Below are positions 1-64,000 of a stretch of DNA of 64,000 nt, piece after piece. The stretch is taken from positions 929,526 to 993,525 of the forward strand of contig NZ_JMIT01000001.1 of NCBI RefSeq assembly GCF_000731675.1. Reading direction: 5' to 3'. The notes below the pieces were generated by a model. That model worked only from the letters and a program-made list of their open reading frames with translations, did not search any database and was not told the origin of the DNA. The DNA is from Pseudomonas capeferrum (GTDB taxonomy: Bacteria > Pseudomonadota > Gammaproteobacteria > Pseudomonadales > Pseudomonadaceae). Both the position numbers and the translations under genes were made by a program. Every line of letters begins with the position of its first letter. Within the stretch, counting starts at the first letter, position 1.

Positions 1-207
1 TCCACCGGCCTTGGCTGGGCCTCGGGGATCGGCCGCAACGGCGCCATCGTCGGCCCGCTGCTGGGGGGCGCACTGATGGGCATCAACCTGCCGTTGCAAC
101 TCAATTTCATCGCGTTCGCCATCCCTGGCGCAATTGCTGCGCTGGCCATGGCCGTGCACCTGGTCAGTGGCCGGCGGCATGGCCTGGCTACGGCTGCGCA
201 GGCCTAG
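1..207 (+). CDS. benK: benzoate/aromatic acid MFS transporter, C-terminal fragment
   Basis: Frame 1 is open from the window edge to a TAG at 205-207, giving the last 68 residues of a membrane protein. The visible part contains GIGRNGAIVGPLLGGALMG followed by a hydrophobic helix, which is typical of the last two transmembrane segments of aromatic-acid:H+ symporters (AAHS family, BenK/PcaK type). It lies 64 bp upstream of benE on the same strand, and benE is followed by an OprD-type porin, the usual tail of the benzoate locus in Pseudomonas. The family call is therefore supported by both sequence and context. The N-terminal part lies outside the window, so substrate specificity is inferred from the neighbours. 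Confidence 0.75.
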   Translation, partial: STGLGWASGIGRNGAIVGPLLGGALMGINLPLQLNFIAFAIPGAIAALAMAVHLVSGRRHGLATAAQA

Positions 208-271
208 CAAGACCACAGGCCTTGCAAGAGGCCTGATCCACACACCCGCCCCAAGCCTTGCGAGAGGTACC

Positions 272-1471
272 ATGAAAACCCTGTTCAAGGACAGCTCGCT
301 GTCCGCCATCGTCGCCGGTTGCCTGGCGACGATGATTTCCTACGCCGGCCCGCTGGTGATCATCTTCCACGCCGCCGAGGCCGCGCACATGCCTCACGGC
401 CAGCTGTCGTCCTGGGTGTGGGCCGTTTCCATGGGCAGCGGTGTGCTCGGCGCATTGCTGAGCCTGCGCTATCGGGTGCCGGTGGTGATCGCCTGGTCGA
501 TCCCGGGTTCGGCCCTGTTGGTGACTGCCTTGCCGGCACTAGGGCTGGAGCAGGCCGTGGGGGCCTACCTGGTGGCGAACCTGATCCTGCTGCTGATCGG
601 CATCAGCGGGGCCTTCGACCGCATCATCACACGCCTGCCCGGGTCCATCGCTGCTGGCATGCAGGCGGGCATCCTGTTCAGTTTCGGCACCGAGGTGTTC
701 CGCGCCTTGCCCGTGCAACCGCTGCTGGTACTGGCGATGTTCGTTACCTATGTGCTGATGCGCAGGGTTCAGCCGCGTTATGCGGTGGCCGCCGTATTGT
801 GCATAGGGGCCGTCGTCACCGTGGCCAGCGGCGCGTTCCGCAGTGAGGCCCTGGTGCTGCAACTGGCCTCGCCACAGTGGGTTACCCCGCAGTTCAGCCT
901 GGCGGCGGTGTTCAGCCTGGCGCTGCCACTGGTGCTGGTGGCCCTGACCGGGCAGTTCATGCCAGGGATGGCGGTGCTGCGTAACGCCGGGTACGCCACA
1001 CCGGCCAGCCCTTTGATCGGTGCCAGCGCCATCGGCGGCGCCTTGCTGGCACCTTTCGGTTGCCACGGCCTGAACCTGGCAGCCGTCACCGCCAGCCTGT
1101 GCACCGGCCATGAGGCCCATGAAAACCCGCGCCGGCGGTATGTCGCGGCCGTCGCCGGCAGCGTGTTGTACCTGCTGTTGGGGGTTGCCGGTGCCACGTT
1201 GATGTCGCTGTTTGCTGCCTTCCCTGCGGCATTGATCGCGGCCCTTGCCGGGCTTGCCCTGTACGGGGCGATCAGCGAAGCCCTGGCGCGCAGCCTGGCC
1301 GAGCCTACGGAGCGCGATGCCGGCCTGTTCACCTTCCTGGTCACCGCCTCGGGGGTGTCTTTCCTTGGCCTGTCGGCGGCGTTCTGGGGGCTGTTGTTCG
1401 GCCTGTTGGCGCATGCGCTGCTCAGGCTGCGTCGGCCGCAAGCGAGCGAGGTATTGCGCCGTACCCCATGA
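272..1471 (+). CDS. benE: BenE family benzoate/H+ symporter
   Basis: The 399-residue inner-membrane protein is almost entirely hydrophobic, with 11-12 likely transmembrane helices and the glycine/proline-rich segments of BenE. Examples are AGCLATMISYAGPLVI near residue 17 and APFGCHGLNLAAVTASL around residue 267. BenE imports benzoate with protons and has the fold of nucleobase-cation symporters. I chose ATG 272 because GAGAGG (262-267) sits just upstream and the protein then starts MKTLFKDSS, the family N-terminus; an earlier in-frame ATG at 134 would run through the benK stop region. It is probably cotranscribed with benK and the porin downstream. Benzoate specificity is family knowledge, not tested here. 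Confidence 0.9.
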   Translation: MKTLFKDSSLSAIVAGCLATMISYAGPLVIIFHAAEAAHMPHGQLSSWVWAVSMGSGVLGALLSLRYRVPVVIAWSIPGSALLVTALPALGLEQAVGAYLVANLILLLIGISGAFDRIITRLPGSIAAGMQAGILFSFGTEVFRALPVQPLLVLAMFVTYVLMRRVQPRYAVAAVLCIGAVVTVASGAFRSEALVLQLASPQWVTPQFSLAAVFSLALPLVLVALTGQFMPGMAVLRNAGYATPASPLIGASAIGGALLAPFGCHGLNLAAVTASLCTGHEAHENPRRRYVAAVAGSVLYLLLGVAGATLMSLFAAFPAALIAALAGLALYGAISEALARSLAEPTERDAGLFTFLVTASGVSFLGLSAAFWGLLFGLLAHALLRLRRPQASEVLRRTP

Positions 1472-1524
1472 GCCCCGTGTTCCCAGCGCTTTACCCATAA
1501 CAACAAGATCAAGAGAGCTTCGGA

Positions 1525-2775
1525 ATGAACCACACCCCTTGCGTTGCCATCGGCCTGACCTTGCTCAGCCAACCTGCGCTGGCCGCTGATGGCGGCTTCT
1601 TCGAAGATTCGAAAGCCAGCCTCAGCGCCCGTAATTACTACTTCAGCCGTGACTTTTCGGACATCGTCGGGGCCAATCAGCAGTCCAAGGCCGAGGAGTG
1701 GGCCCAGGGCTTCATTCTCGACTTCAAGTCGGGGTACACCCCCGGCACGGTCGGCTTTGGCGTGGATGCCCTGGGCCTGTTGGGCATCAAGCTCGACAGC
1801 AGCCCTGACCGGGTCAATACCGGCCTGCTGCCGGTGCATGGCGATGGCCGCGCCGCAGACGACTACAGCCGCCTGGCACCGACGTTCAAGGCCAGGGTGT
1901 CGAAGACCGAGCTGCGTGTTGGCGAGCTGCAACCCAACTTGCCGGTGCTGACCTTCAGCGATATCCGCCTGTTACCTCCGACTTACCAGGGGGTGAGCCT
2001 AAGCACGTCCGAGCTGCAAGGCCTGACCCTGCAGGGCGGGCATTTGCGGTCCACGCACCTGCGCAACGAAGGCGGCGACGGCAAGATGAGCGCCATGCTC
2101 GGCCATGTGCCGATGCGCCAGGCACAAAGCGATGCGTTCAACTATGTCGGGGGCGACTACGCGTTCAATGCGAACCAGAGCAGTGTCAGCCTGTGGTACG
2201 GGCAGCTGGAAGACATCTACGAACAAGGTTTTGTCGGCTTCAAGCACAGCAAACCCGTGGGGGACTGGGTGCTGAGTGCCAACCTGGGGTACTTCACCGC
2301 CCGCGAAGACGGCGACGCACTGCTCGGCACCATCGACAACCAGGCCTTCTTCTCGCTGTTCACCGCCCGGCAGGGTGGGCACAGCGTGCATGTGGGGTAC
2401 CAGGGCATCTACGGCGACAGCCCGTTCCCCCGGGTATTCGCCAACATCTCACCGTTGGGTAACGAGGTCCCCACCTACGAGTTCGCGTATACCGACGAGC
2501 GCTCCTATCAGCTGCGCTACGACTACAATTTCGCCGCCATGGGCGTACCCGGGTTGACGGCAGGGGTGCGTTATATCACCGGCAACAATGTCGATACCGG
2601 GCTGGGCTATGAGGGCCGTGACCGCGAGCGGGACCTGGATATCGGCTACGCGGTGCAGAGCGGGCTGCTGAAAGGGTTGGGGATCCGGCTGCGCAATGCC
2701 ATGGCCCGCTCCAACTACCGCAGTGATATCGATGAGAACCGCCTGATCCTGGTGTACACCTGGCAGTTGCTGTGA
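1525..2775 (+). CDS. benF: OprD-family outer membrane porin (BenF-like)
   Basis: A 416-residue protein with a Sec signal peptide (cleavage after about residue 20, ...[10 protein letters not shown]). The mature N-terminus [16 protein letters not shown] is the characteristic start of OprD/OpdK porins. Regularly alternating beta strands follow and the last residues are [10 protein letters not shown], which fits an 18-stranded barrel. Occ/OpdK-type porins admit carboxylates across the outer membrane. Placed 53 bp after benE, it probably supplies benzoate to the two inner-membrane importers. The symbol is given by position and family; related OprD paralogues transport other aromatic acids, so the exact substrate is inferred. 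Confidence 0.85.
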
Positions 2776-2879
2776 ATACCCATCGCCCGGCTGTTGCCAC
2801 CTTTTGTCACTGAACCGCATTTGCACCGCAGGGCTGGAGAGGGGTAGTTTTCCTGGGTCATCCACACAGGAACTCCCCC

Positions 2880-3956
2880 TTGGACTCATTGACCCAAGCC
2901 GTACTCGGCGCCGCCCTGCAGGGCACTGTGCTCGGCCGCATCCAGGGCCGCCGTTCGCTGCTGTATGGCGCCGCGCTGGGCACCCTGCCTGACCTGGACG
3001 TGATCATCCGCTACGCCGACCCGGTCTCGCAGATGACCTACCACCGGGGTTTCTCCCATTCCCTGTTCGTCCTCACCGGGCTGGCGCTGTTGCTGGCCTG
3101 GTGTGTCAACAGGTACTGGCCGGGCAAAGGCTACACCTTGCCGCGGCTGTTCCTGGCGTTCTGGCTGGTGCTGGTCACCCACCCGGTGCTCGATGCCTTT
3201 ACCGTGTATGGCACGCAACTGTTCTGGCCGCTGTCGGTTACCCCGCAAAGCTGGGCGGCGGTATTCATCATCGACCCGGTCTATACCGTGCCGCTGCTGG
3301 CCGCAGTGGTCTACACCCTTGCCAAGGGGGTAACGGGCAAGGCCGTGAGGCTGATGACCCTGGCACTGGTCTTCAGTACCGCCTACCTGGGCTTTGGCCT
3401 GGCCGGGCGCATGCAGGCGGAGCAGCGTTTTCAGGCAGCCCTGGACCACCAAGGCATCCCGGCCAGTGACGTACGCGCCGTGCCTATCGCCTTCAACAGC
3501 CTGATCTGGCGCGTGCTGGCCAAGACCCCGGACGGGGCGTACTACGAAGGTGTCAGCAGTTGGCTCGATCAACATCCGCCGGAAATGCAGCGCCTGCCCC
3601 GCAACCTTGAACTGGCTTCGGCGCTTGCCGTTGCGCCACTGCATCAACGCCTGCGCTGGTTCACCGGTGACTGGCTGCGTTACGACGAGGTCGACGGCGC
3701 GCTGGTGGTGACCGACCTGCGCATGGGGATTCCAGGCAACTACACCTTCCGTTTCAACATGGCCCACCGCGACAGCCAGGGGCACTGGGTTGCCGATACC
3801 CCCACGGCATGGCAGGGGGCAGGGGTAGCGTCGATGTTCAACAGCCATGACCTGGCCTTGATCTGGCGGCGCATCGTCGACCAGCAACCGCCGCTGCCGC
3901 TGGCTGCCTGGACCTCCCGCTACCTGGCGCCGACGGCGGCACAGCGCGGGCACTAG
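2880..3956 (+). CDS. membrane-bound metal-dependent hydrolase, YdjM/DUF457 family
   Basis: A 358-residue protein starting at TTG 2880, chosen because AGGA (2868-2871) lies 8 nt upstream and the N-terminus MDSLTQAVLGAALQG is exactly where the family starts. The histidine/aspartate pattern LPDLDVI near residue 38 and YHRGFSHSL near residue 55 is the metal-site signature of the LexA-regulated membrane hydrolases (DUF457). Four or five hydrophobic helices occupy roughly residues 60-175; the C-terminal half is soluble. The physiological substrate of this family is unknown. The next gene starts 4 bp after its stop, so the two are probably translated together. Confidence 0.8.
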   Translation: MDSLTQAVLGAALQGTVLGRIQGRRSLLYGAALGTLPDLDVIIRYADPVSQMTYHRGFSHSLFVLTGLALLLAWCVNRYWPGKGYTLPRLFLAFWLVLVTHPVLDAFTVYGTQLFWPLSVTPQSWAAVFIIDPVYTVPLLAAVVYTLAKGVTGKAVRLMTLALVFSTAYLGFGLAGRMQAEQRFQAALDHQGIPASDVRAVPIAFNSLIWRVLAKTPDGAYYEGVSSWLDQHPPEMQRLPRNLELASALAVAPLHQRLRWFTGDWLRYDEVDGALVVTDLRMGIPGNYTFRFNMAHRDSQGHWVADTPTAWQGAGVASMFNSHDLALIWRRIVDQQPPLPLAAWTSRYLAPTAAQRGH

Positions 3957-3959
3957 GGG

Positions 3960-4652
3960 ATGCGCTCGGCAGGGCTGGACCTGGTCAAGTGGGTGGCGAT
4001 CGTGACCATGGTCGCCGACCACCTGCGCTTCATATGGCCGCGTGCCGAAGGTTTGTTCATCCTTGGCAGGTTGGCCTTCCCGCTGTTTTGCCTGGCTATC
4101 GCCGTCAATGTCGGGCGCCGGCACGGGGGGGCGCTGTCAACCGGCGTCAACCTGCGCTACCTGGGCGCGATGCTGGTGTTTTCAGTAGTGTCCGAATGGC
4201 CCTACCGTTGGCTGGACAGCGGTTCGCAAACGTTCAGTGTGATGCCGACGCTGGCCCTTGGGCTCCTGGTAGCTTTGGGCGTGCAGCAGCATCAGGTGGC
4301 AGCACGGGTACTTGGCCTGGTAGCCCTGGCGGCTGCGGCCCTGTTCAGTGAACGCCTGATGTACGGCCTGGCCGGCGTGCTGTTGCCGGCCGCCTGGCTC
4401 ATGGCCCGCCGCCTGGGCGCGCTGACGTGGCTGCTGCCGTGCCTGCTGGCAATGGCGGGCAACCTGACCAACGGCTGGTTGCGCGAACATCCGCTCGCGC
4501 CGTTCACCCTGCTGACTTTGGCCGCCGCTGCCCTGGCGGTGCCGTTCGGCTGTTTGCTATTACGTCGTGATGAGTGGCGCGTGCCAGCGGTGGGGCGCTG
4601 GGGGTACCTGTTCTACCCGGTGCATTTGCTGGTGATCAATGCGCTTATTTGA
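3960..4652 (+). CDS. TraX-family membrane protein
   Basis: A 230-residue integral membrane protein with about seven or eight hydrophobic helices. The N-terminal stretch [17 protein letters not shown] and the C-terminal [12 protein letters not shown] match the TraX family. TraX is the F-plasmid pilin acetyltransferase; chromosomal copies are common and belong to the acyltransferase-3-like group, with no settled role. ATG 3960 lies 4 bp after the preceding stop and has no strong ribosome site of its own, suggesting translational coupling. Nothing else here points to conjugation, so it should not be read as evidence of a mobile element. Confidence 0.8.
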
Positions 4653-4842
4653 AGGGGTACAGGGGCATTTTGCCGGTGAATTCGGGTACAGGATTCAGCT
4701 ATTTTCGATACTGGTAAAATTGTTAGTAGCTTCTCGCCGACAAAGCGCTCAATATGTGGCTTGCAGGGGCTTGTTGTTTGACATGGCCCTCGTTGTAAAT
4801 TTCACGGAAAACGCATCAAAACAGCCATCGAGGGCTCAGAGC

Positions 4843-5055
4843 ATGTCCAACAGACAAACCGGTACAGTTAAATGGTTCAACGATGAAAAAGGCTTCGGCT
4901 TCATCACCCCACAGGGCGGTGGCGACGATCTCTTCGTTCATTTCAAAGCCATTGAATCGGACGGCTTCAAGTCGCTGAAAGAAGGCCAGACTGTCAGCTT
5001 CGTTGCCGAAAAAGGGCAAAAAGGCATGCAGGCCGCCCAAGTGCGTCCTGAGTAA
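4843..5055 (+). CDS. CspA-family cold-shock protein
   Basis: A 70-residue single cold-shock domain. The RNP1 motif KGFGFITP (about residues 16-23) and RNP2 motif DLFVHF (about 31-36) are intact, so it should bind single-stranded RNA/DNA as an RNA chaperone. ATG 4843 gives [14 protein letters not shown], the standard family start; an upstream in-frame extension is not conserved in character. About 190 bp separate it from traX, room for the long structured leader typical of csp mRNAs. A strong hairpin terminator lies about 105 bp after the stop (5161-5196). Confidence 0.95.
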
Positions 5056-5160
5056 GACACGTACCAGCCGGCTCAACGTTCGAACAGGCACCCGCAACCT
5101 TGCGGGTTGACCGAGGTCCTTGATCGAACGATGTGAAGCCAGGCAATTGTGTAACGTGTA

Positions 5161-5196
5161 AAAAAAGCTCCGTATCGAAAGATATGGGGCTTTTTT
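5161..5196 (+). terminator. rho-independent terminator after csp
   Basis: A 16-bp stem with two G-U pairs (AAAAAAGCTCCGTATC / GATATGGGGCTTTTTT) closes on a GAAA tetraloop, and the right arm ends in six T residues. It is the obvious end of the cold-shock transcript on the plus strand. Because the left arm is A-rich, it could also terminate transcription from the other direction. Confidence 0.9.
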
Positions 5197-5364
5197 CGTT
5201 TTGGCTGGACAGTAGCCGTGGTCGCCCGATCAACAGGGATTACCTGGTAATAGTGCTAGTAGCCGTCTGCTTGCCGATGGGCGATTATTTACAGTGATCC
5301 GTGAATAGTTTGCTCCAGGCTACTGATAACAGTGACCAGTCAAACACAACAGGAGGTGCTGCTC

Positions 5365-5589
5365 ATGCCCAAAAAAGCGCAGTCGCTGACCGCAATGTCG
5401 TTAGCACAGGTTGATCCCCAGTTTGTAGCACCGGGGGTTGGCGAGGTGGTGTTTCTGATGGGGGACGGCGGCCAAGGTGCCCCAATCATCCGCGAGGGTC
5501 AGCACGTCAGTTATGAAATCGAGCAGCGGGAAGATGGGCTGTTCTATGCGGTGAACATCGTCATCGAAGATGAGCCACCCTTGAACTAG
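5365..5589 (+). CDS. small protein resembling a degenerate cold-shock domain
   Basis: A 74-residue soluble acidic protein. ATG 5365 is chosen over an earlier ATG at 5332 because a perfect AGGAGG (5351-5356) sits 8 nt upstream. The C-terminal half (IREGQHVSYEIEQ then YAVNIVIEDE) lines up with the last two strands of cold-shock proteins ([13 protein letters not shown] then AAQVRPE in the neighbour at 4843), but the RNP1 and RNP2 aromatic motifs are absent. It may be a diverged OB-fold protein that no longer binds nucleic acid in the usual way. No function is assigned; the CSP likeness is my alignment by eye. Confidence 0.75.
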   Translation: MPKKAQSLTAMSLAQVDPQFVAPGVGEVVFLMGDGGQGAPIIREGQHVSYEIEQREDGLFYAVNIVIEDEPPLN

Positions 5590-5613
5590 ATTAACTGCTC
5601 GATGGCTGGCCAG

Positions 5614-5629
5614 GGGGCTTCATAGCCCC
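5614..5629. terminator. short GC hairpin between convergent genes
   Basis: GGGGCT-TCAT-AGCCCC forms a 6-bp stem in the 54-bp space between two converging genes. There is no T run on the plus side, so it is only a weak candidate bidirectional terminator. Confidence 0.35.
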
Positions 5630-5643
5630 TTGCCGATCTGCCT

Positions 5644-6654
5644 TCAACCGCGCGCCAGTCGTCCGCTGACAAAGTGCGCCACATCATTGAAACCTGGGGT
5701 AGATGCATGCCCCGGCGTCACCAGCGAATCGATGAACGCTTCATCCTCTGCCGTGATCTTCACCTCCAGTGCCCCGGCATAGGTGTCCCATTGCGCTTCG
5801 GTGCGGGGCCCGACAATCGCCGAACTGACCTGTTGGTTGTTGAGCACCCAGGCAATCGCAAATTCCACGATACCCACGCCCTTGGCCTCGACGTATGCCT
5901 GGATCTGGCGAGCGATGGCCAGTGACTCCTGGCGCCACTCCACTTCCATGATGCGCTTGTCCTGGCGCCCGGCACGGCTGCCGGCATCCGGTACCGAGCC
6001 AGGTGCGTACTTGCCGCTTAGCACGCCGCGGGCCAAGGGGCTGAACGGTACCACGCCCAGGCCATGGTAGGCCGCTGCGGTCAATTGCTCGGGTTCTGCC
6101 TGGCGGTTGACGATGTTGTACAGCGGCTGGCTCACTACCGGCTTGGCCACGCCCAGGCGCTCGGCCAGGTTGCAGATTTCGGCAATACGCCAGCCGCGGA
6201 AGTTGGACACGCCCCAGTAACGGATCTTGCCCTGGCGCAGCAGGTCGCCGATCGCCTGCACGGTCTCCTCCAGCGGCACCTTGTGGTCCTCGCGGTGCAG
6301 GTAGTAGATGTCCAGGTAGTCCAGGTCCATGCGCGTCAACGTGGCATCGATGGCATTGAACACATGTTTACGCGACAACCCGCTGCGGTTGGGCAGGCCG
6401 TCGGCGGGGCCAAAACCAACCTTGGAGGCGACGATCCAGTCCTGGCGATGACGTGCCACGGCTTCGCCGACAATTTCTTCCGAGCGCCCAGCGTTGTAGA
6501 CATCGGCGGTGTCGATGAAGTTGATGCCCTGATCCCAGGCTTTTTCGATGATCCGCAGGGCGTCTTCGGTGCTGGTCTGCTCGCCGAACATCATGCTGCC
6601 CAAGGTAAGGGCGGAAACCTGCAGGCCACTTTGGCCGAGGGGACGGTAGATCAT
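5644..6654 (-). CDS. aldo/keto reductase
   Basis: A 336-residue TIM-barrel NADPH-dependent oxidoreductase of the Tas/YajO-like group. The catalytic tetrad is visible: Asp and Tyr in FIDTADVYNAG, Lys in VASKVGFG and His in YYLHREDH. The start at 6654 gives MIYRPLGQSGLQVSALTLG, the canonical family N-terminus; an upstream in-frame Met (to 6738) adds an atypical leader. Such enzymes reduce aldehydes and ketones of broad range, so no specific substrate is claimed. It diverges from the alcohol dehydrogenase operon; the 276-bp space between them carries the regulatory sites listed below. Confidence 0.9.
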   Translation of the reverse strand: MIYRPLGQSGLQVSALTLGSMMFGEQTSTEDALRIIEKAWDQGINFIDTADVYNAGRSEEIVGEAVARHRQDWIVASKVGFGPADGLPNRSGLSRKHVFNAIDATLTRMDLDYLDIYYLHREDHKVPLEETVQAIGDLLRQGKIRYWGVSNFRGWRIAEICNLAERLGVAKPVVSQPLYNIVNRQAEPEQLTAAAYHGLGVVPFSPLARGVLSGKYAPGSVPDAGSRAGRQDKRIMEVEWRQESLAIARQIQAYVEAKGVGIVEFAIAWVLNNQQVSSAIVGPRTEAQWDTYAGALEVKITAEDEAFIDSLVTPGHASTPGFNDVAHFVSGRLARG

Positions 6655-6732
6655 GCGGGTGAGTCCTTTGCAGTGGGCTGATGTGCCTGTTTTACACAGA
6701 ACCAAGCGGCATTGAAAGCCTGCAGCAAGGGC

Positions 6733-6748
6733 TGACACACCTGTGTCA
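6733..6748. promoter_or_regulatory. perfect palindrome, candidate enhancer site for a sigma-54 activator
   Basis: TGACACA-CC-TGTGTCA is a perfect 7-2-7 inverted repeat. It lies 111 bp upstream of the first base of the -24/-12 element at 6859, the usual distance for an upstream activating sequence of an enhancer-binding protein. Its role is inferred from position and symmetry. Confidence 0.55.
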
Positions 6749-6858
6749 CGGCCGCATCAGCTGTGCCATGGCTGCTGCAGCCACAGCCTGCAGACAAGCG
6801 CAGGCCGTTTGCGCTCGAACCGCTCTGGCATGGCTGTTTCGACGGGGCTGGGCGACGC

Positions 6859-6874
6859 TGGCACAACCGTTGCT
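6859..6874 (+). promoter_or_regulatory. sigma-54 (-24/-12) promoter
   Basis: TGGCACAACCGTTGCT matches the RpoN consensus TGGCAC-N5-TTGC(A/T), with the GG and GC doublets at exactly the required spacing. The predicted start is about 6885, leaving a leader of about 45 nt before the ATG at 6931. It should make the quinohaemoprotein operon dependent on RpoN and an activator. Confidence 0.8.
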
Positions 6875-6930
6875 CTGTCTGTTGCAGGCGCCTGCCATGG
6901 CGTCGCCATAACAAGAACGGAGAAGCCACC

Positions 6931-9111
6931 ATGAACCGAACAGGCCCGCACCGCCGGCCCCTCCCGCACGCCCTGGGCTGCCTGGCCCTAGCCTTGGCCT
7001 GCTGCGCACCTGCCTATGCCGCCGACGTCGATGGCAAACGCATCATCGCCGCCGACCAGGAACCCGGCAACTGGATGAGCCACGGCCGCACCTACGATGA
7101 GCAACGCTTCAGCCCCCTCAAAGCCATCAACCAGGACAACGTCAATCAGCTAGGCCTGGCCTGGAGCTACAAACTCGACCTGGACCGTGGGGTGGAGGCC
7201 ACGCCCATTGTGGTAGATGGGGTGATGTACACCACGGGGCCGTTTTCGGTGGTGTACGCGCTGGATGCCCGCAACGGCAAGCTGCTCTGGAAATACGACC
7301 CGCAGTCGGATCGCAACCGTGCCGGTGAGGCCTGCTGCGATGCGGTAAACCGAGGCGTGGCGGTGTGGCAGGGCAAGGTCTACGTCGGCGTATTGGACGG
7401 GCGCCTAGAGGCGATCGATGCCAAGACCGGCAAGCGGGTCTGGTCGGTGGACACCCGCAGCGACCATAAACGCAGCTACACCATCACCGGCGCGCCGCGG
7501 GTGGTCAACGGCAAGGTCATCATCGGCAATGGTGGGGCGGAGTATGGCGTGCGCGGCTATGTAACGGCCTATGACGCCGAAACCGGCAAGCAGGCCTGGC
7601 GCTTCTTCACCGTGCCAGGTGACCCCAAGCTGCCGCCGGAAGACAAGGCCATGGAAATCGCCAGCAAGACCTGGCACGGCGATGCCTTCGTCGAGTGGGG
7701 CGGTGGCGGCACGGCCTGGGACTCGTTCGCCTACGACCCGGAGTTGAACCTGCTGTACATCGGCGTCGGCAATGGCTCGATGTGGGACCCGAAATGGCGC
7801 AGCCAGGCCAAAGGCGACAACCTGTTCCTGTCGTCGATCGTCGCGGTCAATGCCGACACGGGCGAATACGCCTGGCACTACCAGACCACCCCGGGCGATG
7901 CCTGGGACTTCACCGCCACCCAGCACATGATCCTTGCCGAACTACCGATCGACGGCAAGCAACGCAAGGTGCTGATGCAGGCACCCAAGAATGGCTTTTT
8001 CTATGTGCTGGACCGCGCCACTGGCGAGCTGCTGTCGGCCAAGAACATCGTGCCGGTGAACTGGGCCAAGGGCATCGACATGAAGACCGGGCGGCCCATC
8101 CTCGACGACGAGGCGGCGGCCTACTGGAAGGACGGCAAGCGCAAGTTGGTGACCCCGGCATTCTGGGGCGCTCATGATTGGCACCCGATGTCGTACAACC
8201 CGAACACGGGGCTGGTGTACATCCCGGCGCATATCATGTCGGCCTACTACGAGCACATTCCCGACGCACCCAAGCGCAACCCGTTCAAAAGCGTGTACCA
8301 GCTCGGCCTACGCACCGGCATGATGCCCGAGGGTGCCGAAGGCCTGCTGGAGATGGCCAAGACCTGGTCCGGCAAGCTGATCGCCTGGGACCCGGTTAAA
8401 CAGGCGCCAGCCTGGGAAGTGCCCTACATCACTATCTTCAACGGTGGCACCTTGAGCACCGCCGGCAACCTGGTGTTCGAAGGCAGCGCCGATGGCCGGG
8501 TGATCGCCTACGCCGCCGACACCGGCAAGAAACTCTGGGAGTCACCGGCCGCCAGTGGCGTGATGGCGGCACCGATCAGCTACTCGGTCGATGGCGAGCA
8601 GTACGTCACCTTCATGGCCGGTTGGGGCGGGGCATTCTCGACGTTTGCCGGGGCACTGTCGCTACGTGCTGGGGTACAGCCTTTCTCCCAGGTGCTGACC
8701 TACAAGCTTGGCGGTAATGCCACGTTGCGTGAGCCGGCACCGCCCGCCAACGCGCCCGAACCACCACCCCTGACCGCTGATGCCAACGCAGTGGCCGCCG
8801 GTGCTGCCCTGTACGACGGCAACTGTTCGCAGTGCCATGGTATTCATGCCGTCAGCGGCGGCGTACTGCCTGACCTGCGCAAGCTCAGCGCGGAAAAACA
8901 CCAGATGTTCCTCGGCATCCTCTATGGCGGCCGCGTGCCCGATGGCATGCCGTCGTTTGCCGACAACCTCAAGCCCGAGCAGGTGGAACAGGTGCACCAG
9001 TACCTCATCAAGCGTGCCCATGACCTCAAGCGCGAGGGCAGTACCTGGCAGCAGTTCAGCGCCAAGCCGGCTGCCCAGTCGCCACTGGCCGACAACCACC
9101 CACAGGAGTGA
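6931..9111 (+). CDS. quinohaemoprotein alcohol dehydrogenase (type II, PQQ and haem c)
   Basis: A 726-residue periplasmic enzyme with a signal peptide ending ...PAYAADVDG. Residues about 30-600 form the PQQ propeller: GEACCDAVNRG holds the adjacent Cys-Cys disulfide over PQQ, and GAHDWHPMS carries the likely catalytic Asp. A C-terminal cytochrome domain has CSQCH (about residue 632) and a later methionine ligand in DGMPSF. This PQQ-plus-haem layout is type II (the ADH-IIB/IIG group of P. putida), unlike haem-free PedE/PedH enzymes. It oxidises alcohols or diols to aldehydes and passes electrons to a copper protein or cytochrome. ATG 6931 follows the sigma-54 promoter; the AldA-type gene follows immediately. 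The substrate is not determinable here. Confidence 0.92.
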   Translation: MNRTGPHRRPLPHALGCLALALACCAPAYAADVDGKRIIAADQEPGNWMSHGRTYDEQRFSPLKAINQDNVNQLGLAWSYKLDLDRGVEATPIVVDGVMYTTGPFSVVYALDARNGKLLWKYDPQSDRNRAGEACCDAVNRGVAVWQGKVYVGVLDGRLEAIDAKTGKRVWSVDTRSDHKRSYTITGAPRVVNGKVIIGNGGAEYGVRGYVTAYDAETGKQAWRFFTVPGDPKLPPEDKAMEIASKTWHGDAFVEWGGGGTAWDSFAYDPELNLLYIGVGNGSMWDPKWRSQAKGDNLFLSSIVAVNADTGEYAWHYQTTPGDAWDFTATQHMILAELPIDGKQRKVLMQAPKNGFFYVLDRATGELLSAKNIVPVNWAKGIDMKTGRPILDDEAAAYWKDGKRKLVTPAFWGAHDWHPMSYNPNTGLVYIPAHIMSAYYEHIPDAPKRNPFKSVYQLGLRTGMMPEGAEGLLEMAKTWSGKLIAWDPVKQAPAWEVPYITIFNGGTLSTAGNLVFEGSADGRVIAYAADTGKKLWESPAASGVMAAPISYSVDGEQYVTFMAGWGGAFSTFAGALSLRAGVQPFSQVLTYKLGGNATLREPAPPANAPEPPPLTADANAVAAGAALYDGNCSQCHGIHAVSGGVLPDLRKLSAEKHQMFLGILYGGRVPDGMPSFADNLKPEQVEQVHQYLIKRAHDLKREGSTWQQFSAKPAAQSPLADNHPQE

Positions 9112-10551
9112 ATGACCATGACTGCAACGATCTACCAGAACTACATCGACAATGCCTTCATGCCCAGCGAGCAACTGATTGAGGTGTACAACCCGGCCAA
9201 CGCACAGCTGCTGGGGCGTGTCCCGGAGTCGCCGGTGGAGCACGTGGAGCGGGCCATTGCCGCAGCGCGTCAAGCGCAAAAAGGCTGGGCGGCCAAGCCT
9301 GCCATCGAGCGCGCCGGGTATCTGCGCCAGATCGCGACAAAGGTACGCGCCAATGCCGAACGCCTGGCGCGCATCATCACCCTGGAAGGCGGCAAGGTGC
9401 CGGGGCTGGCGCAGGTCGAGGTCAACTTCACGGCCGACTACCTCGACTACATGGCTGAATGGGCGCGACGCCTGGAAGGCGAGGTGCTGACCAGCGACCG
9501 CGCCAATGAGCACATCTTCCTGATGCGCAAACCCTTGGGTGTGGTGGCTGGGATCTTGCCGTGGAACTTCCCGTTCTTTTTGATCGCCCGCAAGATGGCC
9601 CCGGCGTTGTTGGCGGGGAACACCATCGTGATCAAACCCAGTGAGGAAACGCCGATCAATTGCTATGAGTTCGCGAAGTTGGTGGCCGAGACCGACCTGC
9701 CGGCGGGTGTGTTCAACGTAGTCGGCGGCAAGGGGGCGAGCGTCGGCCATGGGCTGTCCAGCCATGCCGGCATCGACCTTGTGAGCTTTACCGGTAGCGT
9801 CGCCACCGGCGCACGGATCATGGCTGCTGCGGCGCCGAACATTACCAAGCTCAACCTTGAACTGGGCGGCAAGGCCCCGGCGATCGTGCTGGCGGACGCC
9901 GACCTGGACCTGGCGGTGAACGCCATCGTCGCCTCGCGGGTGATCAATACTGGCCAAGTGTGCAACTGCGCCGAGCGGGTGTACGTGGAACGCCAGGTGG
10001 CCGACGCCTTCGTCGACAAGGTGGCCCAGGCCATGGCGGCCACCCGTTATGGCGACCCGTCGAGCCGTGCCGACCTGGACATGGGGCCGCTGATCAACCA
10101 GGCCGGGCTCGACAAGGTGGCGCAGATGGTGCGAACGGCGGTCGGGCAGGGCGCCCAACTGGTGACCGGCGGGCAGGTGGCCGACCTGGGGGCCGGGTTC
10201 CATTACCAGCCGACTGTGCTTGCGGGCTGTGCGTCGGACATGGAGATCATGCGCAAGGAAATCTTCGGGCCGGTGTTGCCGATCCAGGTGGTCGATGACC
10301 TGGACGAGGCGATTGCCTTGGCCAACGACAGCGAGTATGGGCTGACGTCTTCGCTTTACACCCGCGACCTGAATGCAGCGCTGAAGGCCTGCCGCGAGAT
10401 CGACTTTGGCGAGACCTACATCAACCGCGAGAACTTCGAGGCCATGCAGGGCTTCCACGCCGGGGCGCGCAAGTCCGGGGTCGGCGGGGCGGATGGCAAG
10501 CATGGTTTGTATGAGTACATGCGCACGCAGGTGGTGTACATCCAAGGGTAG
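9112..10551 (+). CDS. aldA: aldehyde dehydrogenase, AldA (lactaldehyde/glycolaldehyde) type
   Basis: A 479-residue NAD-dependent aldehyde dehydrogenase very close to E. coli AldA. Shared blocks include GILPWNFPFFLIARKMAPAL (about residue 148), KLNLELGGKAPAI with the general-base Glu, and NTGQVCNCAERVYV with the catalytic Cys. It should oxidise a short hydroxyaldehyde made by the preceding dehydrogenase; a 1,2-diol as starting substrate is an inference. The gene starts directly after the upstream stop: ATG 9112 or ATG 9118 both follow AGGAG (9103-9107), and 9118 has the better spacing, so the start may be two codons later. REP hairpins follow. Confidence 0.92.
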   Translation: MTMTATIYQNYIDNAFMPSEQLIEVYNPANAQLLGRVPESPVEHVERAIAAARQAQKGWAAKPAIERAGYLRQIATKVRANAERLARIITLEGGKVPGLAQVEVNFTADYLDYMAEWARRLEGEVLTSDRANEHIFLMRKPLGVVAGILPWNFPFFLIARKMAPALLAGNTIVIKPSEETPINCYEFAKLVAETDLPAGVFNVVGGKGASVGHGLSSHAGIDLVSFTGSVATGARIMAAAAPNITKLNLELGGKAPAIVLADADLDLAVNAIVASRVINTGQVCNCAERVYVERQVADAFVDKVAQAMAATRYGDPSSRADLDMGPLINQAGLDKVAQMVRTAVGQGAQLVTGGQVADLGAGFHYQPTVLAGCASDMEIMRKEIFGPVLPIQVVDDLDEAIALANDSEYGLTSSLYTRDLNAALKACREIDFGETYINRENFEAMQGFHAGARKSGVGGADGKHGLYEYMRTQVVYIQG

Positions 10552-10571
10552 AGGGTGGCTCTGCAGGCTTC

Positions 10572-10672
10572 TTCGCGGGGCAAGCCCGCTCCCACTGAAC
10601 AACTGCTAACTCATCGATTTAGCGAGACGCTGTGGGAGCGGGCTTGCCCCGCGAACACCGGCGAAGCCGGTG
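10572..10672. repeat. P. putida-type REP inverted pair
   Basis: A 24-nt arm at 10572-10595 is repeated as its exact reverse complement at 10632-10655, followed at once by a small CACCGGC-GAA-GCCGGTG hairpin. The same arms recur at 42621-42706. Such elements sit after operons and stabilise or terminate mRNA. The rest of the 318-bp gap up to the PAAR gene holds no recognisable gene. Confidence 0.85.
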
Positions 10673-10869
10673 CCAGGCACCGTGCACGGCCATTCGAGGA
10701 ACAGGTGTTTTACCTGTGTGCGTGCTTTCCTGCTCAGTAGCAGATTGATCAATGGCGTATGGAGCAGTACCTGCACGCTGCTTGTAGGGTAATTCTGATT
10801 TTCGCAGGCCCAGGCTTTTGCATGTTTTTCCAGTGTTAGCTTCCAGCTTTCTACGGCCTGAGGCTATTC

Positions 10870-12267
10870 ATGACGCGCATATCGATACATGGAAAAGGGC
10901 AAGCGCTGGATGGCGATATCACCACCACAGGCGCGGTCTGCATTGCCAGCAGTACGAACTTCCGGGGGAACAACCGACGTGCGCTGCGCTTGGGCGATGC
11001 CACGACCGAGTGCCCGAACGGCAAGAAGGTCGGTGTCATTGTAGAAGGGGTGAATGCTTTCGTCATCGGAGGTAAACCGGCTGTTGTCGATGGGGCGCTG
11101 GTCAAGTGTGATTGCCCAAACGGCAGCAACCGGGTCATCGCGCAGTCAGCCATGCACCGGGCTGGCAGCCGTCCTGCTCAGGCTGCATCGCCTGCCTCTG
11201 CCGTCAGCCATTCGGCGCCTTCATCAGGGCAGAGTCCTGCTCAAGTGTACAACGCATCTCCCGTCGGCTCATTATCGATACTTGAGCCTGGCTTCCATAT
11301 TGTGCAAAGCAGCATGTCGTTCGAGCAGGTGCTTCAGAGCCTTGGCGCGACGCACAGCCCTTTGCCAGTGGCGTTATTGCAGCGCTTGAATCCTACCTTC
11401 CCAGATGGTTTCAAGGCGGGCGAGATATTTGTGCTGGGCAGCCCAAGCAGTGGGCATGCCTGCAGCGCGCTGGAAAACGAACTGATCATGGTGGCCGAAA
11501 AGACGAGGGAGTCCCTGTCGATTCTCTCCCGTGAAGAAGCTAACTTCATGATGAAGCACATCGGTGAGATTGCCGGGGTGCTCAATGGCGCCAGCCAGTC
11601 GATGGGGGTGGGCAAGGACATGCTTGAGCGTGGACTGGGGCAGGTCAAGGACACGTTGAAGGGCATTGAGGCTTTGCACCAACAGCAGTTTGTTTTGCAT
11701 GGCCACTTGAACAGTGCGGAGTTCTTCGCCAAGCGCAGGGGGCTTTATGAGCAACTGAGCGCCCAGTTGCGCGTAGGTTTTCTGAACAAGACATTGAACC
11801 TCGGCAGTTACGACACGCTCCGCCGCGACCTGGGTATCTCCACCAAAAGCCTGGTGCATCATTGGACCAAGGCAGGCGTGCCGGGCCAGATACCAGGATA
11901 TGCGAGCCACCTGGATGAGGTGGCCAAGATGTCGAATTACTTAAAATATGGTGGGTTTGCGGCGATTGGACTTGGTGCGGGTTCTTCTTATTTGAAAGTT
12001 CAGGCGGCGTGTCGGGCTGGAGAAACTGAGGCTTGTAAGAAAATTAGATTTACCGAGACGGGGAGCTTTTCAGGTGGGTTAACTGGCGGAATAGTCGGCG
12101 CAAAGATAGCTGGTGAGGCTGCTCGGCTAGTCTGCTCATTCGGGGTGTATGGTAAAGTTGCTTGCGGAGTCGTTCTCGTTGGCAGTGGGTCCTTTGCTTT
12201 TAGTAAGGGTGGCGAAAAGCGTGGGGAGACATCTGGAGAGGCAATCTTCGAGAGACTTTATGACTGA
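10870..12267 (+). CDS. PAAR-domain type VI secretion effector with C-terminal membrane-active region
   Basis: A 465-residue protein. Residues about 1-95 form a PAAR spike-tip domain (CPNGKKVGVIVEG, then GALVKCDCPNGSNRVIA). Residues about 135-195 resemble a LysM-like module (FHIVQSSMSFEQVLQSLG ... FKAGEIFVLG). A helical linker runs to about 355. From about 356 the chain is rich in Gly/Ala hydrophobic segments (GFAAIGLGAGSSYL, GGLTGGIVGAKIAGEAARL, KVACGVVLVGSGSFAF), resembling glycine-zipper or pore-forming toxins. No nuclease or lipase motif is seen. The DNA becomes clearly more A+T-rich from about 11930. The downstream gene overlaps by 8 bp and encodes a membrane protein, the expected immunity partner. 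The T6SS itself is not in the window. Confidence 0.82.
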   Translation: MTRISIHGKGQALDGDITTTGAVCIASSTNFRGNNRRALRLGDATTECPNGKKVGVIVEGVNAFVIGGKPAVVDGALVKCDCPNGSNRVIAQSAMHRAGSRPAQAASPASAVSHSAPSSGQSPAQVYNASPVGSLSILEPGFHIVQSSMSFEQVLQSLGATHSPLPVALLQRLNPTFPDGFKAGEIFVLGSPSSGHACSALENELIMVAEKTRESLSILSREEANFMMKHIGEIAGVLNGASQSMGVGKDMLERGLGQVKDTLKGIEALHQQQFVLHGHLNSAEFFAKRRGLYEQLSAQLRVGFLNKTLNLGSYDTLRRDLGISTKSLVHHWTKAGVPGQIPGYASHLDEVAKMSNYLKYGGFAAIGLGAGSSYLKVQAACRAGETEACKKIRFTETGSFSGGLTGGIVGAKIAGEAARLVCSFGVYGKVACGVVLVGSGSFAFSKGGEKRGETSGEAIFERLYD

Positions 12268-12658
12268 TTTAACTACATGGCCTGCAAGCCTGCATATTGC
12301 GTTTCTTCTCGCACCATTTCTTATTGGATTGATTGGTCTGGGCATTCATTACCATATTGCCGGCTCACGTCACTTTGAAGTGCTTTGCTCGGCGTTTCAG
12401 AACAGCCCTGGTCTTATTGAGGACTTAAGGTACTGGAGCACGATATCAATTCGAACCAGGGCCATGATAGTGGCTGGTGTAACACTAGCAGCGGTTTGCC
12501 CAACGCTGGTGGTACGTCGAGGTTGGTTGAGTGCTGAAGATTGCAAAAATTGCCCAGCCTACCTCAAACGTCGGCTGCAGATTTCATTCTGGTGCACTGC
12601 AATAGCGGGCTTTTGGATTATGGCTGGGTGGGTACTTATCGAATTCGATGAGCTATAA
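12260..12658 (+). CDS. membrane immunity protein to the PAAR effector (copy 1)
   Basis: A 132-residue protein with hydrophobic segments at about 8-30, 70-88 and 108-128. ATG 12260 lies inside the effector's last codons (TATGACTGA), so the two genes are translationally coupled. The family is not one I can name, but its place, size and inner-membrane character fit an immunity protein that neutralises a membrane-targeted toxin. It is strongly similar to the gene at 12942: both share SRHF or TRHF, DCKNCP and YLKRRLQ at the same positions. A longer in-frame ORF starting at 12149 is rejected because it would lie within the effector gene. Confidence 0.8.
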   Translation: MTDLTTWPASLHIAFLLAPFLIGLIGLGIHYHIAGSRHFEVLCSAFQNSPGLIEDLRYWSTISIRTRAMIVAGVTLAAVCPTLVVRRGWLSAEDCKNCPAYLKRRLQISFWCTAIAGFWIMAGWVLIEFDEL

Positions 12659-12719
12659 AGAAAAACTCACGGTGGTGGGTCGCCCATGGGATAGTCGCTG
12701 TCTTAAAAGCGGCGCTTTA

Positions 12720-12764
12720 CCTATGTGCACGCACATCGATACTGGGGAGGTACTTCATGATTGA
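12720..12764 (+). pseudogene. possible remnant of a second toxin C-terminus
   Basis: In the frame ending at TGA 12762-12764 the last codons read TGEVLHD-stop. Their stop overlaps the ATG of the truncated immunity gene at 12757 in the same register seen for the intact effector/immunity pair (effector end GEAIFERLYD). The match is only a few residues, so this is a weak call made on the repeated architecture. Confidence 0.3.
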
Positions 12765-12882
12765 CTTATCAAATCTACCAGCTGGCGTAAAGATCGTGCT
12801 GGGGGTTGTGCCTTTTACCCTGAGTGTCGTGGGTATTGGCATGGGACTTTATGTTGCGGGTTCACGTCACTTCGGACTCTAG
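12757..12882 (+). pseudogene. truncated immunity paralogue (copy 2)
   Basis: ATG 12757 opens a frame of 41 residues (MIDLSNLPAGVKIVLG ... VAGSRHFGL) that matches the first third of the genes at 12260 and 12942, including the first transmembrane helix and the SRHF block. Similarity then stops abruptly at about 12873 and a TAG ends the frame. What follows instead resembles the tail of a toxin gene (12881-12949). The simplest reading is a deletion that joined the 5' end of one immunity gene to the 3' end of the next toxin module. A 41-residue product with one helix could still be made but is unlikely to protect. Confidence 0.75.
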
Positions 12883-12949
12883 GGTCATCACGCTGAGTGA
12901 TGCGGGGGAGCGGTTCGGGGAAGTGGGGTACGAGGAGCGCTATGATTGA
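12881..12949 (+). pseudogene. orphan 3' end of a PAAR/toxin module
   Basis: The frame ending at TGA 12947-12949 reads SDAGERFGEVGYEERYD-stop, closely like the effector's own end GGEKRGETSGEAIFERLYD. Its final TATGATTGA overlaps the ATG of the intact immunity gene at 12942 exactly as TATGACTGA does at 12259-12267. No start codon or toxin body is present. It therefore marks a lost toxin whose immunity gene survived. Confidence 0.65.
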
Positions 12950-13340
12950 TTTTTCAAATGTGCCCATGGGTTTGAAAATGGCTTTTGTACTCGCACCTTT
13001 CATTATTGGGCTCGCCGGGGTGGGCATAAGTTATCATATAGCCGCTACTCGGCATTTCGATGTGCTTTGCACGGCATTTAGAAATAGCCAGGGGCTAGTG
13101 GATGACTTGAAATATTGGAGTACTATTTCGCTTGGAACAAGAACGAGAATAGTGTATGGCGTGACGTTGGCATCGGTATGGCCGAGTTTGGGCGTTCGCC
13201 AAGGCTGGTTAGATGCTGATGATTGTAAAAACTGTCCGCTCTATCTCAAGCGTCGACTGCAGGTCTCGTTTTGGTGTCTATTAATCGGTTGTTCATGGCT
13301 TTTTGTGGTCTGGGCTCTAATTGAGTCGGGCGGCTTGTAA
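12942..13340 (+). CDS. orphan membrane immunity protein (copy 3)
   Basis: A 132-residue protein of the same length and layout as the product of 12260, with about half the residues identical by eye (APFIIG, GVGISYHIA, RHFDVLCTAF, DDLKYWSTIS, DDCKNCPLYLKRRLQ). It has three likely membrane segments. GAGGAG (12932-12937) precedes ATG 12942. Its cognate toxin survives only as a tail fragment overlapping the start codon, so it probably guards against a toxin variant carried by other strains. The DNA is more A+T-rich than the chromosome around it. Confidence 0.8.
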   Translation: MIDFSNVPMGLKMAFVLAPFIIGLAGVGISYHIAATRHFDVLCTAFRNSQGLVDDLKYWSTISLGTRTRIVYGVTLASVWPSLGVRQGWLDADDCKNCPLYLKRRLQVSFWCLLIGCSWLFVVWALIESGGL

Positions 13341-13384
13341 GGCCGAAAGGGCCTCCCGTCAGCGGGTCGTTTGCCGATTACTTC

Positions 13385-13741
13385 GTGAATTTTGGCTGCT
13401 CATTTGGATGGCGGCCAAAGCCATGGCTGTACGACATTTCTGAACTTGAAACTAAATACTTCAGGAATGGCCTGCTTTGGAATTATCCTACGCGGGCTGC
13501 TGAAGTATCGCTGTTGTCGGGGAAACCTCTCAGGGATAACGTTTTCGGGCCGCCTAACCGGGTGGCCGGGTGTGAGAACCCGCTTCGAATTTCATGCAGC
13601 AGCACTGCTATGGCAGCTGTGCGCGGGCAGGCTTCGGCCTGGCCGGGCTTTGCATGGTTCACCGGTTTCTCACCCCGCGTACCGCTGCCACCCTCACCCC
13701 GTGAGAAGGTTGAGATGGTAGGTCTCGATAACGAACTGTGA
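13385..13741 (+). other. region before DUF6124 gene: weak ORF, candidate structured RNA leader
   Basis: This 409-bp gap holds one open frame of 118 codons (13385-13741) with no family likeness and odd composition; I doubt it is translated. Between 13553 and 13676 the sequence folds well. GGCCGCCT/GGGTGGCC forms a hairpin at 13553-13572. CAGGC-TTCG-GCCTG (13628-13641) is a stable UUCG tetraloop hairpin. GTGAGAACC (13572-13580) can pair with GGTTTCTCAC (13664-13673) to close the domain. It lies 75-200 nt upstream of the ATG at 13750. A structured leader or small RNA is a hypothesis. Confidence 0.4.
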
Positions 13742-13749
13742 GATCGATC

Positions 13750-14019
13750 ATGAAAAAAATTGTTCCTGACCCACCTCGCCGCAAACCGATCACCTCCCCA
13801 TTCTTCACCGTCCAATCTGACATGTACCCACCCCATGCCCTCGCGCACGTCAGCGAGTTGCTCCGCGGCGTCATCGAAACCATCGACGACCATTGCCGCG
13901 GCCACGTCGGCGAACCTGGCCTGAACATGCTGAGCAACGCCTTGCATGCCAGCGAAATCGCCCGTTCGCTGGTAGAGCATGTACACAACCGTCTCTATGG
14001 CCAACAGGCCGAGGAGTGA
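13750..14019 (+). CDS. small DUF6124-like protein
   Basis: An 89-residue soluble protein with a proline-rich, basic N-terminus (MKKIVPDPPRRKP) and a predicted helical body (HALAHVSELLRGVIETIDDH ... HASEIARSLVEHVHNRL). This matches the short Pseudomonas-restricted proteins grouped as DUF6124, usually found beside DUF3077 genes as here (4 bp gap). Function is unknown. A further in-frame Met at 13738 is ignored because ATG 13750 starts the usual MKK sequence. The family name is from memory and should be confirmed by profile search. Confidence 0.7.
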   Translation: MKKIVPDPPRRKPITSPFFTVQSDMYPPHALAHVSELLRGVIETIDDHCRGHVGEPGLNMLSNALHASEIARSLVEHVHNRLYGQQAEE

Positions 14020-14023
14020 GCCC

Positions 14024-14296
14024 ATGGCCGACGAACCCAAGCCCCTCACCACCGCTGGCCTGGCAACCTTCCTTGATGTGGGCAACCCATCGTTGAACTT
14101 GCTGCGTGTGCAGCCTGGCATCCCGATTGATGTTGCATACGAGCAGGTGTCGGTGCTGCTGGGCTACATCAAGCACCTGGTGCGTGAAGGCGATATGGAC
14201 GATGACCACAAGTTGCTCGGCGCGGCTGACTATCTGAGTGTCCTGGCCAAGGCGCTGATGGACGATATCGAGTTAGCCAAGAACCGGTTGCACTGA
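14024..14296 (+). CDS. DUF3077 family protein
   Basis: A 90-residue protein. LLRVQPGIPIDVAYEQVSVLLGYIKHL (residues about 25-51) is the core of DUF3077: a 'V.PG.....A...AS.LL' pattern followed by a long helix. ATG 14024 follows GAGGAG (14011-14016), which overlaps the end of the preceding gene, so the two are cotranslated. The family is confined largely to Pseudomonas and has no known function; its position near a lateral T6SS module may be coincidence. Confidence 0.75.
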   Translation: MADEPKPLTTAGLATFLDVGNPSLNLLRVQPGIPIDVAYEQVSVLLGYIKHLVREGDMDDDHKLLGAADYLSVLAKALMDDIELAKNRLH

Positions 14297-14305
14297 TCTT
14301 GCTGG

Positions 14306-14333
14306 CCTCTTCGCGGCTGCACCCGCGAAGGGG
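14306..14333. terminator. hairpin between convergent genes
   Basis: An 11-bp stem (CCTCTTCGCGG with CCGCGAAGGGG, one G-U pair) closes on a 6-nt loop in the 46-bp gap between the DUF3077 gene and the convergent sigma-54 activator gene. It resembles half of a REP element and could stop transcripts from both sides. Confidence 0.55.
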
Positions 14334-14342
14334 CAGCTACAG

Positions 14343-16244
<1,902 letters not shown>

Positions 16245-16329
16245 GGGCGCTCTACCAAGTTCTTGTTATTTGAGTTGGGGAAACCATAGCTGATTTTGGG
16301 TTTGGGAGTTGCTTGTCTTTAGCTTTGCA

Positions 16330-16379
16330 GGGGGGCGGATATCGAGCGCCGCCCGCGCGGCGCTCGATATCCGCCCCCC
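16330..16379. repeat. 23-bp perfect hairpin, likely terminator or REP-like repeat
   Basis: Arms 16330-16352 and 16357-16379 are exact reverse complements around a CCGC loop. The inner 24 nt (16341-16364) also occur at 44040-44063 inside another long inverted repeat. It lies 3' of the leftward Rieske/FAD gene and upstream of the activator gene, so it could isolate the two transcripts. Confidence 0.8.
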
Positions 16380-16410
16380 CGAAGAACCCAAGCAAAAAAG
16401 CAGGCGTGTT

Positions 16411-17931
16411 TCAGCCGATCAGCTTGAGTGCCTCATCCAGACCCAGCGGCCGCTTCATCCGCTGCGACAGCTGCGCCATGGCATCCGAATACCCCTTGGC
16501 CACCACCGCTTCAACCTGCTCCGCGACACACTGCAAGGCAATGAAGTCACCTTTCTCCGGCTCGCCGACGAACTCGATTCGGTCCCAGTCCCGGGCATGC
16601 CCCAGCACTTCATAGGTGCGCCCATGCTGATAGGTCCAGAAAAACGGCACATCCGCGTAACGACGCTGCTCGCCCAGCATGTTGGCCGCGGCGATTACGC
16701 CATGCTGCTGGGCCAGGCGCCAGTGTTCGATGCGCACCGGGCGGCCAGCGAGGGGGAAGGTGGCGATGTCGCCGGCGGCCCATAGGCGGTCGGCGGCATG
16801 CAGTTCGGCGTCGACCCGCAACGAACGATCCTCGGCCAGTTCCACGCCCTGCACGAACGCAGTGGCCGGTGCGACACCGGTACCCAGCAACACCAACGAC
16901 GTCGTCAGCTTCTCGCCATTGGCCAGCAGCACGGCGTCGACCCGTTCTTCACCGAGGAAGCGCTCGACCTCGGTCGGGCCGTGGAACACCACGCCCTTGC
17001 GCTCATGCAGCGCGCGTATGCTGCGCCCGATACGCTCACCTAACTGTTTGCTCAAGGGCACCGCGTGGCGGCTGACCACATGCACCTGCGCGCCATACTT
17101 GCGCAAGGCCGAGGCCGCCTCCAGGCCGATGAACCCGTCGCCGACGATCACCACAGGCTGCCCCGGCTCGGCGGCATCCAGCAGGCGTGCTGCATCTTCG
17201 CGTGAGCGCAGGGTCATGACCCCTGCCAGGTCGACACCGGGCAGATCGGGGCGTTGCGGTTTGCCGCCAGTGGCCAGCAAGGCGGCGTCATAGTCGATGC
17301 GGTGGCCGTCGCTGAGGGTGATTTGGCGCTTTTTCACGTCCAGTGTGCGCACCTTGCCCAAGCACCGCTCCAACTGGCCCGCGCGCAACTGGCCAGCCTC
17401 CAGCAGCGCCGGGACTTCATCGGGCGGCATCTCCCCGGCGATGACGAATTTGCTCAGCGCAGTGCGGTCGTAGGCGGGCTGGCGTTCATGGTCAAGCCAG
17501 ACCAGACGCCCGCCGAAGCCATGGGCCAGCAGCGTGGCCACCGCCGCCGAGCCTGCGGCCCCGGCACCGATGACGACGAAGCAGCGCGCGTCACTGTGGC
17601 GTGGTGGCTCGGCCTTTGGCAGCGGCTGGTCATCGACCCAGACTTCACCGTCCTTGACCCACGCCCGGTAGCGGCGCAGGTCGGCCAGTGCCGGCGGTTC
17701 GCACACCGCGCCTTCGTCCACGGCAAACGCCGCCTTGTGCCACGGGCAGACCAGCAAGCCTGCGCAGATCACGCCTTCTTCCAGCGGGGCGCCGGCATGG
17801 GGGCAGTTGGCCTGGTAGGCCTGCACCAGGTCGCCCTGGCGGATGAGGATGAGTTCTTCGTTGCCGGCCTGCACACGCAGAGGGCGGTGGGGGTCGAGCT
17901 GATCGAGGCGGGCCACGGTGTGCTGGGTCAT
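16411..17931 (-). CDS. Rieske-FAD oxidoreductase (AIF/ferredoxin reductase-like)
   Basis: A 506-residue protein. Residues about 1-105 are a Rieske [2Fe-2S] domain with CPH (residue about 45) and CPWH (about 64) ligands. Then come an FAD Rossmann start (VVIGAGAAGSAAV), a central NAD(P) motif (VVIVGDGFIGLEAASALRKYG) and the FAD motif LWAAGDIATFPL. The layout matches AIFL/NirB-like reductases that carry their own Rieske cluster. It probably moves electrons between NAD(P)H and an unknown partner. I chose the start at 17931 (MTQHTVARLDQ) because GGAGAAG precedes it; a longer frame to 18054 has an atypical leader. No partner oxygenase is beside it, so the role is open. Confidence 0.85.
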   Translation of the reverse strand: MTQHTVARLDQLDPHRPLRVQAGNEELILIRQGDLVQAYQANCPHAGAPLEEGVICAGLLVCPWHKAAFAVDEGAVCEPPALADLRRYRAWVKDGEVWVDDQPLPKAEPPRHSDARCFVVIGAGAAGSAAVATLLAHGFGGRLVWLDHERQPAYDRTALSKFVIAGEMPPDEVPALLEAGQLRAGQLERCLGKVRTLDVKKRQITLSDGHRIDYDAALLATGGKPQRPDLPGVDLAGVMTLRSREDAARLLDAAEPGQPVVIVGDGFIGLEAASALRKYGAQVHVVSRHAVPLSKQLGERIGRSIRALHERKGVVFHGPTEVERFLGEERVDAVLLANGEKLTTSLVLLGTGVAPATAFVQGVELAEDRSLRVDAELHAADRLWAAGDIATFPLAGRPVRIEHWRLAQQHGVIAAANMLGEQRRYADVPFFWTYQHGRTYEVLGHARDWDRIEFVGEPEKGDFIALQCVAEQVEAVVAKGYSDAMAQLSQRMKRPLGLDEALKLIG

Positions 17932-18024
17932 GAGGCTTCTCCAAAGGGGGCCTTTGGAACCATTTGACGCCTGTGCCGTTGAGATGCTGACCCGAGCCGA
18001 CGATCGGGGCATTATTCTGAAGCA

Positions 18025-18058
18025 CCGTGTGGGGGCGGGTTTGCCGGCTCCCACACGG
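18025..18058. repeat. REP-like hairpin
   Basis: CCGTGTGGG (18025-18033) pairs with CCCACACGG (18050-18058), with further internal G-C pairs, in the space between two leftward genes. It lies just 3' of the MFS gene and probably stabilises or ends its mRNA. Confidence 0.6.
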
Positions 18059-18080
18059 GCTGTGGCGCATTGCAGGTGTT

Positions 18081-19409
18081 TTAGGTGGACTTTACCGTGG
18101 CCAGCGCGCCAGCGCGCGTTACCCGCAAGGCCACCAGGCTACCCACCACGATCAATGCCGCCAACGAATACAGCGCGGCATCGGTCGACCCGGTCTGGTC
18201 CTTGATGAAACCGACCAGATACGGGCTGAGGAAGCCCGCCATCTGCCCCACCGAGTTGATCACCGCCAGCCCGGCCACGGCCGCACCGGCGCTGAGCAGC
18301 GCGGTGGGCATTGGCCAGAACATTGGCAGGCCGGTGAGCGCGCCCATGGTGGCGATCGACAGGCCGAGGATGGCAATCGGCGGGTTGCCGGCGAAGTTCA
18401 CGGCGATCAGCAAGCCGATGGCGCCCATCAGCATTGGCACTACAAGGTGCCAGCGGCGCTCGTTGCGCAGGTCGGCCGAGCGCCCGCAGACGATCATGAA
18501 CACCCCAGCCAGCAAGTACGGAATGGCGCTCAGCCAGCCAATCAGCAAGGGGTTGTCGAAGCCCATGCTCTTGATGATCGACGGCAGCCAGAAGTTGATC
18601 GCGTACACACCGCTCTGGATACAGAAGTAAACGAAACCGAACGTCCAGATCAGCGGGTTGGTCAGCACTGCGAGCACGCTGTCACCGCTGGTGGCGGGCT
18701 TGCTGGCGGCATCGGCTTTAAGGTCGGCCTCGATCAGTTGGCGCTCGGTCGGGTTCAGCCACGTGGCTTTCTGGTAGCCGTCGCTGAGCAGGCGGATGGC
18801 CAGGAAACCCAGGATGACGGTGGGCACGCCCTGGATCAGGAACATCCATTGCCAGCCGGCAAGGCCATGCTGGCCGGCGGCGAAATGTTCGAGGATCCAG
18901 CCGGAGAACGGCCCGCCCAGCAGCCCCGACACCGGGATCGCCGACATGAACAGGGCCATGATGCGGCCACGGCGGGCGGCCGGGAACCAGCGCGAGAGGT
19001 ACAGCACCACGCCTGGGAAGAAGCCGGCTTCGGCGGCGCCAGTCAGCAGGCGCAACGTGTAGAACTCGGTGGGTGTGGTGACGAACAGCAGGCAGGTCGA
19101 GAGGCTGCCCCAGGCGATCATCATCAACGCGATCCAGCGCCGTGGGCCGAAGCGGTTGAGTGCCAGGTTGCTCGGCAGGCCGCAGAGCACGTAGCCGATG
19201 AAAAAGATACCGGCGCCGAGGCCGTAAACGGTTTCGCTGAAGTTCAGGGCGTCGAGCATCTGCAGCTTAGCGAAGCCGACGTTGACGCGGTCCAGGTAGT
19301 TGAACAGGTAGCAGATGAAAATGAACGGAATCAGCCGCAGGGTGATGCGCCGGTACAGCGCGTTACGGGTGGTGTCCGTGCCTTGGTCAGGGGCGGGGCT
19401 GTGTGCCAT
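18081..19409 (-). CDS. MFS transporter, anion:cation symporter (GudP/ExuT-like) family
   Basis: A 442-residue protein with 12 predicted helices. The N-terminal helix block FNYLDRVNVGFAKLQM and LPSNLALNRFGPRRWIALMMIAWG are typical of ACS-family carriers of organic anions such as glucarate, galactarate or tartronate. The start at 19409 (MAHSPAPDQGTD) has AGAGAA upstream; longer in-frame starts run into the shared promoter region. It diverges from a CdaR-type regulator that is followed by glycerate 2-kinase, so import of a sugar diacid or glycerate is the natural guess. The space between the two carries a palindrome (19501-19514). Confidence 0.85.
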   Translation of the reverse strand: MAHSPAPDQGTDTTRNALYRRITLRLIPFIFICYLFNYLDRVNVGFAKLQMLDALNFSETVYGLGAGIFFIGYVLCGLPSNLALNRFGPRRWIALMMIAWGSLSTCLLFVTTPTEFYTLRLLTGAAEAGFFPGVVLYLSRWFPAARRGRIMALFMSAIPVSGLLGGPFSGWILEHFAAGQHGLAGWQWMFLIQGVPTVILGFLAIRLLSDGYQKATWLNPTERQLIEADLKADAASKPATSGDSVLAVLTNPLIWTFGFVYFCIQSGVYAINFWLPSIIKSMGFDNPLLIGWLSAIPYLLAGVFMIVCGRSADLRNERRWHLVVPMLMGAIGLLIAVNFAGNPPIAILGLSIATMGALTGLPMFWPMPTALLSAGAAVAGLAVINSVGQMAGFLSPYLVGFIKDQTGSTDAALYSLAALIVVGSLVALRVTRAGALATVKST

Positions 19410-19500
19410 GATCGGGTTCTCTGTTGTTATGGTTGTCACCGCGTCGCCTGTTCCGGCGCTCGCCCTGACGAGTCTGGCGGGACTGCGGCGTGCCTGTCTT

Positions 19501-19514
19501 TGTGCTTTTGCACA
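19501..19514. promoter_or_regulatory. palindrome in divergent promoter, candidate CdaR operator
   Basis: TGTGC-TTTT-GCACA is a perfect 5-4-5 inverted repeat between the MFS gene and cdaR. A related half site, TTTTGTGCATTTG, occurs at 20713-20725 before the kinase gene. Shared use by CdaR is inferred from the recurrence. Confidence 0.45.
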
Positions 19515-19572
19515 GCGCTTGGCCAAGGCTGCTGTGCCCGCGACCAAAGCCTACCACCCCAAGGACCGTTGA

Positions 19573-20670
19573 ATGTTCGAACTCGACCATGACCTGGCGC
19601 AGGATATCGTTGATCGGGCGATGGCCATCCTGCCCTGCAACGTCAATGTCATGGACAGCCAGGGGCTGATCCTTGGCAGTGGCGAGCCGGAGCGTATCAA
19701 CACCCGTCACGAAGGCGCGCAACTGGTGCTGGCCAACGGCCGCATCGTCGAGCTGGATGTGGACGCGGCAAAGTGCCTCAAGGGCGTACAGCCAGGGGTG
19801 AACCTGCCGCTGATGCTCGATGGGCGGCTGATGGGGGTGCTGGGCCTGACCGGCGACCCACAGCAGTTGCGCACCTATGGCGAGCTGGTGCGCATGACCG
19901 CCGAGATGCTCCTGGCCCAGCGCCATCTGCAGGTCGAGCAGCAATGGCGGCGGCAGCGTTGTGACGATTTGCTGGCCTTGTTGCTGGGTGGCAGCGGCGA
20001 TTCACCCAGGTTGCTCGACGAAGCCCGGCAGTTGGGCCTGAAACCCCAGCTGCCCAGGGTGCCCTGCCTGTTCGAGCTGGAGTCGGGGCCAACCGCCGAA
20101 GCCTTGTCGGCCTGGCTGACCAGCCGCTACCCGGACAGCTGGTGCGTCAGCCCCGCACGCCAGTCGCTATTGTGGTGCCGCCCGGCAGCCTTGGTGCTGG
20201 ACGAAGCGCGGCTGCTCGAGCGCCTGCAGCGCCACGGCTGGCAGGTCGAGCGCCTGGCCCTTGGTTGCGTGGCGCAGAGCCTGGAGCAGTTGCGCCGAGG
20301 CTATCGCCGGGTGCGCGACTTGCTGGCCTATGGGCAGGAGGTGCTGCCCGCCGAACGCCTGCTCAGCCTTGAGCGCTATCGGTTACCGGCCTTGCTGTGG
20401 CGCCATCGCAATGACGATGCCCTGGATGAACTGCTCGAACCGCTGCAACGCATCCGGGCCAAGGACGCGAGTGGTCAGCTGATTGCGACCTTGCGGGCCT
20501 GGTGCGCCCATGATGGCCAGAGCCAGGCCTGTGCCGATGCCTTGGGCATTCACCGCAACAGCCTGCGCTACCGGCTGGAACGGGTCGCCGAGCTGGGCGA
20601 AGTCGACCCGCTGCGGATGGAAGGCATGCTCAGTTTGTACCTGGGGTTGCAACTGCTGCCGGCCGGTTGA
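19573..20670 (+). CDS. cdaR: CdaR-family (sugar diacid) transcriptional regulator
   Basis: A 365-residue regulator. The N-terminal diacid-recognition domain (about 1-135) begins LDHDLAQDIVDRAMAILPCNVNVMD, the standard CdaR start, with GVNLPLMLDGRLMGVLGLTG following. The C-terminal PucR-type helix-turn-helix (about 310-360) reads CADALGIHRNSLRYRLERVAE. CdaR proteins activate glucarate/galactarate/glycerate genes on sensing a catabolite. ATG 19573 is used. The neighbours fit: the divergent MFS carrier and the glycerate kinase 115 bp downstream. Confidence 0.9.
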   Translation: MFELDHDLAQDIVDRAMAILPCNVNVMDSQGLILGSGEPERINTRHEGAQLVLANGRIVELDVDAAKCLKGVQPGVNLPLMLDGRLMGVLGLTGDPQQLRTYGELVRMTAEMLLAQRHLQVEQQWRRQRCDDLLALLLGGSGDSPRLLDEARQLGLKPQLPRVPCLFELESGPTAEALSAWLTSRYPDSWCVSPARQSLLWCRPAALVLDEARLLERLQRHGWQVERLALGCVAQSLEQLRRGYRRVRDLLAYGQEVLPAERLLSLERYRLPALLWRHRNDDALDELLEPLQRIRAKDASGQLIATLRAWCAHDGQSQACADALGIHRNSLRYRLERVAELGEVDPLRMEGMLSLYLGLQLLPAG

Positions 20671-20712
20671 GGGGGGGGGGCGAAGGCATTTGCCCAAACA
20701 ACGCCTCTGCTG

Positions 20713-20725
20713 TTTTGTGCATTTG
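20713..20725 (+). promoter_or_regulatory. TTTTGTGCATTTG motif before glycerate kinase
   Basis: This element resembles one half of the palindrome at 19501-19514 (TTTGTGCTTTTG versus TTTGTGCATTTG). It lies about 60 bp before the kinase ATG and could be a second CdaR site. The evidence is a short match only. Confidence 0.35.
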
Positions 20726-20785
20726 ACCGAGGCCAGCTTGCCAGGCAACTGTCAGCATGCCGCTCATCTGGACAGGAGAATCCCC

Positions 20786-21946
20786 ATGAAGATCGTCATC
20801 GCCCCCGACTCGTTCAAGGACAGCCTCGACGCTGCCGGTGTCACCCGCGCCATTGCCCTGGGCCTGGCCGAGGTGTGGCCGGATGCCGAGCTGGTCGAAT
20901 GCCCCATGGCCGATGGCGGTGAAGGCACCATGGAGGCCATTCTTGCCGCCAGCCAGGGCGAACTTCGCCGCCTGGCCGTGCGTGGGCCTTTGGGGCAAAC
21001 CGTCGAGGCCGGTTGGGGGTGGCTGGCGCCGAGCCGCACCGCAATCATCGAGATGGCCCAGGCCAGTGGCCTGCAATGGGTGCCGACCGAGCAGCGTGAT
21101 GCGTGCCGCAGCAGCACCTGGGGTACTGGCGAGCTGATCGCTGCCGCGTTGGCCGCTGGTGCCAGGCGTATCGTGCTGGCAATTGGCGGCAGCGCTACCA
21201 ATGACGGTGGCAGCGGCATGTTGTGCGCCCTGGGCTTGCGCCTCCTGGATACCGATGGCAAAGCGCTGGAAGAAGGGGGCCTGGCCCTGGCAAGGCTGGC
21301 GCACATCGATGCCAGCGACCTGGACCCACGGCTGGCCGAAGTGCAGGTCGAAGTGGCTGCTGACGTTGACAACCCGCTGTGTGGGCCCAATGGCGCCTCG
21401 GCGATCTTCGGCCCGCAGAAAGGCGCAAGCCCGCAACAGGTGCAGGCGCTGGACCAGGCGCTGGGGCATTTTGCCGATCACTGTGCGCGGTTGCGCGGTG
21501 AGGATGTGCGCGACTTCCCTGGCTGTGGCGCCGCAGGCGGCATGGGGTTCGCGGCCAAGGCGTTCATGGGCGCGCAATTTCGCCCTGGGGTGGAGGTGGT
21601 GGCGGAGCTGGCCGGGCTCGATGCGCTGGTGCAGGGTGCTGACCTGGTGGTGACCGGCGAAGGACGCTTCGACGCCCAGACCCTGCGTGGCAAGACGCCG
21701 TTGGGCGTGGCCCGGGTCGCCAAGCGCCACGGTGTGCCGGTGGTTGTACTGGCCGGCACGCTGGGGGAGGGCTACCAGCAGCTGTATGCCCATGGGATTG
21801 ACGCCGCTTTTGCCTTGGTCAACGGGCCGATGAGCCTGGAGCAGGCATGCGCCAACGCGCCAACGCTACTGCAGGCGCGCGCGGGTGATATCGCCCGGCT
21901 GTGGCGCTGCGCTCCTGCAGCCCCCAAAACGCATGTGAAATATTAA
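20786..21946 (+). CDS. glxK: glycerate 2-kinase
   Basis: A 386-residue type I glycerate kinase (GarK/GlxK family). MKIVIAPDSFKDSLDA at the N-terminus, CPMADGGEGTMEA near residue 38, AIGGSATNDGGSGML near 132 and VTGEGRFDAQT near 288 are the family's signature blocks. It phosphorylates D-glycerate at the 2-hydroxyl, delivering 2-phosphoglycerate to central metabolism from diacid, allantoin or glyoxylate breakdown. ATG 20786 is preceded by CAGGAG (20773-20778). Under likely control of the adjacent CdaR regulator. Confidence 0.93.
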   Translation: MKIVIAPDSFKDSLDAAGVTRAIALGLAEVWPDAELVECPMADGGEGTMEAILAASQGELRRLAVRGPLGQTVEAGWGWLAPSRTAIIEMAQASGLQWVPTEQRDACRSSTWGTGELIAAALAAGARRIVLAIGGSATNDGGSGMLCALGLRLLDTDGKALEEGGLALARLAHIDASDLDPRLAEVQVEVAADVDNPLCGPNGASAIFGPQKGASPQQVQALDQALGHFADHCARLRGEDVRDFPGCGAAGGMGFAAKAFMGAQFRPGVEVVAELAGLDALVQGADLVVTGEGRFDAQTLRGKTPLGVARVAKRHGVPVVVLAGTLGEGYQQLYAHGIDAAFALVNGPMSLEQACANAPTLLQARAGDIARLWRCAPAAPKTHVKY

Positions 21947-22149
21947 AAACATCTTAGTCTGATACCTCGCCCAAAACACAAGGCGAATCGGGTGCTTTTG
22001 CCAGAAAAGTACTACATACAGCGAGCGTAAAAGCCCCTATTTAGGCCGATTAATACCTGGCAACTCTCACCGTCGCCGAGAAATAAGTATTTTACTAACC
22101 CCCTGTCGCTCGCCAATTCTCTGCGCTGCACATTTGAGAGGGCGAGTCG

Positions 22150-23466
22150 ATGTTGGTTCATGGCGATAAGGATTTCGAAGTATTGAAGAACGCCGAGCGC
22201 GAACTTCAACAGCAGGTCGGGCATATCCCCGATGCCGGGTTTTATGAGCGAAAGTTGCAAGCAGCCTGGATGCGAGCACAGCACAGCGCTCACTACGCAG
22301 AGATAGGCCCCTACCGTTTTTCGGCGTTTCAGCAATTACCGCTGACGGCCAAGGCCTTGCTTAAACGTCAACCATTGGCGTTCTGTACCGTGGCCCTGGG
22401 CGATGCGGCCAAGTACTACGCCACTACCGGCACCACGGGCGAGCCGACCCCGACCCCGCGCCTGAAACAAGACATCATCTGGAATGCTGTCAGCGTCGCC
22501 GCCCACTGGCGCTCGGTGCTGCGCCCGGGAGCACGGGTGGCCAACCTGATGCCATCGGACATCGTCCCGGTCGGCGACCTGATCGCCAATGTCTGCGAAT
22601 ACCTGGATGTTTCCCATGTGCGGCTGTATCCGTTCACCACCGGCATCACCGACTGGGAGCGGGTGTGCAACACCTTCGACACCTACCGGCCAACGGTGCT
22701 GTTCATCGCCCCCGGCGTGCTGGTACAGCTGACCCGCTACCTCAAGCAGCGGGACCTGTTGCACACCTTCGCCCAGTCGGTGCGCTCGATCATGCTGCTG
22801 GGCGAGGTCAACACTCAGCCGTTTCGTGAACGTCTGGCCCGTGGCTGGCAGTGCGAGGTGTTCGACGCCAGCTATGGCAGCACCGAAACCGGCACCTTGG
22901 CCGCCGTGGGCGAAGACCAGCAGATGCGCCTGGCCACAGCCACCCACTACTTCGAACTGCTGTTGCCCGACGGCAGGCTGGTGACGCCCGCCGAGGGCCT
23001 TACCGGGCGCCTCGTGGTCACCCCACTGAACCTGTATGCCCGCCCGTTGCTGCGGCTGGACACCGGCGACAGCGTGACCATCACCGCGCCGTGGCAGCCC
23101 GGGCAGCTCAGCCCCAGCTTGCTGATCAATGGCCGCGACAGTGACAGCATCATGATTGCGGGTGTCAGCCTTGAGATTCGCGCGGTCGAAGAGGTGGTCT
23201 ACGGCACCTGTGACGCCACCGGCTACGTGATCGAAATCGACCGCCAGAACGACAGCGCCGCCTTGATCCTGGAGCGCGACGTGCACTGGGACAACGCGCA
23301 GGAAAGCCAACTGCAAGCGCAACTGCTGGAACGCTCCCAACAGCTGATGGGCCTGCGCTGGAGCCGCGTGCTGTTCGTCAACAACCTGTCGGCCATCAAC
23401 AAAAGTGGTGGCTCGCAAAAAAGCTGGAAGAAGACCAACCTGCGCTTCGTGGGGGGCAAGCAATGA
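22150..23466 (+). CDS. stand-alone adenylate-forming enzyme (phenylacetate-CoA ligase-like)
   Basis: First gene of a seven-gene operon. The 438-residue protein has adenylation cores: A3 YYATTGTTGEPTPTP (about residue 97), A5 FDASYGSTETGTL (about 237), A7 LLRLDTGDSV (about 300) and a C-terminal lysine in NKSGGSQKSWKK. The overall length and motif spacing are of the PaaK group, which activate carboxylic acids as AMP esters and load CoA or a carrier protein. With an ACP gene three positions downstream, loading a carboxylate onto that carrier is the best guess. ATG 22150 follows GAGAGG (22137-22142). Its stop overlaps the next gene's ATG by 4 bp. Substrate unknown. Confidence 0.82.
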   Translation: MLVHGDKDFEVLKNAERELQQQVGHIPDAGFYERKLQAAWMRAQHSAHYAEIGPYRFSAFQQLPLTAKALLKRQPLAFCTVALGDAAKYYATTGTTGEPTPTPRLKQDIIWNAVSVAAHWRSVLRPGARVANLMPSDIVPVGDLIANVCEYLDVSHVRLYPFTTGITDWERVCNTFDTYRPTVLFIAPGVLVQLTRYLKQRDLLHTFAQSVRSIMLLGEVNTQPFRERLARGWQCEVFDASYGSTETGTLAAVGEDQQMRLATATHYFELLLPDGRLVTPAEGLTGRLVVTPLNLYARPLLRLDTGDSVTITAPWQPGQLSPSLLINGRDSDSIMIAGVSLEIRAVEEVVYGTCDATGYVIEIDRQNDSAALILERDVHWDNAQESQLQAQLLERSQQLMGLRWSRVLFVNNLSAINKSGGSQKSWKKTNLRFVGGKQ

Positions 23467-25178
23467 CCGCACCACGCTTTGCGCAAGGGCGCGGCCTGGG
23501 CAATGGCCAGCCTGACCTGTGGTGCACCTACGCCGCCGTGCGCAGCCTGGCCTGGGTCGAGCGCCTCGACAGCGTCGATACGGCCAGCCTGCACACCTAC
23601 ATTCAGTCCCGCCGCAACCGTGACGCTGGCTTCGCCTGGAGCAAAGGCATGCCGTCCGACGCCTGGGCCACGTTCTATTGCTGCGAAACGCTCAAAGACT
23701 TGGGCATTGCCATCGAGCAAGGCACCCAGACCGCCGAATGGCTGCATACCCTGTTCGACGGTGACGCCTACGCCATGTGCCCGGGGCAGACCGCAGACGT
23801 CTGGGCCACCCACTATGCGGTGCGCACCTTGGTCGAGGTTTGCGATGGCCGCGTGGCCGACCCCGATGCCTTGTATGCCTGGCTGGAAGGGCTGCAGTGC
23901 AGCAATGGCGGCCTGAGCTGGTCGGCGGACTTTGCCCGGCGCAACCTGGCCGATACCCGTGCCTGCTTCTATGGCGTGATGGCTGCGCGCGCGCTGGCTC
24001 GGCAAGGGCTGCCAGCGCCGGCCTGGGACGTGCCGCGGTTGATAGGCTGGTTGCAGGCGCAACAGATGGACGACGGTGGCTTTCGCTTCAGCGAAGCCGC
24101 CGAACGGCCTTGCCTGTGGGCGACCTACCGCGCCACGGCCAGCCTCGCAGCATTACAGGCGCAGCCGCTGGGGCCCGGCGAGTGCGTCGCCTGGATCGAG
24201 GCGCTGCGTGGCCCGAGCGGCGCCTTCGTGCGCTGGCAGGGCTATGACGTCGAAGATGTCTGGGCCGCCTTTTGTGCGGTGGGCTCGCTCAAGGCGCTGG
24301 GTGAGCCGGTCGCACACCTGGCAGATGCCATCGCAAGCTTCATCGCGACCCTGGCGTTGCCTCAGGGTGGTTACACCTATCGGCAGGTCGACGCTGCGGC
24401 TGATGTGCTGACCACGGCGGCCGCAGTGATCGGTGGACAGATGACGGATGCACAGCGGGCGGATGCGCTGCGCTGGATCGAGGGCTGCCAGATGCCGAAC
24501 GAGCCCGGGATCATGTACATGCCGGGGCGTGGGGCCGAAGTGCGTTGCACCAATTGGGGCCTGGCCGCCGGTGCCTTCGCTGACCGCCCCGACGCACGCA
24601 AGGCAGTCGGACACTGGCTGGCCTCGCTGCAGAACCCCGACGGTGGCTTCGGTTTCTGGGAGGGGCGTGGTTCTGACCTGGTGTCCACTGCATCGGCGGT
24701 AGCGATTCTGCAGCAACTGGGTAACAACGCCGGTGTCGACCTTGTCGAGCTCGAAGCCTTTGTCGCCAGCTGCTGCCAGCAGGGCCGCCATGCCGCGTAC
24801 CCGCGTGGGCAGGTCTCTTTGCGCGCCAGCCTGCAGGCATTGATCTGCCTGCGCCATGTTGGCCGGGATGTTCGCGCGCAGGCAAGCGACCTGCTCGCCG
24901 CGCACAAGGTGCGCCAGGGCGGCTTCGCCAACCAGGGGCAGCGCATCCCTGATCTGCTCAGCACCTACCAGGCCGTGGCGTTGGCCGCAGCGCTGGGGTT
25001 GCCGGTCGACCTGGCGCACCTGCGCTTCTTCCTCGACAAGGTGCGCAGCGGCCCGGGGTATGCCTGGTCGCCGCTCTACCTGCAGGGGCACGACGCGTTG
25101 TCGGGCTGCCTGGGGCGCCTGTTGCAGGCGTTTGCCGACGGCAAGTGCCTGCACCTGCCCAACTTGCAGCTGTCGTGA
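23463..25178 (+). CDS. alpha/alpha-toroid protein with prenyltransferase/squalene-cyclase-type repeats
   Basis: A 571-residue protein made of about eleven repeats of some 45-50 residues. Each has a Gly-Gly-Phe-type turn (NGGLSWS, DGGFRFSE, DGGFGFWEG, QGGFANQG) and an inner helix (DVWATHYAVRTL, LWATYRATASL, DLVSTASAVAIL, DLLSTYQAVALA). This is the alpha/alpha barrel of protein prenyltransferase beta subunits and triterpene cyclases. The class II cyclase DxDD acid motif is absent, and I cannot place the zinc ligands of protein prenyltransferases. No signal peptide. Translationally coupled (ATGA) to the ligase before it. It may be a cyclase or hydrolase of new type, or a scaffold holding the intermediate; function unknown. 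Confidence 0.8.
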   Translation: MTAPRFAQGRGLGNGQPDLWCTYAAVRSLAWVERLDSVDTASLHTYIQSRRNRDAGFAWSKGMPSDAWATFYCCETLKDLGIAIEQGTQTAEWLHTLFDGDAYAMCPGQTADVWATHYAVRTLVEVCDGRVADPDALYAWLEGLQCSNGGLSWSADFARRNLADTRACFYGVMAARALARQGLPAPAWDVPRLIGWLQAQQMDDGGFRFSEAAERPCLWATYRATASLAALQAQPLGPGECVAWIEALRGPSGAFVRWQGYDVEDVWAAFCAVGSLKALGEPVAHLADAIASFIATLALPQGGYTYRQVDAAADVLTTAAAVIGGQMTDAQRADALRWIEGCQMPNEPGIMYMPGRGAEVRCTNWGLAAGAFADRPDARKAVGHWLASLQNPDGGFGFWEGRGSDLVSTASAVAILQQLGNNAGVDLVELEAFVASCCQQGRHAAYPRGQVSLRASLQALICLRHVGRDVRAQASDLLAAHKVRQGGFANQGQRIPDLLSTYQAVALAAALGLPVDLAHLRFFLDKVRSGPGYAWSPLYLQGHDALSGCLGRLLQAFADGKCLHLPNLQLS

Positions 25179-25187
25179 GGAGCAGGC

Positions 25188-25595
25188 ATGCCGACCATCA
25201 CTGTTACCTGCGCGCCGCTGCAGGCCATTGAACGCAAGCGCCTGGCCCTGGCCTTCACGCGCCAGCTCAAGGCGCTGGGTGCCGAGCCTGCGCACTGCAT
25301 GGTGTTTTTCAACCCGCTGACGCCTGGCTGCGTGTTCGGCGCGGGCATGCCGTTGCCTACCGTGGACGGTGACGGCGCCGCCTTGCAGTTCTACCTGCGC
25401 ATCACCTTGTCGGTGGCGCGCGATGCAATAGCCCACGCGGTATTGGCTGAGGGCCTGCACCGCTGCCTAGCCACGCACTACCCGGATGCTTTTGTCTATC
25501 TGCAGTTCGACCCGATCCTGCCGGAACAGGTGTTCTACAGCACGGGAGCGGAACTTATCAATGCCGGCAACCCACAAGGAACAACAGGCCCGTGA
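25188..25595 (+). CDS. Pro-1 tautomerase-like protein
   Basis: A 135-residue protein starting Met-Pro-Thr-Ile-Thr-Val, so that Pro-1 would be exposed after Met removal, the catalytic feature of the 4-oxalocrotonate tautomerase superfamily. The chain reads as two beta-alpha-beta units (MPTITVTCAPLQAIERKRLAL ... and LQFYLRITLSVARDAIAHAVL ... VYLQFDPILPEQVFY), the length and layout of the CHMI/MIF-sized members. Such enzymes move protons at keto-enol or imine positions or dehalogenate. AGGAG (25178-25182) precedes ATG 25188. The family call rests on Pro-1 and fold pattern only; it sits in the operon with adenylation and carrier genes. Confidence 0.6.
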   Translation: MPTITVTCAPLQAIERKRLALAFTRQLKALGAEPAHCMVFFNPLTPGCVFGAGMPLPTVDGDGAALQFYLRITLSVARDAIAHAVLAEGLHRCLATHYPDAFVYLQFDPILPEQVFYSTGAELINAGNPQGTTGP

Positions 25596-25876
25596 GCAAC
25601 TTATCTATTGAACAGCGTATTCGTCAGGCATTGGCGCAGTTACTGGGCGACGAAGTCCTTGCCATCGAGAAACAGGATAGTTTTCGCGACTTCATTGGCG
25701 AGCGTTTCGACAGCCTGATGGCCGTCGAAGTCATTACCGCCATTGAAGGCTGTTTTGAAATCGAAGTGGATTACCTGAGTGACGATGTCCGCTACTGGTT
25801 TGAAACCTTGGAGAAGATGGAAACGTTCGTCGCCCAGAAGCTTGAAGATCAATTGACCCTGCAGGCCGCTGAATGA
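25592..25876 (+). CDS. discrete acyl carrier protein
   Basis: A 94-residue acidic four-helix protein. FDSLMAVEVITAIEGCFEIEV (residues about 38-58) is the phosphopantetheine site with the modified Ser in DSL, followed by the helix III region YLSDDVRYW. The start is GTG 25592, which overlaps the previous stop (GTGA); AAGGA (25576-25580) supplies the ribosome site. It should tether the operon's intermediate as a thioester after modification by a phosphopantetheinyl transferase encoded elsewhere. Its end overlaps the next ATG by 4 bp. Confidence 0.88.
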   Translation: MSNLSIEQRIRQALAQLLGDEVLAIEKQDSFRDFIGERFDSLMAVEVITAIEGCFEIEVDYLSDDVRYWFETLEKMETFVAQKLEDQLTLQAAE

Positions 25877-26868
25877 GCAGCGACCATTTGTTCACCACAT
25901 CGGGCTCTACCGGTGTGCCCCGCCAGTGGCTGCGCAGCCACGCGCAGATGACCCAGGAGGCGGCCTTGATACTCGGCCACTGGGCGGCTGGCGCGACCGA
26001 GGTCCTGTCATTTGCGCCGAGCACGCACAGCTACGGCATGATCCTGGGCGAGGTCGGCGCGCAATGGCTGAACGCGCGGCTGCAAGCCTGCTCCCTGGAG
26101 CAGCAGGTATTGCCGCAACTCGATGGCGACGGGCCTTGTGTGATCCTCGCCATTGCCAGTACCTGGCGGCTGTTGCCCACCCTGTTGGCGCGCCTGTCGG
26201 CACGGCGCTCGGTGCTGGTGGTGCACAGCGCTTCGCTGCTGCCCCCCGACGCCTTGGCCATCGTCCAGCGCCTTGCCGGGCCGCAGGTGCGCTTCATCGA
26301 ACTGCTGGGCGCCACCGAAACCGGCGCCATGGCCGTTCGCGAGCTGGATGCGCAAAGCAACGCGGAGCAACCCTGGACGCTGTTGGGCGACGTCACGTTG
26401 CTCAGCCCGATCGGCGCGCCGAGCCCGCTGGAAGTCAGCAGCCCGCGTATCGCCCGGGAGCAGGGGGCTGCGGCACCGGCCAGCCGTCACCGTTGCGATG
26501 ACCTGGTGCTGGCGTTGGACGCCCGACGCTTTCAATGGCTGGGCCGTGCCAGCAGCCTGATCAAGGTCAACGGGGTACGGCTCGACCTGGCACGTGTGGC
26601 CAGCGAGCTGAGCCAGCAACTGCACTGCCCGACCCTGGCCTGCGTGGCGGTGCGCGATGCGCTGCGCGCCGAGGCGTTTGAAGTGCTGTTCAGCTCGGCA
26701 ACGTTGACCGAGCGGGCAGTGCGTGAAGCGTTCACACACTGGCCAGCGCACCACCCGCGACCGGTCGCCGTGCGCCGGGTCGCCCATCTGCCTCTGTCTG
26801 CCACCGGCAAGCCCCAGCCGTGGGCGGCCGCAACTTCTGTCAAGGAATACACCCATGAGCCACGCTGA
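25873..26868 (+). CDS. short adenylate-forming enzyme lacking the usual N-terminal region
   Basis: A 331-residue AMP-binding protein that begins directly at core A3: TTSGSTGVPR occupies residues about 8-17. Later cores are present: A5 LLGATETGAM (about 142), A7 CDDLVLAL (about 207), A8 SLIKVNGVRLDL (about 227) and the A10 lysine LSATGKPQ (about 315). Normal acyl-AMP ligases have 120-180 residues before A3, so this one lacks the N-terminal subdomain. Start ATG 25873 is fixed by its 4-bp overlap with the ACP stop, so this is not a missed start. It may be a minimal enzyme or work with the full-length ligase at 22150. Confidence 0.78.
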   Translation: MSSDHLFTTSGSTGVPRQWLRSHAQMTQEAALILGHWAAGATEVLSFAPSTHSYGMILGEVGAQWLNARLQACSLEQQVLPQLDGDGPCVILAIASTWRLLPTLLARLSARRSVLVVHSASLLPPDALAIVQRLAGPQVRFIELLGATETGAMAVRELDAQSNAEQPWTLLGDVTLLSPIGAPSPLEVSSPRIAREQGAAAPASRHRCDDLVLALDARRFQWLGRASSLIKVNGVRLDLARVASELSQQLHCPTLACVAVRDALRAEAFEVLFSSATLTERAVREAFTHWPAHHPRPVAVRRVAHLPLSATGKPQPWAAATSVKEYTHEPR

Positions 26869-28240
26869 TACCCAGAACACCATCGCCCATTACCTGAACC
26901 ACTGCGGTGCGCCGCTGGACAGTGGCCGCGAGCAACCCGAATACCTTGGCCTCAGCCTGCGCAAGCGCCTCGAACTGCTGCAGCGCAGCCCCGCGCTGGC
27001 GGCTGACTGGGCCGCGCAGTACGACGCCTGGCGCGACCATGCCGACAGCCACTATCGGTGCCTGACCAGCACCCGCCCGGCCGAGGCACCGTGGTTTCGG
27101 CTGGGGGTCAAGGACACCGTGGATGTCGCCGGCCTGCCGACCCGTCTGGGGCTGCGCAGCTACCGTCACTACCCGCAGCGCAGCGCCAAGGCGCTGACCT
27201 GCCTCGATTCGCGCATCGTGCTGACCAGCAAAGTGGCGACCACCGAGTTGAACATTGCGTTCGGCGCAGGCTGTCGCAACCCGCACTACCCGAGCATCGA
27301 TCCGTCAGGGTCCAGTACAGGGTCTGCGGTCTCCGTGGCGGCGGGCCTGTGCGATATTTCGTTGGGTACCGATGTACTCGGTTCGGTGCGCTGGCCGGCA
27401 TCGCACTGCGGCATGGTCGGCTTGCGCATGACCCAGAAGGCCGCCAGCCTAGCCGGGGTATTCCCACTGTCGCCACGCATGGACGCCCTCGGTTGGGTCA
27501 CCCGCAGTGCCGACGACCTCGACTTGCTACTGCCATGGCTGGGCCTGGCACCGCTGCTGGGGGATCAGCAACCGCTCAAGCCGCACTACCGAGTTGGCCT
27601 GTTGGCGCACGCCCTGGACCCGGCACTGACCAGCGCGCCCATGCTCGACATGCTGGGCCAGGCCCGAACCGCCTTTGCCGACCTGGGCATGACGCCGCGC
27701 GACGTCGCCATGCCGGAACTGTGGGCCTGCCGTGGCGATGCCTGGCAGCTGTGTGCGCGTGACGCCTGGCTGGCCTCGGCCGCCTGGGCACGCCGCTTCG
27801 ACAGCGAACTGCACTGGTCGACCCTCAGTGCGCTCAAGGTCGGTGAAGGGGTGAGCGACAGCGATTATCAGCGCATTCATGGGCGCATGGACGCCGTGCG
27901 CGGGGGCATCGATGCCTGGTTCGACAGCGCCCAGGTGGACTTCGTGGTCTTTCCGATGGACCCGAACCGGCCATTCGACCGGCGCAACCCGCAACCGGGT
28001 GACTCGACCATTCCGTCACCCCACGATCACGATTACCCGCAGAAGATCGGCTTCACCCCACTGGCCAGTTTCAGCGGCCTGCCAGCCATCACCGTGCCGG
28101 TTGCCCTCAGTGCCGACGGCAAGGCGCCGTTGGCCATCCAGATCATGGGCCGACGCGACAGCGAGCAGCAGCTGCTGGACATCGCCAAACGGCTACAGGC
28201 GTTGATCGGCCTGCTGCCTACCCGCCGTCTTCAGGTGTAA
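26855..28240 (+). CDS. amidase-signature family amidase
   Basis: A 461-residue soluble enzyme. The Ser-cisSer-Lys triad is recognisable: Lys in LGVKDTVDV (about residue 84), Ser in DPSGSSTGSAVSVAAG (about 150-165) and the nucleophile region DVLGSVRWPA (about 173-182). The family cleaves or transfers amide and ester bonds. In this operon it might release the carrier-bound product, trim an amide made by the adjacent amidotransferase, or form an amide in reverse. ATG 26855 lies 14 bp inside the preceding gene, with AAGGA at 26842-26846; longer in-frame starts would overlap far more. Confidence 0.88.
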   Translation: MSHADTQNTIAHYLNHCGAPLDSGREQPEYLGLSLRKRLELLQRSPALAADWAAQYDAWRDHADSHYRCLTSTRPAEAPWFRLGVKDTVDVAGLPTRLGLRSYRHYPQRSAKALTCLDSRIVLTSKVATTELNIAFGAGCRNPHYPSIDPSGSSTGSAVSVAAGLCDISLGTDVLGSVRWPASHCGMVGLRMTQKAASLAGVFPLSPRMDALGWVTRSADDLDLLLPWLGLAPLLGDQQPLKPHYRVGLLAHALDPALTSAPMLDMLGQARTAFADLGMTPRDVAMPELWACRGDAWQLCARDAWLASAAWARRFDSELHWSTLSALKVGEGVSDSDYQRIHGRMDAVRGGIDAWFDSAQVDFVVFPMDPNRPFDRRNPQPGDSTIPSPHDHDYPQKIGFTPLASFSGLPAITVPVALSADGKAPLAIQIMGRRDSEQQLLDIAKRLQALIGLLPTRRLQV

Positions 28241-28250
28241 GGAGCGAGCC

Positions 28251-30086
28251 ATGTGCGGAATTACCGGCTGGGTGGACTACACCCGCGACCTGAGCCAACA
28301 GCGCCAGGTGCTCGGCGCCATGACCGACACCCTGGCCCTGCGCGGGCCAGATGCCAGCGGCAGCTGGCAGCACCGGCATGCCTTGCTGGGCCACCGGCGC
28401 CTGGCGATCATCGACCTGAGCGGTGGCGTGCAGCCGATGACCTACCGCTTCGCCAGTGGTGAGGAAGTGGCGCTGGTGTATACCGGCGAGGTCTATAACC
28501 ACAATGCCCTGCGCGAGCGCCTGCGCCAGGCCGGGCACACCTTTCAGACGCACAGCGACACCGAAGTGGTGCTGCACGCTTACCTGGAGTGGGGCGAGCA
28601 GTGCTGCGACTACCTCAATGGCATGTTCGCCTTTGCCGTGTTCGACGGGCGCGATGGCCATTTCCTGCTGGTACGTGATCGCCTGGGGGTCAAGCCGCTG
28701 TACTACGCCCGCCACCAGCAGGGGCTGCTGTTCGGCTCGGAGATCAAGGCGGTGCTGGCGCACCCCGACTTCGCCAGTGCCCTGGACGCGGTCGGCCTGG
28801 TGGATGCCCTGAGCCTGAGCCGGGGTACCACCCGCACGGCGTTGCGCGGGGTCAGCGAACTGCCGCCCGGGCATCGGTTGTCCTTGCGGCCCCAGGGGCA
28901 GGTCAGAATCAGCCGCTATTGGCAACTGCAACGCCGAGCGCACGAGGACGACCTGGCGACCACGGTCGAGCGCACTCGCGAGCTGCTCGACAACGCGCTG
29001 GGCGAGCAGCTGCACGCCGATGTGCCGGTCTGCTCGCTGCTGTCCGGTGGCCTGGACTCGACCCTGCTCACCGCCATGGCGCAACAACGGCTTCAGGCGG
29101 AGCAGGGCGGGGCGGTGAACTCGTTCTCGGTGGATTTCGTCGGCCAGGCCGAACAGTTTCAGAGCGACGCGTTTCGCCCGGAGCGCGATCAACCTTACGC
29201 CCTGGCTGCCGCGCAGTACATCGGCAGCCAGCACCAGACCATCCTGATCGACAACCGCGAGCTGGTAGCGGACGCAGCGCGTCTGGCGGTGTACCGCGCC
29301 AATGACAGCGCGGCAACCTTCGGCGACGTGGATACCTCGCTGTACCTGCTGTTCAAGGCCATCCGCGCGCACTCTACGGTGGCAATATCCGGTGAGGCGG
29401 CAGACGAGGTATTTGGCGGCTATGCCTGGTTCCGCGATCCGCAGGCCGTGGCGGCAGCGCGCTTCCCTTGGTTGTCGCGCATGCAACTGCTGCAGCCTGG
29501 GCTGATCAACCCGGAGTTCAACCGTACCTGCGACTTTGCCGGCTATCAGGACAGCTGCTATCACCAGGCCATGGACAGCGTCGAGCACCTGCCGGGTGAC
29601 AGCCCGCTGGAGCGGCGCATGCGCGAGATCTGCCACATGCACCTGCAGCGTTGGCTGCCGATTCTGCTCGACCGCAAGGACCGCCTGAGCATGGCCGCCA
29701 GCCTCGAAGTGCGGGTGCCGTTCACGGACCACACCTTGGTGGAGTACGTGTACAACGTGCCGTGGTCGATCAAGGGCAAGGATGGCGAGGAAAAATGGTT
29801 GCTCAAGCAAGCCAGCGCCGGCCTGGTGCCGCCTGCGGTGTTGCAGCGGCGCAAGAGCCCGTACCCGACGTCGGCCAACCTGGCCTATGAACGCTTCCTG
29901 CGGGGGCGCATCGGGCAGTTGCTGAATGCGCCAGGCCAGCCGGTGTTTCAGGTCATCGACCGTGGCCAGCTGGCCGCCGAGTTGCGCCAGCCCGAGGGCT
30001 ACTTCAACTCGCAGCTGCGGCGCAACAACCTGGAGACCGCCTTGGCGCTCGATACCTGGCTGCAGGAGTATCGCCTGACGCTGTAG
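28251..30086 (+). CDS. asnB: asparagine-synthase-type glutamine amidotransferase
   Basis: A 611-residue two-domain enzyme. The glutaminase domain (about 1-190) starts MCGITGWVD with nucleophile Cys-2 and has RGPDASG, GHRRLAIIDLSGG and YTGEVYNH; the last usually reads YNGE/YTGE in this clade. The synthetase domain has the ATP-pyrophosphatase loop LLSGGLDSTLL (about 263) and SGEAADEVFGGY (about 380). Ordinary AsnB converts aspartate to asparagine, but operon members often amidate or cyclise pathway carboxylates (beta-lactam synthetase, carbapenam synthetase). As last gene of a seven-gene coupled operon it is probably dedicated to that pathway. ATG 28251 follows AAGGAG (28240-28245). Confidence 0.88.
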   Translation: MCGITGWVDYTRDLSQQRQVLGAMTDTLALRGPDASGSWQHRHALLGHRRLAIIDLSGGVQPMTYRFASGEEVALVYTGEVYNHNALRERLRQAGHTFQTHSDTEVVLHAYLEWGEQCCDYLNGMFAFAVFDGRDGHFLLVRDRLGVKPLYYARHQQGLLFGSEIKAVLAHPDFASALDAVGLVDALSLSRGTTRTALRGVSELPPGHRLSLRPQGQVRISRYWQLQRRAHEDDLATTVERTRELLDNALGEQLHADVPVCSLLSGGLDSTLLTAMAQQRLQAEQGGAVNSFSVDFVGQAEQFQSDAFRPERDQPYALAAAQYIGSQHQTILIDNRELVADAARLAVYRANDSAATFGDVDTSLYLLFKAIRAHSTVAISGEAADEVFGGYAWFRDPQAVAAARFPWLSRMQLLQPGLINPEFNRTCDFAGYQDSCYHQAMDSVEHLPGDSPLERRMREICHMHLQRWLPILLDRKDRLSMAASLEVRVPFTDHTLVEYVYNVPWSIKGKDGEEKWLLKQASAGLVPPAVLQRRKSPYPTSANLAYERFLRGRIGQLLNAPGQPVFQVIDRGQLAAELRQPEGYFNSQLRRNNLETALALDTWLQEYRLTL

Positions 30087-30088
30087 GG

Positions 30089-31030
30089 CTACAGGATCAA
30101 AGGGCTCTGCAGGGTGTCGCTGAAGCGCTTCGGCGCGCCCTGGTCGAGCATGGCGATGAAGCTGCCCAAGGCAGGCGAGGCGTTCTGAGTGTTCCAGTTC
30201 ATGTACAGGCCCATGGTCGGGGTCGGCTGGTCCTTGATCGGGCGTATCGGCCGGAACTGCACACGGTCGCGCAGCGTGGAGTAGGCGATCGACTCGGGCA
30301 CCAGGGCCACGCCGAAACCACAGGCCACCAGGCCGATCAAGGTATGGATCTGCGCCGCTTCCTGGACAACCTTGGGGTAGAAACCGGCCGACTCGCACAG
30401 GGCGATCAACTGGCTGTGGTAGCCACTGCCCAGGGCTTGCGGGGTGAACACGAAGTCCTCTTCGGCGAAGTCGCGCAGGTCGACCAGGGGCTGCTGCGCT
30501 TTGGCGTGGCTGGCCGGCAGGGCCATGATGATCTGCTCGTTCAGCAACAGCCGCGATGCGATGATGTCGGGCGGCATCGGCAGTTTACGCATGAAGCCGA
30601 TGTCGGCTTCGCCGGCCAACAAGGCCTTGGCCTGGGAGGCTGAGGGCATCTCCCGGATGGTCAGGCGCACATTCGGGTAGACCTCGCGGAACCTGCGCAA
30701 GGTGGTGAGCAGCGACTCGTAGTACGCGATGGAAATGGCCGTGATGGTCAGCTTGCCGCAGATGCCTTCGGAAACATTGCGCGCGTACTCGATGCCTTGC
30801 TCCAGTTCCTTGAGCGTGCGGTAGGCGGTTTCCAGGAAGGCCATGCCGGCGGCGGTCAGCTTGACCCCACGCTTGTTGCGCAAGAACAGGCTGAAGCCGA
30901 GCTTTTCTTCAAGGCGGTTGATCGCTTGGCTCAGGGGCGGCTGCGCCATGTGCAGGCGGATGGCAGCCTTGTGGAAGTGCAGTTCCTCGGCCACGGCAAT
31001 GAACTGCCTGAGCAAACGTGTTTCGATCAT
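30089..31030 (-). CDS. LysR-family transcriptional regulator
   Basis: A 313-residue LTTR with an N-terminal winged helix (LLRQFIAVAEELHFHKAAIRLHM followed by AQPPLSQAINRLEEKLG) and a substrate-binding C-terminal domain. I chose the start at 31030 (MIETRLLRQF) because AAGGA lies 8 nt upstream on that strand; two earlier Met codons (31045, 31051) lack a site. It is divergent from the SDR/SMP-30 fusion gene across a perfect TGATATC-N5-GATATCA palindrome, so that gene is its likely target. It converges on the end of the asnB operon, 2 bp apart, which makes control of that operon less likely. Confidence 0.88.
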   Translation of the reverse strand: MIETRLLRQFIAVAEELHFHKAAIRLHMAQPPLSQAINRLEEKLGFSLFLRNKRGVKLTAAGMAFLETAYRTLKELEQGIEYARNVSEGICGKLTITAISIAYYESLLTTLRRFREVYPNVRLTIREMPSASQAKALLAGEADIGFMRKLPMPPDIIASRLLLNEQIIMALPASHAKAQQPLVDLRDFAEEDFVFTPQALGSGYHSQLIALCESAGFYPKVVQEAAQIHTLIGLVACGFGVALVPESIAYSTLRDRVQFRPIRPIKDQPTPTMGLYMNWNTQNASPALGSFIAMLDQGAPKRFSDTLQSPLIL

Positions 31031-31130
31031 TCTACGTTCCTTCATCGACATGCAGGGTGCCCGGAAGGCGGCCGGGCCGCCCCTGCAAGGCGGCCATCAT
31101 AGTGCGTGGCACCCGAGTGACAAAGCCCGG

Positions 31131-31149
31131 TGATATCCCTGAGATATCA
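31131..31149. promoter_or_regulatory. LysR-type operator palindrome
   Basis: TGATATC-CCTGA-GATATCA is a perfect 7-5-7 inverted repeat with the T-N11-A geometry of LysR regulators. It is midway between the divergent LysR gene and the SDR/SMP-30 gene. Confidence 0.65.
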
Positions 31150-31227
31150 AAGTTGCATGCTTTTAATATTAAGTCATTGATTTTTTTATTGTTATCGTAA
31201 AAAAGGAGAATCTGAAGGTGCCCCGCA

Positions 31228-32952
31228 ATGCCCATGACAGACCCTTTCAATAATAAAGTTGCCATCATTACCGGTGCCGCCCAAGGGCTGGGCCTGGCCT
31301 ATGCCATGGCGCTGGCCGAGCGTGGCGCCCGGGTGGTGATCAGCGACCTGGGGACTGACCGCGCTGGCCAAGGGCAAGACCCGTCAGCACTGGACCAGGC
31401 GCTCGAGGCCCTGCAGGCCAAGGGCTGCAACGTGGTCGCCCATGCCGGGCAACTGGAAGACGAACGTGAATGCCAGCAGTTGATCGAGCTGGCCATCGAG
31501 CATTTCGGCTCGCTGGACATCCTCATTCACAATGCTGGTTGGGTCGATTACCAGGGGATCGAGGCGCAGGAAGAGGGCTTTCTTCAGCGTGCGCTGGGCA
31601 TCAGCGTGCACGCCCCGGTGTGGCTGGCCAAGCATGCCTGGAAGTACCTCAAGCACTCGGCGGCGCCGCGTGTGGTGCTGACCACCTCGGACCGCGCCAT
31701 GTACCAGCGCTATTCGCAGCCCGGCCTGGTGGCCTACTCGGCCGGCAAGATGGCCCAGGTCGGCATCATGAACGCGTTGAGCATGGAAGGGCAGGAGCAC
31801 GGCATTCTGGTCAATGCCATCTCGCCCGTGGCCAAGACCCGCATGTGGGGCGTGACCGACGCACCGGAAGAGCTCAAGCCCGAATGGGTCACGCCGGGGG
31901 TGTTGTACCTGGCCAGTTCACTGTGCCGTGACACGGGGTACATCCTGCGTGCCAGCAACGGGCAGTTCACCGCCACCCGTTTCACCGAGAACAGCGGCGT
32001 CAGCTACCCGCGCGACCTGGCGCGGGTGCAGGCGGGCAACCTCAAGGAAGTGGCCGAACGCTGGAGCCGTATCAAGGAATGCCACTATGTGCCGGTCAAG
32101 GTCGCCAACACCCGTGCCGACTTGGGCGAAAGCCCGGTCTGGGACGTGCACAGCGGCGCGCTGTACTTCGTCGACATCTCCGGTGGGCGCATCAATCGGC
32201 TGAACCCGGATGGTGAGGTCGAGAGCCTGTATGAATCGGCGGCGCGCATTGGTGCCCTGGCGTTGACCGACAAGGGCAACCTGATCTTCACCGAAGACTC
32301 CAGCGTCGCCATTCTTGACGTGAACGCGCGCAAGGTGCGGCAGTGTTCCGTGCCGGTCCATCCGCGTTCAACCTACCGCTTCAACGATGGCGCCTGCGAC
32401 CCCCAGGGGCGTTTTGTCAGCGGCCTGATGGACGAAGCGCCCAGCGGCAATACCGGTGCCTTGTTCCGTTTCGAGGCACAGCTGAGCGACGAGGTGATCC
32501 ACGACGGCATGGCACTGCCCAATGGCCTGGCCTGGTCGGAAGATGGGCACACCGTGTACTTCGTCGACTCGGTCGCCCGTTCCATCTACCGCGCCGAATA
32601 CCTGCCGGAAGGCCGCCTGGCCGAAGTCGTGCTGTTCGCCGAAACCCCCGCCGAGCTGGGCCGCCCGGATGGCATTGCGCTGGACCGTGAGGGCGGGCTG
32701 TGGGTCTGCCAGTTCAATGGCAGTTGCCTGTTGCGTTACGACCGTAACGGCCACCTGACCGACCAGGTGGTGATGCCGGTGCCACGCCCGACCAGTTGCT
32801 GCTTTGGCGGCGAAGGCATGGCCACCTTGTACATCACCACGGCGCGTTTCGGCATGAACGCGGTTGAACTGCGGCACTATCCGGATGCCGGCGACCTCTA
32901 CGCCATTCGCCCGGAGATCGCTGGCATCCACCGCCACGCCTTCAAGGAGTGA
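31228..32952 (+). CDS. fused short-chain dehydrogenase and SMP-30/gluconolactonase
   Basis: A 574-residue two-domain protein. Residues about 8-255 are an SDR: cofactor loop TGAAQGLGLA, IHNAGWVDY, a Ser in VLTTSDR and the YSAGK pair. Residues about 285-570 are a six-bladed SMP-30/regucalcin propeller with GESPVWD (metal Glu), FNDGACDPQGRF (Asn) and RPDGIALDREGG (Asp). An aldose dehydrogenase yields a lactone and a gluconolactonase hydrolyses it, so the fusion may channel a sugar lactone to an aldonate. Met 3 (31234) is an alternative start; AAGGAG (31202-31207) is rather distant. Divergent from its probable LysR regulator. Substrate unknown. Confidence 0.85.
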   Translation: MPMTDPFNNKVAIITGAAQGLGLAYAMALAERGARVVISDLGTDRAGQGQDPSALDQALEALQAKGCNVVAHAGQLEDERECQQLIELAIEHFGSLDILIHNAGWVDYQGIEAQEEGFLQRALGISVHAPVWLAKHAWKYLKHSAAPRVVLTTSDRAMYQRYSQPGLVAYSAGKMAQVGIMNALSMEGQEHGILVNAISPVAKTRMWGVTDAPEELKPEWVTPGVLYLASSLCRDTGYILRASNGQFTATRFTENSGVSYPRDLARVQAGNLKEVAERWSRIKECHYVPVKVANTRADLGESPVWDVHSGALYFVDISGGRINRLNPDGEVESLYESAARIGALALTDKGNLIFTEDSSVAILDVNARKVRQCSVPVHPRSTYRFNDGACDPQGRFVSGLMDEAPSGNTGALFRFEAQLSDEVIHDGMALPNGLAWSEDGHTVYFVDSVARSIYRAEYLPEGRLAEVVLFAETPAELGRPDGIALDREGGLWVCQFNGSCLLRYDRNGHLTDQVVMPVPRPTSCCFGGEGMATLYITTARFGMNAVELRHYPDAGDLYAIRPEIAGIHRHAFKE

Positions 32953-33892
32953 GCTGATGCATCCGGCTGGCCGGTAACACGGCCAGCTCGCCAAAGCGCT
33001 GCGCTGCATCGATGTAGCGCAGCGCCGACTTGGCGTCTTTCCAGCCCACGTAGCTCATCAACGCCTTCAGCTCCCAACCATTGGCCGTGGCCCAGGTGGC
33101 GAAACCGCGGCGCAGGGAGTGGCCGGTGTACAACGCCGCCGGCACCCCGGCACGCTCCAGCATGCGCCTGAGCAGGCCGACCAGGCTGTTGCTGTTGAGC
33201 GGCGCGTCGCCGAGGTTGCCCCAGCGGTCGAGCTTGCGAAACACCGGGCCATGCGCGATGCCGGCCACTTCCAGCCATTGCAGGTAGGCGGTGACCGGGC
33301 ACAGCGCCTTGAGTGCCGGTGTGCGGTGCTGCACGCCAAGCGCTTCCCGGTCGCCCTTGCTGCGCGGCAGGAACAGCGTGATGCCGACACCCGCCTCGGC
33401 CTGGATATGTTCGATGCGCAGCCGGGCCAGCTCATCACCGCGAAACCCTCGCCAGAACCCCAGCAACAGCAACGCGGCATCGCGACGTGCGCGGCGCAGC
33501 GCGGTCAGGTCATGGTTTTCGAGTGCCTGGCGAGCTTCGTCCTCGAAGCACTGCACCGCCGTTTGCAGGTGCTGCAGCAACAGCGGTGCGGCCTGCTTCG
33601 GAGGGGTCGGGTGCAGGGTGCGGATACCGCGTAGCACCTGGCGCACCAGCGCTGCCTTGGTCGGGTCAGGGAAGCCCTGGCTGATATGCCATTGGCTAAG
33701 GGCCGCAAGGCGTTGGCGCAGGGTGCTCACGGCGTGCTGTCCGGCGTGGTCGGCCAGGTAGCGGGCTACCGCCTCGGCAGTGGCCGGCAGAAAGCCGCCC
33801 CATTGGGTCTCGAAATGGTCGATGGCAGCCTGGTAGCTGCGCCGCGTGTTGTCGCGGGTGGCGGCGCGGACGTAGCGCTCGATGTCGGTCAT
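32942..33892 (-). CDS. tyrosine recombinase (phage-integrase family)
   Basis: A 316-residue site-specific recombinase. An N-terminal SAM-like core-binding domain (about 1-90) precedes the catalytic domain with Arg I in GFRGDELARL (about 160), the box II HSLRRGFAT (His-x-x-Arg, about 262-268) and the nucleophile Tyr in SALRYID (about 297). I chose the start at 33892 (MTDIERYVRAAT); a longer frame to 33979 overlaps the next gene. It stands alone with no flanking repeats, tRNA or phage genes recognised, so it may be a resident chromosomal recombinase. It overlaps the end of the convergent fusion gene by 11 bp. Confidence 0.85.
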   Translation of the reverse strand: MTDIERYVRAATRDNTRRSYQAAIDHFETQWGGFLPATAEAVARYLADHAGQHAVSTLRQRLAALSQWHISQGFPDPTKAALVRQVLRGIRTLHPTPPKQAAPLLLQHLQTAVQCFEDEARQALENHDLTALRRARRDAALLLLGFWRGFRGDELARLRIEHIQAEAGVGITLFLPRSKGDREALGVQHRTPALKALCPVTAYLQWLEVAGIAHGPVFRKLDRWGNLGDAPLNSNSLVGLLRRMLERAGVPAALYTGHSLRRGFATWATANGWELKALMSYVGWKDAKSALRYIDAAQRFGELAVLPASRMHQLTP

Positions 33893-33956
33893 GGTGCGGT
33901 AGCCGGTATTCAGTGGTGACACGATAAACCGAATCGGCGGGTATGTCCTGGCACAC

Positions 33957-36326
33957 TTAGCCGCTGTGGCCCATGGCACTGGTTTCGAGTGTATACGCGG
34001 GTGAACCCGCTGCCACCAAGTCCTCGATGCCGTTGAAAGGCGGGTAGTCGAGCAGTTGCGCCGGCGACAGCGGGCGGCTGAAGTGATACCCCTGAGCGAT
34101 GTCGCAACCGGCGAGCTTCAGGCACACCACTTGCTCGCGGGTTTCCACGCCCTCGGCGACCACCTCCAGGCCCAGGCGCTTGGCCAGGATGATGGTGGAG
34201 GAGACGATCGGGCTGTCGTCGTGGCTGTTGGACAGCGGCGCAATCAGCGAGCGGTCGATCTTCAACTTGCTCAACGGCAGCGAATGCAGGTGGGCAAAGC
34301 CCGCATAACCGCGCCCGAAATCGTCCAGGCTGATGCCCAGGCCCGCGTCGCGCAGGCGGTGCAAGTGGCCGACTGCAGTGCCCTCGGGGTCGAGGATGGT
34401 GGTTTCGGTGATCTCCAGCTCCAGCCGTTGCGCGGCAATTCCGTACCCCTGCAACTGGCTTAGCAGCCGCGTGCTGAAGTCTGCCTGGCGCAGTTGCAGC
34501 GCCGAGACGTTGACCGCCAGGCGTGCTTCACGGCCCTGGGCGTGCCAGCGCGCCAGTGCCTCGCAGGCCAGGCGCAGCACCTCCCAGCCGAGCTCGATGA
34601 TGAAGCCGCTGCGCTCGGCCAGGTCGATGAAGCGGTCCGGGTAGAGCAGGCCGAATTCAGGGTGGTCCCAACGCACCAGAGCCTCGTAGCCCAGCACCTG
34701 GTGGGTATCGAGGCGGATCTGCGGCTGGTAGTGCAGGACGAACTGGTGCTCGGCCAGGGCTGCGCCAAAGGCCTGTTCGAGGGTGAAGGCATGGATATCG
34801 ATCAGGTTCAGCGAGGGGTCGAAGAAGCGGTACTGGGCACGCCCGGCCTGCTTGGCCGAGTACATGGCGGCATCGGCGCAGCGGATCAGGCTGTCGATCT
34901 CCTGGCCATCGCGTGGGCAGATGCTGACACCGACACTGGGGCTGGTGTTGACCTCCTGGCCATCCAGGGCATAGGTGGCCGAGAGTTTCTGCACCAGTTC
35001 GCGTACCCAGGCGTTGATCTGCTCTTCGCTGCGCTGCCCGGCTAGCAGCACCACGAACTCGTCACCGCCAAAGCGCGAGGCCTCGTCGCCGGGCTCCAGC
35101 AGGCGCTGAATACGCCCGGCCACGGCTTGCAGCAGCAGGTCGCCGATCTTGTGACCGAGTGAATCGTTGATCGACTTGAAACGGTCCATGTCGATGAACA
35201 GGATCGCCATCAGCCGGCGCTGGCCCCGTTGTCGGGTCAGCGCAAACCCCGCCACCTCGACGAACTGGCGGCGGTTGTGCAGGCCGCTGAGGTGATCGGT
35301 GGCGGCGGCATGGCTGCTGCGCCGGTGGGCCTCCTCGAGCCGCTCGATCAGTTGCTGGTTGACCTGTTGCGCATGCTCCAGGGCACTGAACGCTTCCTGG
35401 CGTTTGCGCAGCAGGCGCAAGGTCCAGGCCAGGCTGGCGAGAATCATCAGGGTCATGCTGAGGTTCAGCCAGAACTGGCGGGCGTAGGCCTGCGTCGAGG
35501 GCGCAAGAATCGCTTCGTAGCGCTGGCTGACCACCACGCTGAAGCCGCGTTCGGCAACCCGCCGGTACAGGCTCTGGTAGGCGCCACCGGGTGAGTACTG
35601 GGTCAGCGCCCCGGCGTCTGGCCCCGCTTGTGGCAGCCCGGGCTCGAGGTTGTCTGCGGCCATCAGCACGCCACTGGCGTCGATGCGCAGGCGTTCCTGG
35701 CCATCGTCCTGCAGCAGGCGCATCAGGCCCGTGCTGCCCAGGTCGATGTGCTGGAACAGTACCGCCAGGTAGCCGATGTCCAGTTGCACCACGAGGATGC
35801 TGTCGATTTCACGGCCAGGCAGGTCGGTCAGCGGCATTATGAACGGCAGGCGCCAGCTAGGCATGGCGTTGATGCCGGGTGCTTCGGCGCTGGGCAGGAA
35901 GGGTTTGAAGCCATAGCGGGCCACGTGCAACTGCAACTGGCGCAGCCAGTCTTCAGGCAGTGTCGCGGCCTCGTCGGCATGGCTGGCCGACACCAGCCGA
36001 CCCTGCCGGTCGTACAGGCTCATGCGTTTGAACACCGGGTCTTCGGCGAGCAGCCGCGCCAGGTTGGCGTTGCCCTGGCGCAGCGCCTTCATGTCGCCCT
36101 GGGTGACGCGGCCCACGGCCTGGGCCCGGTCGACCAGCTGGCGCAGGCTCTGCGCGACAATGCTGGCCAGGTTCAGGTGTTCGGCAGCCTTGGCCGACAG
36201 TGCATCCTGGCGTGCGGCGGCCTTCTGCGAAACGTGCAGCCCCCAGAGAAAGGCCAGGGTGGCTGCACACAGCATCAGGACCAACAGGCGCAGAAGGCTT
36301 GCAGAAGAGAGCGAGCGGCGAATCAC
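33957..36326 (-). CDS. membrane GGDEF-EAL cyclic-di-GMP enzyme
   Basis: A 789-residue protein. Transmembrane helices at about 11-31 and 285-305 flank a periplasmic sensor region. The GGDEF domain (about 345-510) has intact FGGDEFVVL, but the inhibitory I-site reads EPGD where RxxD is expected, so feedback control by c-di-GMP may be lost. The EAL domain (about 530-770) keeps YEALVRW, NVSALQLRQ, LEITET, LDDFGRGY, KIDRS and AEGVET, the metal- and substrate-binding set, so phosphodiesterase activity is expected. Which activity dominates cannot be told. It is separated by about 80 bp from the Sco/cytochrome gene upstream on the same strand. Confidence 0.9.
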   Translation of the reverse strand: MIRRSLSSASLLRLLVLMLCAATLAFLWGLHVSQKAAARQDALSAKAAEHLNLASIVAQSLRQLVDRAQAVGRVTQGDMKALRQGNANLARLLAEDPVFKRMSLYDRQGRLVSASHADEAATLPEDWLRQLQLHVARYGFKPFLPSAEAPGINAMPSWRLPFIMPLTDLPGREIDSILVVQLDIGYLAVLFQHIDLGSTGLMRLLQDDGQERLRIDASGVLMAADNLEPGLPQAGPDAGALTQYSPGGAYQSLYRRVAERGFSVVVSQRYEAILAPSTQAYARQFWLNLSMTLMILASLAWTLRLLRKRQEAFSALEHAQQVNQQLIERLEEAHRRSSHAAATDHLSGLHNRRQFVEVAGFALTRQRGQRRLMAILFIDMDRFKSINDSLGHKIGDLLLQAVAGRIQRLLEPGDEASRFGGDEFVVLLAGQRSEEQINAWVRELVQKLSATYALDGQEVNTSPSVGVSICPRDGQEIDSLIRCADAAMYSAKQAGRAQYRFFDPSLNLIDIHAFTLEQAFGAALAEHQFVLHYQPQIRLDTHQVLGYEALVRWDHPEFGLLYPDRFIDLAERSGFIIELGWEVLRLACEALARWHAQGREARLAVNVSALQLRQADFSTRLLSQLQGYGIAAQRLELEITETTILDPEGTAVGHLHRLRDAGLGISLDDFGRGYAGFAHLHSLPLSKLKIDRSLIAPLSNSHDDSPIVSSTIILAKRLGLEVVAEGVETREQVVCLKLAGCDIAQGYHFSRPLSPAQLLDYPPFNGIEDLVAAGSPAYTLETSAMGHSG

Positions 36327-36406
36327 GGCGGAGGGTCCCGACCCAGGGTGATGCCGGCAAAATACGACAGCAAGATGACAGGCTAATGACTGATGGCCAA
36401 TTGCTT

Positions 36407-37393
36407 CTAAGGTTTTGCCGTATCCGTCAAAGGCGTCTGCAGGCGCGTGGTTTCTTCTTCCATATAGGCCATCAACGCGCTGACCTCGGCATCGCCCAGG
36501 CGCAGGTTGGGCATCGCCAGGCGGTTGTACTGCTCATACAGCAGCATGGCCAGCGGGTCTTTCTGTGCAAGCATCTGGTCAGGCGCTTTCAGCCAACGGC
36601 TCAACCAGCTGGCATCGCGTTGGCGGGTTACCCCCAGCAAGTCGGGGCCGATGCCCTGTTGCATACCGGGCTCGGTGTTGCCCAAGGTGTGGCAGGAGGA
36701 GCAGCGGGTACGGAAGATCTGCTCGCCACTGCTGGGCGAGCGCACTTCCGGCGCCTGGGCATAGTCGTTGGCCATGGCGCTGGCTTGTTTCCAGTTGTGC
36801 AGGCTGTTGCCCAGGCGGTCGGCGAGGATATAGGGGCTTTCGAAGGGCGAGGCTTTCATCCAGCGGCCGGTGGCCTGGTTGCCGATGATCAAGCTCAGGT
36901 TGTGGTCTTTGGAGCGGCCGTTTTCCAGGCCCTCTATGTACAGGCCCAGGCTTCTGCGCAATTGCTCGATGTCGTCGGGCTCGCCGGTGAGCAAGGTCCA
37001 CCCGGGGCCGATGGCGAATTTTTCGGCGTAGCGTTTGAGGGTGGCGGGGGTGTCGTTGTAGGGGTCGATGCTGATGGAGTAGAGGAATATATCCTTGCCT
37101 ACGCGGTCGCCGAGGATCTTCTGCACCTGGCGCAGGCGGGCGGTTTCAACCGGGCAGGAATCGGAGCAGCCGGTGAAGATGAAGTTGATGGCGACGACCT
37201 TGTCCTTAACCAGGTCGTCGAAGAAGCGGACCTTTTCGCCATCCTGAGTGAGCAGGGGGGTATTGGGGAAGTAGTCGGCGCCCCAGGGCGTAGCAGCTTC
37301 GTTGGTAGGGGCTTGCTGGGGCTGTACGGGCCAGAACGGGACACTGGCAGCGAACAGCGACAGCACGAGCAGAACACGCCATGAGCCGGTCAT
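36407..37393 (-). CDS. Sco1/SenC copper chaperone fused to a cytochrome c domain
   Basis: A 328-residue exported protein with an N-terminal signal/anchor. Residues about 40-195 are a Sco domain: the copper site FTGCSDSCPVE has the CxxxC pair, and the distal His is in SKDHNLSLI. Residues about 220-315 are a c-type cytochrome with CSSCH (about 233) and a Met ligand in AMPNLRL. Sco proteins deliver copper or act as thiol reductases; with a haem they can also pass electrons. It follows the multicopper oxidase gene by 60 bp on the same strand, so maturation of or electron flow from that oxidase is the likely role. Confidence 0.88.
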   Translation of the reverse strand: MTGSWRVLLVLSLFAASVPFWPVQPQQAPTNEAATPWGADYFPNTPLLTQDGEKVRFFDDLVKDKVVAINFIFTGCSDSCPVETARLRQVQKILGDRVGKDIFLYSISIDPYNDTPATLKRYAEKFAIGPGWTLLTGEPDDIEQLRRSLGLYIEGLENGRSKDHNLSLIIGNQATGRWMKASPFESPYILADRLGNSLHNWKQASAMANDYAQAPEVRSPSSGEQIFRTRCSSCHTLGNTEPGMQQGIGPDLLGVTRQRDASWLSRWLKAPDQMLAQKDPLAMLLYEQYNRLAMPNLRLGDAEVSALMAYMEEETTRLQTPLTDTAKP

Positions 37394-37453
37394 GATGCAC
37401 GCCTCGGAAGGTGAGCCAGTGGGGCTGCGCAGCAGCCCCGTTTCGCCAAGCGA

Positions 37454-40400
37454 TTACTTGTAACTGATCGGCACCGTCACGCTTTGCCCCAGCGTCGATT
37501 TCACGGTCGCCGTTGCGGGCGTTGCCGGGCCGTAGCCGGTGGTGGTGACCGACACCCGCCAACGGGCACCGGTGGTGGCTGCGGTCAGCGTGGCCGCGCC
37601 CAGGTTCAGCGGGCCGTTGGTGGTTGCCACCGACACATTGATGCTGTTGCCGGTGGCGATCGAGGTCGTCCCTATCAGCTCCCAGGTGTAACGGTTGCCG
37701 CTGCGCAATTGCACCGAGGCACTGCTGACCTGGATAACGTCGACGGGTGCTGCGGGGCTTACTGCAACGCTGACCGTGGCCGGGACCACCGACTCGGCAC
37801 CTTTGGTATCACGTGCCGAGTAGGTGAAGCTGGCAGTGAACGGCGTGGCGACAGTGGCCGGTGGTGTGTAAGTCACCGTGGTGCCATTGGTACTGGTGGT
37901 ACCCTGGCCAGAGTCCGGCTGGCTCAAGCCAATGATGGTCAAGGGCAGATTGCGCTCGGGGTCGGTGTCGTTGGCCAGCACACTCAGCGTAAGTGCCTTG
38001 CCTGCTGTGGTGGCTGCACTGTCGCTGACCGCAACCGGTGGCTTGTTGACATCGTCATCATCGTCATGGGCAGCCGTGCGGAAGGTCGGCAGGCCAACGG
38101 AGGCGACGTATTCTACGCCGTCCCAACCCGGCAACGGGGTTGGCATCACCTGGAATTGGCCAGGGTGTTCCAGGTCCCAGCGCAGCAGCATGGACGAATC
38201 CTCATGCTGGGTGTTGTGGCAGTGCTCCATGTAGGTCCCGGCGAACTCACGGAAGCGGATTGCCACATCCAGTTCTTCCGAGGAGTCGGTTTCCGAGCCG
38301 ATGCGGTAGACGTCCTTGCGTGCCCATTTCTCCCATTCTGGCGGTGCCTTGCCGTCGCGGCTGAGCACGATGCCTTCCTCGAAGTGAACGTGGACTGGGT
38401 GGCTCCAACCATTACCGCCATTCTTGATCTTCCAAACCTCCAGGGTGCCATCGCCGCTGAAACCGGCGGGTGTGGCTTGGCTGGCCAACTGAGGGGCGGC
38501 ATTGATGCGCCGTGGGTCCATGCTGTAGCCGAAGCCACCATCGGTCTTGATGGTCCAGGGCTGAGTGTCAGTACCATCCGAACGGCCAAAAAGGAATTCG
38601 CGGTGGCGAGCATCCTTGAGTTTGGCCTGGTCGGCAACGGCGTTGCGGTCGAGGGTCAACGGAACCATTTTCAGGCCTGCAGCCTTGCCCGGCTTGGCCG
38701 GTTCATAGGCAACTGGGTCCATACTCAGGTCCTGGCCACTGTAGGGCTGTACCAGCAACTGCAGGAACTTGCCCACTACCGGGTCGCCATTGTCCCATTG
38801 CGGGCCCTTGCTGGTCTGCTTGATGACAGCCTTGTATTTCTCCGACAGCACGTCCGCCAGCGCGATGGCCATGTTCGGGCCCTTGCCGGACTGGTGCTCC
38901 ATCAGGTTGATGAAGTACAGCTTGTCGCCGGCCTTGATGCCGTTCTTGGCGAAGTTGATGATGATGTCGTAACGCTCGGCAATGCCTTGCACCGGCAGGA
39001 TGCCGTTGTTGTCCTTGAGGTCGCCGTCGCCATTGAGGTCCAGGGTGCCGTCGAACGGCACGGCGTGTTCCATGATGTTGCCGTCGTTGGCGATCATGTG
39101 GAACGGCACGCGGGCATACGACAGGTTGGAACCGGTCGGCCCCTTGAATTCGCCGCTGGTGCCGGCGATTTCACGCACCACAGCGAACTTGAAGTAGCGC
39201 GAAACCGAGCCGTTGAGCAGGCGGAAACGGTAGCTGCGCGCCCGCACTTTAAGCTTTGGCTGGTACTGCCAGTTGACCAGGATCTGGTCGCCGAGGAAGC
39301 CGTCGGTGTTGAACGGGTTGAACCACAACTGGCCGTTGGCATCCCAGGCCTTGTCGGCGATCACCAGGTTGACGTCATAGTCGCGGTTGCCCCAGGGCAT
39401 GCCCGAACCACTGGGCAAGCGCAGGTTGACGCCGTCCTGTAGGGCCTCGTTGCCGCGGTCCAGGGCGCTGTAATAGTTCATCATCGCGGCGTTGCCTTTG
39501 TAGACGTTCTGCGCCGTGAAATCCATCATGTGGTCGTGGAACCAGTGGCTACTCATGGTTTCGCGCCAGTCGCCACGAATCTTGATGCTGCCGTTTTCGC
39601 AGGTCTTCAGGCCAGGCGACGCATCATTCACAAACAAGGTTTCGCCAGGTGAGCAAGGGAACGCTGCACGCGGGTCCTGGGCACGGGTATTGATCGTGTC
39701 GTAGCCAGCCAACTGGACCGGCCAACGGTAGTCGTAGTACTGGCCGGGGAAAAAGTAGGCATTGGCAAAGCCATCGCTCTCGGCCGGTGAGTGGCCGTTA
39801 TGCTCGTGGGTCGAGAGGGTGTGCAGGCCAAAGCCACCGTTGGCCGAAGGGTCGATCGGCAGGGCGTTGTAGTGGCGCATCAGGATCGGCTGGCCATACC
39901 GCACCATCAGCAGCTTGGGCGGGAAGGTGCCATCGAACGACCACAGCGATTTGTGGTTCTGCAGGGGCATGCTTGGGTGAAAACGGGTGTCGATGCCCTT
40001 GGTGGTGCCCAGCGTGGTAGGGATGTCCGAGGTCTGGTAGTACAGCCCGCCCGGCGCGAACTCGCCGGCCGCATAGTTGTGCAATTGCTTGCGGTCGCGC
40101 AGCCCGAGGTTGATGCGTGCACCGGCCTGGGCGGTCTTGAATGCAGCCTGGGGGTAGAACTCGTTCCAGCGCTGATGGGACCAGCCTTTTCCTGGTGGCC
40201 GGCCCTCAGCCGGCGAGCCGACCGGTTGGCGGTTGAGGAACATTTCGATCTGCGCCTTCCAGGGGTTGCGGTCGAGCACGTTGGCGTATTGGGTCGGGAA
40301 AGGGTACAGGCCAGGTTGCTTTAGAAACGCCTCCAGCGCCGTGCCACTAGGGCCGCTGCGGGCGACGATGTTGGGGTCTTGCGCAGGTGCAGCGCCGAGG

Positions 40401-40846
40401 GTGGGCACCGGGAACGTCAGGCTCGGTACTGGGATGCTTGGGTCGAGCTTCTCGGGGCCGAACTCTTCGAACAGCAGCAGTTGCTGGGTGAACGGCTGCG
40501 CACCGAACAGCGGGCTCGGTTTACCGTTGGTGGGGTATTTTTCGGAGGTTTGCAGGGCGGGCGGCAGCACGTTGTCCTTGCGCACGGTGGTGCGGTCGCC
40601 GTAGGCACCGTCGGTAAGTTCCAGTGAGCCTTCGTTGGCTTCCGGCAGGGTATACAAATTGAGTAACGCCGGGTTCGGGTCGGCCGGCTGATTGGAGTAA
40701 GCCGACGGGTCGGTCGGCGGGGGCTGGCTGACGTCATCAAGGGAGGAGGCGATGGCCGGGATCAGCCCAAGGCCGAGCATCAGCACGGTGACGGAAGACA
40801 GCCTGAAGGCGTGCCTGGTTGGGTGGATCACGGCAGGTGTTTTCAT
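37454..40846 (-). CDS. large secreted multicopper oxidase (McoA/MofA-like) with C-terminal Ig-like repeats
   Basis: A 1130-residue exported protein with a signal peptide ending near residue 35 (...LIPAIASS). All four copper motifs are intact: HEHNGH (about 356), HWFHDHM (about 435), HPVHVHF (about 821) and HCHNTQHEDSSM (about 881), so both the T1 and the trinuclear sites should form. After an acidic run (HDDDDDVNKPP, about 936) come a cadherin/Big-like domain (SVLANDTDPE) and another beta domain. The sequence style is that of the McoA/MofA oxidases linked to Mn(II) oxidation in P. putida and Leptothrix; that link is from memory and unproven here. The Sco/cytochrome gene follows. Confidence 0.85.
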   Translation of the reverse strand: MKTPAVIHPTRHAFRLSSVTVLMLGLGLIPAIASSLDDVSQPPPTDPSAYSNQPADPNPALLNLYTLPEANEGSLELTDGAYGDRTTVRKDNVLPPALQTSEKYPTNGKPSPLFGAQPFTQQLLLFEEFGPEKLDPSIPVPSLTFPVPTLGAAPAQDPNIVARSGPSGTALEAFLKQPGLYPFPTQYANVLDRNPWKAQIEMFLNRQPVGSPAEGRPPGKGWSHQRWNEFYPQAAFKTAQAGARINLGLRDRKQLHNYAAGEFAPGGLYYQTSDIPTTLGTTKGIDTRFHPSMPLQNHKSLWSFDGTFPPKLLMVRYGQPILMRHYNALPIDPSANGGFGLHTLSTHEHNGHSPAESDGFANAYFFPGQYYDYRWPVQLAGYDTINTRAQDPRAAFPCSPGETLFVNDASPGLKTCENGSIKIRGDWRETMSSHWFHDHMMDFTAQNVYKGNAAMMNYYSALDRGNEALQDGVNLRLPSGSGMPWGNRDYDVNLVIADKAWDANGQLWFNPFNTDGFLGDQILVNWQYQPKLKVRARSYRFRLLNGSVSRYFKFAVVREIAGTSGEFKGPTGSNLSYARVPFHMIANDGNIMEHAVPFDGTLDLNGDGDLKDNNGILPVQGIAERYDIIINFAKNGIKAGDKLYFINLMEHQSGKGPNMAIALADVLSEKYKAVIKQTSKGPQWDNGDPVVGKFLQLLVQPYSGQDLSMDPVAYEPAKPGKAAGLKMVPLTLDRNAVADQAKLKDARHREFLFGRSDGTDTQPWTIKTDGGFGYSMDPRRINAAPQLASQATPAGFSGDGTLEVWKIKNGGNGWSHPVHVHFEEGIVLSRDGKAPPEWEKWARKDVYRIGSETDSSEELDVAIRFREFAGTYMEHCHNTQHEDSSMLLRWDLEHPGQFQVMPTPLPGWDGVEYVASVGLPTFRTAAHDDDDDVNKPPVAVSDSAATTAGKALTLSVLANDTDPERNLPLTIIGLSQPDSGQGTTSTNGTTVTYTPPATVATPFTASFTYSARDTKGAESVVPATVSVAVSPAAPVDVIQVSSASVQLRSGNRYTWELIGTTSIATGNSINVSVATTNGPLNLGAATLTAATTGARWRVSVTTTGYGPATPATATVKSTLGQSVTVPISYK

Positions 40847-41097
40847 TGCCCTGTGCCTCGCTCGCGGCTAAATGGCTTGGAGCCATCAATGGCGTTTTGC
40901 CTGGTTTAGGGGCCTGAGCAACGGCTGTGCCAACAGATGTTTCGGTAATGCTTTGTTAAACAAATCCTTGCGGCGCCTGAGTCGCGCTTAATAATGGGGT
41001 GTCAAAAAATGGGTATAAGTCCCCACAAGCGGGGTACCCATGCCCACTGTTTGGGTAGTGACAGCACCTTCGTACCTGCTGTATACCTGTGCGCCAC

Positions 41098-41190
41098 CAA
41101 GGGGAGCCCCGGCAACGGGCTGAGAAACCGCTGAATGCTTTAGCGCGGTGACCCTTCGAACCTGATCCGGATCATGCCGGCGAAGGGATG
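41098..41190 (+). promoter_or_regulatory. TPP (THI-box) riboswitch
   Basis: The conserved core is plain: AAGGGGAGCC at 41099-41108, GCTGAGA at 41119-41125, GTGACCCTTCGAACCTGATC around 41148-41167, and the closing GCCGGCGAAGGGATG ending near 41190. It sits about 95 nt before the first tenA ATG, so thiamine pyrophosphate should repress the pair. The remainder of the 438-bp gap upstream (40847-41097) holds no gene that I can support. Confidence 0.93.
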
Positions 41191-41284
41191 GGACTTGCGA
41201 CCTGCCTTTTTGCCGGCCTCACTGCGAGGCCAGTCCATGCCAGCTGCAACGGTCTCGCTGTCACCCCCTGCAGAGGACAGCATC

Positions 41285-41932
41285 ATGACCGAACGCTTCA
41301 CGCAAACCCTGCGTCGCCAAAGCGAGCCGACCTGGTCGGCGGCCGTCGGGCACCGTTTCGTTACCCAATTGTGTGACGGCAGCCTGCCGGACCCGATCAT
41401 GGTCCGCTACCTGGTGCAGGATCATCGTTTTCTCGACAGCTTCCTGACCCTGCTCGGCGCAGCCATCGCGACCGCCGACACCTTCGAGGCACGCCTGCGC
41501 TTCGGCCAGTTCGCCGGGATGATCTCGAGTGATGAAAACACCTATTTCCTGCGTGCCTTCGAGGCGCTGGACGTAAGCCCGGCACAGCGCGTAGAAGCCG
41601 ACGACACTGCCCCAACCGCAGGTTTCAAGGCCATCATGCGCGAAGCTGCGGCCACCCGTTCGTATGCCGCCGCGCTGGCTGTGCTGAACGTTGCCGAAGG
41701 CTTGTACCTGGATTGGGCAATCAAAGCCCCCAAGCCCTTGCCCGAGCACTTCGTGCATGCCGAATGGATCACCCTGCACGACAACCCGGCGTTCCAGGCC
41801 TTCGTTGCCTTTCTGCAAGCCGAGCTGGACCGCGTGGGGCCGCAGGAGGCTGAGCTGAGCACCGACTTCTACCTGCGTACCGTGGCCCTGGAACTGGCTT
41901 TCTTCGATGCCGTGTATGAGGGGGAGGCGTGA
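41285..41932 (+). CDS. TenA-family thiaminase-like protein, form without the conserved Cys
   Basis: A 215-residue all-helical protein of the TenA/THI-4 family (LVQDHRFLDSFLTLLG near residue 45, NVAEGLYLDWA near 142, ELSTDFYLRTVALELAFFDAVY at the end). The nucleophilic cysteine of classical TenA is not found in the equivalent helix, where Glu appears, which places it in the TenA_E group. TenA proteins hydrolyse aminopyrimidines from damaged thiamine, feeding salvage. ATG 41285 follows AGAGGA (41272-41277). It is the first gene after the TPP riboswitch and abuts a second, Cys-type tenA. The in-frame upstream extension lies in the riboswitch and is rejected. Confidence 0.85.
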   Translation: MTERFTQTLRRQSEPTWSAAVGHRFVTQLCDGSLPDPIMVRYLVQDHRFLDSFLTLLGAAIATADTFEARLRFGQFAGMISSDENTYFLRAFEALDVSPAQRVEADDTAPTAGFKAIMREAAATRSYAAALAVLNVAEGLYLDWAIKAPKPLPEHFVHAEWITLHDNPAFQAFVAFLQAELDRVGPQEAELSTDFYLRTVALELAFFDAVYEGEA

Positions 41933-41934
41933 GC

Positions 41935-42594
41935 ATGGATATTTTCGATCGCCTCAAAGCCGCCCGCGCCGGCCAGTGGAATCGCTATGTCGATCACGAT
42001 TTCGTGCGGCAGATGGGCGAAGGCACGCTGAGCGAAGCTGCGTTTCGGACTTACCTGGTGCAGGACTACCTGTTCCTGATCCAGTTCGCCCGCGCCTGGG
42101 CGCTGGCCGCCTACAAAAGCCGCCTGCCGGCTGACATTCGTGCCGCCCAGGCAGGCCTGGCGGCGATTCTCGACGAAACCGAACTGCACCTGCGCCTGTG
42201 CGCCCGCTGGGGGCTGACCGAAGCCGATATCCAGGCTGCGCCGGAGCATCAGGCCACGGTGGCCTATACCCGCTATGTGCTCGATTGCGGCGCTGCGGGC
42301 GATCTGCTTGAACTGCACGTGGCGTTGGCCCCCTGTGTGATCGGCTATGCCGAAATCGGGCGCACGTTGGCTCAGCGTATTGGCGACCTGAGCCAGCACC
42401 CTTACCGTGAGTGGATTGGTGAGTATGCCGGGGAGGGCTATCAGGCCGTGGCGGCCAATGCGCGCAAGCACCTGGATGAACTGGCGGCGCGCAGCATGAC
42501 CGAGCAACGGTTCGTCGAGCTGGCAGGCATCTTCGGCCAGGCCTCGAGCCTTGAAGCCGACTTCTGGCAGATGGGGCTCGATGGCGCAGCCTAG
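41935..42594 (+). CDS. tenA: TenA-family aminopyrimidine aminohydrolase, Cys form
   Basis: A 219-residue TenA. FVRQMGEGTLSEAAFRTYLVQDYLFL near residue 23 and the catalytic-cysteine segment ALAPCVIGYAEIG near residue 132 are diagnostic; the end ...EADFWQMGL is also typical. It hydrolyses 4-amino-5-aminomethyl-2-methylpyrimidine to HMP for thiamine salvage. ATG 41935 is preferred over GTG 41929 because the GGGGAGG site (41921-41927) is only 1 nt from the GTG. The gene follows the other tenA by 2 bp and shares its riboswitch. No thiamine kinase or transporter gene is adjacent. Confidence 0.9.
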   Translation: MDIFDRLKAARAGQWNRYVDHDFVRQMGEGTLSEAAFRTYLVQDYLFLIQFARAWALAAYKSRLPADIRAAQAGLAAILDETELHLRLCARWGLTEADIQAAPEHQATVAYTRYVLDCGAAGDLLELHVALAPCVIGYAEIGRTLAQRIGDLSQHPYREWIGEYAGEGYQAVAANARKHLDELAARSMTEQRFVELAGIFGQASSLEADFWQMGLDGAA

Positions 42595-42620
42595 CAGACT
42601 GCCCCGTAAGCTGCGTAGCC

Positions 42621-42706
42621 TGTGGGAGCGGGCTTGCCCCGCGAATGGGGCACACGGTGCGTGGCACCGGCTTCGCCGGTGTTCGCGGGGCAAGCCCGCT
42701 CCCACA
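42621..42706. repeat. P. putida-type REP inverted pair
   Basis: Arms 42621-42645 and 42682-42706 are 25-nt perfect reverse complements, with a nested CACCGGC-TTC-GCCGGTG hairpin. They use the same sequence as the arms at 10572-10655. The element lies between two converging genes. Confidence 0.88.
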
Positions 42707-42729
42707 CGCCCCCCATTACCTCGATTGGA

Positions 42730-43917
42730 TCAATGCCCCCCCTTCATGCGACGGGCCACCAGGTAAATCCCCAAACCGACCAATGCCGTAGCCGCACCGA
42801 TGTAACCCGTACTGGTCCAGCCCAGCCCCGCGGTGATGGCCATGCCACCCAACCACGGCCCAAGCGCGTTGGCCAGGTTGAACGCCGCATGGTTCGAAGC
42901 CGCCGCCAGGCTTGGCGCTTCATGGGCAATATCCATCAGGCGAATCTGCAACGGCGCGGCCAGGGCAATCATGGTGCCGACCAGGCCGACGCCCAGCAGC
43001 AGCGTCCAAAGCGATTGTGCCGCGAAGGTGAAAAACAGCAGCACAGCAATCGACCAGACCAACACCAGGCCCACGGCGCGGAACTGCAGGCGATCGAACA
43101 GTTTGCCACCGGCGATGTTGCCAATGATGCCACCCGCGCCAAAGGCGGCCAGGCCAAAGGGGATCCACTGCGGCGACACCTGGGTCACGTGCAGCATGGT
43201 CGGTGCCAGGTAGCTGAACACACAGAACATGCCGGCAAAGCCGATCGAGGCAATGGCCAGTGCCATCCACACCTGGGGCAGGGCGAACGCCTGCAGTTCC
43301 TTGCGCGGGTCGCTGCGCACCTCATCGTGCGGTTGCGGCACGAAGCGCCAGACCAGCGCGATGGTGCACAAGGCAATCAGCCCGACCAACACAAACGCAG
43401 AGCGCCAGCCAAAGTACTGCCCCAGGAAGGTCGCAACCGGGTTGCCCAGCAGCATGGCCAACGTCAGGCCCATCATCACCCGCGCCACGGCGCCCGCCCG
43501 CTGGTTGTTCGCCACCATGCTCGATGCCACCACCGCCGCAATGCCGAAGTACGCGCCATGGGGCAGGCCGCTGATGAAGCGAAAGGCCACCAGGCCGCCG
43601 AAGGAGGGGGCAAATGCCGTGGCCAGGTTGCCCAAGGCATACAGCGCCATCAACAGCAGCAGCATGTGCTTGCGCAGCAGCTTGGCGCCGAGGATCGCCA
43701 GCGTCGGGGCACCGACCATCACGCCCAGCGCATAGGCACTGATGGCATGGCCCACCTCAGGCTCGCTCAGTTGCAGGTTGCTGGCGATGTCCGGCATCAA
43801 CCCCATGATGGCGAATTCGCCGGTGCCGATGGCAAAGCTGCCCAGCGCCATGGCGGCTTCCATCTTGGCGACAGTGCGTTTCGGGAGGGCTAGCGGTGGT
43901 GGTTCTTGGACAGACAT
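42730..43917 (-). CDS. DHA1-family MFS efflux transporter (AraJ-like)
   Basis: A 395-residue, 12-helix carrier. EFAIMGLMPDIASNL in helix 1, a motif-A-like loop (LGAKLLRKHMLLLLMALYALG) and GLPHGAYFGIAAVVASSM in helix 4 are features of AraJ/YdhP-type sugar or drug exporters. The start at 43917 gives MSVQEPPPLALPKRTVAKMEA. No regulator is adjacent; the upstream side faces the 75-bp inverted repeat region. Substrate unknown. Confidence 0.88.
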   Translation of the reverse strand: MSVQEPPPLALPKRTVAKMEAAMALGSFAIGTGEFAIMGLMPDIASNLQLSEPEVGHAISAYALGVMVGAPTLAILGAKLLRKHMLLLLMALYALGNLATAFAPSFGGLVAFRFISGLPHGAYFGIAAVVASSMVANNQRAGAVARVMMGLTLAMLLGNPVATFLGQYFGWRSAFVLVGLIALCTIALVWRFVPQPHDEVRSDPRKELQAFALPQVWMALAIASIGFAGMFCVFSYLAPTMLHVTQVSPQWIPFGLAAFGAGGIIGNIAGGKLFDRLQFRAVGLVLVWSIAVLLFFTFAAQSLWTLLLGVGLVGTMIALAAPLQIRLMDIAHEAPSLAAASNHAAFNLANALGPWLGGMAITAGLGWTSTGYIGAATALVGLGIYLVARRMKGGH

Positions 43918-44028
43918 TTGAATCCTTATTGAAACATGCTGAAACGTTCAAGGCGGAATCATAGTCAATCCGGGAGAGGCACGTCGAGGCTGCAGGGGGC
44001 TTGCGATGTGCTTGTCGCAAGTTCTTTG

Positions 44029-44270
44029 GCGCCTATGAGATCGAGCGCCGCCCGCGCGGCGCTTCGCGGCGCAAGGCCGCTCCCACATCTGTTTCGGGCC
44101 AGTGAGGCCTGTGATATTTGCGCGCGACCGCCTTGTTTGTACGACGCTATATAGGGGCGGGCGCCAAAGGGCCGCGCGGCAATGCTTCAGGAATAACTGG
44201 CCCGAAACAGATGTGGGAGCGGCCTTGCGCCGCGAAGCGCCGCGCGGGCGGCGCTCGATCTCATAGGCGC
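44029..44270. repeat. 75-bp perfect inverted repeat with 92-bp spacer
   Basis: Positions 44029-44103 are exactly reverse-complementary to 44196-44270. The arms carry a GGGAGCGGCCTTGCGCCGCG REP-like core and share 24 nt with the hairpin at 16341-16364. The spacer (44104-44195) encodes nothing obvious. The pair fills most of the 380-bp gap between two leftward genes and could fold into a long cruciform or protect mRNA; no transposase is near. Confidence 0.85.
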
Positions 44271-44297
44271 TGAACCTCCCAAGCCCTACACCAAGGC

Positions 44298-45293
44298 CTA
44301 CTTGAACCCCGTAACCGCATGCGGCACATAAGGCGCTTCCAGCCGCATGACCTCTTCATCACTCAACTCAAGCCCCAATGCCGCAATGGCATCGTCAAGG
44401 TGCGCAGGCTTCGATGCACCAATAATCGGTGCAGACACGCCGCGGTGCCCCAGCACCCAGGCCAACGCCACCTGCGCCATGGGTACGCCACGTTCAGCGG
44501 CAATCTGCTCGACCACATCAATCACCCGGCCATCCTCGGCTTCGGTCCGCTCATAGAACGACTTGCCGGAAATATCGCTCAGCGTGCGCGCCGTTTCCTG
44601 CCCCTTGGGCCGGGTCAGCCGCCCGCGTGCCAGCGGGCTCCAGGGCATCAGCCCAACGCCTTGGTCCTGGCACAAGGGGATCATTTCCCGCTCTTCTTCC
44701 CGATACACCAGGTTGAGGTAGTTCTGCATCGAGACGAACCGGCTCCAGCCATTGGCCGCGGCAACGTGCTGGGCTTTGGCGAACTGCCAGGCATACATCG
44801 ACGAGGCACCGATGTAGCGGGCCTTGCCGGCCTTGACCACATCGTGCAGCGCTTCCATGGTTTCTTCGATGGGGGTGTGATAGTCCCAGCGATGCACCTG
44901 ATACAGGTCGACGTAATCCACCCCCAGGCGGCTCAGGCTCGCGTCGATACTGCTGAAGATGGCTTTGCGCGAAAGGCCCTGCTCATTGGGCTTGCTGGCG
45001 CCTTCCCACATGTTCGCGGGGTAGAAGACCTTGGTCGCGATCACCGTGTCTTCACGGCGCGTAAACGCCTTGAGCAGTTGGCCCAGGATGACCTCCGAGG
45101 TGCCGGCCGAATAGCTGTTGGCCGTGTCGAAGAAGTTGATGCCCTGTTCCACCGCGTGGCGGATGATCGGGCGGCTCTGGTCTACATCCAGGGTCCAGGG
45201 ATGGGTACCGGCATCGGGGTCACCGAATGTCATGCACCCCAGGCACAGCCGGGAGACATCCAGGCCGGTGTTTCCGAGTTTGACGTACTGCAT
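44298..45293 (-). CDS. aldo/keto reductase
   Basis: A 331-residue NADPH-dependent reductase of the YajO/Tas-like group. The tetrad is Asp/Tyr in FFDTANSYSAG, Lys in VIATKVFYP and His in YQVHRWDY. The start at 45293 (MQYVKLGNTGLDVSRLCLG) is the family N-terminus; an extension to 45404 is not conserved in character. The LysR gene ending 115 bp upstream is on the same strand. Substrate unknown; a different subgroup from the gene at 5644. Confidence 0.9.
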   Translation of the reverse strand: MQYVKLGNTGLDVSRLCLGCMTFGDPDAGTHPWTLDVDQSRPIIRHAVEQGINFFDTANSYSAGTSEVILGQLLKAFTRREDTVIATKVFYPANMWEGASKPNEQGLSRKAIFSSIDASLSRLGVDYVDLYQVHRWDYHTPIEETMEALHDVVKAGKARYIGASSMYAWQFAKAQHVAAANGWSRFVSMQNYLNLVYREEEREMIPLCQDQGVGLMPWSPLARGRLTRPKGQETARTLSDISGKSFYERTEAEDGRVIDVVEQIAAERGVPMAQVALAWVLGHRGVSAPIIGASKPAHLDDAIAALGLELSDEEVMRLEAPYVPHAVTGFK

Positions 45294-45408
45294 CTGCGTG
45301 CCCTCTCTGGCGGCATTGCCCGGCGCAGTTGCCGAGCGATGGCACAAGGTTAACGGCGATGCGGCACTGCGCAAATTCCCGGAATGTGCAGGCGATGTTT
45401 GCAAAAAT

Positions 45409-46257
45409 TCACAAGCGAAGCAGGGGCTTCACCTGTTCGATCAAAAAGTCGGTCACGGCTTTGATGCGGGGTGTGTTGCGCACGTCCTCGTGAACGGCCA
45501 GCCAGATTTCGATGCTCATCGAACTGTTTTCGTTGACTGGCTTGAGCCCGTATTCCTCAGCCATGAAGGCGGGCAGGCAGGCAATGCCCACGCCCCCGGC
45601 TGCTGCCTGGGCCTGGATGCGCAAGTCGTTGCTTTGCAGGGCGAAAGGGCGGCCTGTGGCGTGCTTGAGCAGCCACAGTTGCTGTGGGGATTTGGCCTGG
45701 GAGTCGTCGTAGCCGATATACACCTGCGGTTCGCGTTGGCGCAGGTAGGCCGCCGAGGCGTACAGCGTGTATTCCAGATGGCCGAGCAAGCTGGCCACCA
45801 AGGTGGGTTCGGTGGGCCTGGCCAAGGCGATGGCCACGTCTGCTTCGCGACGCGCCAACGAGGCGCGTGACTTGCTGCCGACCAGTTTTAACTGCAAATG
45901 GGGGTAGCGTTGATACAGTGCCCCCAGCCTGCGCGCCACCATGCTGCCCAGCAGCGCAGGGGGGGCAGCAATCACCACTTCGCCTTCAACGGTGTGCTGG
46001 TCGGCACTGGCAAAGTGCTCCAGTGCAAACGAAGAGGCCAGCATCTGCTCGGCGAACTCGCCGACCCGCAAGCCTTGTTCGGTGAGGGCGTAGGCCCGCG
46101 GCCGACGGTCCACCAGTTTGAGCTGCAAGGACGCTTCGAGCGAGCTGATGCGCCGGGCCACGGTGGCGTGGTCAACGCCCAGGCGCTTGGCGGCGGCCGA
46201 GAGCGAGCCGGCGCTGATGAAAGCAGAAAAGTGACGCAGGTCTTCCCAATCGAACAT
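45409..46257 (-). CDS. LysR-family transcriptional regulator
   Basis: A 282-residue LTTR. The winged helix (WEDLRHFSAFISAGSLSAAAKRLGV, DHATVARRISSLEASLQL) occupies residues 3-60 and the effector domain the rest. It lies upstream of, and on the same strand as, the aldo/keto reductase gene, and downstream of an MFS efflux gene, so either could be a target. No obvious operator was seen. Confidence 0.87.
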   Translation of the reverse strand: MFDWEDLRHFSAFISAGSLSAAAKRLGVDHATVARRISSLEASLQLKLVDRRPRAYALTEQGLRVGEFAEQMLASSFALEHFASADQHTVEGEVVIAAPPALLGSMVARRLGALYQRYPHLQLKLVGSKSRASLARREADVAIALARPTEPTLVASLLGHLEYTLYASAAYLRQREPQVYIGYDDSQAKSPQQLWLLKHATGRPFALQSNDLRIQAQAAAGGVGIACLPAFMAEEYGLKPVNENSSMSIEIWLAVHEDVRNTPRIKAVTDFLIEQVKPLLRL

Positions 46258-46308
46258 GACAGGCCTCGGCTGTGAGGCCTGATGATACGCGGATTCAGGC
46301 AGTGCCCG

Positions 46309-47523
46309 TCAGCCGGGTTGTACCGCCATATGCTCAGCCCGTGCCTGCAGGCGCGCCACGCCGGGCACGCACAGCATGGCCAGCAGGGCTACGCCCGCCG
46401 CCACATAACCGAGCGACGATACACCGAACGCCGGGATGACCAACCCGCCCAGCAGCGCGCCCAGGCCGATCCCGGCATTGGCGGCAGATACGTTGGTAGT
46501 GCCGGCCAACGCCTGGGAATGCGACACCGCGTTCATCACCCGCACCTGGCAGATGGGGTACAGCGCCGTGTTGGCGATGCCCCACAGTGCCAGCGCCGCC
46601 CAGAGCGTAACCGGTGCAGAAGCCAGCGGGCTGAATGCCGCCATGCCCACCCCTAGCAAAGCCAGGAACAGCGCAGTGGCCTTGATCGGCGATTGCCTGA
46701 CCGCGCGGCCACCCAGCCAGTTGCCCAGCAAACCGATGGCACCGAAGCCCATCAGCCACCAGCCGACATCTGCTGTTGCCACACCTGCGGTGCGCTCAAG
46801 CATGTCCGCGAGGTAGGTGTAGGCAATGAACATGGCGGTGAACACCAGGACCGAGAGGGCCACGTTGGCCAGGAAGATCGGTTCACGGAAAATTCGCGCC
46901 TGCTGGCTGAAGTCGACTTTAGGCTGGCGGGCAACCGCTGGCATCCAGGCCAGCACGGCAAAGGCCATCAGCGCTGAGGCGGCGGCCAATACCCAGAAGG
47001 CGCCGCGCCAGCCGATGGCATTGGCCGCCAAGGTACCCAGCGGGATACCGAGCAGCAGGGCCGCTGAAATGCCCAGGTACACCTGCGCGACGGCCTGCCC
47101 CTGGCGATCTGCGCTGACCATCCTGGCCGCCGTCTCGCTGGCCGTCCCCCAGAAAACCGGCAGTGCCAGGGCGGGCAAGAATCGCGCTACTGCTAGCACC
47201 CAGATGTTCGGCGCAATGGCAGCAAGCGCATTGGCCGCAGCGAACAAGGCCAGGATGGCTGCGAACAGCTTGCGCCTGTCCAGGTGGGCAAGTGCTGCTG
47301 TCAGCGGCGGGCCGGCGAGCATGACGGTGAAGGCGAACAGCGTGATCAGCTGCCCGGCACTGGAAATCGACACATCAAGGTCTCTTGCCAGCCCCGGCAG
47401 CAGGCCAACCATCAAAAACTCGGTGGTTACGATCAGAAAGGCCGAGGTGGCGAGGATCAACGTCCCCAAGGTGGCGCGTCGATTGGTCGCCAAGCCCAGG
47501 GGAGGACGTTCAACAGCAGTCAT
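46309..47523 (-). CDS. DHA1-family MFS transporter (arabinose-efflux/NepI-like)
   Basis: A 404-residue 12-helix exporter. TTEFLMVGLLPGLARDLDVS in helix 1, LAHLDRRKLFAAILALFA after helix 2 and ARFLPALALPVFWGTASE in helix 4 belong to the sugar-efflux and drug-efflux DHA1 group. I chose the start at 47523 (MTAVERPPLG) because AGGAA lies 10 nt upstream; an earlier Met at 47556 lacks a site. It is flanked by two LysR genes on the same strand; the one at 47619-48554 lies immediately upstream. Confidence 0.87.
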   Translation of the reverse strand: MTAVERPPLGLATNRRATLGTLILATSAFLIVTTEFLMVGLLPGLARDLDVSISSAGQLITLFAFTVMLAGPPLTAALAHLDRRKLFAAILALFAAANALAAIAPNIWVLAVARFLPALALPVFWGTASETAARMVSADRQGQAVAQVYLGISAALLLGIPLGTLAANAIGWRGAFWVLAAASALMAFAVLAWMPAVARQPKVDFSQQARIFREPIFLANVALSVLVFTAMFIAYTYLADMLERTAGVATADVGWWLMGFGAIGLLGNWLGGRAVRQSPIKATALFLALLGVGMAAFSPLASAPVTLWAALALWGIANTALYPICQVRVMNAVSHSQALAGTTNVSAANAGIGLGALLGGLVIPAFGVSSLGYVAAGVALLAMLCVPGVARLQARAEHMAVQPG

Positions 47524-47618
47524 GCAGGCAGTTCCTGAAATCAAAGGTGCTGCCATTGTATTGATTCAAAAAAAGCTTATCGCTGGCAAAAATTCACTGG
47601 CTTGGCGAATATTATTCA

Positions 47619-48554
47619 CTAATCACCGGGCTGCAGAACGTGGCCGTCCATGCGCAGTGATTGCAGCAATACGTCCAGTAACGCCCTGACGCGTGGCAGG
47701 GCCTCGCGCTTCCTGAGCCATACCACGTTCATCGGCAAGCCCTCTGTTGCCAGGTGCGGCAACACCTCAACCAACTCGCCACAGGCCAGTTGCTGGTTGA
47801 CCAGCCAGGTAGGCACCTGGGTGATGCCCAAGCCTTGCAGCACGGCTTGTACCACACCTTCGCCATCGCCAATGGCAAGCCGCGCCGGCATGAAGCGCCG
47901 TTCCATTTCGCCAGGCTGGGTACCGGTCATGTGCCAAGGGCTGCCCAAACCGTCGGCTTGCCCGTAAACCACACAGTCATGGGCGTGCAGGTCACGCTCA
48001 TCGACGGGCGTGCCACGCGCTTGCAAGTAGGCCGGTGACGCGCAAAAGATGACCCGCTGAGCGCCGATGAACTGGTGGCCCAGCTCGTCCGGCCAAACGT
48101 CCGGGCCGCCGATACGTACCACGATATCGATGCCCTGTTCGGTCGGGTTGACGAAGCTGTCGGTAAAGGACACGTGTGGCTGCAGCTGATGATGGCGTTT
48201 GACGTAGTCGAGGATGACCGGCAATACGTGCAGCCGCCCGTAGGCCGCAGGCAGGTCGATACGCACTCTGCCTCGCGGCTCGAAGTAGTCCTCGTGCAGC
48301 GACAGCTCCGATTCTTCGAGGTCGGCCAGCACCCGTGAGCAGGTCTTGTAGAAGGTCTGCCCCGCGTCAGTCAGGGCAAGCCGGCGGGTGGTGCGTTCGA
48401 ACAGGCGCAGCCCCAGGCGCGCTTCCAGCCGCGCGATACCTTTACTGACCGCCGAACTTGTCAGGTTCAGGCGCTGCGCTGCCGCCGCAAAACTGCCGAG
48501 GTCTGCAACGCAGACAAATACATCGATGCCTTTCAGGCGCTCTGATGAGTGCAC
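47619..48554 (-). CDS. LysR-family transcriptional regulator
   Basis: A 311-residue LTTR of the subgroup with a short N-terminal LKGIDVFVCVADLGSFAAAAQRLNL helix-turn-helix and a C-terminal receptor domain containing GIDIVVRIGG, typical of regulators beside oxidoreductase or efflux genes. It lies 95 bp before the MFS gene on the same strand and 101 bp from the divergent PepSY gene. Confidence 0.88.
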   Translation of the reverse strand: MHSSERLKGIDVFVCVADLGSFAAAAQRLNLTSSAVSKGIARLEARLGLRLFERTTRRLALTDAGQTFYKTCSRVLADLEESELSLHEDYFEPRGRVRIDLPAAYGRLHVLPVILDYVKRHHQLQPHVSFTDSFVNPTEQGIDIVVRIGGPDVWPDELGHQFIGAQRVIFCASPAYLQARGTPVDERDLHAHDCVVYGQADGLGSPWHMTGTQPGEMERRFMPARLAIGDGEGVVQAVLQGLGITQVPTWLVNQQLACGELVEVLPHLATEGLPMNVVWLRKREALPRVRALLDVLLQSLRMDGHVLQPGD

Positions 48555-48655
48555 ATCAACCCTTATGTCATGAATAGCCGTCTTGCCACTTTAATTGAAC
48601 CGAAGCGACAGTGCTTGGGTCGCAGTGTTTAACTCTGGCAAAAAGGATGTTGACG

Positions 48656-48928
48656 ATGAAAGCGATGACACGACTGTTCACGGGTTTGGCCCTGGTGGGT
48701 GCACTGGGGGTTAGTGCTGCCTGGGCGGATCAGCCAGGCGCCGACTGGAAGGTGAACAAAGACCAGGCCGAAGCCGCGCTGAAGAGCGCCGGCTACACCC
48801 AGATCACCAAGATCGAGGCCGATGATGGCCATTGGGAGGGCGAGGGTATCAAGGCAGATGGCAAGCAGTACGAATTCCACGTTGATCCGCACACTGGCGC
48901 CATTACCAAGGATGAGTTGGACAAGTGA
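48656..48928 (+). CDS. secreted PepSY-domain protein
   Basis: A 90-residue exported protein. The signal peptide (MKAMTRLFTGLALVGALGVSAAWA) is followed by a single PepSY domain: DQAEAALKSAGYTQITKIEADDGHW with the final HVDPHTGAITKDE. Such small periplasmic proteins may inhibit peptidases or sense envelope state. I chose ATG 48656 because AAAAGGA (48641-48647) is 8 nt upstream; ATG 48647 would overlap that site. A strong terminator follows. Confidence 0.88.
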   Translation: MKAMTRLFTGLALVGALGVSAAWADQPGADWKVNKDQAEAALKSAGYTQITKIEADDGHWEGEGIKADGKQYEFHVDPHTGAITKDELDK

Positions 48929-48948
48929 CCGGGTGCTGAACGAATACG

Positions 48949-48972
48949 ACCCGCGCCTGTGCGCGGGTTTTT
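48949..48972 (+). terminator. rho-independent terminator after PepSY gene
   Basis: ACCCGCGC-CTGT-GCGCGGGT forms an 8-bp GC-rich stem followed by TTTT. It ends the PepSY transcript and faces the convergent phytochrome gene. Confidence 0.85.
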
Positions 48973-48989
48973 AATGCCAGCCCGGCTGG

Positions 48990-51554
48990 CTATTGTGCTT
49001 GGTCCGTAGCTTTCCGAATGTCGATCAGGCTTTCCAGGTTCGACAATATCGAAAAGGCGTCATAGGGCTTGCGCACCACGGGAACGTGCTTCAAGTGCGC
49101 GGGAATGCTGACACTGTCGCCGTAACCCGTGGCAAACAGGAATGGGATGTGCTGGCGCGAGAGCGCTTCGGCAACGGCAATGGAGGTTCCCGTCCCCAGG
49201 TTGATGTCCAGCACGGCGACATCAGGCCTGTGGCTGGCCAGCAGTTTCATTGCCTCGGCTTCCGAGCTTGCGGTGATCACATCCTCGACCAGCGCATCGG
49301 CCAGAATCTGTTCAAGGCCCACGGCAATCACCAGTTGGTCTTCAAGAATCAGCACGCATGCATTGACCAGGGCCGTGCAGCTTACCGGTGGCGCAGCCGG
49401 CGCGACCTGCGGCGCTGGGGTGTCGGCTGTTTCAAGCTGAGTCAGGTGTTTGCCAGGAATTTTGAAATACCCATGCAGGCCTTCTGGTCTGAACTCGAGC
49501 GTGCTGCTGCCGCCCAGGTCGAAGGGGATGCTGCGTTCAATCAGTACCGAGCCAAAACCGCTTCGGCTCGGCGGGCGCACCGTCGGCCCACCGCTTTCGC
49601 ACCAGGCGATGTCGCAAGCCCCACCCGAATCAATCGTCCAGCTGACCGCCAGCTTGCCGCCTGCCCGAGACAACGCGCCATACTTCGCGGCGTTGGTCGC
49701 CAGCTCGTGAAGCACCAGCGCCATTACCGAGTAGGCGCGGGCATCGAGCAGCAGGTTCGGGCCGTTCAGGGTGATGGCATCGGCTGCAGTGCGGTACGGC
49801 GATAGTTCCGCTTCCAGCAGCGTTGCGAAACGGCCGCCGCCATCCCCCCGCACCACCTGATCGTGCGCCAGCGACAACGCCTGGATGCGGCCCTTCAGCG
49901 TGGCCACGTAGCTGTTGAGGGTCTGGTTTTCAGTGGTGGGGTGGGCCACCAGTGCACCGATCAGTGAAAGAATGTTCTTCACCCGGTGGTTGAGCTCTTC
50001 GTTGAGCATCCGCTGGCGCACTTCGGCCTTGGAGCGCTCATCGGCCATCAGCTCACTGTTGTGCAGGGCAACCTCGACGATCGCGGCGCGGATGGCCTCG
50101 CCGAACTGGCGGTCCTGTTCGGACCAGGGCTGCGAGTGCTGATGTACGGTCTGCTTCCACACAGCAAAGCTTTTGCGTGGGGTCAGGCGCTCACCGAGCG
50201 GGCCGCTTTCGTAGGTCTTGTTGGGGTCACCGGCCCAATCCAGGGTTTCGATCACCTCCTTGCGAAACAGCATGAGGTAGTCCCTCGGTTGCTGCGACAT
50301 CGGAATCACCAGTACGCCCGAAACGTCGACGGCATAATCCTGGGCGGCAGGGTGCGCCATCGACAGGCAGTTCGACGCCCATGTACGCCCCTCGGCGACC
50401 CCCTCGGCAAAGCGCAGCAGGTTCGGTACCGCCGCCTTGGGCGGTGTCAGCGCGTCGGCCGACCAGCGCCCTTGCAGCGACATGGCGATGCCGTCGCAAG
50501 GGATGAGTGCCTGGAAGTCTGTCATGCGGGCACGCAGCAGTTCTTCGATATCCGCGGTGCGGTGGGCATCGCGCAGCAGGTTGTCCAACACCTGGCGGGC
50601 GTAAGCAGCGGCTTCCACGGTTTGCTTGGCCCGCAGAGTCTGGACATGCAGCGAGAAGAACTCGCCGAACATCTCCGCCGCGACCCGCTGACCCATGGTC
50701 AGCGTGCGGGGTGCGTAATGGTGGCAGGCAATCAGCCCCCAGAGCGCGCCGTCGACGATGATCGAAATGGACATGGACGCGCCCACGCCCATGTTGCTCA
50801 GGTACTCGCAGTGAATGGGCGAAACGCTGCGCAGGTGCGCGTAGGACAGGTCCAGTGGCTCGCCGGAAAGGTCCAGTACCGGCTCGATCGGCACGGTTCT
50901 GAACTGGGCATCGGCAATGATTCGCACCGGGTTGCGCAGGTACAGGGCGCGTGCCTGCTGAGGAATGTCCGAGGCGGGGAAGTACTGCCCCAGAAAGCTT
51001 TCGAGGCCGCTGCGCTTGGCCTCGGCAATGACCTTGCCGGCGCCGTCGACGCCAAGTTGGTAGATCATCACCCGGTCATAACCCAGTAGTGCGCGAACAC
51101 GCCGGGCAGTATCGGGGAACAGCTTGTCGGAGCGGTCGATCTCGCGCAACTGGGCGATGACGGTGCGCACCAGTTCGATTGGTTCGGCAATGCCCGCACC
51201 GGAGGGCTCGAACTCCAGGATGGCAGTGCCTTTGAAAATATGCGCGGCCACATCGAACACCTGCCCGGACGGCAGACTCACGGCAAAGCTCAGCGCCGGT
51301 CGGGACGCCTCTCTGACGCGTGCCAGCGCGTTGCGCAGCGTATGGGCAGCCTCGCTGCCGATGATGGTTTCGAGCCGTTGCCCGTTGATTTCACCCGCCA
51401 CGCCCAGCATGCCGGCGGTATTGGCGGAGTGCCGCAGCACAACGCTTGCCGACGCGTTGCAGGCCAACAGGCAACCGTGCGGCTGGATGCTGCCGGGGAT
51501 CTGGATAGGTTCGCGATCGCAGTTGGTCAAGTTGACGGGAGGTTGCAAAGTCAT
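48990..51554 (-). CDS. bphP: bacteriophytochrome histidine kinase with C-terminal receiver
   Basis: An 854-residue red/far-red light sensor. Cys-12 (NLTNCDREPIQIPGSIQPHG) is the biliverdin-binding residue, followed by PAS, GAF (PASDIPQQAR; SPIHCEYLSNMGVGASMSIS) and PHY regions to about 500. The kinase is of the HWE/HisKA_2 type, with phospho-accepting His in NEELNHRVKN (about 565) and HELATNAAKYGAL in the ATPase part. A receiver domain ends the protein (LILEDQ, VLDINLG with phospho-Asp, KPYD). The start at 51554 matches the family; a longer frame to 51668 is rejected. No haem oxygenase gene (bphO) is adjacent, so biliverdin must come from elsewhere. Confidence 0.92.
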   Translation of the reverse strand: MTLQPPVNLTNCDREPIQIPGSIQPHGCLLACNASASVVLRHSANTAGMLGVAGEINGQRLETIIGSEAAHTLRNALARVREASRPALSFAVSLPSGQVFDVAAHIFKGTAILEFEPSGAGIAEPIELVRTVIAQLREIDRSDKLFPDTARRVRALLGYDRVMIYQLGVDGAGKVIAEAKRSGLESFLGQYFPASDIPQQARALYLRNPVRIIADAQFRTVPIEPVLDLSGEPLDLSYAHLRSVSPIHCEYLSNMGVGASMSISIIVDGALWGLIACHHYAPRTLTMGQRVAAEMFGEFFSLHVQTLRAKQTVEAAAYARQVLDNLLRDAHRTADIEELLRARMTDFQALIPCDGIAMSLQGRWSADALTPPKAAVPNLLRFAEGVAEGRTWASNCLSMAHPAAQDYAVDVSGVLVIPMSQQPRDYLMLFRKEVIETLDWAGDPNKTYESGPLGERLTPRKSFAVWKQTVHQHSQPWSEQDRQFGEAIRAAIVEVALHNSELMADERSKAEVRQRMLNEELNHRVKNILSLIGALVAHPTTENQTLNSYVATLKGRIQALSLAHDQVVRGDGGGRFATLLEAELSPYRTAADAITLNGPNLLLDARAYSVMALVLHELATNAAKYGALSRAGGKLAVSWTIDSGGACDIAWCESGGPTVRPPSRSGFGSVLIERSIPFDLGGSSTLEFRPEGLHGYFKIPGKHLTQLETADTPAPQVAPAAPPVSCTALVNACVLILEDQLVIAVGLEQILADALVEDVITASSEAEAMKLLASHRPDVAVLDINLGTGTSIAVAEALSRQHIPFLFATGYGDSVSIPAHLKHVPVVRKPYDAFSILSNLESLIDIRKATDQAQ

Positions 51555-51725
51555 GGGCTGCCCCTGCCGGTTTACCAGAGGCCGGCTGCCTGCATGACCG
51601 CCGAACATTTTCAGGCAAACGAAGTGTTTACAGTCAAATTCAGCATGGGAGTCTAGCTTGCAGGGCACGCTTCGTCATCAAGGGCAACAGGTGGCAAGCA
51701 CAGGGGTTTAGCGTGCCGCCATGGG

Positions 51726-51751
51726 GCAGGAGCGGGTAAACCCGCTCCTGC
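51726..51751. terminator. hairpin after amino-acid permease gene
   Basis: GCAGGAGCGGG-TAAA-CCCGCTCCTGC is a perfect 11-bp stem, 6 bp past the permease stop on the leftward strand and upstream of the phytochrome gene. There is no clear T run, so it may act as a REP-like stabiliser as much as a terminator. Confidence 0.6.
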
Positions 51752-51756
51752 ACTGG

Positions 51757-53133
51757 TCAGCTCCCTGCGTAACCAACCGACTTCGCCGCCATCCGATTAC
51801 GTTTCACGAAGTAGGCCGCCACCACCACCAGTGAGGTCACCGTGGTAAACCAGAACTGAAAGCGCGACCCTGGGTCGAAGGCCTGGGTGACAATCACGGC
51901 CAGCAGCGCGAACAGCGCAACGATATTGGCGTAAGGGAAGAACCACGCCCGGAACGCCGTGGGGTCGACCGCTTCATGCCGGGTTTTCCAGCGCATGGCA
52001 AAGTGGGCGATGATGATGAAGATCCACACGATCATCACGAACGTGCCGCTGCTTTTGGCCAGGGTCATGAACAGGTCGCCGCCGCTGACAAAGTGCACCG
52101 TCAGGATCAACAGGCAGATGCTCAGGCTCAGCAGCAGGGCGTTGAGCGGCACCCCTTTGGAGGTGGTGCGGGAGAACAGCTTCGGCGCGTGGCCACGCTG
52201 GCTCAACGAGAACAGCATGCGCGAGTTGGAAAACATGAACGAGTTCATCACCGACATGAACGAGATGAACAACACGATCTTCATGGCCACCGCCGCGCCA
52301 CTGAACCCGGCCAGGCTGAACAATGACACATACGGCGAAGCCAGGTTTTCAGTGTCTGTCCAGGGCAGGCACAGAATCAGAATCGACACCGAACCGACAT
52401 AGAACAGCATCACCCGCAAAATCACGCTCTTGATTGCCCTGATGACGTTCTGCCGCGGGTTTTCCGATTCGCCGGCCGCAACGGCTGCAATTTCACTGCC
52501 GCCCAGCGAGAAGATCACCACCACCACGCCCGCCATCACCGGCGACAGGCCATTGGGCATGAAGCCATCGTGCGCCGTCAGGTTGACCCAGCCAGGGGAG
52601 GGGATGTTGCTGTGCAGGCCGAGCAGTATCGAAACACCCAGCACCATGAAGATGAGAATGGTGGCGACCTTCATCGCGGCCAGCCAGTACTCCACTTCAG
52701 CGAACGATTTGACCGAGTAGGCGTTGCTGGCCATCAACGTCACCAGCATGATGAAGGCGCCCGCCCAGATCGGTAGCCACGGCAGAAAGTCGTTGAGGAT
52801 GGCGCCTAGCAGCACCGCCTCCAGGGTGATGGTCAGCATCGATTTGAGCCAGTACAGCCAGCCGACGGCAAAACCCGCCCATTCGCCGAGGTAGGTATTG
52901 GCATAGGTCGAGAACGAGCCGGCGTCCGGGTTGCGACAGGCCATCTCGCCGAGCATGAACATCACCAAGGTGACCACGATGCCGCCGATGAAATATGACA
53001 GGATCGCGGCCGGCCCCGCCGAGGCAATCAACTTGCCCGACCCCATGAACAGCCCCGCGCCTATCACCCCGCCTAGCGCAATCATGGTGATGTGCCGTTG
53101 TTTCAGGCTTTGCTTCAGACTGTTGGATTGCAT
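51757..53133 (-). CDS. APC-family amino-acid permease
   Basis: A 458-residue, 12-helix permease. RHITMIALGGVIGAGLFMGSGK in helix 1, FSLGGSEIAAVAAGESENPRQNV near residue 222 and the overall layout match the AAT branch (ProY/GabP/CycA-like). It imports an amino acid or GABA-like compound with protons. The start at 53133 (MQSNSLKQSLKQRH) has AAGGAA just upstream; an extension to 53202 is rejected. The neighbour on the right is divergent. Confidence 0.9.
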   Translation of the reverse strand: MQSNSLKQSLKQRHITMIALGGVIGAGLFMGSGKLIASAGPAAILSYFIGGIVVTLVMFMLGEMACRNPDAGSFSTYANTYLGEWAGFAVGWLYWLKSMLTITLEAVLLGAILNDFLPWLPIWAGAFIMLVTLMASNAYSVKSFAEVEYWLAAMKVATILIFMVLGVSILLGLHSNIPSPGWVNLTAHDGFMPNGLSPVMAGVVVVIFSLGGSEIAAVAAGESENPRQNVIRAIKSVILRVMLFYVGSVSILILCLPWTDTENLASPYVSLFSLAGFSGAAVAMKIVLFISFMSVMNSFMFSNSRMLFSLSQRGHAPKLFSRTTSKGVPLNALLLSLSICLLILTVHFVSGGDLFMTLAKSSGTFVMIVWIFIIIAHFAMRWKTRHEAVDPTAFRAWFFPYANIVALFALLAVIVTQAFDPGSRFQFWFTTVTSLVVVAAYFVKRNRMAAKSVGYAGS

Positions 53134-53488
53134 TTCCTTGTCCTCTCTTATTATCGGGGAGGAATTGGCAACGTTCGTGCAGCGCAAGGCTTGCGACCGC
53201 AAAAATAGTTACCCCCCACACACAGGCGTCGTCGTGCGCCTGCGTCCACGCCCTGCAGCCTTTTATTCAGGCAATAGCTGTCAGGCTGGCCACCTTGGGC
53301 AATGCGGCCGTCTATCTCAAGCGAATTCTGCGCACAACATCCTGCGTTTTTTTCCTGAGGGCGTGCTTTCTGCTGTGCAAAGTTGTCCCTTCAAGGGGAC
53401 ATGTCTGTTTCTCACACCGCTTACAGTCCGCTGCATATCCGAAATGGCTCAGGCCAAAAAAAGCATAACAATCCGGAGATGCAGTGTG
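53134..53488. other. divergent intergenic region without a recognised gene
   Basis: The 355 bp between the leftward permease and the rightward flavin hydroxylase hold no frame with family likeness. Both promoters must lie here. A partial -24/-12-like string occurs at 53166-53181, but I do not regard it as supported. A frame running through the region into the hydroxylase gene is an uninterrupted reading frame only, not an N-terminal extension of that family. Confidence 0.5.
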
Positions 53489-55186
53489 ATGCACACACCA
53501 CTCGCAGAGCCTCGTCGCTCTATCTATTTCGATTACCAGGTTTTCCCTGCCCACACCGCCAGCGTGAATGCCCAGGTGCAGCATCACCCTGTGGTGATCG
53601 TCGGTGCTGGGCCGATTGGCCTGACCACGGCCCTGGACCTGGCCCGCTACGGCATCCCCTCGATCGTGTTGGAAGCCGAACGGCAGGTCAGCGAAGGCAG
53701 CCGGGCGATCGTGTTCACCCGTCGATCACTGGAGATCCTGCAGCAGGTCGGCATCTCCGAGCGTGTCACCTCAGCGGGCCTGCCCTGGCGCTTTGGCAAT
53801 TCCTACTACCGCAATCAGCGGGTATTTCGCATGGAGGCCCCGCACGACCCCGATGACCGTTTTGCGCCCATGACCAACTTGCAACAGCCTTGCCTGGAGC
53901 AGTTTCTGGTCGATGCCTGCCACGCCAACCCGATGATCGAGCTGCGCTGGGGCAACCGGGTCAAGGCGCTGGCCCAGGCAGAAGACCGCGCGACACTGGA
54001 GGTGGATACCCCCGCGGGTGAGTACACCCTGCAAGCCAGCTGGGTGGTTGCCGCAGATGGGGCGCGTTCGGCCATTCGCACGCTGCTTGGGCTGCAACTG
54101 GAAGGTGCTTCATACGAAGGCCGTTTTGTAATCGCCGACATCAAGATCGACCTAGACCTGCCCACTGAGCGCCTGGCGTACTTCGACCCGCACTGGAACC
54201 CGGGCAATACCGTGCTCATGCACCGCGAGCCAGGCAATATCTGGCGCATCGACTATCAACTGGCACGGGGTGAAACGCCCGAACAGGCCTTGTCGGCTGA
54301 CTCCCTGCGCGAGCGTATCAATGCCCAGTTGGGCATCGTCGGGGTAGCGAACCCGCAGTGGGAGCTGGACTGGTGCTCGGTGTACTCGGCGCGCGCACTG
54401 ACACTGTCCGATTACCTGCATACTCGGGTGATATTCACCGGCGATGCCGCGCATTTGCTGCCCATTTTTGGCGTGCGCGGTGCCAACACCGGTTTCCAGG
54501 ACTGTCACGGCCTGGGCTGGAAGCTGGCGCTGACCCTCAAGGGTATTGCCGGCCCGGGGCTGCTGGCCTCGTATAGCGCGGAGCGGGTAGGGGCCGCGCG
54601 CGAGATCATTGCCGAAGCGGGGAAGAGCACCCGTTTCATGACGCCGCCCAGTGCGGGTTATCGCCTGTTGCGCGATGCCGTACTGTCGTTGTCACTGACC
54701 CAGGCGTTCGTCCGCCCGCTGTACCACTGGCGCACTTCGCGGCCACATGACTATGTGGACTCTGCACTCAACTGCAAGCATGACGACAATTCACGCTTCA
54801 ACTGCGGGCCGCACCAGGGCGCGCCGCTGCTGAACGTGCGGCTCGGCGATGACCAGTTCCTGTTCGACAGGCTAGGGGCGTCGTTCTGCCTGCTGTATTT
54901 CACTGATGCCATTGAAGTGCCGAGCGATATTCAAGCGCAGGCGCAAAGCCTGCGTGACCAAGGCGTGCCATTGCAGTTGCTGGCTGTCGTGGGTAATCGG
55001 CAAGGTGAGGTCCGGGGCGCAGACGGGGTGATCGACGACCCTGGCGGCCACCTGCGCAACAAATATGGTGCGTCGGCGGGCGGTGCTTACCTGATGCGCC
55101 CGGACCAGCACGTTTGCGCGCGCTGGCATCACCTCAATGGGCAGGCTTTGCGTGATGCCGTCGAAACCGCTTTGGGCAATGAGTGA
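53489..55186 (+). CDS. FAD-dependent aromatic hydroxylase (MhpA/PheA-like)
   Basis: A 565-residue class A flavoprotein monooxygenase. The FAD Rossmann motif VVIVGAGPIGLTTALDLARYG is at about residues 31-51, DG motif VVAADGARSAIR at about 185, and the FAD ribityl site VIFTGDAAHLLPIFGVRGANTGFQD at about 313-337. A C-terminal thioredoxin-like domain follows, as in phenol and MhpA hydroxylases. It hydroxylates an aromatic ring using NAD(P)H and O2. ATG 53489 has GGAG 10 nt upstream and gives a family-length protein. DUF2783 and MFS genes follow directly; the actual aromatic substrate is unknown. Confidence 0.9.
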   Translation: MHTPLAEPRRSIYFDYQVFPAHTASVNAQVQHHPVVIVGAGPIGLTTALDLARYGIPSIVLEAERQVSEGSRAIVFTRRSLEILQQVGISERVTSAGLPWRFGNSYYRNQRVFRMEAPHDPDDRFAPMTNLQQPCLEQFLVDACHANPMIELRWGNRVKALAQAEDRATLEVDTPAGEYTLQASWVVAADGARSAIRTLLGLQLEGASYEGRFVIADIKIDLDLPTERLAYFDPHWNPGNTVLMHREPGNIWRIDYQLARGETPEQALSADSLRERINAQLGIVGVANPQWELDWCSVYSARALTLSDYLHTRVIFTGDAAHLLPIFGVRGANTGFQDCHGLGWKLALTLKGIAGPGLLASYSAERVGAAREIIAEAGKSTRFMTPPSAGYRLLRDAVLSLSLTQAFVRPLYHWRTSRPHDYVDSALNCKHDDNSRFNCGPHQGAPLLNVRLGDDQFLFDRLGASFCLLYFTDAIEVPSDIQAQAQSLRDQGVPLQLLAVVGNRQGEVRGADGVIDDPGGHLRNKYGASAGGAYLMRPDQHVCARWHHLNGQALRDAVETALGNE

Positions 55187-55193
55187 GAACCCT

Positions 55194-55382
55194 ATGGAAC
55201 ACAAGCAATTGACCATCAGCGACATTGAGACCCTCTACGACCAGCTAGCGGATGCCCTTGACCACATCGAAGAGGGCAAACGCGAGCTGTTTCTGGTGAA
55301 ACTGGCGCTGCTCAGCGCCCAGGCGCTTGGCGACGCAGAGCAGTTTCTGGCGCTGACGCGCACGGCGTTGCTGGACCTGTAA
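55194..55382 (+). CDS. DUF2783-like small protein
   Basis: A 62-residue helical acidic protein (LTISDIETLYDQLADALDHI ... LVKLALLSAQALGDAEQFLALTRTAL). Its size, 7-bp distance from a flavin hydroxylase gene and pattern of two helices resemble DUF2783 proteins, which regularly accompany such monooxygenases. A partner or stability factor for the hydroxylase is possible. The family name is by eye. Confidence 0.65.
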   Translation: MEHKQLTISDIETLYDQLADALDHIEEGKRELFLVKLALLSAQALGDAEQFLALTRTALLDL

Positions 55383-55467
55383 TCAGCCCCTGGCTTTCGT
55401 GCATTTGCCGCCGGTTTATCTGTTCGAGCCGGCGAGCCTTCCTATAACAATAATCAGGAAGTTCCCC

Positions 55468-56808
55468 ATGACACGCAGTCCTATCGCCAGCGCGACCACC
55501 CCGACGGTGGCCGGTGTTGACGACCGCTATCAGCACGTGTGTAAAAAGATCTCGAAAAGGCTGATCGGCTTTTTGTTTGCCTGCTTCGTACTGTCGTTTC
55601 TGGACCGCATCAATATCGGTTTCGCCGGCCTGACCATGATGGGCGACCTGGGCCTCACGGGCACTCAGTTTGGCCTGGCCAGTACCTTCTTCTATGTCGC
55701 ATACATCGCCTGTGGCATACCCAGCAACATGGCCCTGGCGCGTCTCGGGGCCCGTCGCTGGATCGGCAGCCTGATGATTGCCTGGGGGCTGGCGTCTACC
55801 TGCACGCTGTTTGCGACCGATGCCACCTCGCTTTACCTGTTGCGGATTCTGGTGGGTGTGACCGAAGCGGGGTTCTTGCCTGGCGTGTTGCTGTACCTGA
55901 CCTTCTGGTTTCCTTCGGCTTACCGGGCCCGCGCCAACGCGCTGTTCATGATCGCCATGCCATTTACCGCCGGGTTCAGCGCTGCGCTGTCGGGGCTGAT
56001 TCTGGGCCTGGATGGCATCTGGGGGCTGAAGGGCTGGCAATGGCTGTTCCTGCTCGAAGGCTTGCCCTCGGTGCTGATGGGCTGCGTGGTGTTCGGTTAT
56101 CTGGATGACCGCCCGCAACAGGCGAAGTGGTTGGATGGCGAAGAACAGGCGCTGCTGCAGCGCGCACTGCAAGCGGACCGCGCTGCCTGCACGGCAACTG
56201 CGACACAGCCTGCCCGCAGCGTGTGGCGCGAACTGGCCTCGCCGCGCATCCTGCTGTTCTGCCTGGTCTACTTTTGCCTGGTCAACACCTTGGCAATGAT
56301 TGCGGTATGGACGCCGTTGATCGTCAAAAGCTTCAACAGCGCCAGCAGTAACCAGGCGATCGGCTTTCTGGCGGCCATCCCGCAGATCTGCACCATTGTC
56401 CTGATGATCGTCTGGGGCCTGCATTCGGACCGCACCCGCGAGCGCCGGTGGCACTTGGTGCTGCCCATGCTGATGGCTGCGGCTGGCTGGGTGCTCACTG
56501 CGCTGTCGAGCTATCCGGCGGTGCAATTGCTGGGGGTGTGCATGGCGGCCAGCGGCTCTTACAGCGCTATGTCGATTTTCTGGACAACGCCCGACCAGGT
56601 GCTGAGTTTCAGTGCCCGTGCGGTGGGTATCGCGGTGATCAACGCCATGGGCAATATCGGCTCGGCAGTCAACCCGCTGGTGGTCGGCTGGCTGAAGGAC
56701 CTGACGTCCAGTTTCAGCGCAGGTTTCGCCTATGCTGCCCTGCTGCTGGTCCTCGGCGCACTGCTGGCCCTGCGCCTGCCCATAGCGCCGCCAGAGCCCG
56801 GGCGCTGA
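55468..56808 (+). CDS. MFS transporter, anion:cation symporter family
   Basis: A 446-residue 12-helix carrier. FLDRINIGFAGLTMMGDLGLT in helix 1, GIPSNMALARLGARRWIGSLMIAWG and GVTEAGFLPGVLLYLTFWFP are hallmark blocks of ACS carriers (4-hydroxyphenylacetate/phthalate/tartrate type). ATG 55468 follows AGGAA (55456-55460). It probably imports the substrate of the hydroxylase upstream; a LuxR gene follows 76 bp later on the same strand. Confidence 0.88.
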   Translation: MTRSPIASATTPTVAGVDDRYQHVCKKISKRLIGFLFACFVLSFLDRINIGFAGLTMMGDLGLTGTQFGLASTFFYVAYIACGIPSNMALARLGARRWIGSLMIAWGLASTCTLFATDATSLYLLRILVGVTEAGFLPGVLLYLTFWFPSAYRARANALFMIAMPFTAGFSAALSGLILGLDGIWGLKGWQWLFLLEGLPSVLMGCVVFGYLDDRPQQAKWLDGEEQALLQRALQADRAACTATATQPARSVWRELASPRILLFCLVYFCLVNTLAMIAVWTPLIVKSFNSASSNQAIGFLAAIPQICTIVLMIVWGLHSDRTRERRWHLVLPMLMAAAGWVLTALSSYPAVQLLGVCMAASGSYSAMSIFWTTPDQVLSFSARAVGIAVINAMGNIGSAVNPLVVGWLKDLTSSFSAGFAYAALLLVLGALLALRLPIAPPEPGR

Positions 56809-56884
56809 AGGGTGATAGAGTGTCGGGTAGCCGTAGTAGGCAATAACCACAAAACCTGCGCCCGACACGTCGAGAGAAACCGCT

Positions 56885-57700
56885 ATGCAGTACTGGCCCT
56901 TGCGCCCCGGCAGTAGTGAACACCGCTTCAATATCGCTCACACCGCCAATCTGTTCGCCAGGGTGGGCCAGAACCGCAGCAAGTTCCTCGCAGCGGATTT
57001 GCTGCAGGTGATCGGCTCGGGCGTGCCGTTGGCCCAATGCACGATCTTCGCTTATCCGCAGCGGCGCAACGCCGAGGTGTTCTCGTTTGCGGACCGGGCG
57101 CGCGAAGTCTCGCTGCCGGCGATCTCCCACAAATATGTGCAACGCTTCTTCGGCCTGGATGGCAACCAGCAGGTGATGAGCCAAAGCCACTGCGTCACCA
57201 ACACCATCGTGCAACGCCAGTCAGCTGACGACATCACGCACCCCGAGTACCGGCGCATCTGCTATGAGCAGCCACAGATTGCCGAGCGGGTAGCCTTGCT
57301 GACCCACTGTGAAAGCAACCGCTGGTTGTCGGTGAACTTCTACCGCGGCCGCGAGCACGGGCGCTTCTCGGCGCAGGAAATGAACTACCTGGAGGCCCTG
57401 GCGCCGTTGCTGATCCAGGCCGTGCGCCTGCATTACCATGCGCACCTGCAAGCCAATGAGCTGCCCTTGCTTTTGGCCGAGCGGGTAATCAAGCAGCAGC
57501 ATGTGGCGCTGACCTTGCGTGAACAAACGCTGTTGCGCCTGATGCTGAGCGGCCTTGCAGTGGAAGACATTGCCGAGCATCTGGGGGTTCGCCCCGTCAG
57601 CGCCGCGACGTATGTGAAACGGCTATACCGCAAACTGGGTGTCAACGGTTTGCGTGAGCTGTTTGGCTTGACCACGCAGGCCCAGTGGGCGCTATCCTGA
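56885..57700 (+). CDS. LuxR-family transcriptional regulator
   Basis: A 271-residue regulator. The C-terminal helix-turn-helix (about 205-260) reads LTLREQTLLRLMLSGLAVEDIAEHLGV ... AATYVKRLYRKLGVNGLREL, a GerE/LuxR DNA-binding domain. The N-terminal 190 residues are of no family I recognise; the usual autoinducer-binding residues are not evident. Being last in the hydroxylase/DUF2783/MFS group, it may regulate that locus. Confidence 0.82.
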   Translation: MQYWPLRPGSSEHRFNIAHTANLFARVGQNRSKFLAADLLQVIGSGVPLAQCTIFAYPQRRNAEVFSFADRAREVSLPAISHKYVQRFFGLDGNQQVMSQSHCVTNTIVQRQSADDITHPEYRRICYEQPQIAERVALLTHCESNRWLSVNFYRGREHGRFSAQEMNYLEALAPLLIQAVRLHYHAHLQANELPLLLAERVIKQQHVALTLREQTLLRLMLSGLAVEDIAEHLGVRPVSAATYVKRLYRKLGVNGLRELFGLTTQAQWALS

Positions 57701-57726
57701 ATGCCTGCACCCTTGGGGCATCTATC

Positions 57727-58149
57727 ATGCGCAGGTTGATGGTGTTGCTCGCGATCACGGCGATTGCGGGTTGTCAGGCGCCAATGCCGGCTGCCGATCC
57801 GCAGATGGCCTGGGTCGACTTCTCGGTGCCGTTTCCCAACGACAGGTTGTTGATGGCTGAACGCCTGGACCAGCAACGCCTGCGCGACGGCCGGTTTTTT
57901 CAGGTCAGCCCCGGCGGCCATGAGCTGATCGTCAGGTTCGACTACGAAGCAAGCGGGGGTTCGGGCATGAGCATGATGGGGGGCTCCACCGTGCGCGAGT
58001 GCTACCTGACGCTCAACTACCCGCATTTCAAAGCCGGCCAGCGCTATGTGCTGGAGGCGCGTTCCATGGCCTTGACGCCCGAGGCGCGGCTATACGATGC
58101 CAAGGGGGCGATCGTTGCCGAGGTCAGCGCGTATTATTGCCTTATGTGA
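57727..58149 (+). CDS. small lipoprotein, PA0061/PA0062-like
   Basis: A 140-residue protein with a lipoprotein signal (MRRLMVLLAITAIAGC; lipobox AIAGC) so Cys-16 would be lipidated. The body is a small beta-rich domain (WVDFSVPFPNDRLLMAERLD ... CYLTLNYPHFKAGQRYVLEAR) ending YYCLM. It resembles the uncharacterised Pseudomonas family named after PA0061/PA0062; this name is from memory. ATG 57727 gives the lipoprotein start; an earlier Met at 57685 would overlap the LuxR gene. Confidence 0.75.
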   Translation: MRRLMVLLAITAIAGCQAPMPAADPQMAWVDFSVPFPNDRLLMAERLDQQRLRDGRFFQVSPGGHELIVRFDYEASGGSGMSMMGGSTVRECYLTLNYPHFKAGQRYVLEARSMALTPEARLYDAKGAIVAEVSAYYCLM

Positions 58150-58163
58150 GTGATGTTCAAACA

Positions 58164-58781
58164 ATGAATCGTCCGCTGTTCGTTTCTCTGGATGGGCCCA
58201 AGGGCACTGGCAAGACCACACTGCTTGAGGCCATTACAAAAGTACTGAGGGCAGGCAACAACAAGGTGGTCCGGCTTTGCGAGCGCAATAACGACCCCAA
58301 CAGGGGTGCAACAATGGCGCTGGTCAACCAACTGGTCAGAAACCCCAGCCGGGAGCTGGAAATGGGGGTTTGCGAGCGCCTGGCCGATAGCCGTAGCTGG
58401 ATTTCACAGCATGTGCTGCCCAGACAGCCCCAGGGCAGCATCATCCTGATCGACCGCTGGTACCCGTCGGATGCCGCGTTTCGCCGGATAGTCCCGTTTG
58501 CTGACATTCTGCGCCTGAATATCGAGCGCAATGTGCGCGTGCCAGACCTGCATGTCGGGGTGGTCACCGACCCTGAAATCTCATGGGCCAGGGCAGCGGC
58601 GCGGTCGCGCGGGCTGGGCAGTACCGTGATGTTCAACCTGCATGAGCAGGTTGCCACTACCCAGGCGTTCGAGCGAGCGGTTGCGGAGCAGGGGTGGGTG
58701 TTGTGCCGCAATGAGGGCACGGTCGAGGAGGCGACGATGCAGGTGGTTGCCGAGATTTATAAGGTGTTGCGAGGCCAATAG
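58164..58781 (+). CDS. thymidylate-kinase-like P-loop protein
   Basis: A 205-residue nucleoside-monophosphate-kinase-like protein. The P-loop is FVSLDGPKGTGKTTLLEAI (residues 6-24); LIDRWYPSD (about 98) corresponds to the DR(Y/H) segment of dTMP kinase; the Arg-rich LID region is ARAAARSRGLG. Similarity to housekeeping Tmk is partial, so this is probably a paralogue acting on another small substrate. ATG 58164 is used; there is no strong ribosome site. Confidence 0.72.
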   Translation: MNRPLFVSLDGPKGTGKTTLLEAITKVLRAGNNKVVRLCERNNDPNRGATMALVNQLVRNPSRELEMGVCERLADSRSWISQHVLPRQPQGSIILIDRWYPSDAAFRRIVPFADILRLNIERNVRVPDLHVGVVTDPEISWARAAARSRGLGSTVMFNLHEQVATTQAFERAVAEQGWVLCRNEGTVEEATMQVVAEIYKVLRGQ

Positions 58782-58834
58782 GGGACCGCACATAAAGAAA
58801 ACCCGACAACGCAGGCAAGGGAGCCTCTACCGCA

Positions 58835-59212
58835 ATGATTGATCACTTGGATCATCTGGTGCTGACCACCACTGATGTCGATGCTTGCAAAGATTTCTAC
58901 GTCCGTGTTCTGGGGATGCGTTTGCAGACCTTTGGGGCAGGCCGCCTTGCGTTCTGTTTCGGCAATCAAAAGATCAACGTCCATGTTCGCGGGCATGAGT
59001 TCGAGCCAAAGGCCCACCTGCCGGTGCCGGGGGCCTTGGACGTGTGCTTGATCGCCAGTGTCGGGCTCGAGCAAGTGGTCGCACACCTCGAGGCTCAGAA
59101 CTGGCCCATTGTCGAAGGGCCTGTTCAGCGGACCGGGGCGACCGGGCCTATCCTCTCGGTCTATGTGCGCGACCCTGATCTCAATCTGATCGAAATTTCC
59201 GAACAGCTGTGA
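58835..59212 (+). CDS. VOC-family (glyoxalase/bleomycin-resistance) protein
   Basis: A 125-residue protein with two beta-alpha-beta-beta-beta units. Metal ligands fit His in IDHLDHLVLTTTDVDACKDFY, a middle His/Glu and Glu near the end (PDLNLIEISEQL). VOC proteins include lyases, dioxygenases and resistance proteins; the very close YfiE/YwbC-like 'VOC virulence' subgroup is likeliest. Function unknown. ATG 58835 is used. Confidence 0.85.
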   Translation: MIDHLDHLVLTTTDVDACKDFYVRVLGMRLQTFGAGRLAFCFGNQKINVHVRGHEFEPKAHLPVPGALDVCLIASVGLEQVVAHLEAQNWPIVEGPVQRTGATGPILSVYVRDPDLNLIEISEQL

Positions 59213-59355
59213 CTTGGCGGTTCAGGGCTTTCAGTGCCGGTGGTGAAACTACCTACTCGAGGCAGGAGGAACGGCTGTTCTTTTAGTGCACCCATGAGAA
59301 GGCATCATGTCGTTGGGGTGGGCATCATGTGTGTACTGAATAACAGGAGCCAGAC

Positions 59356-60282
59356 ATGGCTATTCTCTACATGGCCGAGCCCGGCAGTGCTGCTCAATGG
59401 CGTCAGGCTTTTCATGAAAGTGCCCCCGAACTTGAGTTTCGCGAATGGCCCGAGGTGGGCGATGCGCGCGACATCGAGTATCTGATTGCCTGGAAAGCGA
59501 TGCCGAGGCTGATGGCGCAGTTCCCAAACCTCAGCGTGCTGTACTCGGCAGGCGCCGGCGTCGATCAGTTCGACCTGTCTGAGCTACCCGAGCACGTTTC
59601 GCTGGTCAGGCTGGTGGATGGCGCCATGGCCGACATCATGGCCGAGTACGTGACCTTTGCCGTGCTGGCCTTGCACCGTGACATCCTCACTTACCAGAAC
59701 AGTCAGCGCGAGCGCCGCTGGGCGCCTTTGCCGATCATCCCTGCATGCGAGCGGCGTGTGGGTGTGATGGGGCTGGGGAACCTCGGGCAGGTAGCCCTGC
59801 AGCGGTTGCAGCCACTGGGCTTCCAGCTGCATGCATGGAGCCGCTCGCCCAAAGCGGTCGCGGGTGCGCGTTGCTACGTGGGTAATGAGCAATTGCATGC
59901 ATTTCTAGGCCAATGCGACATCCTGATCAATCTGTTGCCTCTGACACCCGAAACGACGGGCATATTGAACGCGACCACGCTCGATGCGCTGCCCACAGGG
60001 GCAGGTGTGGTGAACGTGGGGCGGGGTGCTCATGTTATCGAGCAGGATCTGTTGGCGGCGCTTGATACCGGCAAGGTCGCAGGCGCGGTGCTGGACGTGC
60101 TTGATCAGGAGCCTCCCTTGCCCGACCACCCGTTCTGGCGGCACCCGCGGGTGTTGCTGACCCCGCATATCGCCAGCAATGTTCAGGTCAAGGGCGCTGT
60201 TGATGTCATCGTGCGAAACCTTCACCGCGCGCGCAGCGGCCTGCCCTTGCTGAACACGGTGCATCGCGGCAAGGGGTACTGA
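59356..60282 (+). CDS. D-2-hydroxyacid dehydrogenase (GhrA-like glyoxylate/hydroxypyruvate reductase)
   Basis: A 308-residue NAD(P)H-dependent reductase. NVGRGAHVIEQDLL has the catalytic Arg (about 219), LDQEPPLP the Glu (about 251) and LTPHIASN the His (about 270). The cofactor motif is VGVMGLGNLGQVAL (about 135-148). The layout is the GhrA type that reduces glyoxylate and hydroxypyruvate. ATG 59356 follows AGGAG. It precedes a flavin D-2-hydroxyacid dehydrogenase, so the two could form an interconversion of a keto acid and hydroxy acid. Confidence 0.88.
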   Translation: MAILYMAEPGSAAQWRQAFHESAPELEFREWPEVGDARDIEYLIAWKAMPRLMAQFPNLSVLYSAGAGVDQFDLSELPEHVSLVRLVDGAMADIMAEYVTFAVLALHRDILTYQNSQRERRWAPLPIIPACERRVGVMGLGNLGQVALQRLQPLGFQLHAWSRSPKAVAGARCYVGNEQLHAFLGQCDILINLLPLTPETTGILNATTLDALPTGAGVVNVGRGAHVIEQDLLAALDTGKVAGAVLDVLDQEPPLPDHPFWRHPRVLLTPHIASNVQVKGAVDVIVRNLHRARSGLPLLNTVHRGKGY

Positions 60283-60459
60283 GGCGTTGCGATTTGATCC
60301 TGCCTGAAGAAGCATGAAAAGCCTGTTTCTTCCTATTCCGAGTTGGTAGAGCCTCATCCGCGCTCGGCTTACAGTAGTTAACGCCCACCGCTCTACCCTG
60401 GGGAGTCCCCGTAGGGCCGTTGCGTTTCCGTGCTGATGATCGAGACCAGGCTTCTCCCA

Positions 60460-63366
60460 ATGACAAAAAACAACCCTATCCCTTTCGACCTCAACCTCCT
60501 GATGACCCTGCGCGCCAAGCTTGAGGCGCAAACCTCGGCGGAGGTTCGATTCGACGCCGCCACCCGCGCCATCTACGCCTCCGAGGCCTCAAACTATCGT
60601 CAGCTGCCGATAGGCATTGTCATTCCCAAAACCGTCGACGATATCGTGACCACGGTACGCCTCTGCAAAGAGGCCGGCATGCCGATATTGCCGCGTGGCG
60701 CGGGTACCTCCATGTGCGGCCAGGCGGTGAACGCGGCGGTTGTGATCGATGCCTCCAAATACCTTCACGCTGTTCATGAGATCGACCCTGCAAGGCGCCT
60801 GGCCAGGGTGCAGCCGGGTGTGATCTGCGATCAGCTCAAAAGCGAGGCGGCCAAGGTGGGGCTGACCTTCGGCCCGGACCCTGCAACCCATAGCCGCTGC
60901 ACGCTGGGCGGCATGATCGGCAACAACTCCTGTGGCGCTCACTCGGTGATGGCCGGCAAGACAGTCGAAAACGTCGAGCGCCTGGAAATTCTGACCTATG
61001 ACGGTGAGCGTTTCTGGGTAGGGCCTACCGACGAGGCCGCCTACCAGGAACACATCAAGGCCGGTGGGCGGCGTGCCGAGATCGTGCAGGCATTGAAAGC
61101 GCTGGTCGATCGCAACGAGGCACACATTCGCCAGGGGTTCCCCAAGCTCAAACGTCGCGTGTCGGGCTACAACCTCGATCAGTTGCTGCCTGAAAACGGC
61201 TTCAACATTGCACGCGCGCTGGTGGGCGTCGAAGGCACCTGCGTCACCGTCCTGCAGGCTGAGACGATTCTGGTGAAGAACCCGACTCACCGCGTGCTGG
61301 TGGTGCTGGGCTATGACGAGATCTATTACGCAGCCGACTCCGTACCGCAGTTGCTGCCGCTCAACCCAATCGCAATGGAAGGGTTGGATGATGGCATCAT
61401 CGATGGGCTCAAAGAACGCGGCATGAAGCTTGCCGATATCGCTGAGCTTCCGGCTGGCAACGCCTGGTTGATGATCGAGTTTGGTGCTCTGTCGACTGAG
61501 CAAGCGATTGCCTTCGCCCAGAAGGCCGTGGACATCGCGCCTGAGTTGCCGGGCAGCCCAAGTGTGCGGCTGGTGACCGATGCAGGTTTGATGAATCGAA
61601 TCTGGACGATCCGAGAGACGGGCGCCTCGGCGACCTCGCTGGGGCTGGACCCGAACGCGCCTGATCCTGTCGTAGGGTGGGAGGATGCAGCGGTCGAGCC
61701 CGAGCACCTTGGCCAGTACCTTCGCGAGTTCAAGCGCTTGGTCAGCAGCTACGGCTACAAGACCAACCTCTACGGGCACTTTGGTGATGGCTGTATCCAC
61801 TCGCGCATTACCTTCGACCTGAAATCCCAGGACGGCCTGGATAACTGGCGAGCATTCCTGGAGGAGGCGGCTCACCTGGTCGTGCGCTACGGCGGTTCGT
61901 TGTCGGGCGAGCATGGTGATGGCCAGGCCAAGGGGGAATACCTGCGGATCATGTACTCCACCGAGATCATGAATGCCTTTGCCGAATTCAAGGCGATCTG
62001 GGACCCGCTGAACAAGATGAACCCAGGCAAGCTGATCCATGCCATGCCGGTCGATGCCAACCTGCGGTTGGGCCCGGACTATGAGCGCCGCGAAATCCCC
62101 AGCCAGTTCACCTACGATGCACGCCTCGGTGACAAGGGCCTGGCGCGCGAGGCCGAGCGCTGCATCGGGATGGGTAAATGCCGCTCGCTCGAAGGCGGCA
62201 CCATGTGCCCAAGCTTCAGGGCGACCCGCGAAGAGACGTACTCCACCCGCGGCCGTGCACGTTTGTTTTTCGAGCTGTTGAAGGGCGAGGTGATCGAAGG
62301 TGCCTGGCAGAACGAGGAGGTCAAGGACTCCCTGGATCTGTGCCTGAGCTGCAAGGGCTGCAAGACGGACTGCCCGACCAATGTGAACATCGCCCGCTAC
62401 AAGACCGAGTTCCTTAGCCGCTATTACAGCCACAAGCCGCGCCCGGTGATGGACGCCATGATCGGGCGCATCGGCGCATGGCTGCCGCATGCCACCAAGC
62501 TGTCACCCGTACTCAACTACGCCATGGGTAACCCGCTGGTGCGTACGGCGGGTGCTTATTTCGGGCTGGCGCGTGAAGCCAAGTTCCCAAAGGTCGCCTC
62601 GCAGAGTTTCCGTAGCAGCGCTACGGCCAGGCGTATCCTGAAAAATGAGCGTGTGCGTGCCGGTACAGAGGTGCTGTTGTGGGTGGACAGCTTCAATAAT
62701 GGCTTCACGCCCAACGTGCTCGAAGCGGGTGTAACCGTACTTGAGGCGCTTGGGTTTAGCGTAAAACTGATGAAGCGCCATGTGTGCTGCGGCCGGCCTT
62801 ATTACGACGTGGGCATGATCGATCAGGCCAAGTCGAACCTTGAGCAGATCCTTGCCCAGTTGGCGCCGGTGCTCGAAGAGGGGCTTCCAGTCATCGTCCT
62901 TGAGCCCAGTTGCTTGTCGGTGTTCCGCGACGAAATGCCGGGCCTGTACCCGACGGACCCGCGCGCCAAAAAGCTCGAGAAGTCGATCATGACCTTGAGT
63001 GAGTTCATCGAGCAGCGTGGTCTGCAGTTGCCTTCGATCAACGAAGACGTGCGCATACATGGGCATTGCCACCAGAAGTCCTGCGGCGGGATGGCTGGGG
63101 AGCAGGGCGTTCTTGAAAAGCTGGGCGGCCAGGGCCAGGTGATTGCTGCGGGGTGCTGCGGCGTGGCGGGTGCATACGCTTACCATAGCAAGACGGCTCC
63201 GATTGCGAAGATCATCGGTGAGAATGAGTTCAAACCTCACATCGACAAGATCCCGCAGCAGGCGGCGGTCGTTGCCGATGGCTTCAGTTGCCGCGGGCAG
63301 ATCCGCAACGTGAGCGGCAGAGAAGCCATGCACCTGGCCGAGTACCTTGCGAAAATTCTGGGTTAG
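60460..63366 (+). CDS. FAD/Fe-S D-2-hydroxyacid dehydrogenase (D-lactate/YdiJ-like)
   Basis: A 968-residue fused enzyme. Residues about 40-270 bind FAD (PCMH/VAO fold: LPRGAGTSMCGQAV; GGMIGNNSCGAHS). A FAD-oxidase C domain runs to about 530 (LYGHFGDGCIHSR, SGEHGDGQAKGE). A 4Fe-4S ferredoxin-like part follows (CIGMGKCRSLEGGTMCPSF; CLSCKGCKTDCP), then two CCG domains (HVCCGRPYYDVGM; AAGCCGVAGAYAYH). This GlcD-GlcF fusion oxidises D-lactate or D-2-hydroxyglutarate to a keto acid with electrons to quinone. ATG 60460 gives MTKNNPIPFDL; Met codons at 60430-60436 would add an unusual leader. Substrate unknown; a PucR regulator follows. Confidence 0.9.
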   Translation: MTKNNPIPFDLNLLMTLRAKLEAQTSAEVRFDAATRAIYASEASNYRQLPIGIVIPKTVDDIVTTVRLCKEAGMPILPRGAGTSMCGQAVNAAVVIDASKYLHAVHEIDPARRLARVQPGVICDQLKSEAAKVGLTFGPDPATHSRCTLGGMIGNNSCGAHSVMAGKTVENVERLEILTYDGERFWVGPTDEAAYQEHIKAGGRRAEIVQALKALVDRNEAHIRQGFPKLKRRVSGYNLDQLLPENGFNIARALVGVEGTCVTVLQAETILVKNPTHRVLVVLGYDEIYYAADSVPQLLPLNPIAMEGLDDGIIDGLKERGMKLADIAELPAGNAWLMIEFGALSTEQAIAFAQKAVDIAPELPGSPSVRLVTDAGLMNRIWTIRETGASATSLGLDPNAPDPVVGWEDAAVEPEHLGQYLREFKRLVSSYGYKTNLYGHFGDGCIHSRITFDLKSQDGLDNWRAFLEEAAHLVVRYGGSLSGEHGDGQAKGEYLRIMYSTEIMNAFAEFKAIWDPLNKMNPGKLIHAMPVDANLRLGPDYERREIPSQFTYDARLGDKGLAREAERCIGMGKCRSLEGGTMCPSFRATREETYSTRGRARLFFELLKGEVIEGAWQNEEVKDSLDLCLSCKGCKTDCPTNVNIARYKTEFLSRYYSHKPRPVMDAMIGRIGAWLPHATKLSPVLNYAMGNPLVRTAGAYFGLAREAKFPKVASQSFRSSATARRILKNERVRAGTEVLLWVDSFNNGFTPNVLEAGVTVLEALGFSVKLMKRHVCCGRPYYDVGMIDQAKSNLEQILAQLAPVLEEGLPVIVLEPSCLSVFRDEMPGLYPTDPRAKKLEKSIMTLSEFIEQRGLQLPSINEDVRIHGHCHQKSCGGMAGEQGVLEKLGGQGQVIAAGCCGVAGAYAYHSKTAPIAKIIGENEFKPHIDKIPQQAAVVADGFSCRGQIRNVSGREAMHLAEYLAKILG

Positions 63367-63472
63367 TTGCACGCAGCGCAGCATTCTCCAGTATCTGGCT
63401 GCTAAGGTCGTTGCAAACCTGGCAGCCATCGAGTGCTGTCGAGTGGTTATAACTAAGTGGGATTGATAGGTC

Positions 63473-64000
63473 ATGAAGCTCGACGCAGCGATAGGTAGCA
63501 CTGTGCTTCGCGAGGCCACTGTGGTGGCCGGTGAAACAGCCATGGATCGCGAAATCACCTGGGTTCACATCGTCGATCACCCCGAGATCACCAATTGGTT
63601 GAAGCCTGGCGAGCTTCTGTTGACCACCGGCTACAACTGGCCAGTAGACGACGAAGAGTGCCGTGTGATGGTGCGCCGGCTGAGTGAAATCGGTTTGGCG
63701 GGGGTGGTACTGGCTGTTCCGCATTTTCGCGAGCATTTCACCCAGGCCGCCATTGACGAAGCGAACCGCTGCGACTTGCCACTGCTCGAGTTGCCGTGGG
63801 AGATCCAGTTCAGCGAGATCATGCACGATGTACTGGCCCGGATCATCAACATCCAGGCCGAGACCATTCGCCGCTCAGACCATATCCATCGCACGTTGAC
63901 CGAGGCTGCCTTGGAAGGCAACAACCTGGAAGGCTTGGCCAAGGCGCTGAAATCCGCCCTGGACAAGCATGCAACCGTGGTCTCTGCGGATGGTACTGTT
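63473..64000 (+). CDS. PucR-family transcriptional regulator, N-terminal part
   Basis: The frame from ATG 63473 stays open to the window edge (176 codons). The N-terminal PurC/PucR ligand domain is clear: AMDREITWVHIVDHPEITNWLKPGELLLTTGYNWP (positions about 24-58, quoted in part) and VVLAVPHFREHFTQAAIDEA. The C-terminal helix-turn-helix lies outside the window. PucR proteins respond to small metabolites; the hydroxyacid dehydrogenase upstream is the likely target. Confidence 0.8.
   Translation, partial: MKLDAAIGSTVLREATVVAGETAMDREITWVHIVDHPEITNWLKPGELLLTTGYNWPVDDEECRVMVRRLSEIGLAGVVLAVPHFREHFTQAAIDEANRCDLPLLELPWEIQFSEIMHDVLARIINIQAETIRRSDHIHRTLTEAALEGNNLEGLAKALKSALDKHATVVSADGTV

Follow-up and report, generated by a model that had tools for sequence, protein, structure and literature searches.

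The window analysed here is a 64,000-nucleotide stretch of the Pseudomonas capeferrum genome (RefSeq assembly GCF_000731675.1, contig NZ_JMIT01000001.1, positions 929,526 to 993,525). Positions 22150-30086 of the window hold seven intact open reading frames, designated A to G and all encoded on the + strand (Table 1). The start of F was set at ATG 26855. Consecutive frames overlap by 4 bp at the A/B (23463-23466), C/D and D/E junctions and by 14 bp at E/F (26855-26868), and are separated by gaps of 9 bp at B/C and 10 bp at F/G. The preliminary description had reported seven same-strand genes with such overlaps and gaps: the frames and junction lengths agreed with it, as did the Pfam domains with its family assignments for A, B and D-G.

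Table 1. Features of the operon and its flank (window coordinates)
Feature	Position	Strand	Basis or remark
Putative promoter/regulatory region of the operon	21947..22149	+	Conserved blocks directly upstream of A
A: PaaK-like adenylate-forming ligase, 438 aa	22150..23466	+	Pfam AMP-binding
B: alpha/alpha-toroid protein, 571 aa	23463..25178	+	Pfam Prenyltrans; 24 predicted helices
C: tautomerase-superfamily-fold protein, N-terminal proline, 135 aa	25188..25595	+	Predicted fold
D: discrete acyl carrier protein (ACP), 94 aa	25592..25876	+	Pfam PP-binding
E: short adenylate-forming ligase, 331 aa	25873..26868	+	Pfam AMP-binding
F: amidase-signature enzyme, 461 aa	26855..28240	+	Pfam Amidase
G: AsnB-type glutamine-dependent amidotransferase, 611 aa	28251..30086	+	Asn_synthase + GATase_7
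LysR-type regulator, convergent with G	30089..31051	-	Within insertion
SDR fused to SMP-30/gluconolactonase-like domain, 574 aa	31228..32952	+	Adjoins LysR

Conservation and insertion in Pseudomonas

Among 398 genomes of the genus, one identical set of 11 carries orthologues of A, B and E. All ten other carrier genomes contained A-G in order together with LysR and SDR (B was split by a contig break in one of them), in line with the co-conservation expected of the block. LysR adjoined G in 10/10 of these genomes (74-93% identity) and SDR/SMP-30 adjoined LysR in 10/10, the SDR and SMP-30 being separate genes in P. brenneri-type copies. The dN/dS ratio was 0.06-0.29 in 27 of 28 gene-by-genome comparisons (the remaining one was not computable), and alignment of 13 Pseudomonas copies revealed conserved promoter blocks directly upstream of A. 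Judged by these sequence comparisons, the block is under purifying selection, moves as a unit and is not a chance grouping.

Five operon-less genomes were inspected: an empty site was present in three (L111-L113) and the other two had different surroundings. LysR was not found in the three empty sites and SDR/SMP-30 was absent from them, a 29% SDR match lying about 5 kb away in L112. Since three relatives carry the empty site, the insertion takes in LysR and the SDR/SMP-30 gene, and the inserted unit, as delimited by this comparison, is approximately 21947-32941. The block had been described as a possible insertion flanked by ordinary metabolic genes, with no transporter or regulator inside. 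An insertion is indeed present and no exporter lies beside A in the window copy; the unit is however larger than proposed, and LysR belongs to it and is not a mere flanking gene. Among operon-less loci, LysR, SDR and SMP-30 occurred together in L107, LysR and SDR in L106, and SDR alone in L108, so that LysR and SDR/SMP-30 may be a module apart from the operon.

Families and active-site residues of the encoded proteins

The nearest solved relatives of A were the PaaK-like ligases 9s3l, 6siw and AjiA1 (6wuq), at 58-86 bits; 6siw and AjiA1 belong to benzoxazole pathways, which are not known to include B and C. T245/E246 were kept in 52/52 aligned rows and K424/K427 in 51/52. A scored 52 bits against the phenylacetate-CoA ligase PaaK model TIGR02155 (cut-off 646) and 46 bits against the BagE/FevW synthetase model (cut-off 800; 73 bits for the L064 homologue). 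E is without the N-terminal part of its family and begins near the phosphate-binding loop (AMP-binding match from profile position 169 of 384), and this short form is family-wide (313-341 aa in 45 of 49 domain matches). Its best NCBIfam model, the 4-coumarate-CoA ligase TIGR02372, gave 53 bits for a cut-off of 334.7. A and E thus fall well short of the models for phenylacetate and coumarate ligases, which counts against the reading preferred below.

D scored 31.8 bits against Pfam PP-binding (threshold 20.8) and carries the Asp-Ser-Leu phosphopantetheine motif, with Ser41 in 49/49 rows. One phosphopantetheinyl-transferase-family gene was found in the window genome. A link to cispentacin was considered and rejected, as D reached just 17.5 bits against the AmcB model (cut-off 80).

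The predicted model of B (pLDDT 92.4) was compared with solved structures using VIA-align, the rows spanning residues 10-286 alone: this part matched GGTase beta (6o60_B) with Z 29.9 and rmsd 2.3 over 266 aligned residues. In the model, the N-terminal half thus matches a complete prenyltransferase-beta toroid and the second half has the same helical pattern, apparently in tandem. Residues 10-286 share the alpha/alpha toroid fold with protein prenyltransferase beta subunits and with class II terpene cyclases (squalene-hopene cyclase, drimenyl diphosphate synthase); unlike both groups, B is longer, apparently tandem and encoded in an ACP operon. The Asp, Cys and His zinc ligands of prenyltransferase beta subunits seem to be replaced in B, going by the repeat register. 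Terpene cyclisation by B was rejected because the D.DD (DxDD) motif of class II terpene cyclases was not conserved: it occurred in one of 53 homologue rows (some of them partial), near the C-terminal end.

C had no Pfam match at E 0.1 and no NCBIfam match at E 0.01. Its predicted structure (pLDDT 91.4) has the cis-CaaD/4-OT tautomerase fold, with a VIA-align match to cis-CaaD/Cg10062 (Z 15.5), which upheld the initial view of C as a Pro-1 tautomerase-like protein; the beta-alpha-beta fold and N-terminal proline are those of the tautomerase superfamily. Pro2 was present in 50/50 homologues, whose starts were chosen so as to favour a proline directly after the start residue, and R78 in 49/50. 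Relative to cis-CaaD, Cg10062 and fused 4-OT, C has the fold, the N-terminal proline and one HMM-aligned Arg in common, at 14-19% identity in the best 20 structural alignments. The catalytic set of cis-CaaD beyond Pro1 comprises His28, Arg70, Arg73, Tyr103 and Glu114: R78, aligned with Arg73, was alone clearly conserved, in weak HMM alignments, and the equivalents of His28 and Arg70 do not seem to be conserved.

F matched Pfam Amidase with 127.4 bits and has the Lys-cisSer-Ser triad (K86, S153, S154, S177 in 33/33 aligned rows). G scored 546 bits against TIGR01536 (cut-off 267) and so passes for a plain asparagine synthase too, a point against the preferred reading; its Cys2 nucleophile and the SGGLDS ATP motif (S265, G266, G267, D269, S270) were found in 24/24 rows.

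The wider family and clues to the substrate

Genomes were scanned with two peptide patterns from B, and the family size is therefore a lower bound. Which genes are present was decided from tblastn and HMM scans, because rough gene calls dropped genes or gave spurious long frames. A-E were complete in 49 of 53 loci and colinear in 48 of these 49, among Pseudomonas, alphaproteobacteria and actinomycetes. Streptomyces viridochromogenes DSM 40736 is one strain that carries a related cluster. The seven genes had been presented as one set; from these sequence scans, A-E form a near-invariant core, whereas F and G vary across the loci. No pathway with the A-G gene set was found in the open-access literature, as the preliminary description had supposed.

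In the plasmids pAtK84c and pC5.7c of Rhizobium rhizogenes, A-E and F follow one another as in the window; the annotation of pColt5.8a shows this order too, except that a transposase separates D from E. The pAtK84c proteins are 19-43% identical to those of the window, C being lowest. A plasmid search with C alone gave no match, although the HMM does detect C-like genes there. In this plasmid cassette a GNAT replaces G, and PaaK2, an SDR and an ATP-grasp protein are added, the latter resembling the dapdiamide A synthase DdaF (195.9 bits, cut-off 840). No product assigned to the cassette was found in the literature. Agrocin 434 was considered, since pAtK84c is a plasmid of strain K84; the consulted part of a review (PMC4231840) places it on pAtK84a, and no gene assignment for it was found in the literature.

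Accessory genes differed between lineages. DAHP synthase was found in 25/34 actinomycete loci and 6/14 Pseudomonas loci (not the window copy), and a tyrosine ammonia-lyase (TAL)-family gene in 23/34 and 0/14, respectively. One actinomycete TAL-family protein was BagA-like, at 676.7 bits below the model cut-off of 1000, and one exceeded the tyrosine 2,3-aminomutase cut-off (788.5 versus 501). Exporters were of the DHA2 type in 23/34 actinomycete loci and Cmx-like MFS proteins in 8/14 Pseudomonas loci, one of the latter scoring 205 bits (cut-off 400). Within the 14 Pseudomonas loci, DAHP synthase and the Cmx-like MFS occurred together in six and the MFS alone in two more; exporter and DAHP synthase adjoin A in some relatives, and neither does so in the window copy. 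Three AKR matches counted for Pseudomonas were flanking genes, outside the cluster.

The DAHP synthase and TAL/aminomutase genes give a hint of the substrate which was not available to the preliminary description: a tyrosine-derived acid is probable in the actinomycete relatives. The 11 of 34 actinomycete loci in which TAL was not found count against this part of the preferred reading. No TAL was found in the window genome, where the sole ammonia-lyase match (35%) adjoins a protein read as urocanase and was therefore taken as HutH; tyrosine as a Pseudomonas substrate by way of its own TAL was rejected on this search. The genome has one DAHP synthase II match (44% identical), which passes the general class II model and is not cluster-linked. 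This counts against the preferred reading: with no TAL found and the DAHP synthase outside the cluster, precursor supply could be limiting for the window copy, and a tyrosine-derived substrate is no more than a possibility for Pseudomonas.

We know of no toroid, tautomerase or AsnB gene in the bagremycin and ferroverdin clusters. These clusters combine TAL, a DAHP-synthase-type aldolase and a PaaK-family enzyme, as do many actinomycete relatives, and 'acyl carrier' appears nowhere in the main text of the source consulted (PMC6692506). The pathway was rejected as a model on that ground and because A and the L064 homologue fell below the BagE/FevW synthetase cut-off given above.

A proposed pathway and its alternatives

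Sequence and predicted structure demonstrate the folds and families, active-site residues, co-occurrence, colinearity and single-unit insertion. The reading that we prefer, with a probability of roughly 0.5, is that of an intact, selected specialised-metabolite operon, belonging to a widespread orphan family with an A-B-C-D-E core, in which an ACP-bound acid is built and amidated. A and/or the short E would adenylate a carboxylic acid and load it onto D; in actinomycetes this would probably be a tyrosine-derived hydroxycinnamate or beta-tyrosine. Fold and context suggest that the ACP-bound acyl chain may then be rearranged, cyclised or condensed by the double-toroid B with C. G, a TsnB9-like enzyme by its closest solved protein (7ylz), would amidate a free carboxylate of the product at the expense of glutamine and ATP. 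In the excerpts consulted, TsnB9/SaHAT-type AsnB enzymes act on free acids of natural products (PMC13418202), which are also the targets of tailoring amidotransferases such as Dip5 (PMC13122635). F, again by fold and context, may act on an amide of an intermediate, in deprotection or acyl transfer. The amide- or ligase-type partners with which it co-occurs weakly suggest such action rather than the chain release proposed in the preliminary description; its link to PaaK2 is loose, this gene being present without F in three loci (L077, L079, L085). LysR would control expression, and the SDR/SMP-30 protein might act on the product, in tailoring or in detoxification.

Alternatively, A and E would activate two different acids (E acting like an NRPS A domain) for B to join on the ACP. 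F and G, or ATP-grasp/PaaK2 in other cluster types, would form or exchange amides, giving an acyl-amino-acid or dipeptide-like amide instead of a simple one. The model for amino-acid adenylation domains gave 45.8 bits with E, and prolyl and NRPS adenylation domains were among its weak PDB matches. G, ATP-grasp or PaaK2 accompanied F in 34 of 35 F-bearing loci (exception L093). The DdaF-like protein of Rhizobium and a diaminobutyrate transaminase in L073 also favour a conjugate. We consider such a conjugate unlikely, however, as every match of E is weak, Pfam and NCBIfam scans revealed no condensation domain in the core, and B has no known condensing activity.

G might instead be a TsnB9-type hydroxyamidotransferase, passing hydroxylamine from glutamyl hydroxamate to an acid to give a metal-chelating hydroxamate. 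The TsnB9/SaHAT-type structure of the trichostatin system (7ylz) is by far the closest solved protein to G, aligning over residues 1-604 with 516.7 bits where E. coli AsnB reaches 151.8, and in the excerpt consulted SaHAT, a TsnB9 homologue, makes benzohydroxamic acid from free benzoic acid (PMC13418202). Against this, no TsnB6/TsnB7-like amidooxygenase was recognised in the annotation of the cluster proteins, and the related Dip5 is proposed to make a plain amide in the excerpt of PMC13122635, which leaves a hydroxamate improbable.

We give equally little credence to the window copy being a cluster in decay, one whose genes for precursor supply and export are gone and which now makes nothing: it is without the DAHP synthase and Cmx-like MFS that occur together in other Pseudomonas loci, but its seven frames are intact, purifying selection is strong and the promoter is conserved. 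Least plausible is a catabolic operon, in which F would hydrolyse a plant-derived amide or aromatic acid and A/E would activate it for breakdown: LysR, SDR and SMP-30 genes are common in catabolic loci and PaaK-like and amidase families are often catabolic, yet a dedicated ACP and a glutamine-dependent amidotransferase serve synthesis, not breakdown, DAHP synthase, TAL and exporter genes join the cluster in relatives, and the operon is confined to so few genomes of the genus.

Within the preferred reading of a biosynthetic operon, we tentatively suggest that B could be the founder of a new carrier-protein-dependent enzyme class, a tandem alpha/alpha toroid in which the terpene-cyclase acid motif is missing and which would form bonds on acyl-ACP together with C. 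If this is true, the five core genes A-E would follow a logic that differs from PKS and NRPS chemistry. The core contains no PKS/NRPS multidomain enzyme, so cluster-finding rules built on these may miss it. What the double toroid and the Pro-1 tautomerase-fold protein do to an acyl-ACP is a testable question of enzymology, for which the tyrosine and shikimate genes of the relatives narrow the candidate substrates. Recurrence of the five-gene core in gammaproteobacteria, alphaproteobacteria and actinomycetes, with differing tailoring genes, is a pattern that usually marks a productive natural-product scaffold.

Operon layout and predicted protein structures

The seven-gene, single-strand operon of the preliminary description was recovered by ORF reading, with junctions from A/B to F/G of -4, +9, -4, -4, -14 and +10 bases. 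Its family assignments were upheld for six proteins by Pfam and NCBIfam: a PaaK-like ligase (A), an alpha/alpha toroid (B), an ACP (D), a short ligase (E), an amidase-signature protein (F) and an AsnB-type protein (G). C gave no match in either search, and its assignment as tautomerase-like was sustained by the predicted fold: the model (38 sequences, pLDDT 91.4) resembles the tautomerase-superfamily enzymes cis-CaaD/Cg10062 (Z 15.5). An N-terminal Pro was present in 50/50 homologues of C, as counted with a start-setting script that favoured a start residue followed by Pro. B (39 sequences, pLDDT 92.4) is predicted to have 24 helices, and the modelled residues 10-286, to which the match was confined, resemble GGTase beta (Z 29.9, rmsd 2.3, 266 residues). 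Conserved blocks were found directly 5' of A in 13 aligned copies, and sequence farther upstream was not conserved; a promoter/terminator consensus scan gave no excess over shuffles.

Features of the operon and its insertion site (window positions)
Feature	Position	Strand	Remarks
Operon A-G	22150-30086	+	seven ORFs
Inserted segment	21947-32941		A-G, LysR, SDR/SMP-30 fusion gene
Integrase/recombinase-like gene	32942-33979	-	borders insertion; named from sequence reading

Conservation and insertion in the genus

Co-conservation, which the preliminary description had proposed to check, was borne out. Orthologues of B (61-83% identity) were detected in 11/398 genus genomes (including the window's own), and 15 others had only weak partial toroid matches (27-31%). 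A (E 1e-40) and E (E 1e-30) occurred in exactly the same 11 genomes, and the A-G order was identical in all ten other genomes, with LysR and SDR genes adjoining (in one, G361, a contig break divides B). dN/dS, computed against four relatives in 28 gene-by-genome comparisons, was 0.06-0.29 in 27/28 (D against locus L060 was not computable). The operon is conserved and under selection.

The block is an insertion, as had been suggested, but the LysR gene, previously taken as a flank, belongs inside the inserted segment. In three operon-less loci (L111, L112, L113) the glycerate kinase gene directly adjoins the recombinase-like gene; in the window, ~11 kb separates the two. Glycerate kinase is adjoined, as in the window, by 8/10 other copies, 7 of these 8 with the recombinase-like gene at their other end. 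Two further operon-less loci (L109, L110) have different surroundings, and the P. brenneri-type copies (L048, L049) carry the operon with LysR, SDR and SMP-30 at another place. In loci that lack the operon, L107 has LysR, SDR and SMP-30 together, L106 has LysR and SDR, and L108 has just SDR; these arrangements count against a simple one-unit view of the insertion. The recombinase-like gene occurs in the empty-site genomes too, and is therefore probably not the mover. The P. faucium copy (L043 2376-4748) has extra ORFs of 365, 204 and 192 aa between glycerate kinase and the cluster exporter.

The wider family and its accessory genes

One genome scan with a toroid alignment yielded 49 loci, and the addition of L048, the window and two loci from Rhizobium plasmids brought the set searched by HMM to 53. 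A and B were each matched in all 53 loci, C in 50, D and E in 49 each, F in 35 and G in 24. A-E were complete in 49/53; L063, L090 and L095 stop at a contig edge, and L100 is a rearrangement (C elsewhere; D and E not found by HMM). Order and strand of A-E agreed in 48/49, the exception being L067, where only an E fragment was matched. Judged by these sequence matches, the family is broad and its core is A-E. All seven window proteins were 34-58% identical to the products of a Streptomyces type (L064-L066). When 48 B rows were placed in a maximum-likelihood tree (13/45 inner branches weak), a single branch (100/100) set the 13 Pseudomonas copies apart from the actinomycete groups.

The genes of L054 (NZ_VWXK01000007.1, titled Pantoea sp. 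Ap-967) are 67-92% identical to the window's; the record looks misnamed, its apparent genome (G155, contig C98) being listed in the window's genus. On plasmid pAtK84c of the crown-gall biocontrol strain K84 (CP000631, L038 6586-19319), an A-F cassette lies amid transposase genes, with MFS, LysR, PaaK2-SDR fusion and ATP-grasp genes (PaaK2, a further PaaK-like gene); no product was assigned to it in the literature found. In pColt5.8a (L040 14772-15971) the ACP and AMP ligase genes are separated by an IS256 transposase, and the annotated AMP ligase is shorter than its pC5.7c counterpart.

The accessory genes give a lead on a possible substrate. DAHP synthase, of type I or type II, was present in 25/34 actinomycete and 6/14 Pseudomonas loci, and a tyrosine ammonia-lyase (TAL)-family gene in 23/34 and 0/14, respectively. 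One TAL was BagA-like (676.7 bits, under the model cut-off of 1000). The ammonia-lyase of Amycolatopsis oliviviridis (L078 19071-20495) scored 788.5 bits against the NCBIfam tyrosine 2,3-aminomutase cut-off of 501, which suggests that beta-tyrosine may be used in that cluster. L096 and L072 each have one gene with comparably low scores to TAL representatives. Exporters were DHA2 in 23/34 actinomycete loci and Cmx-like MFS in 8/14 Pseudomonas loci. Neither DAHP synthase nor exporter adjoins the window copy, in line with the earlier remark that it has no dedicated transporter. The window genome has a single class II DAHP synthase match (44%, passing the general model), a PPTase-family gene, and one ammonia-lyase, which adjoins a protein read as urocanase and has the Ser-His pair known from histidine ammonia-lyases.

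A related type in Streptomyces and Actinokineospora (L074, L075, L080, L081, L083, L086, L087, L089) has an AroG-like DAHP synthase (none found in L081), an aldehyde-dehydrogenase-like gene, an SDR, a third PaaK-like ligase, a TAL-family gene (absent from L086 and L087) and an allene-oxide-cyclase/dirigent-like barrel protein, a gene set that may be seen as reminiscent of a monolignol-type route.

Candidate chemistry and known pathways

E is without the N-terminal part throughout the family (313-341 aa in 45/49 domain matches), and its motifs are kept despite the short form (T148/E149/D210 in 47/47, K313 in 43/47). Among solved proteins, G came closest to the hydroxyamidotransferase 7ylz, at 516.7 bits compared with 151.8 for E. 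coli AsnB. A TsnB9 homologue is reported to turn free benzoic acid into its hydroxamate (PMC13418202); for the related Dip5, plain amide formation is proposed (PMC13122635). Amide formation is the simpler reading for G, because no amidooxygenase was recognised among the annotated cluster families.

F was also present in 23/24 G-bearing loci, the single exception stopping at a contig edge. Twelve loci have F without G, 11 of them with PaaK2 and 6 of those 11 with ATP-grasp too; PaaK2 occurs without F in L077, L079 and L085. F therefore tends to accompany amide- or acyl-ligating partners, and it may act on an amide. In the Mangrovihabitans cluster (L073 3606-4880, minus strand), a diaminobutyrate transaminase gene adjoins the ATP-grasp and PaaK2 genes.

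A and E fell under the cut-offs of the nearest named ligases, and the cluster fits none of the named pathways tested. The earlier statement that no characterised pathway has this gene set stands for the open-access literature searched: no description of the operon was found there. The proposed logic of the operon, with activation, ACP loading and amidation, is similar to that of known pathways, and B may contribute a reaction together with C. A-G is an orphan biosynthetic operon, inserted and under selection, that belongs to a broad family whose core is A-E.
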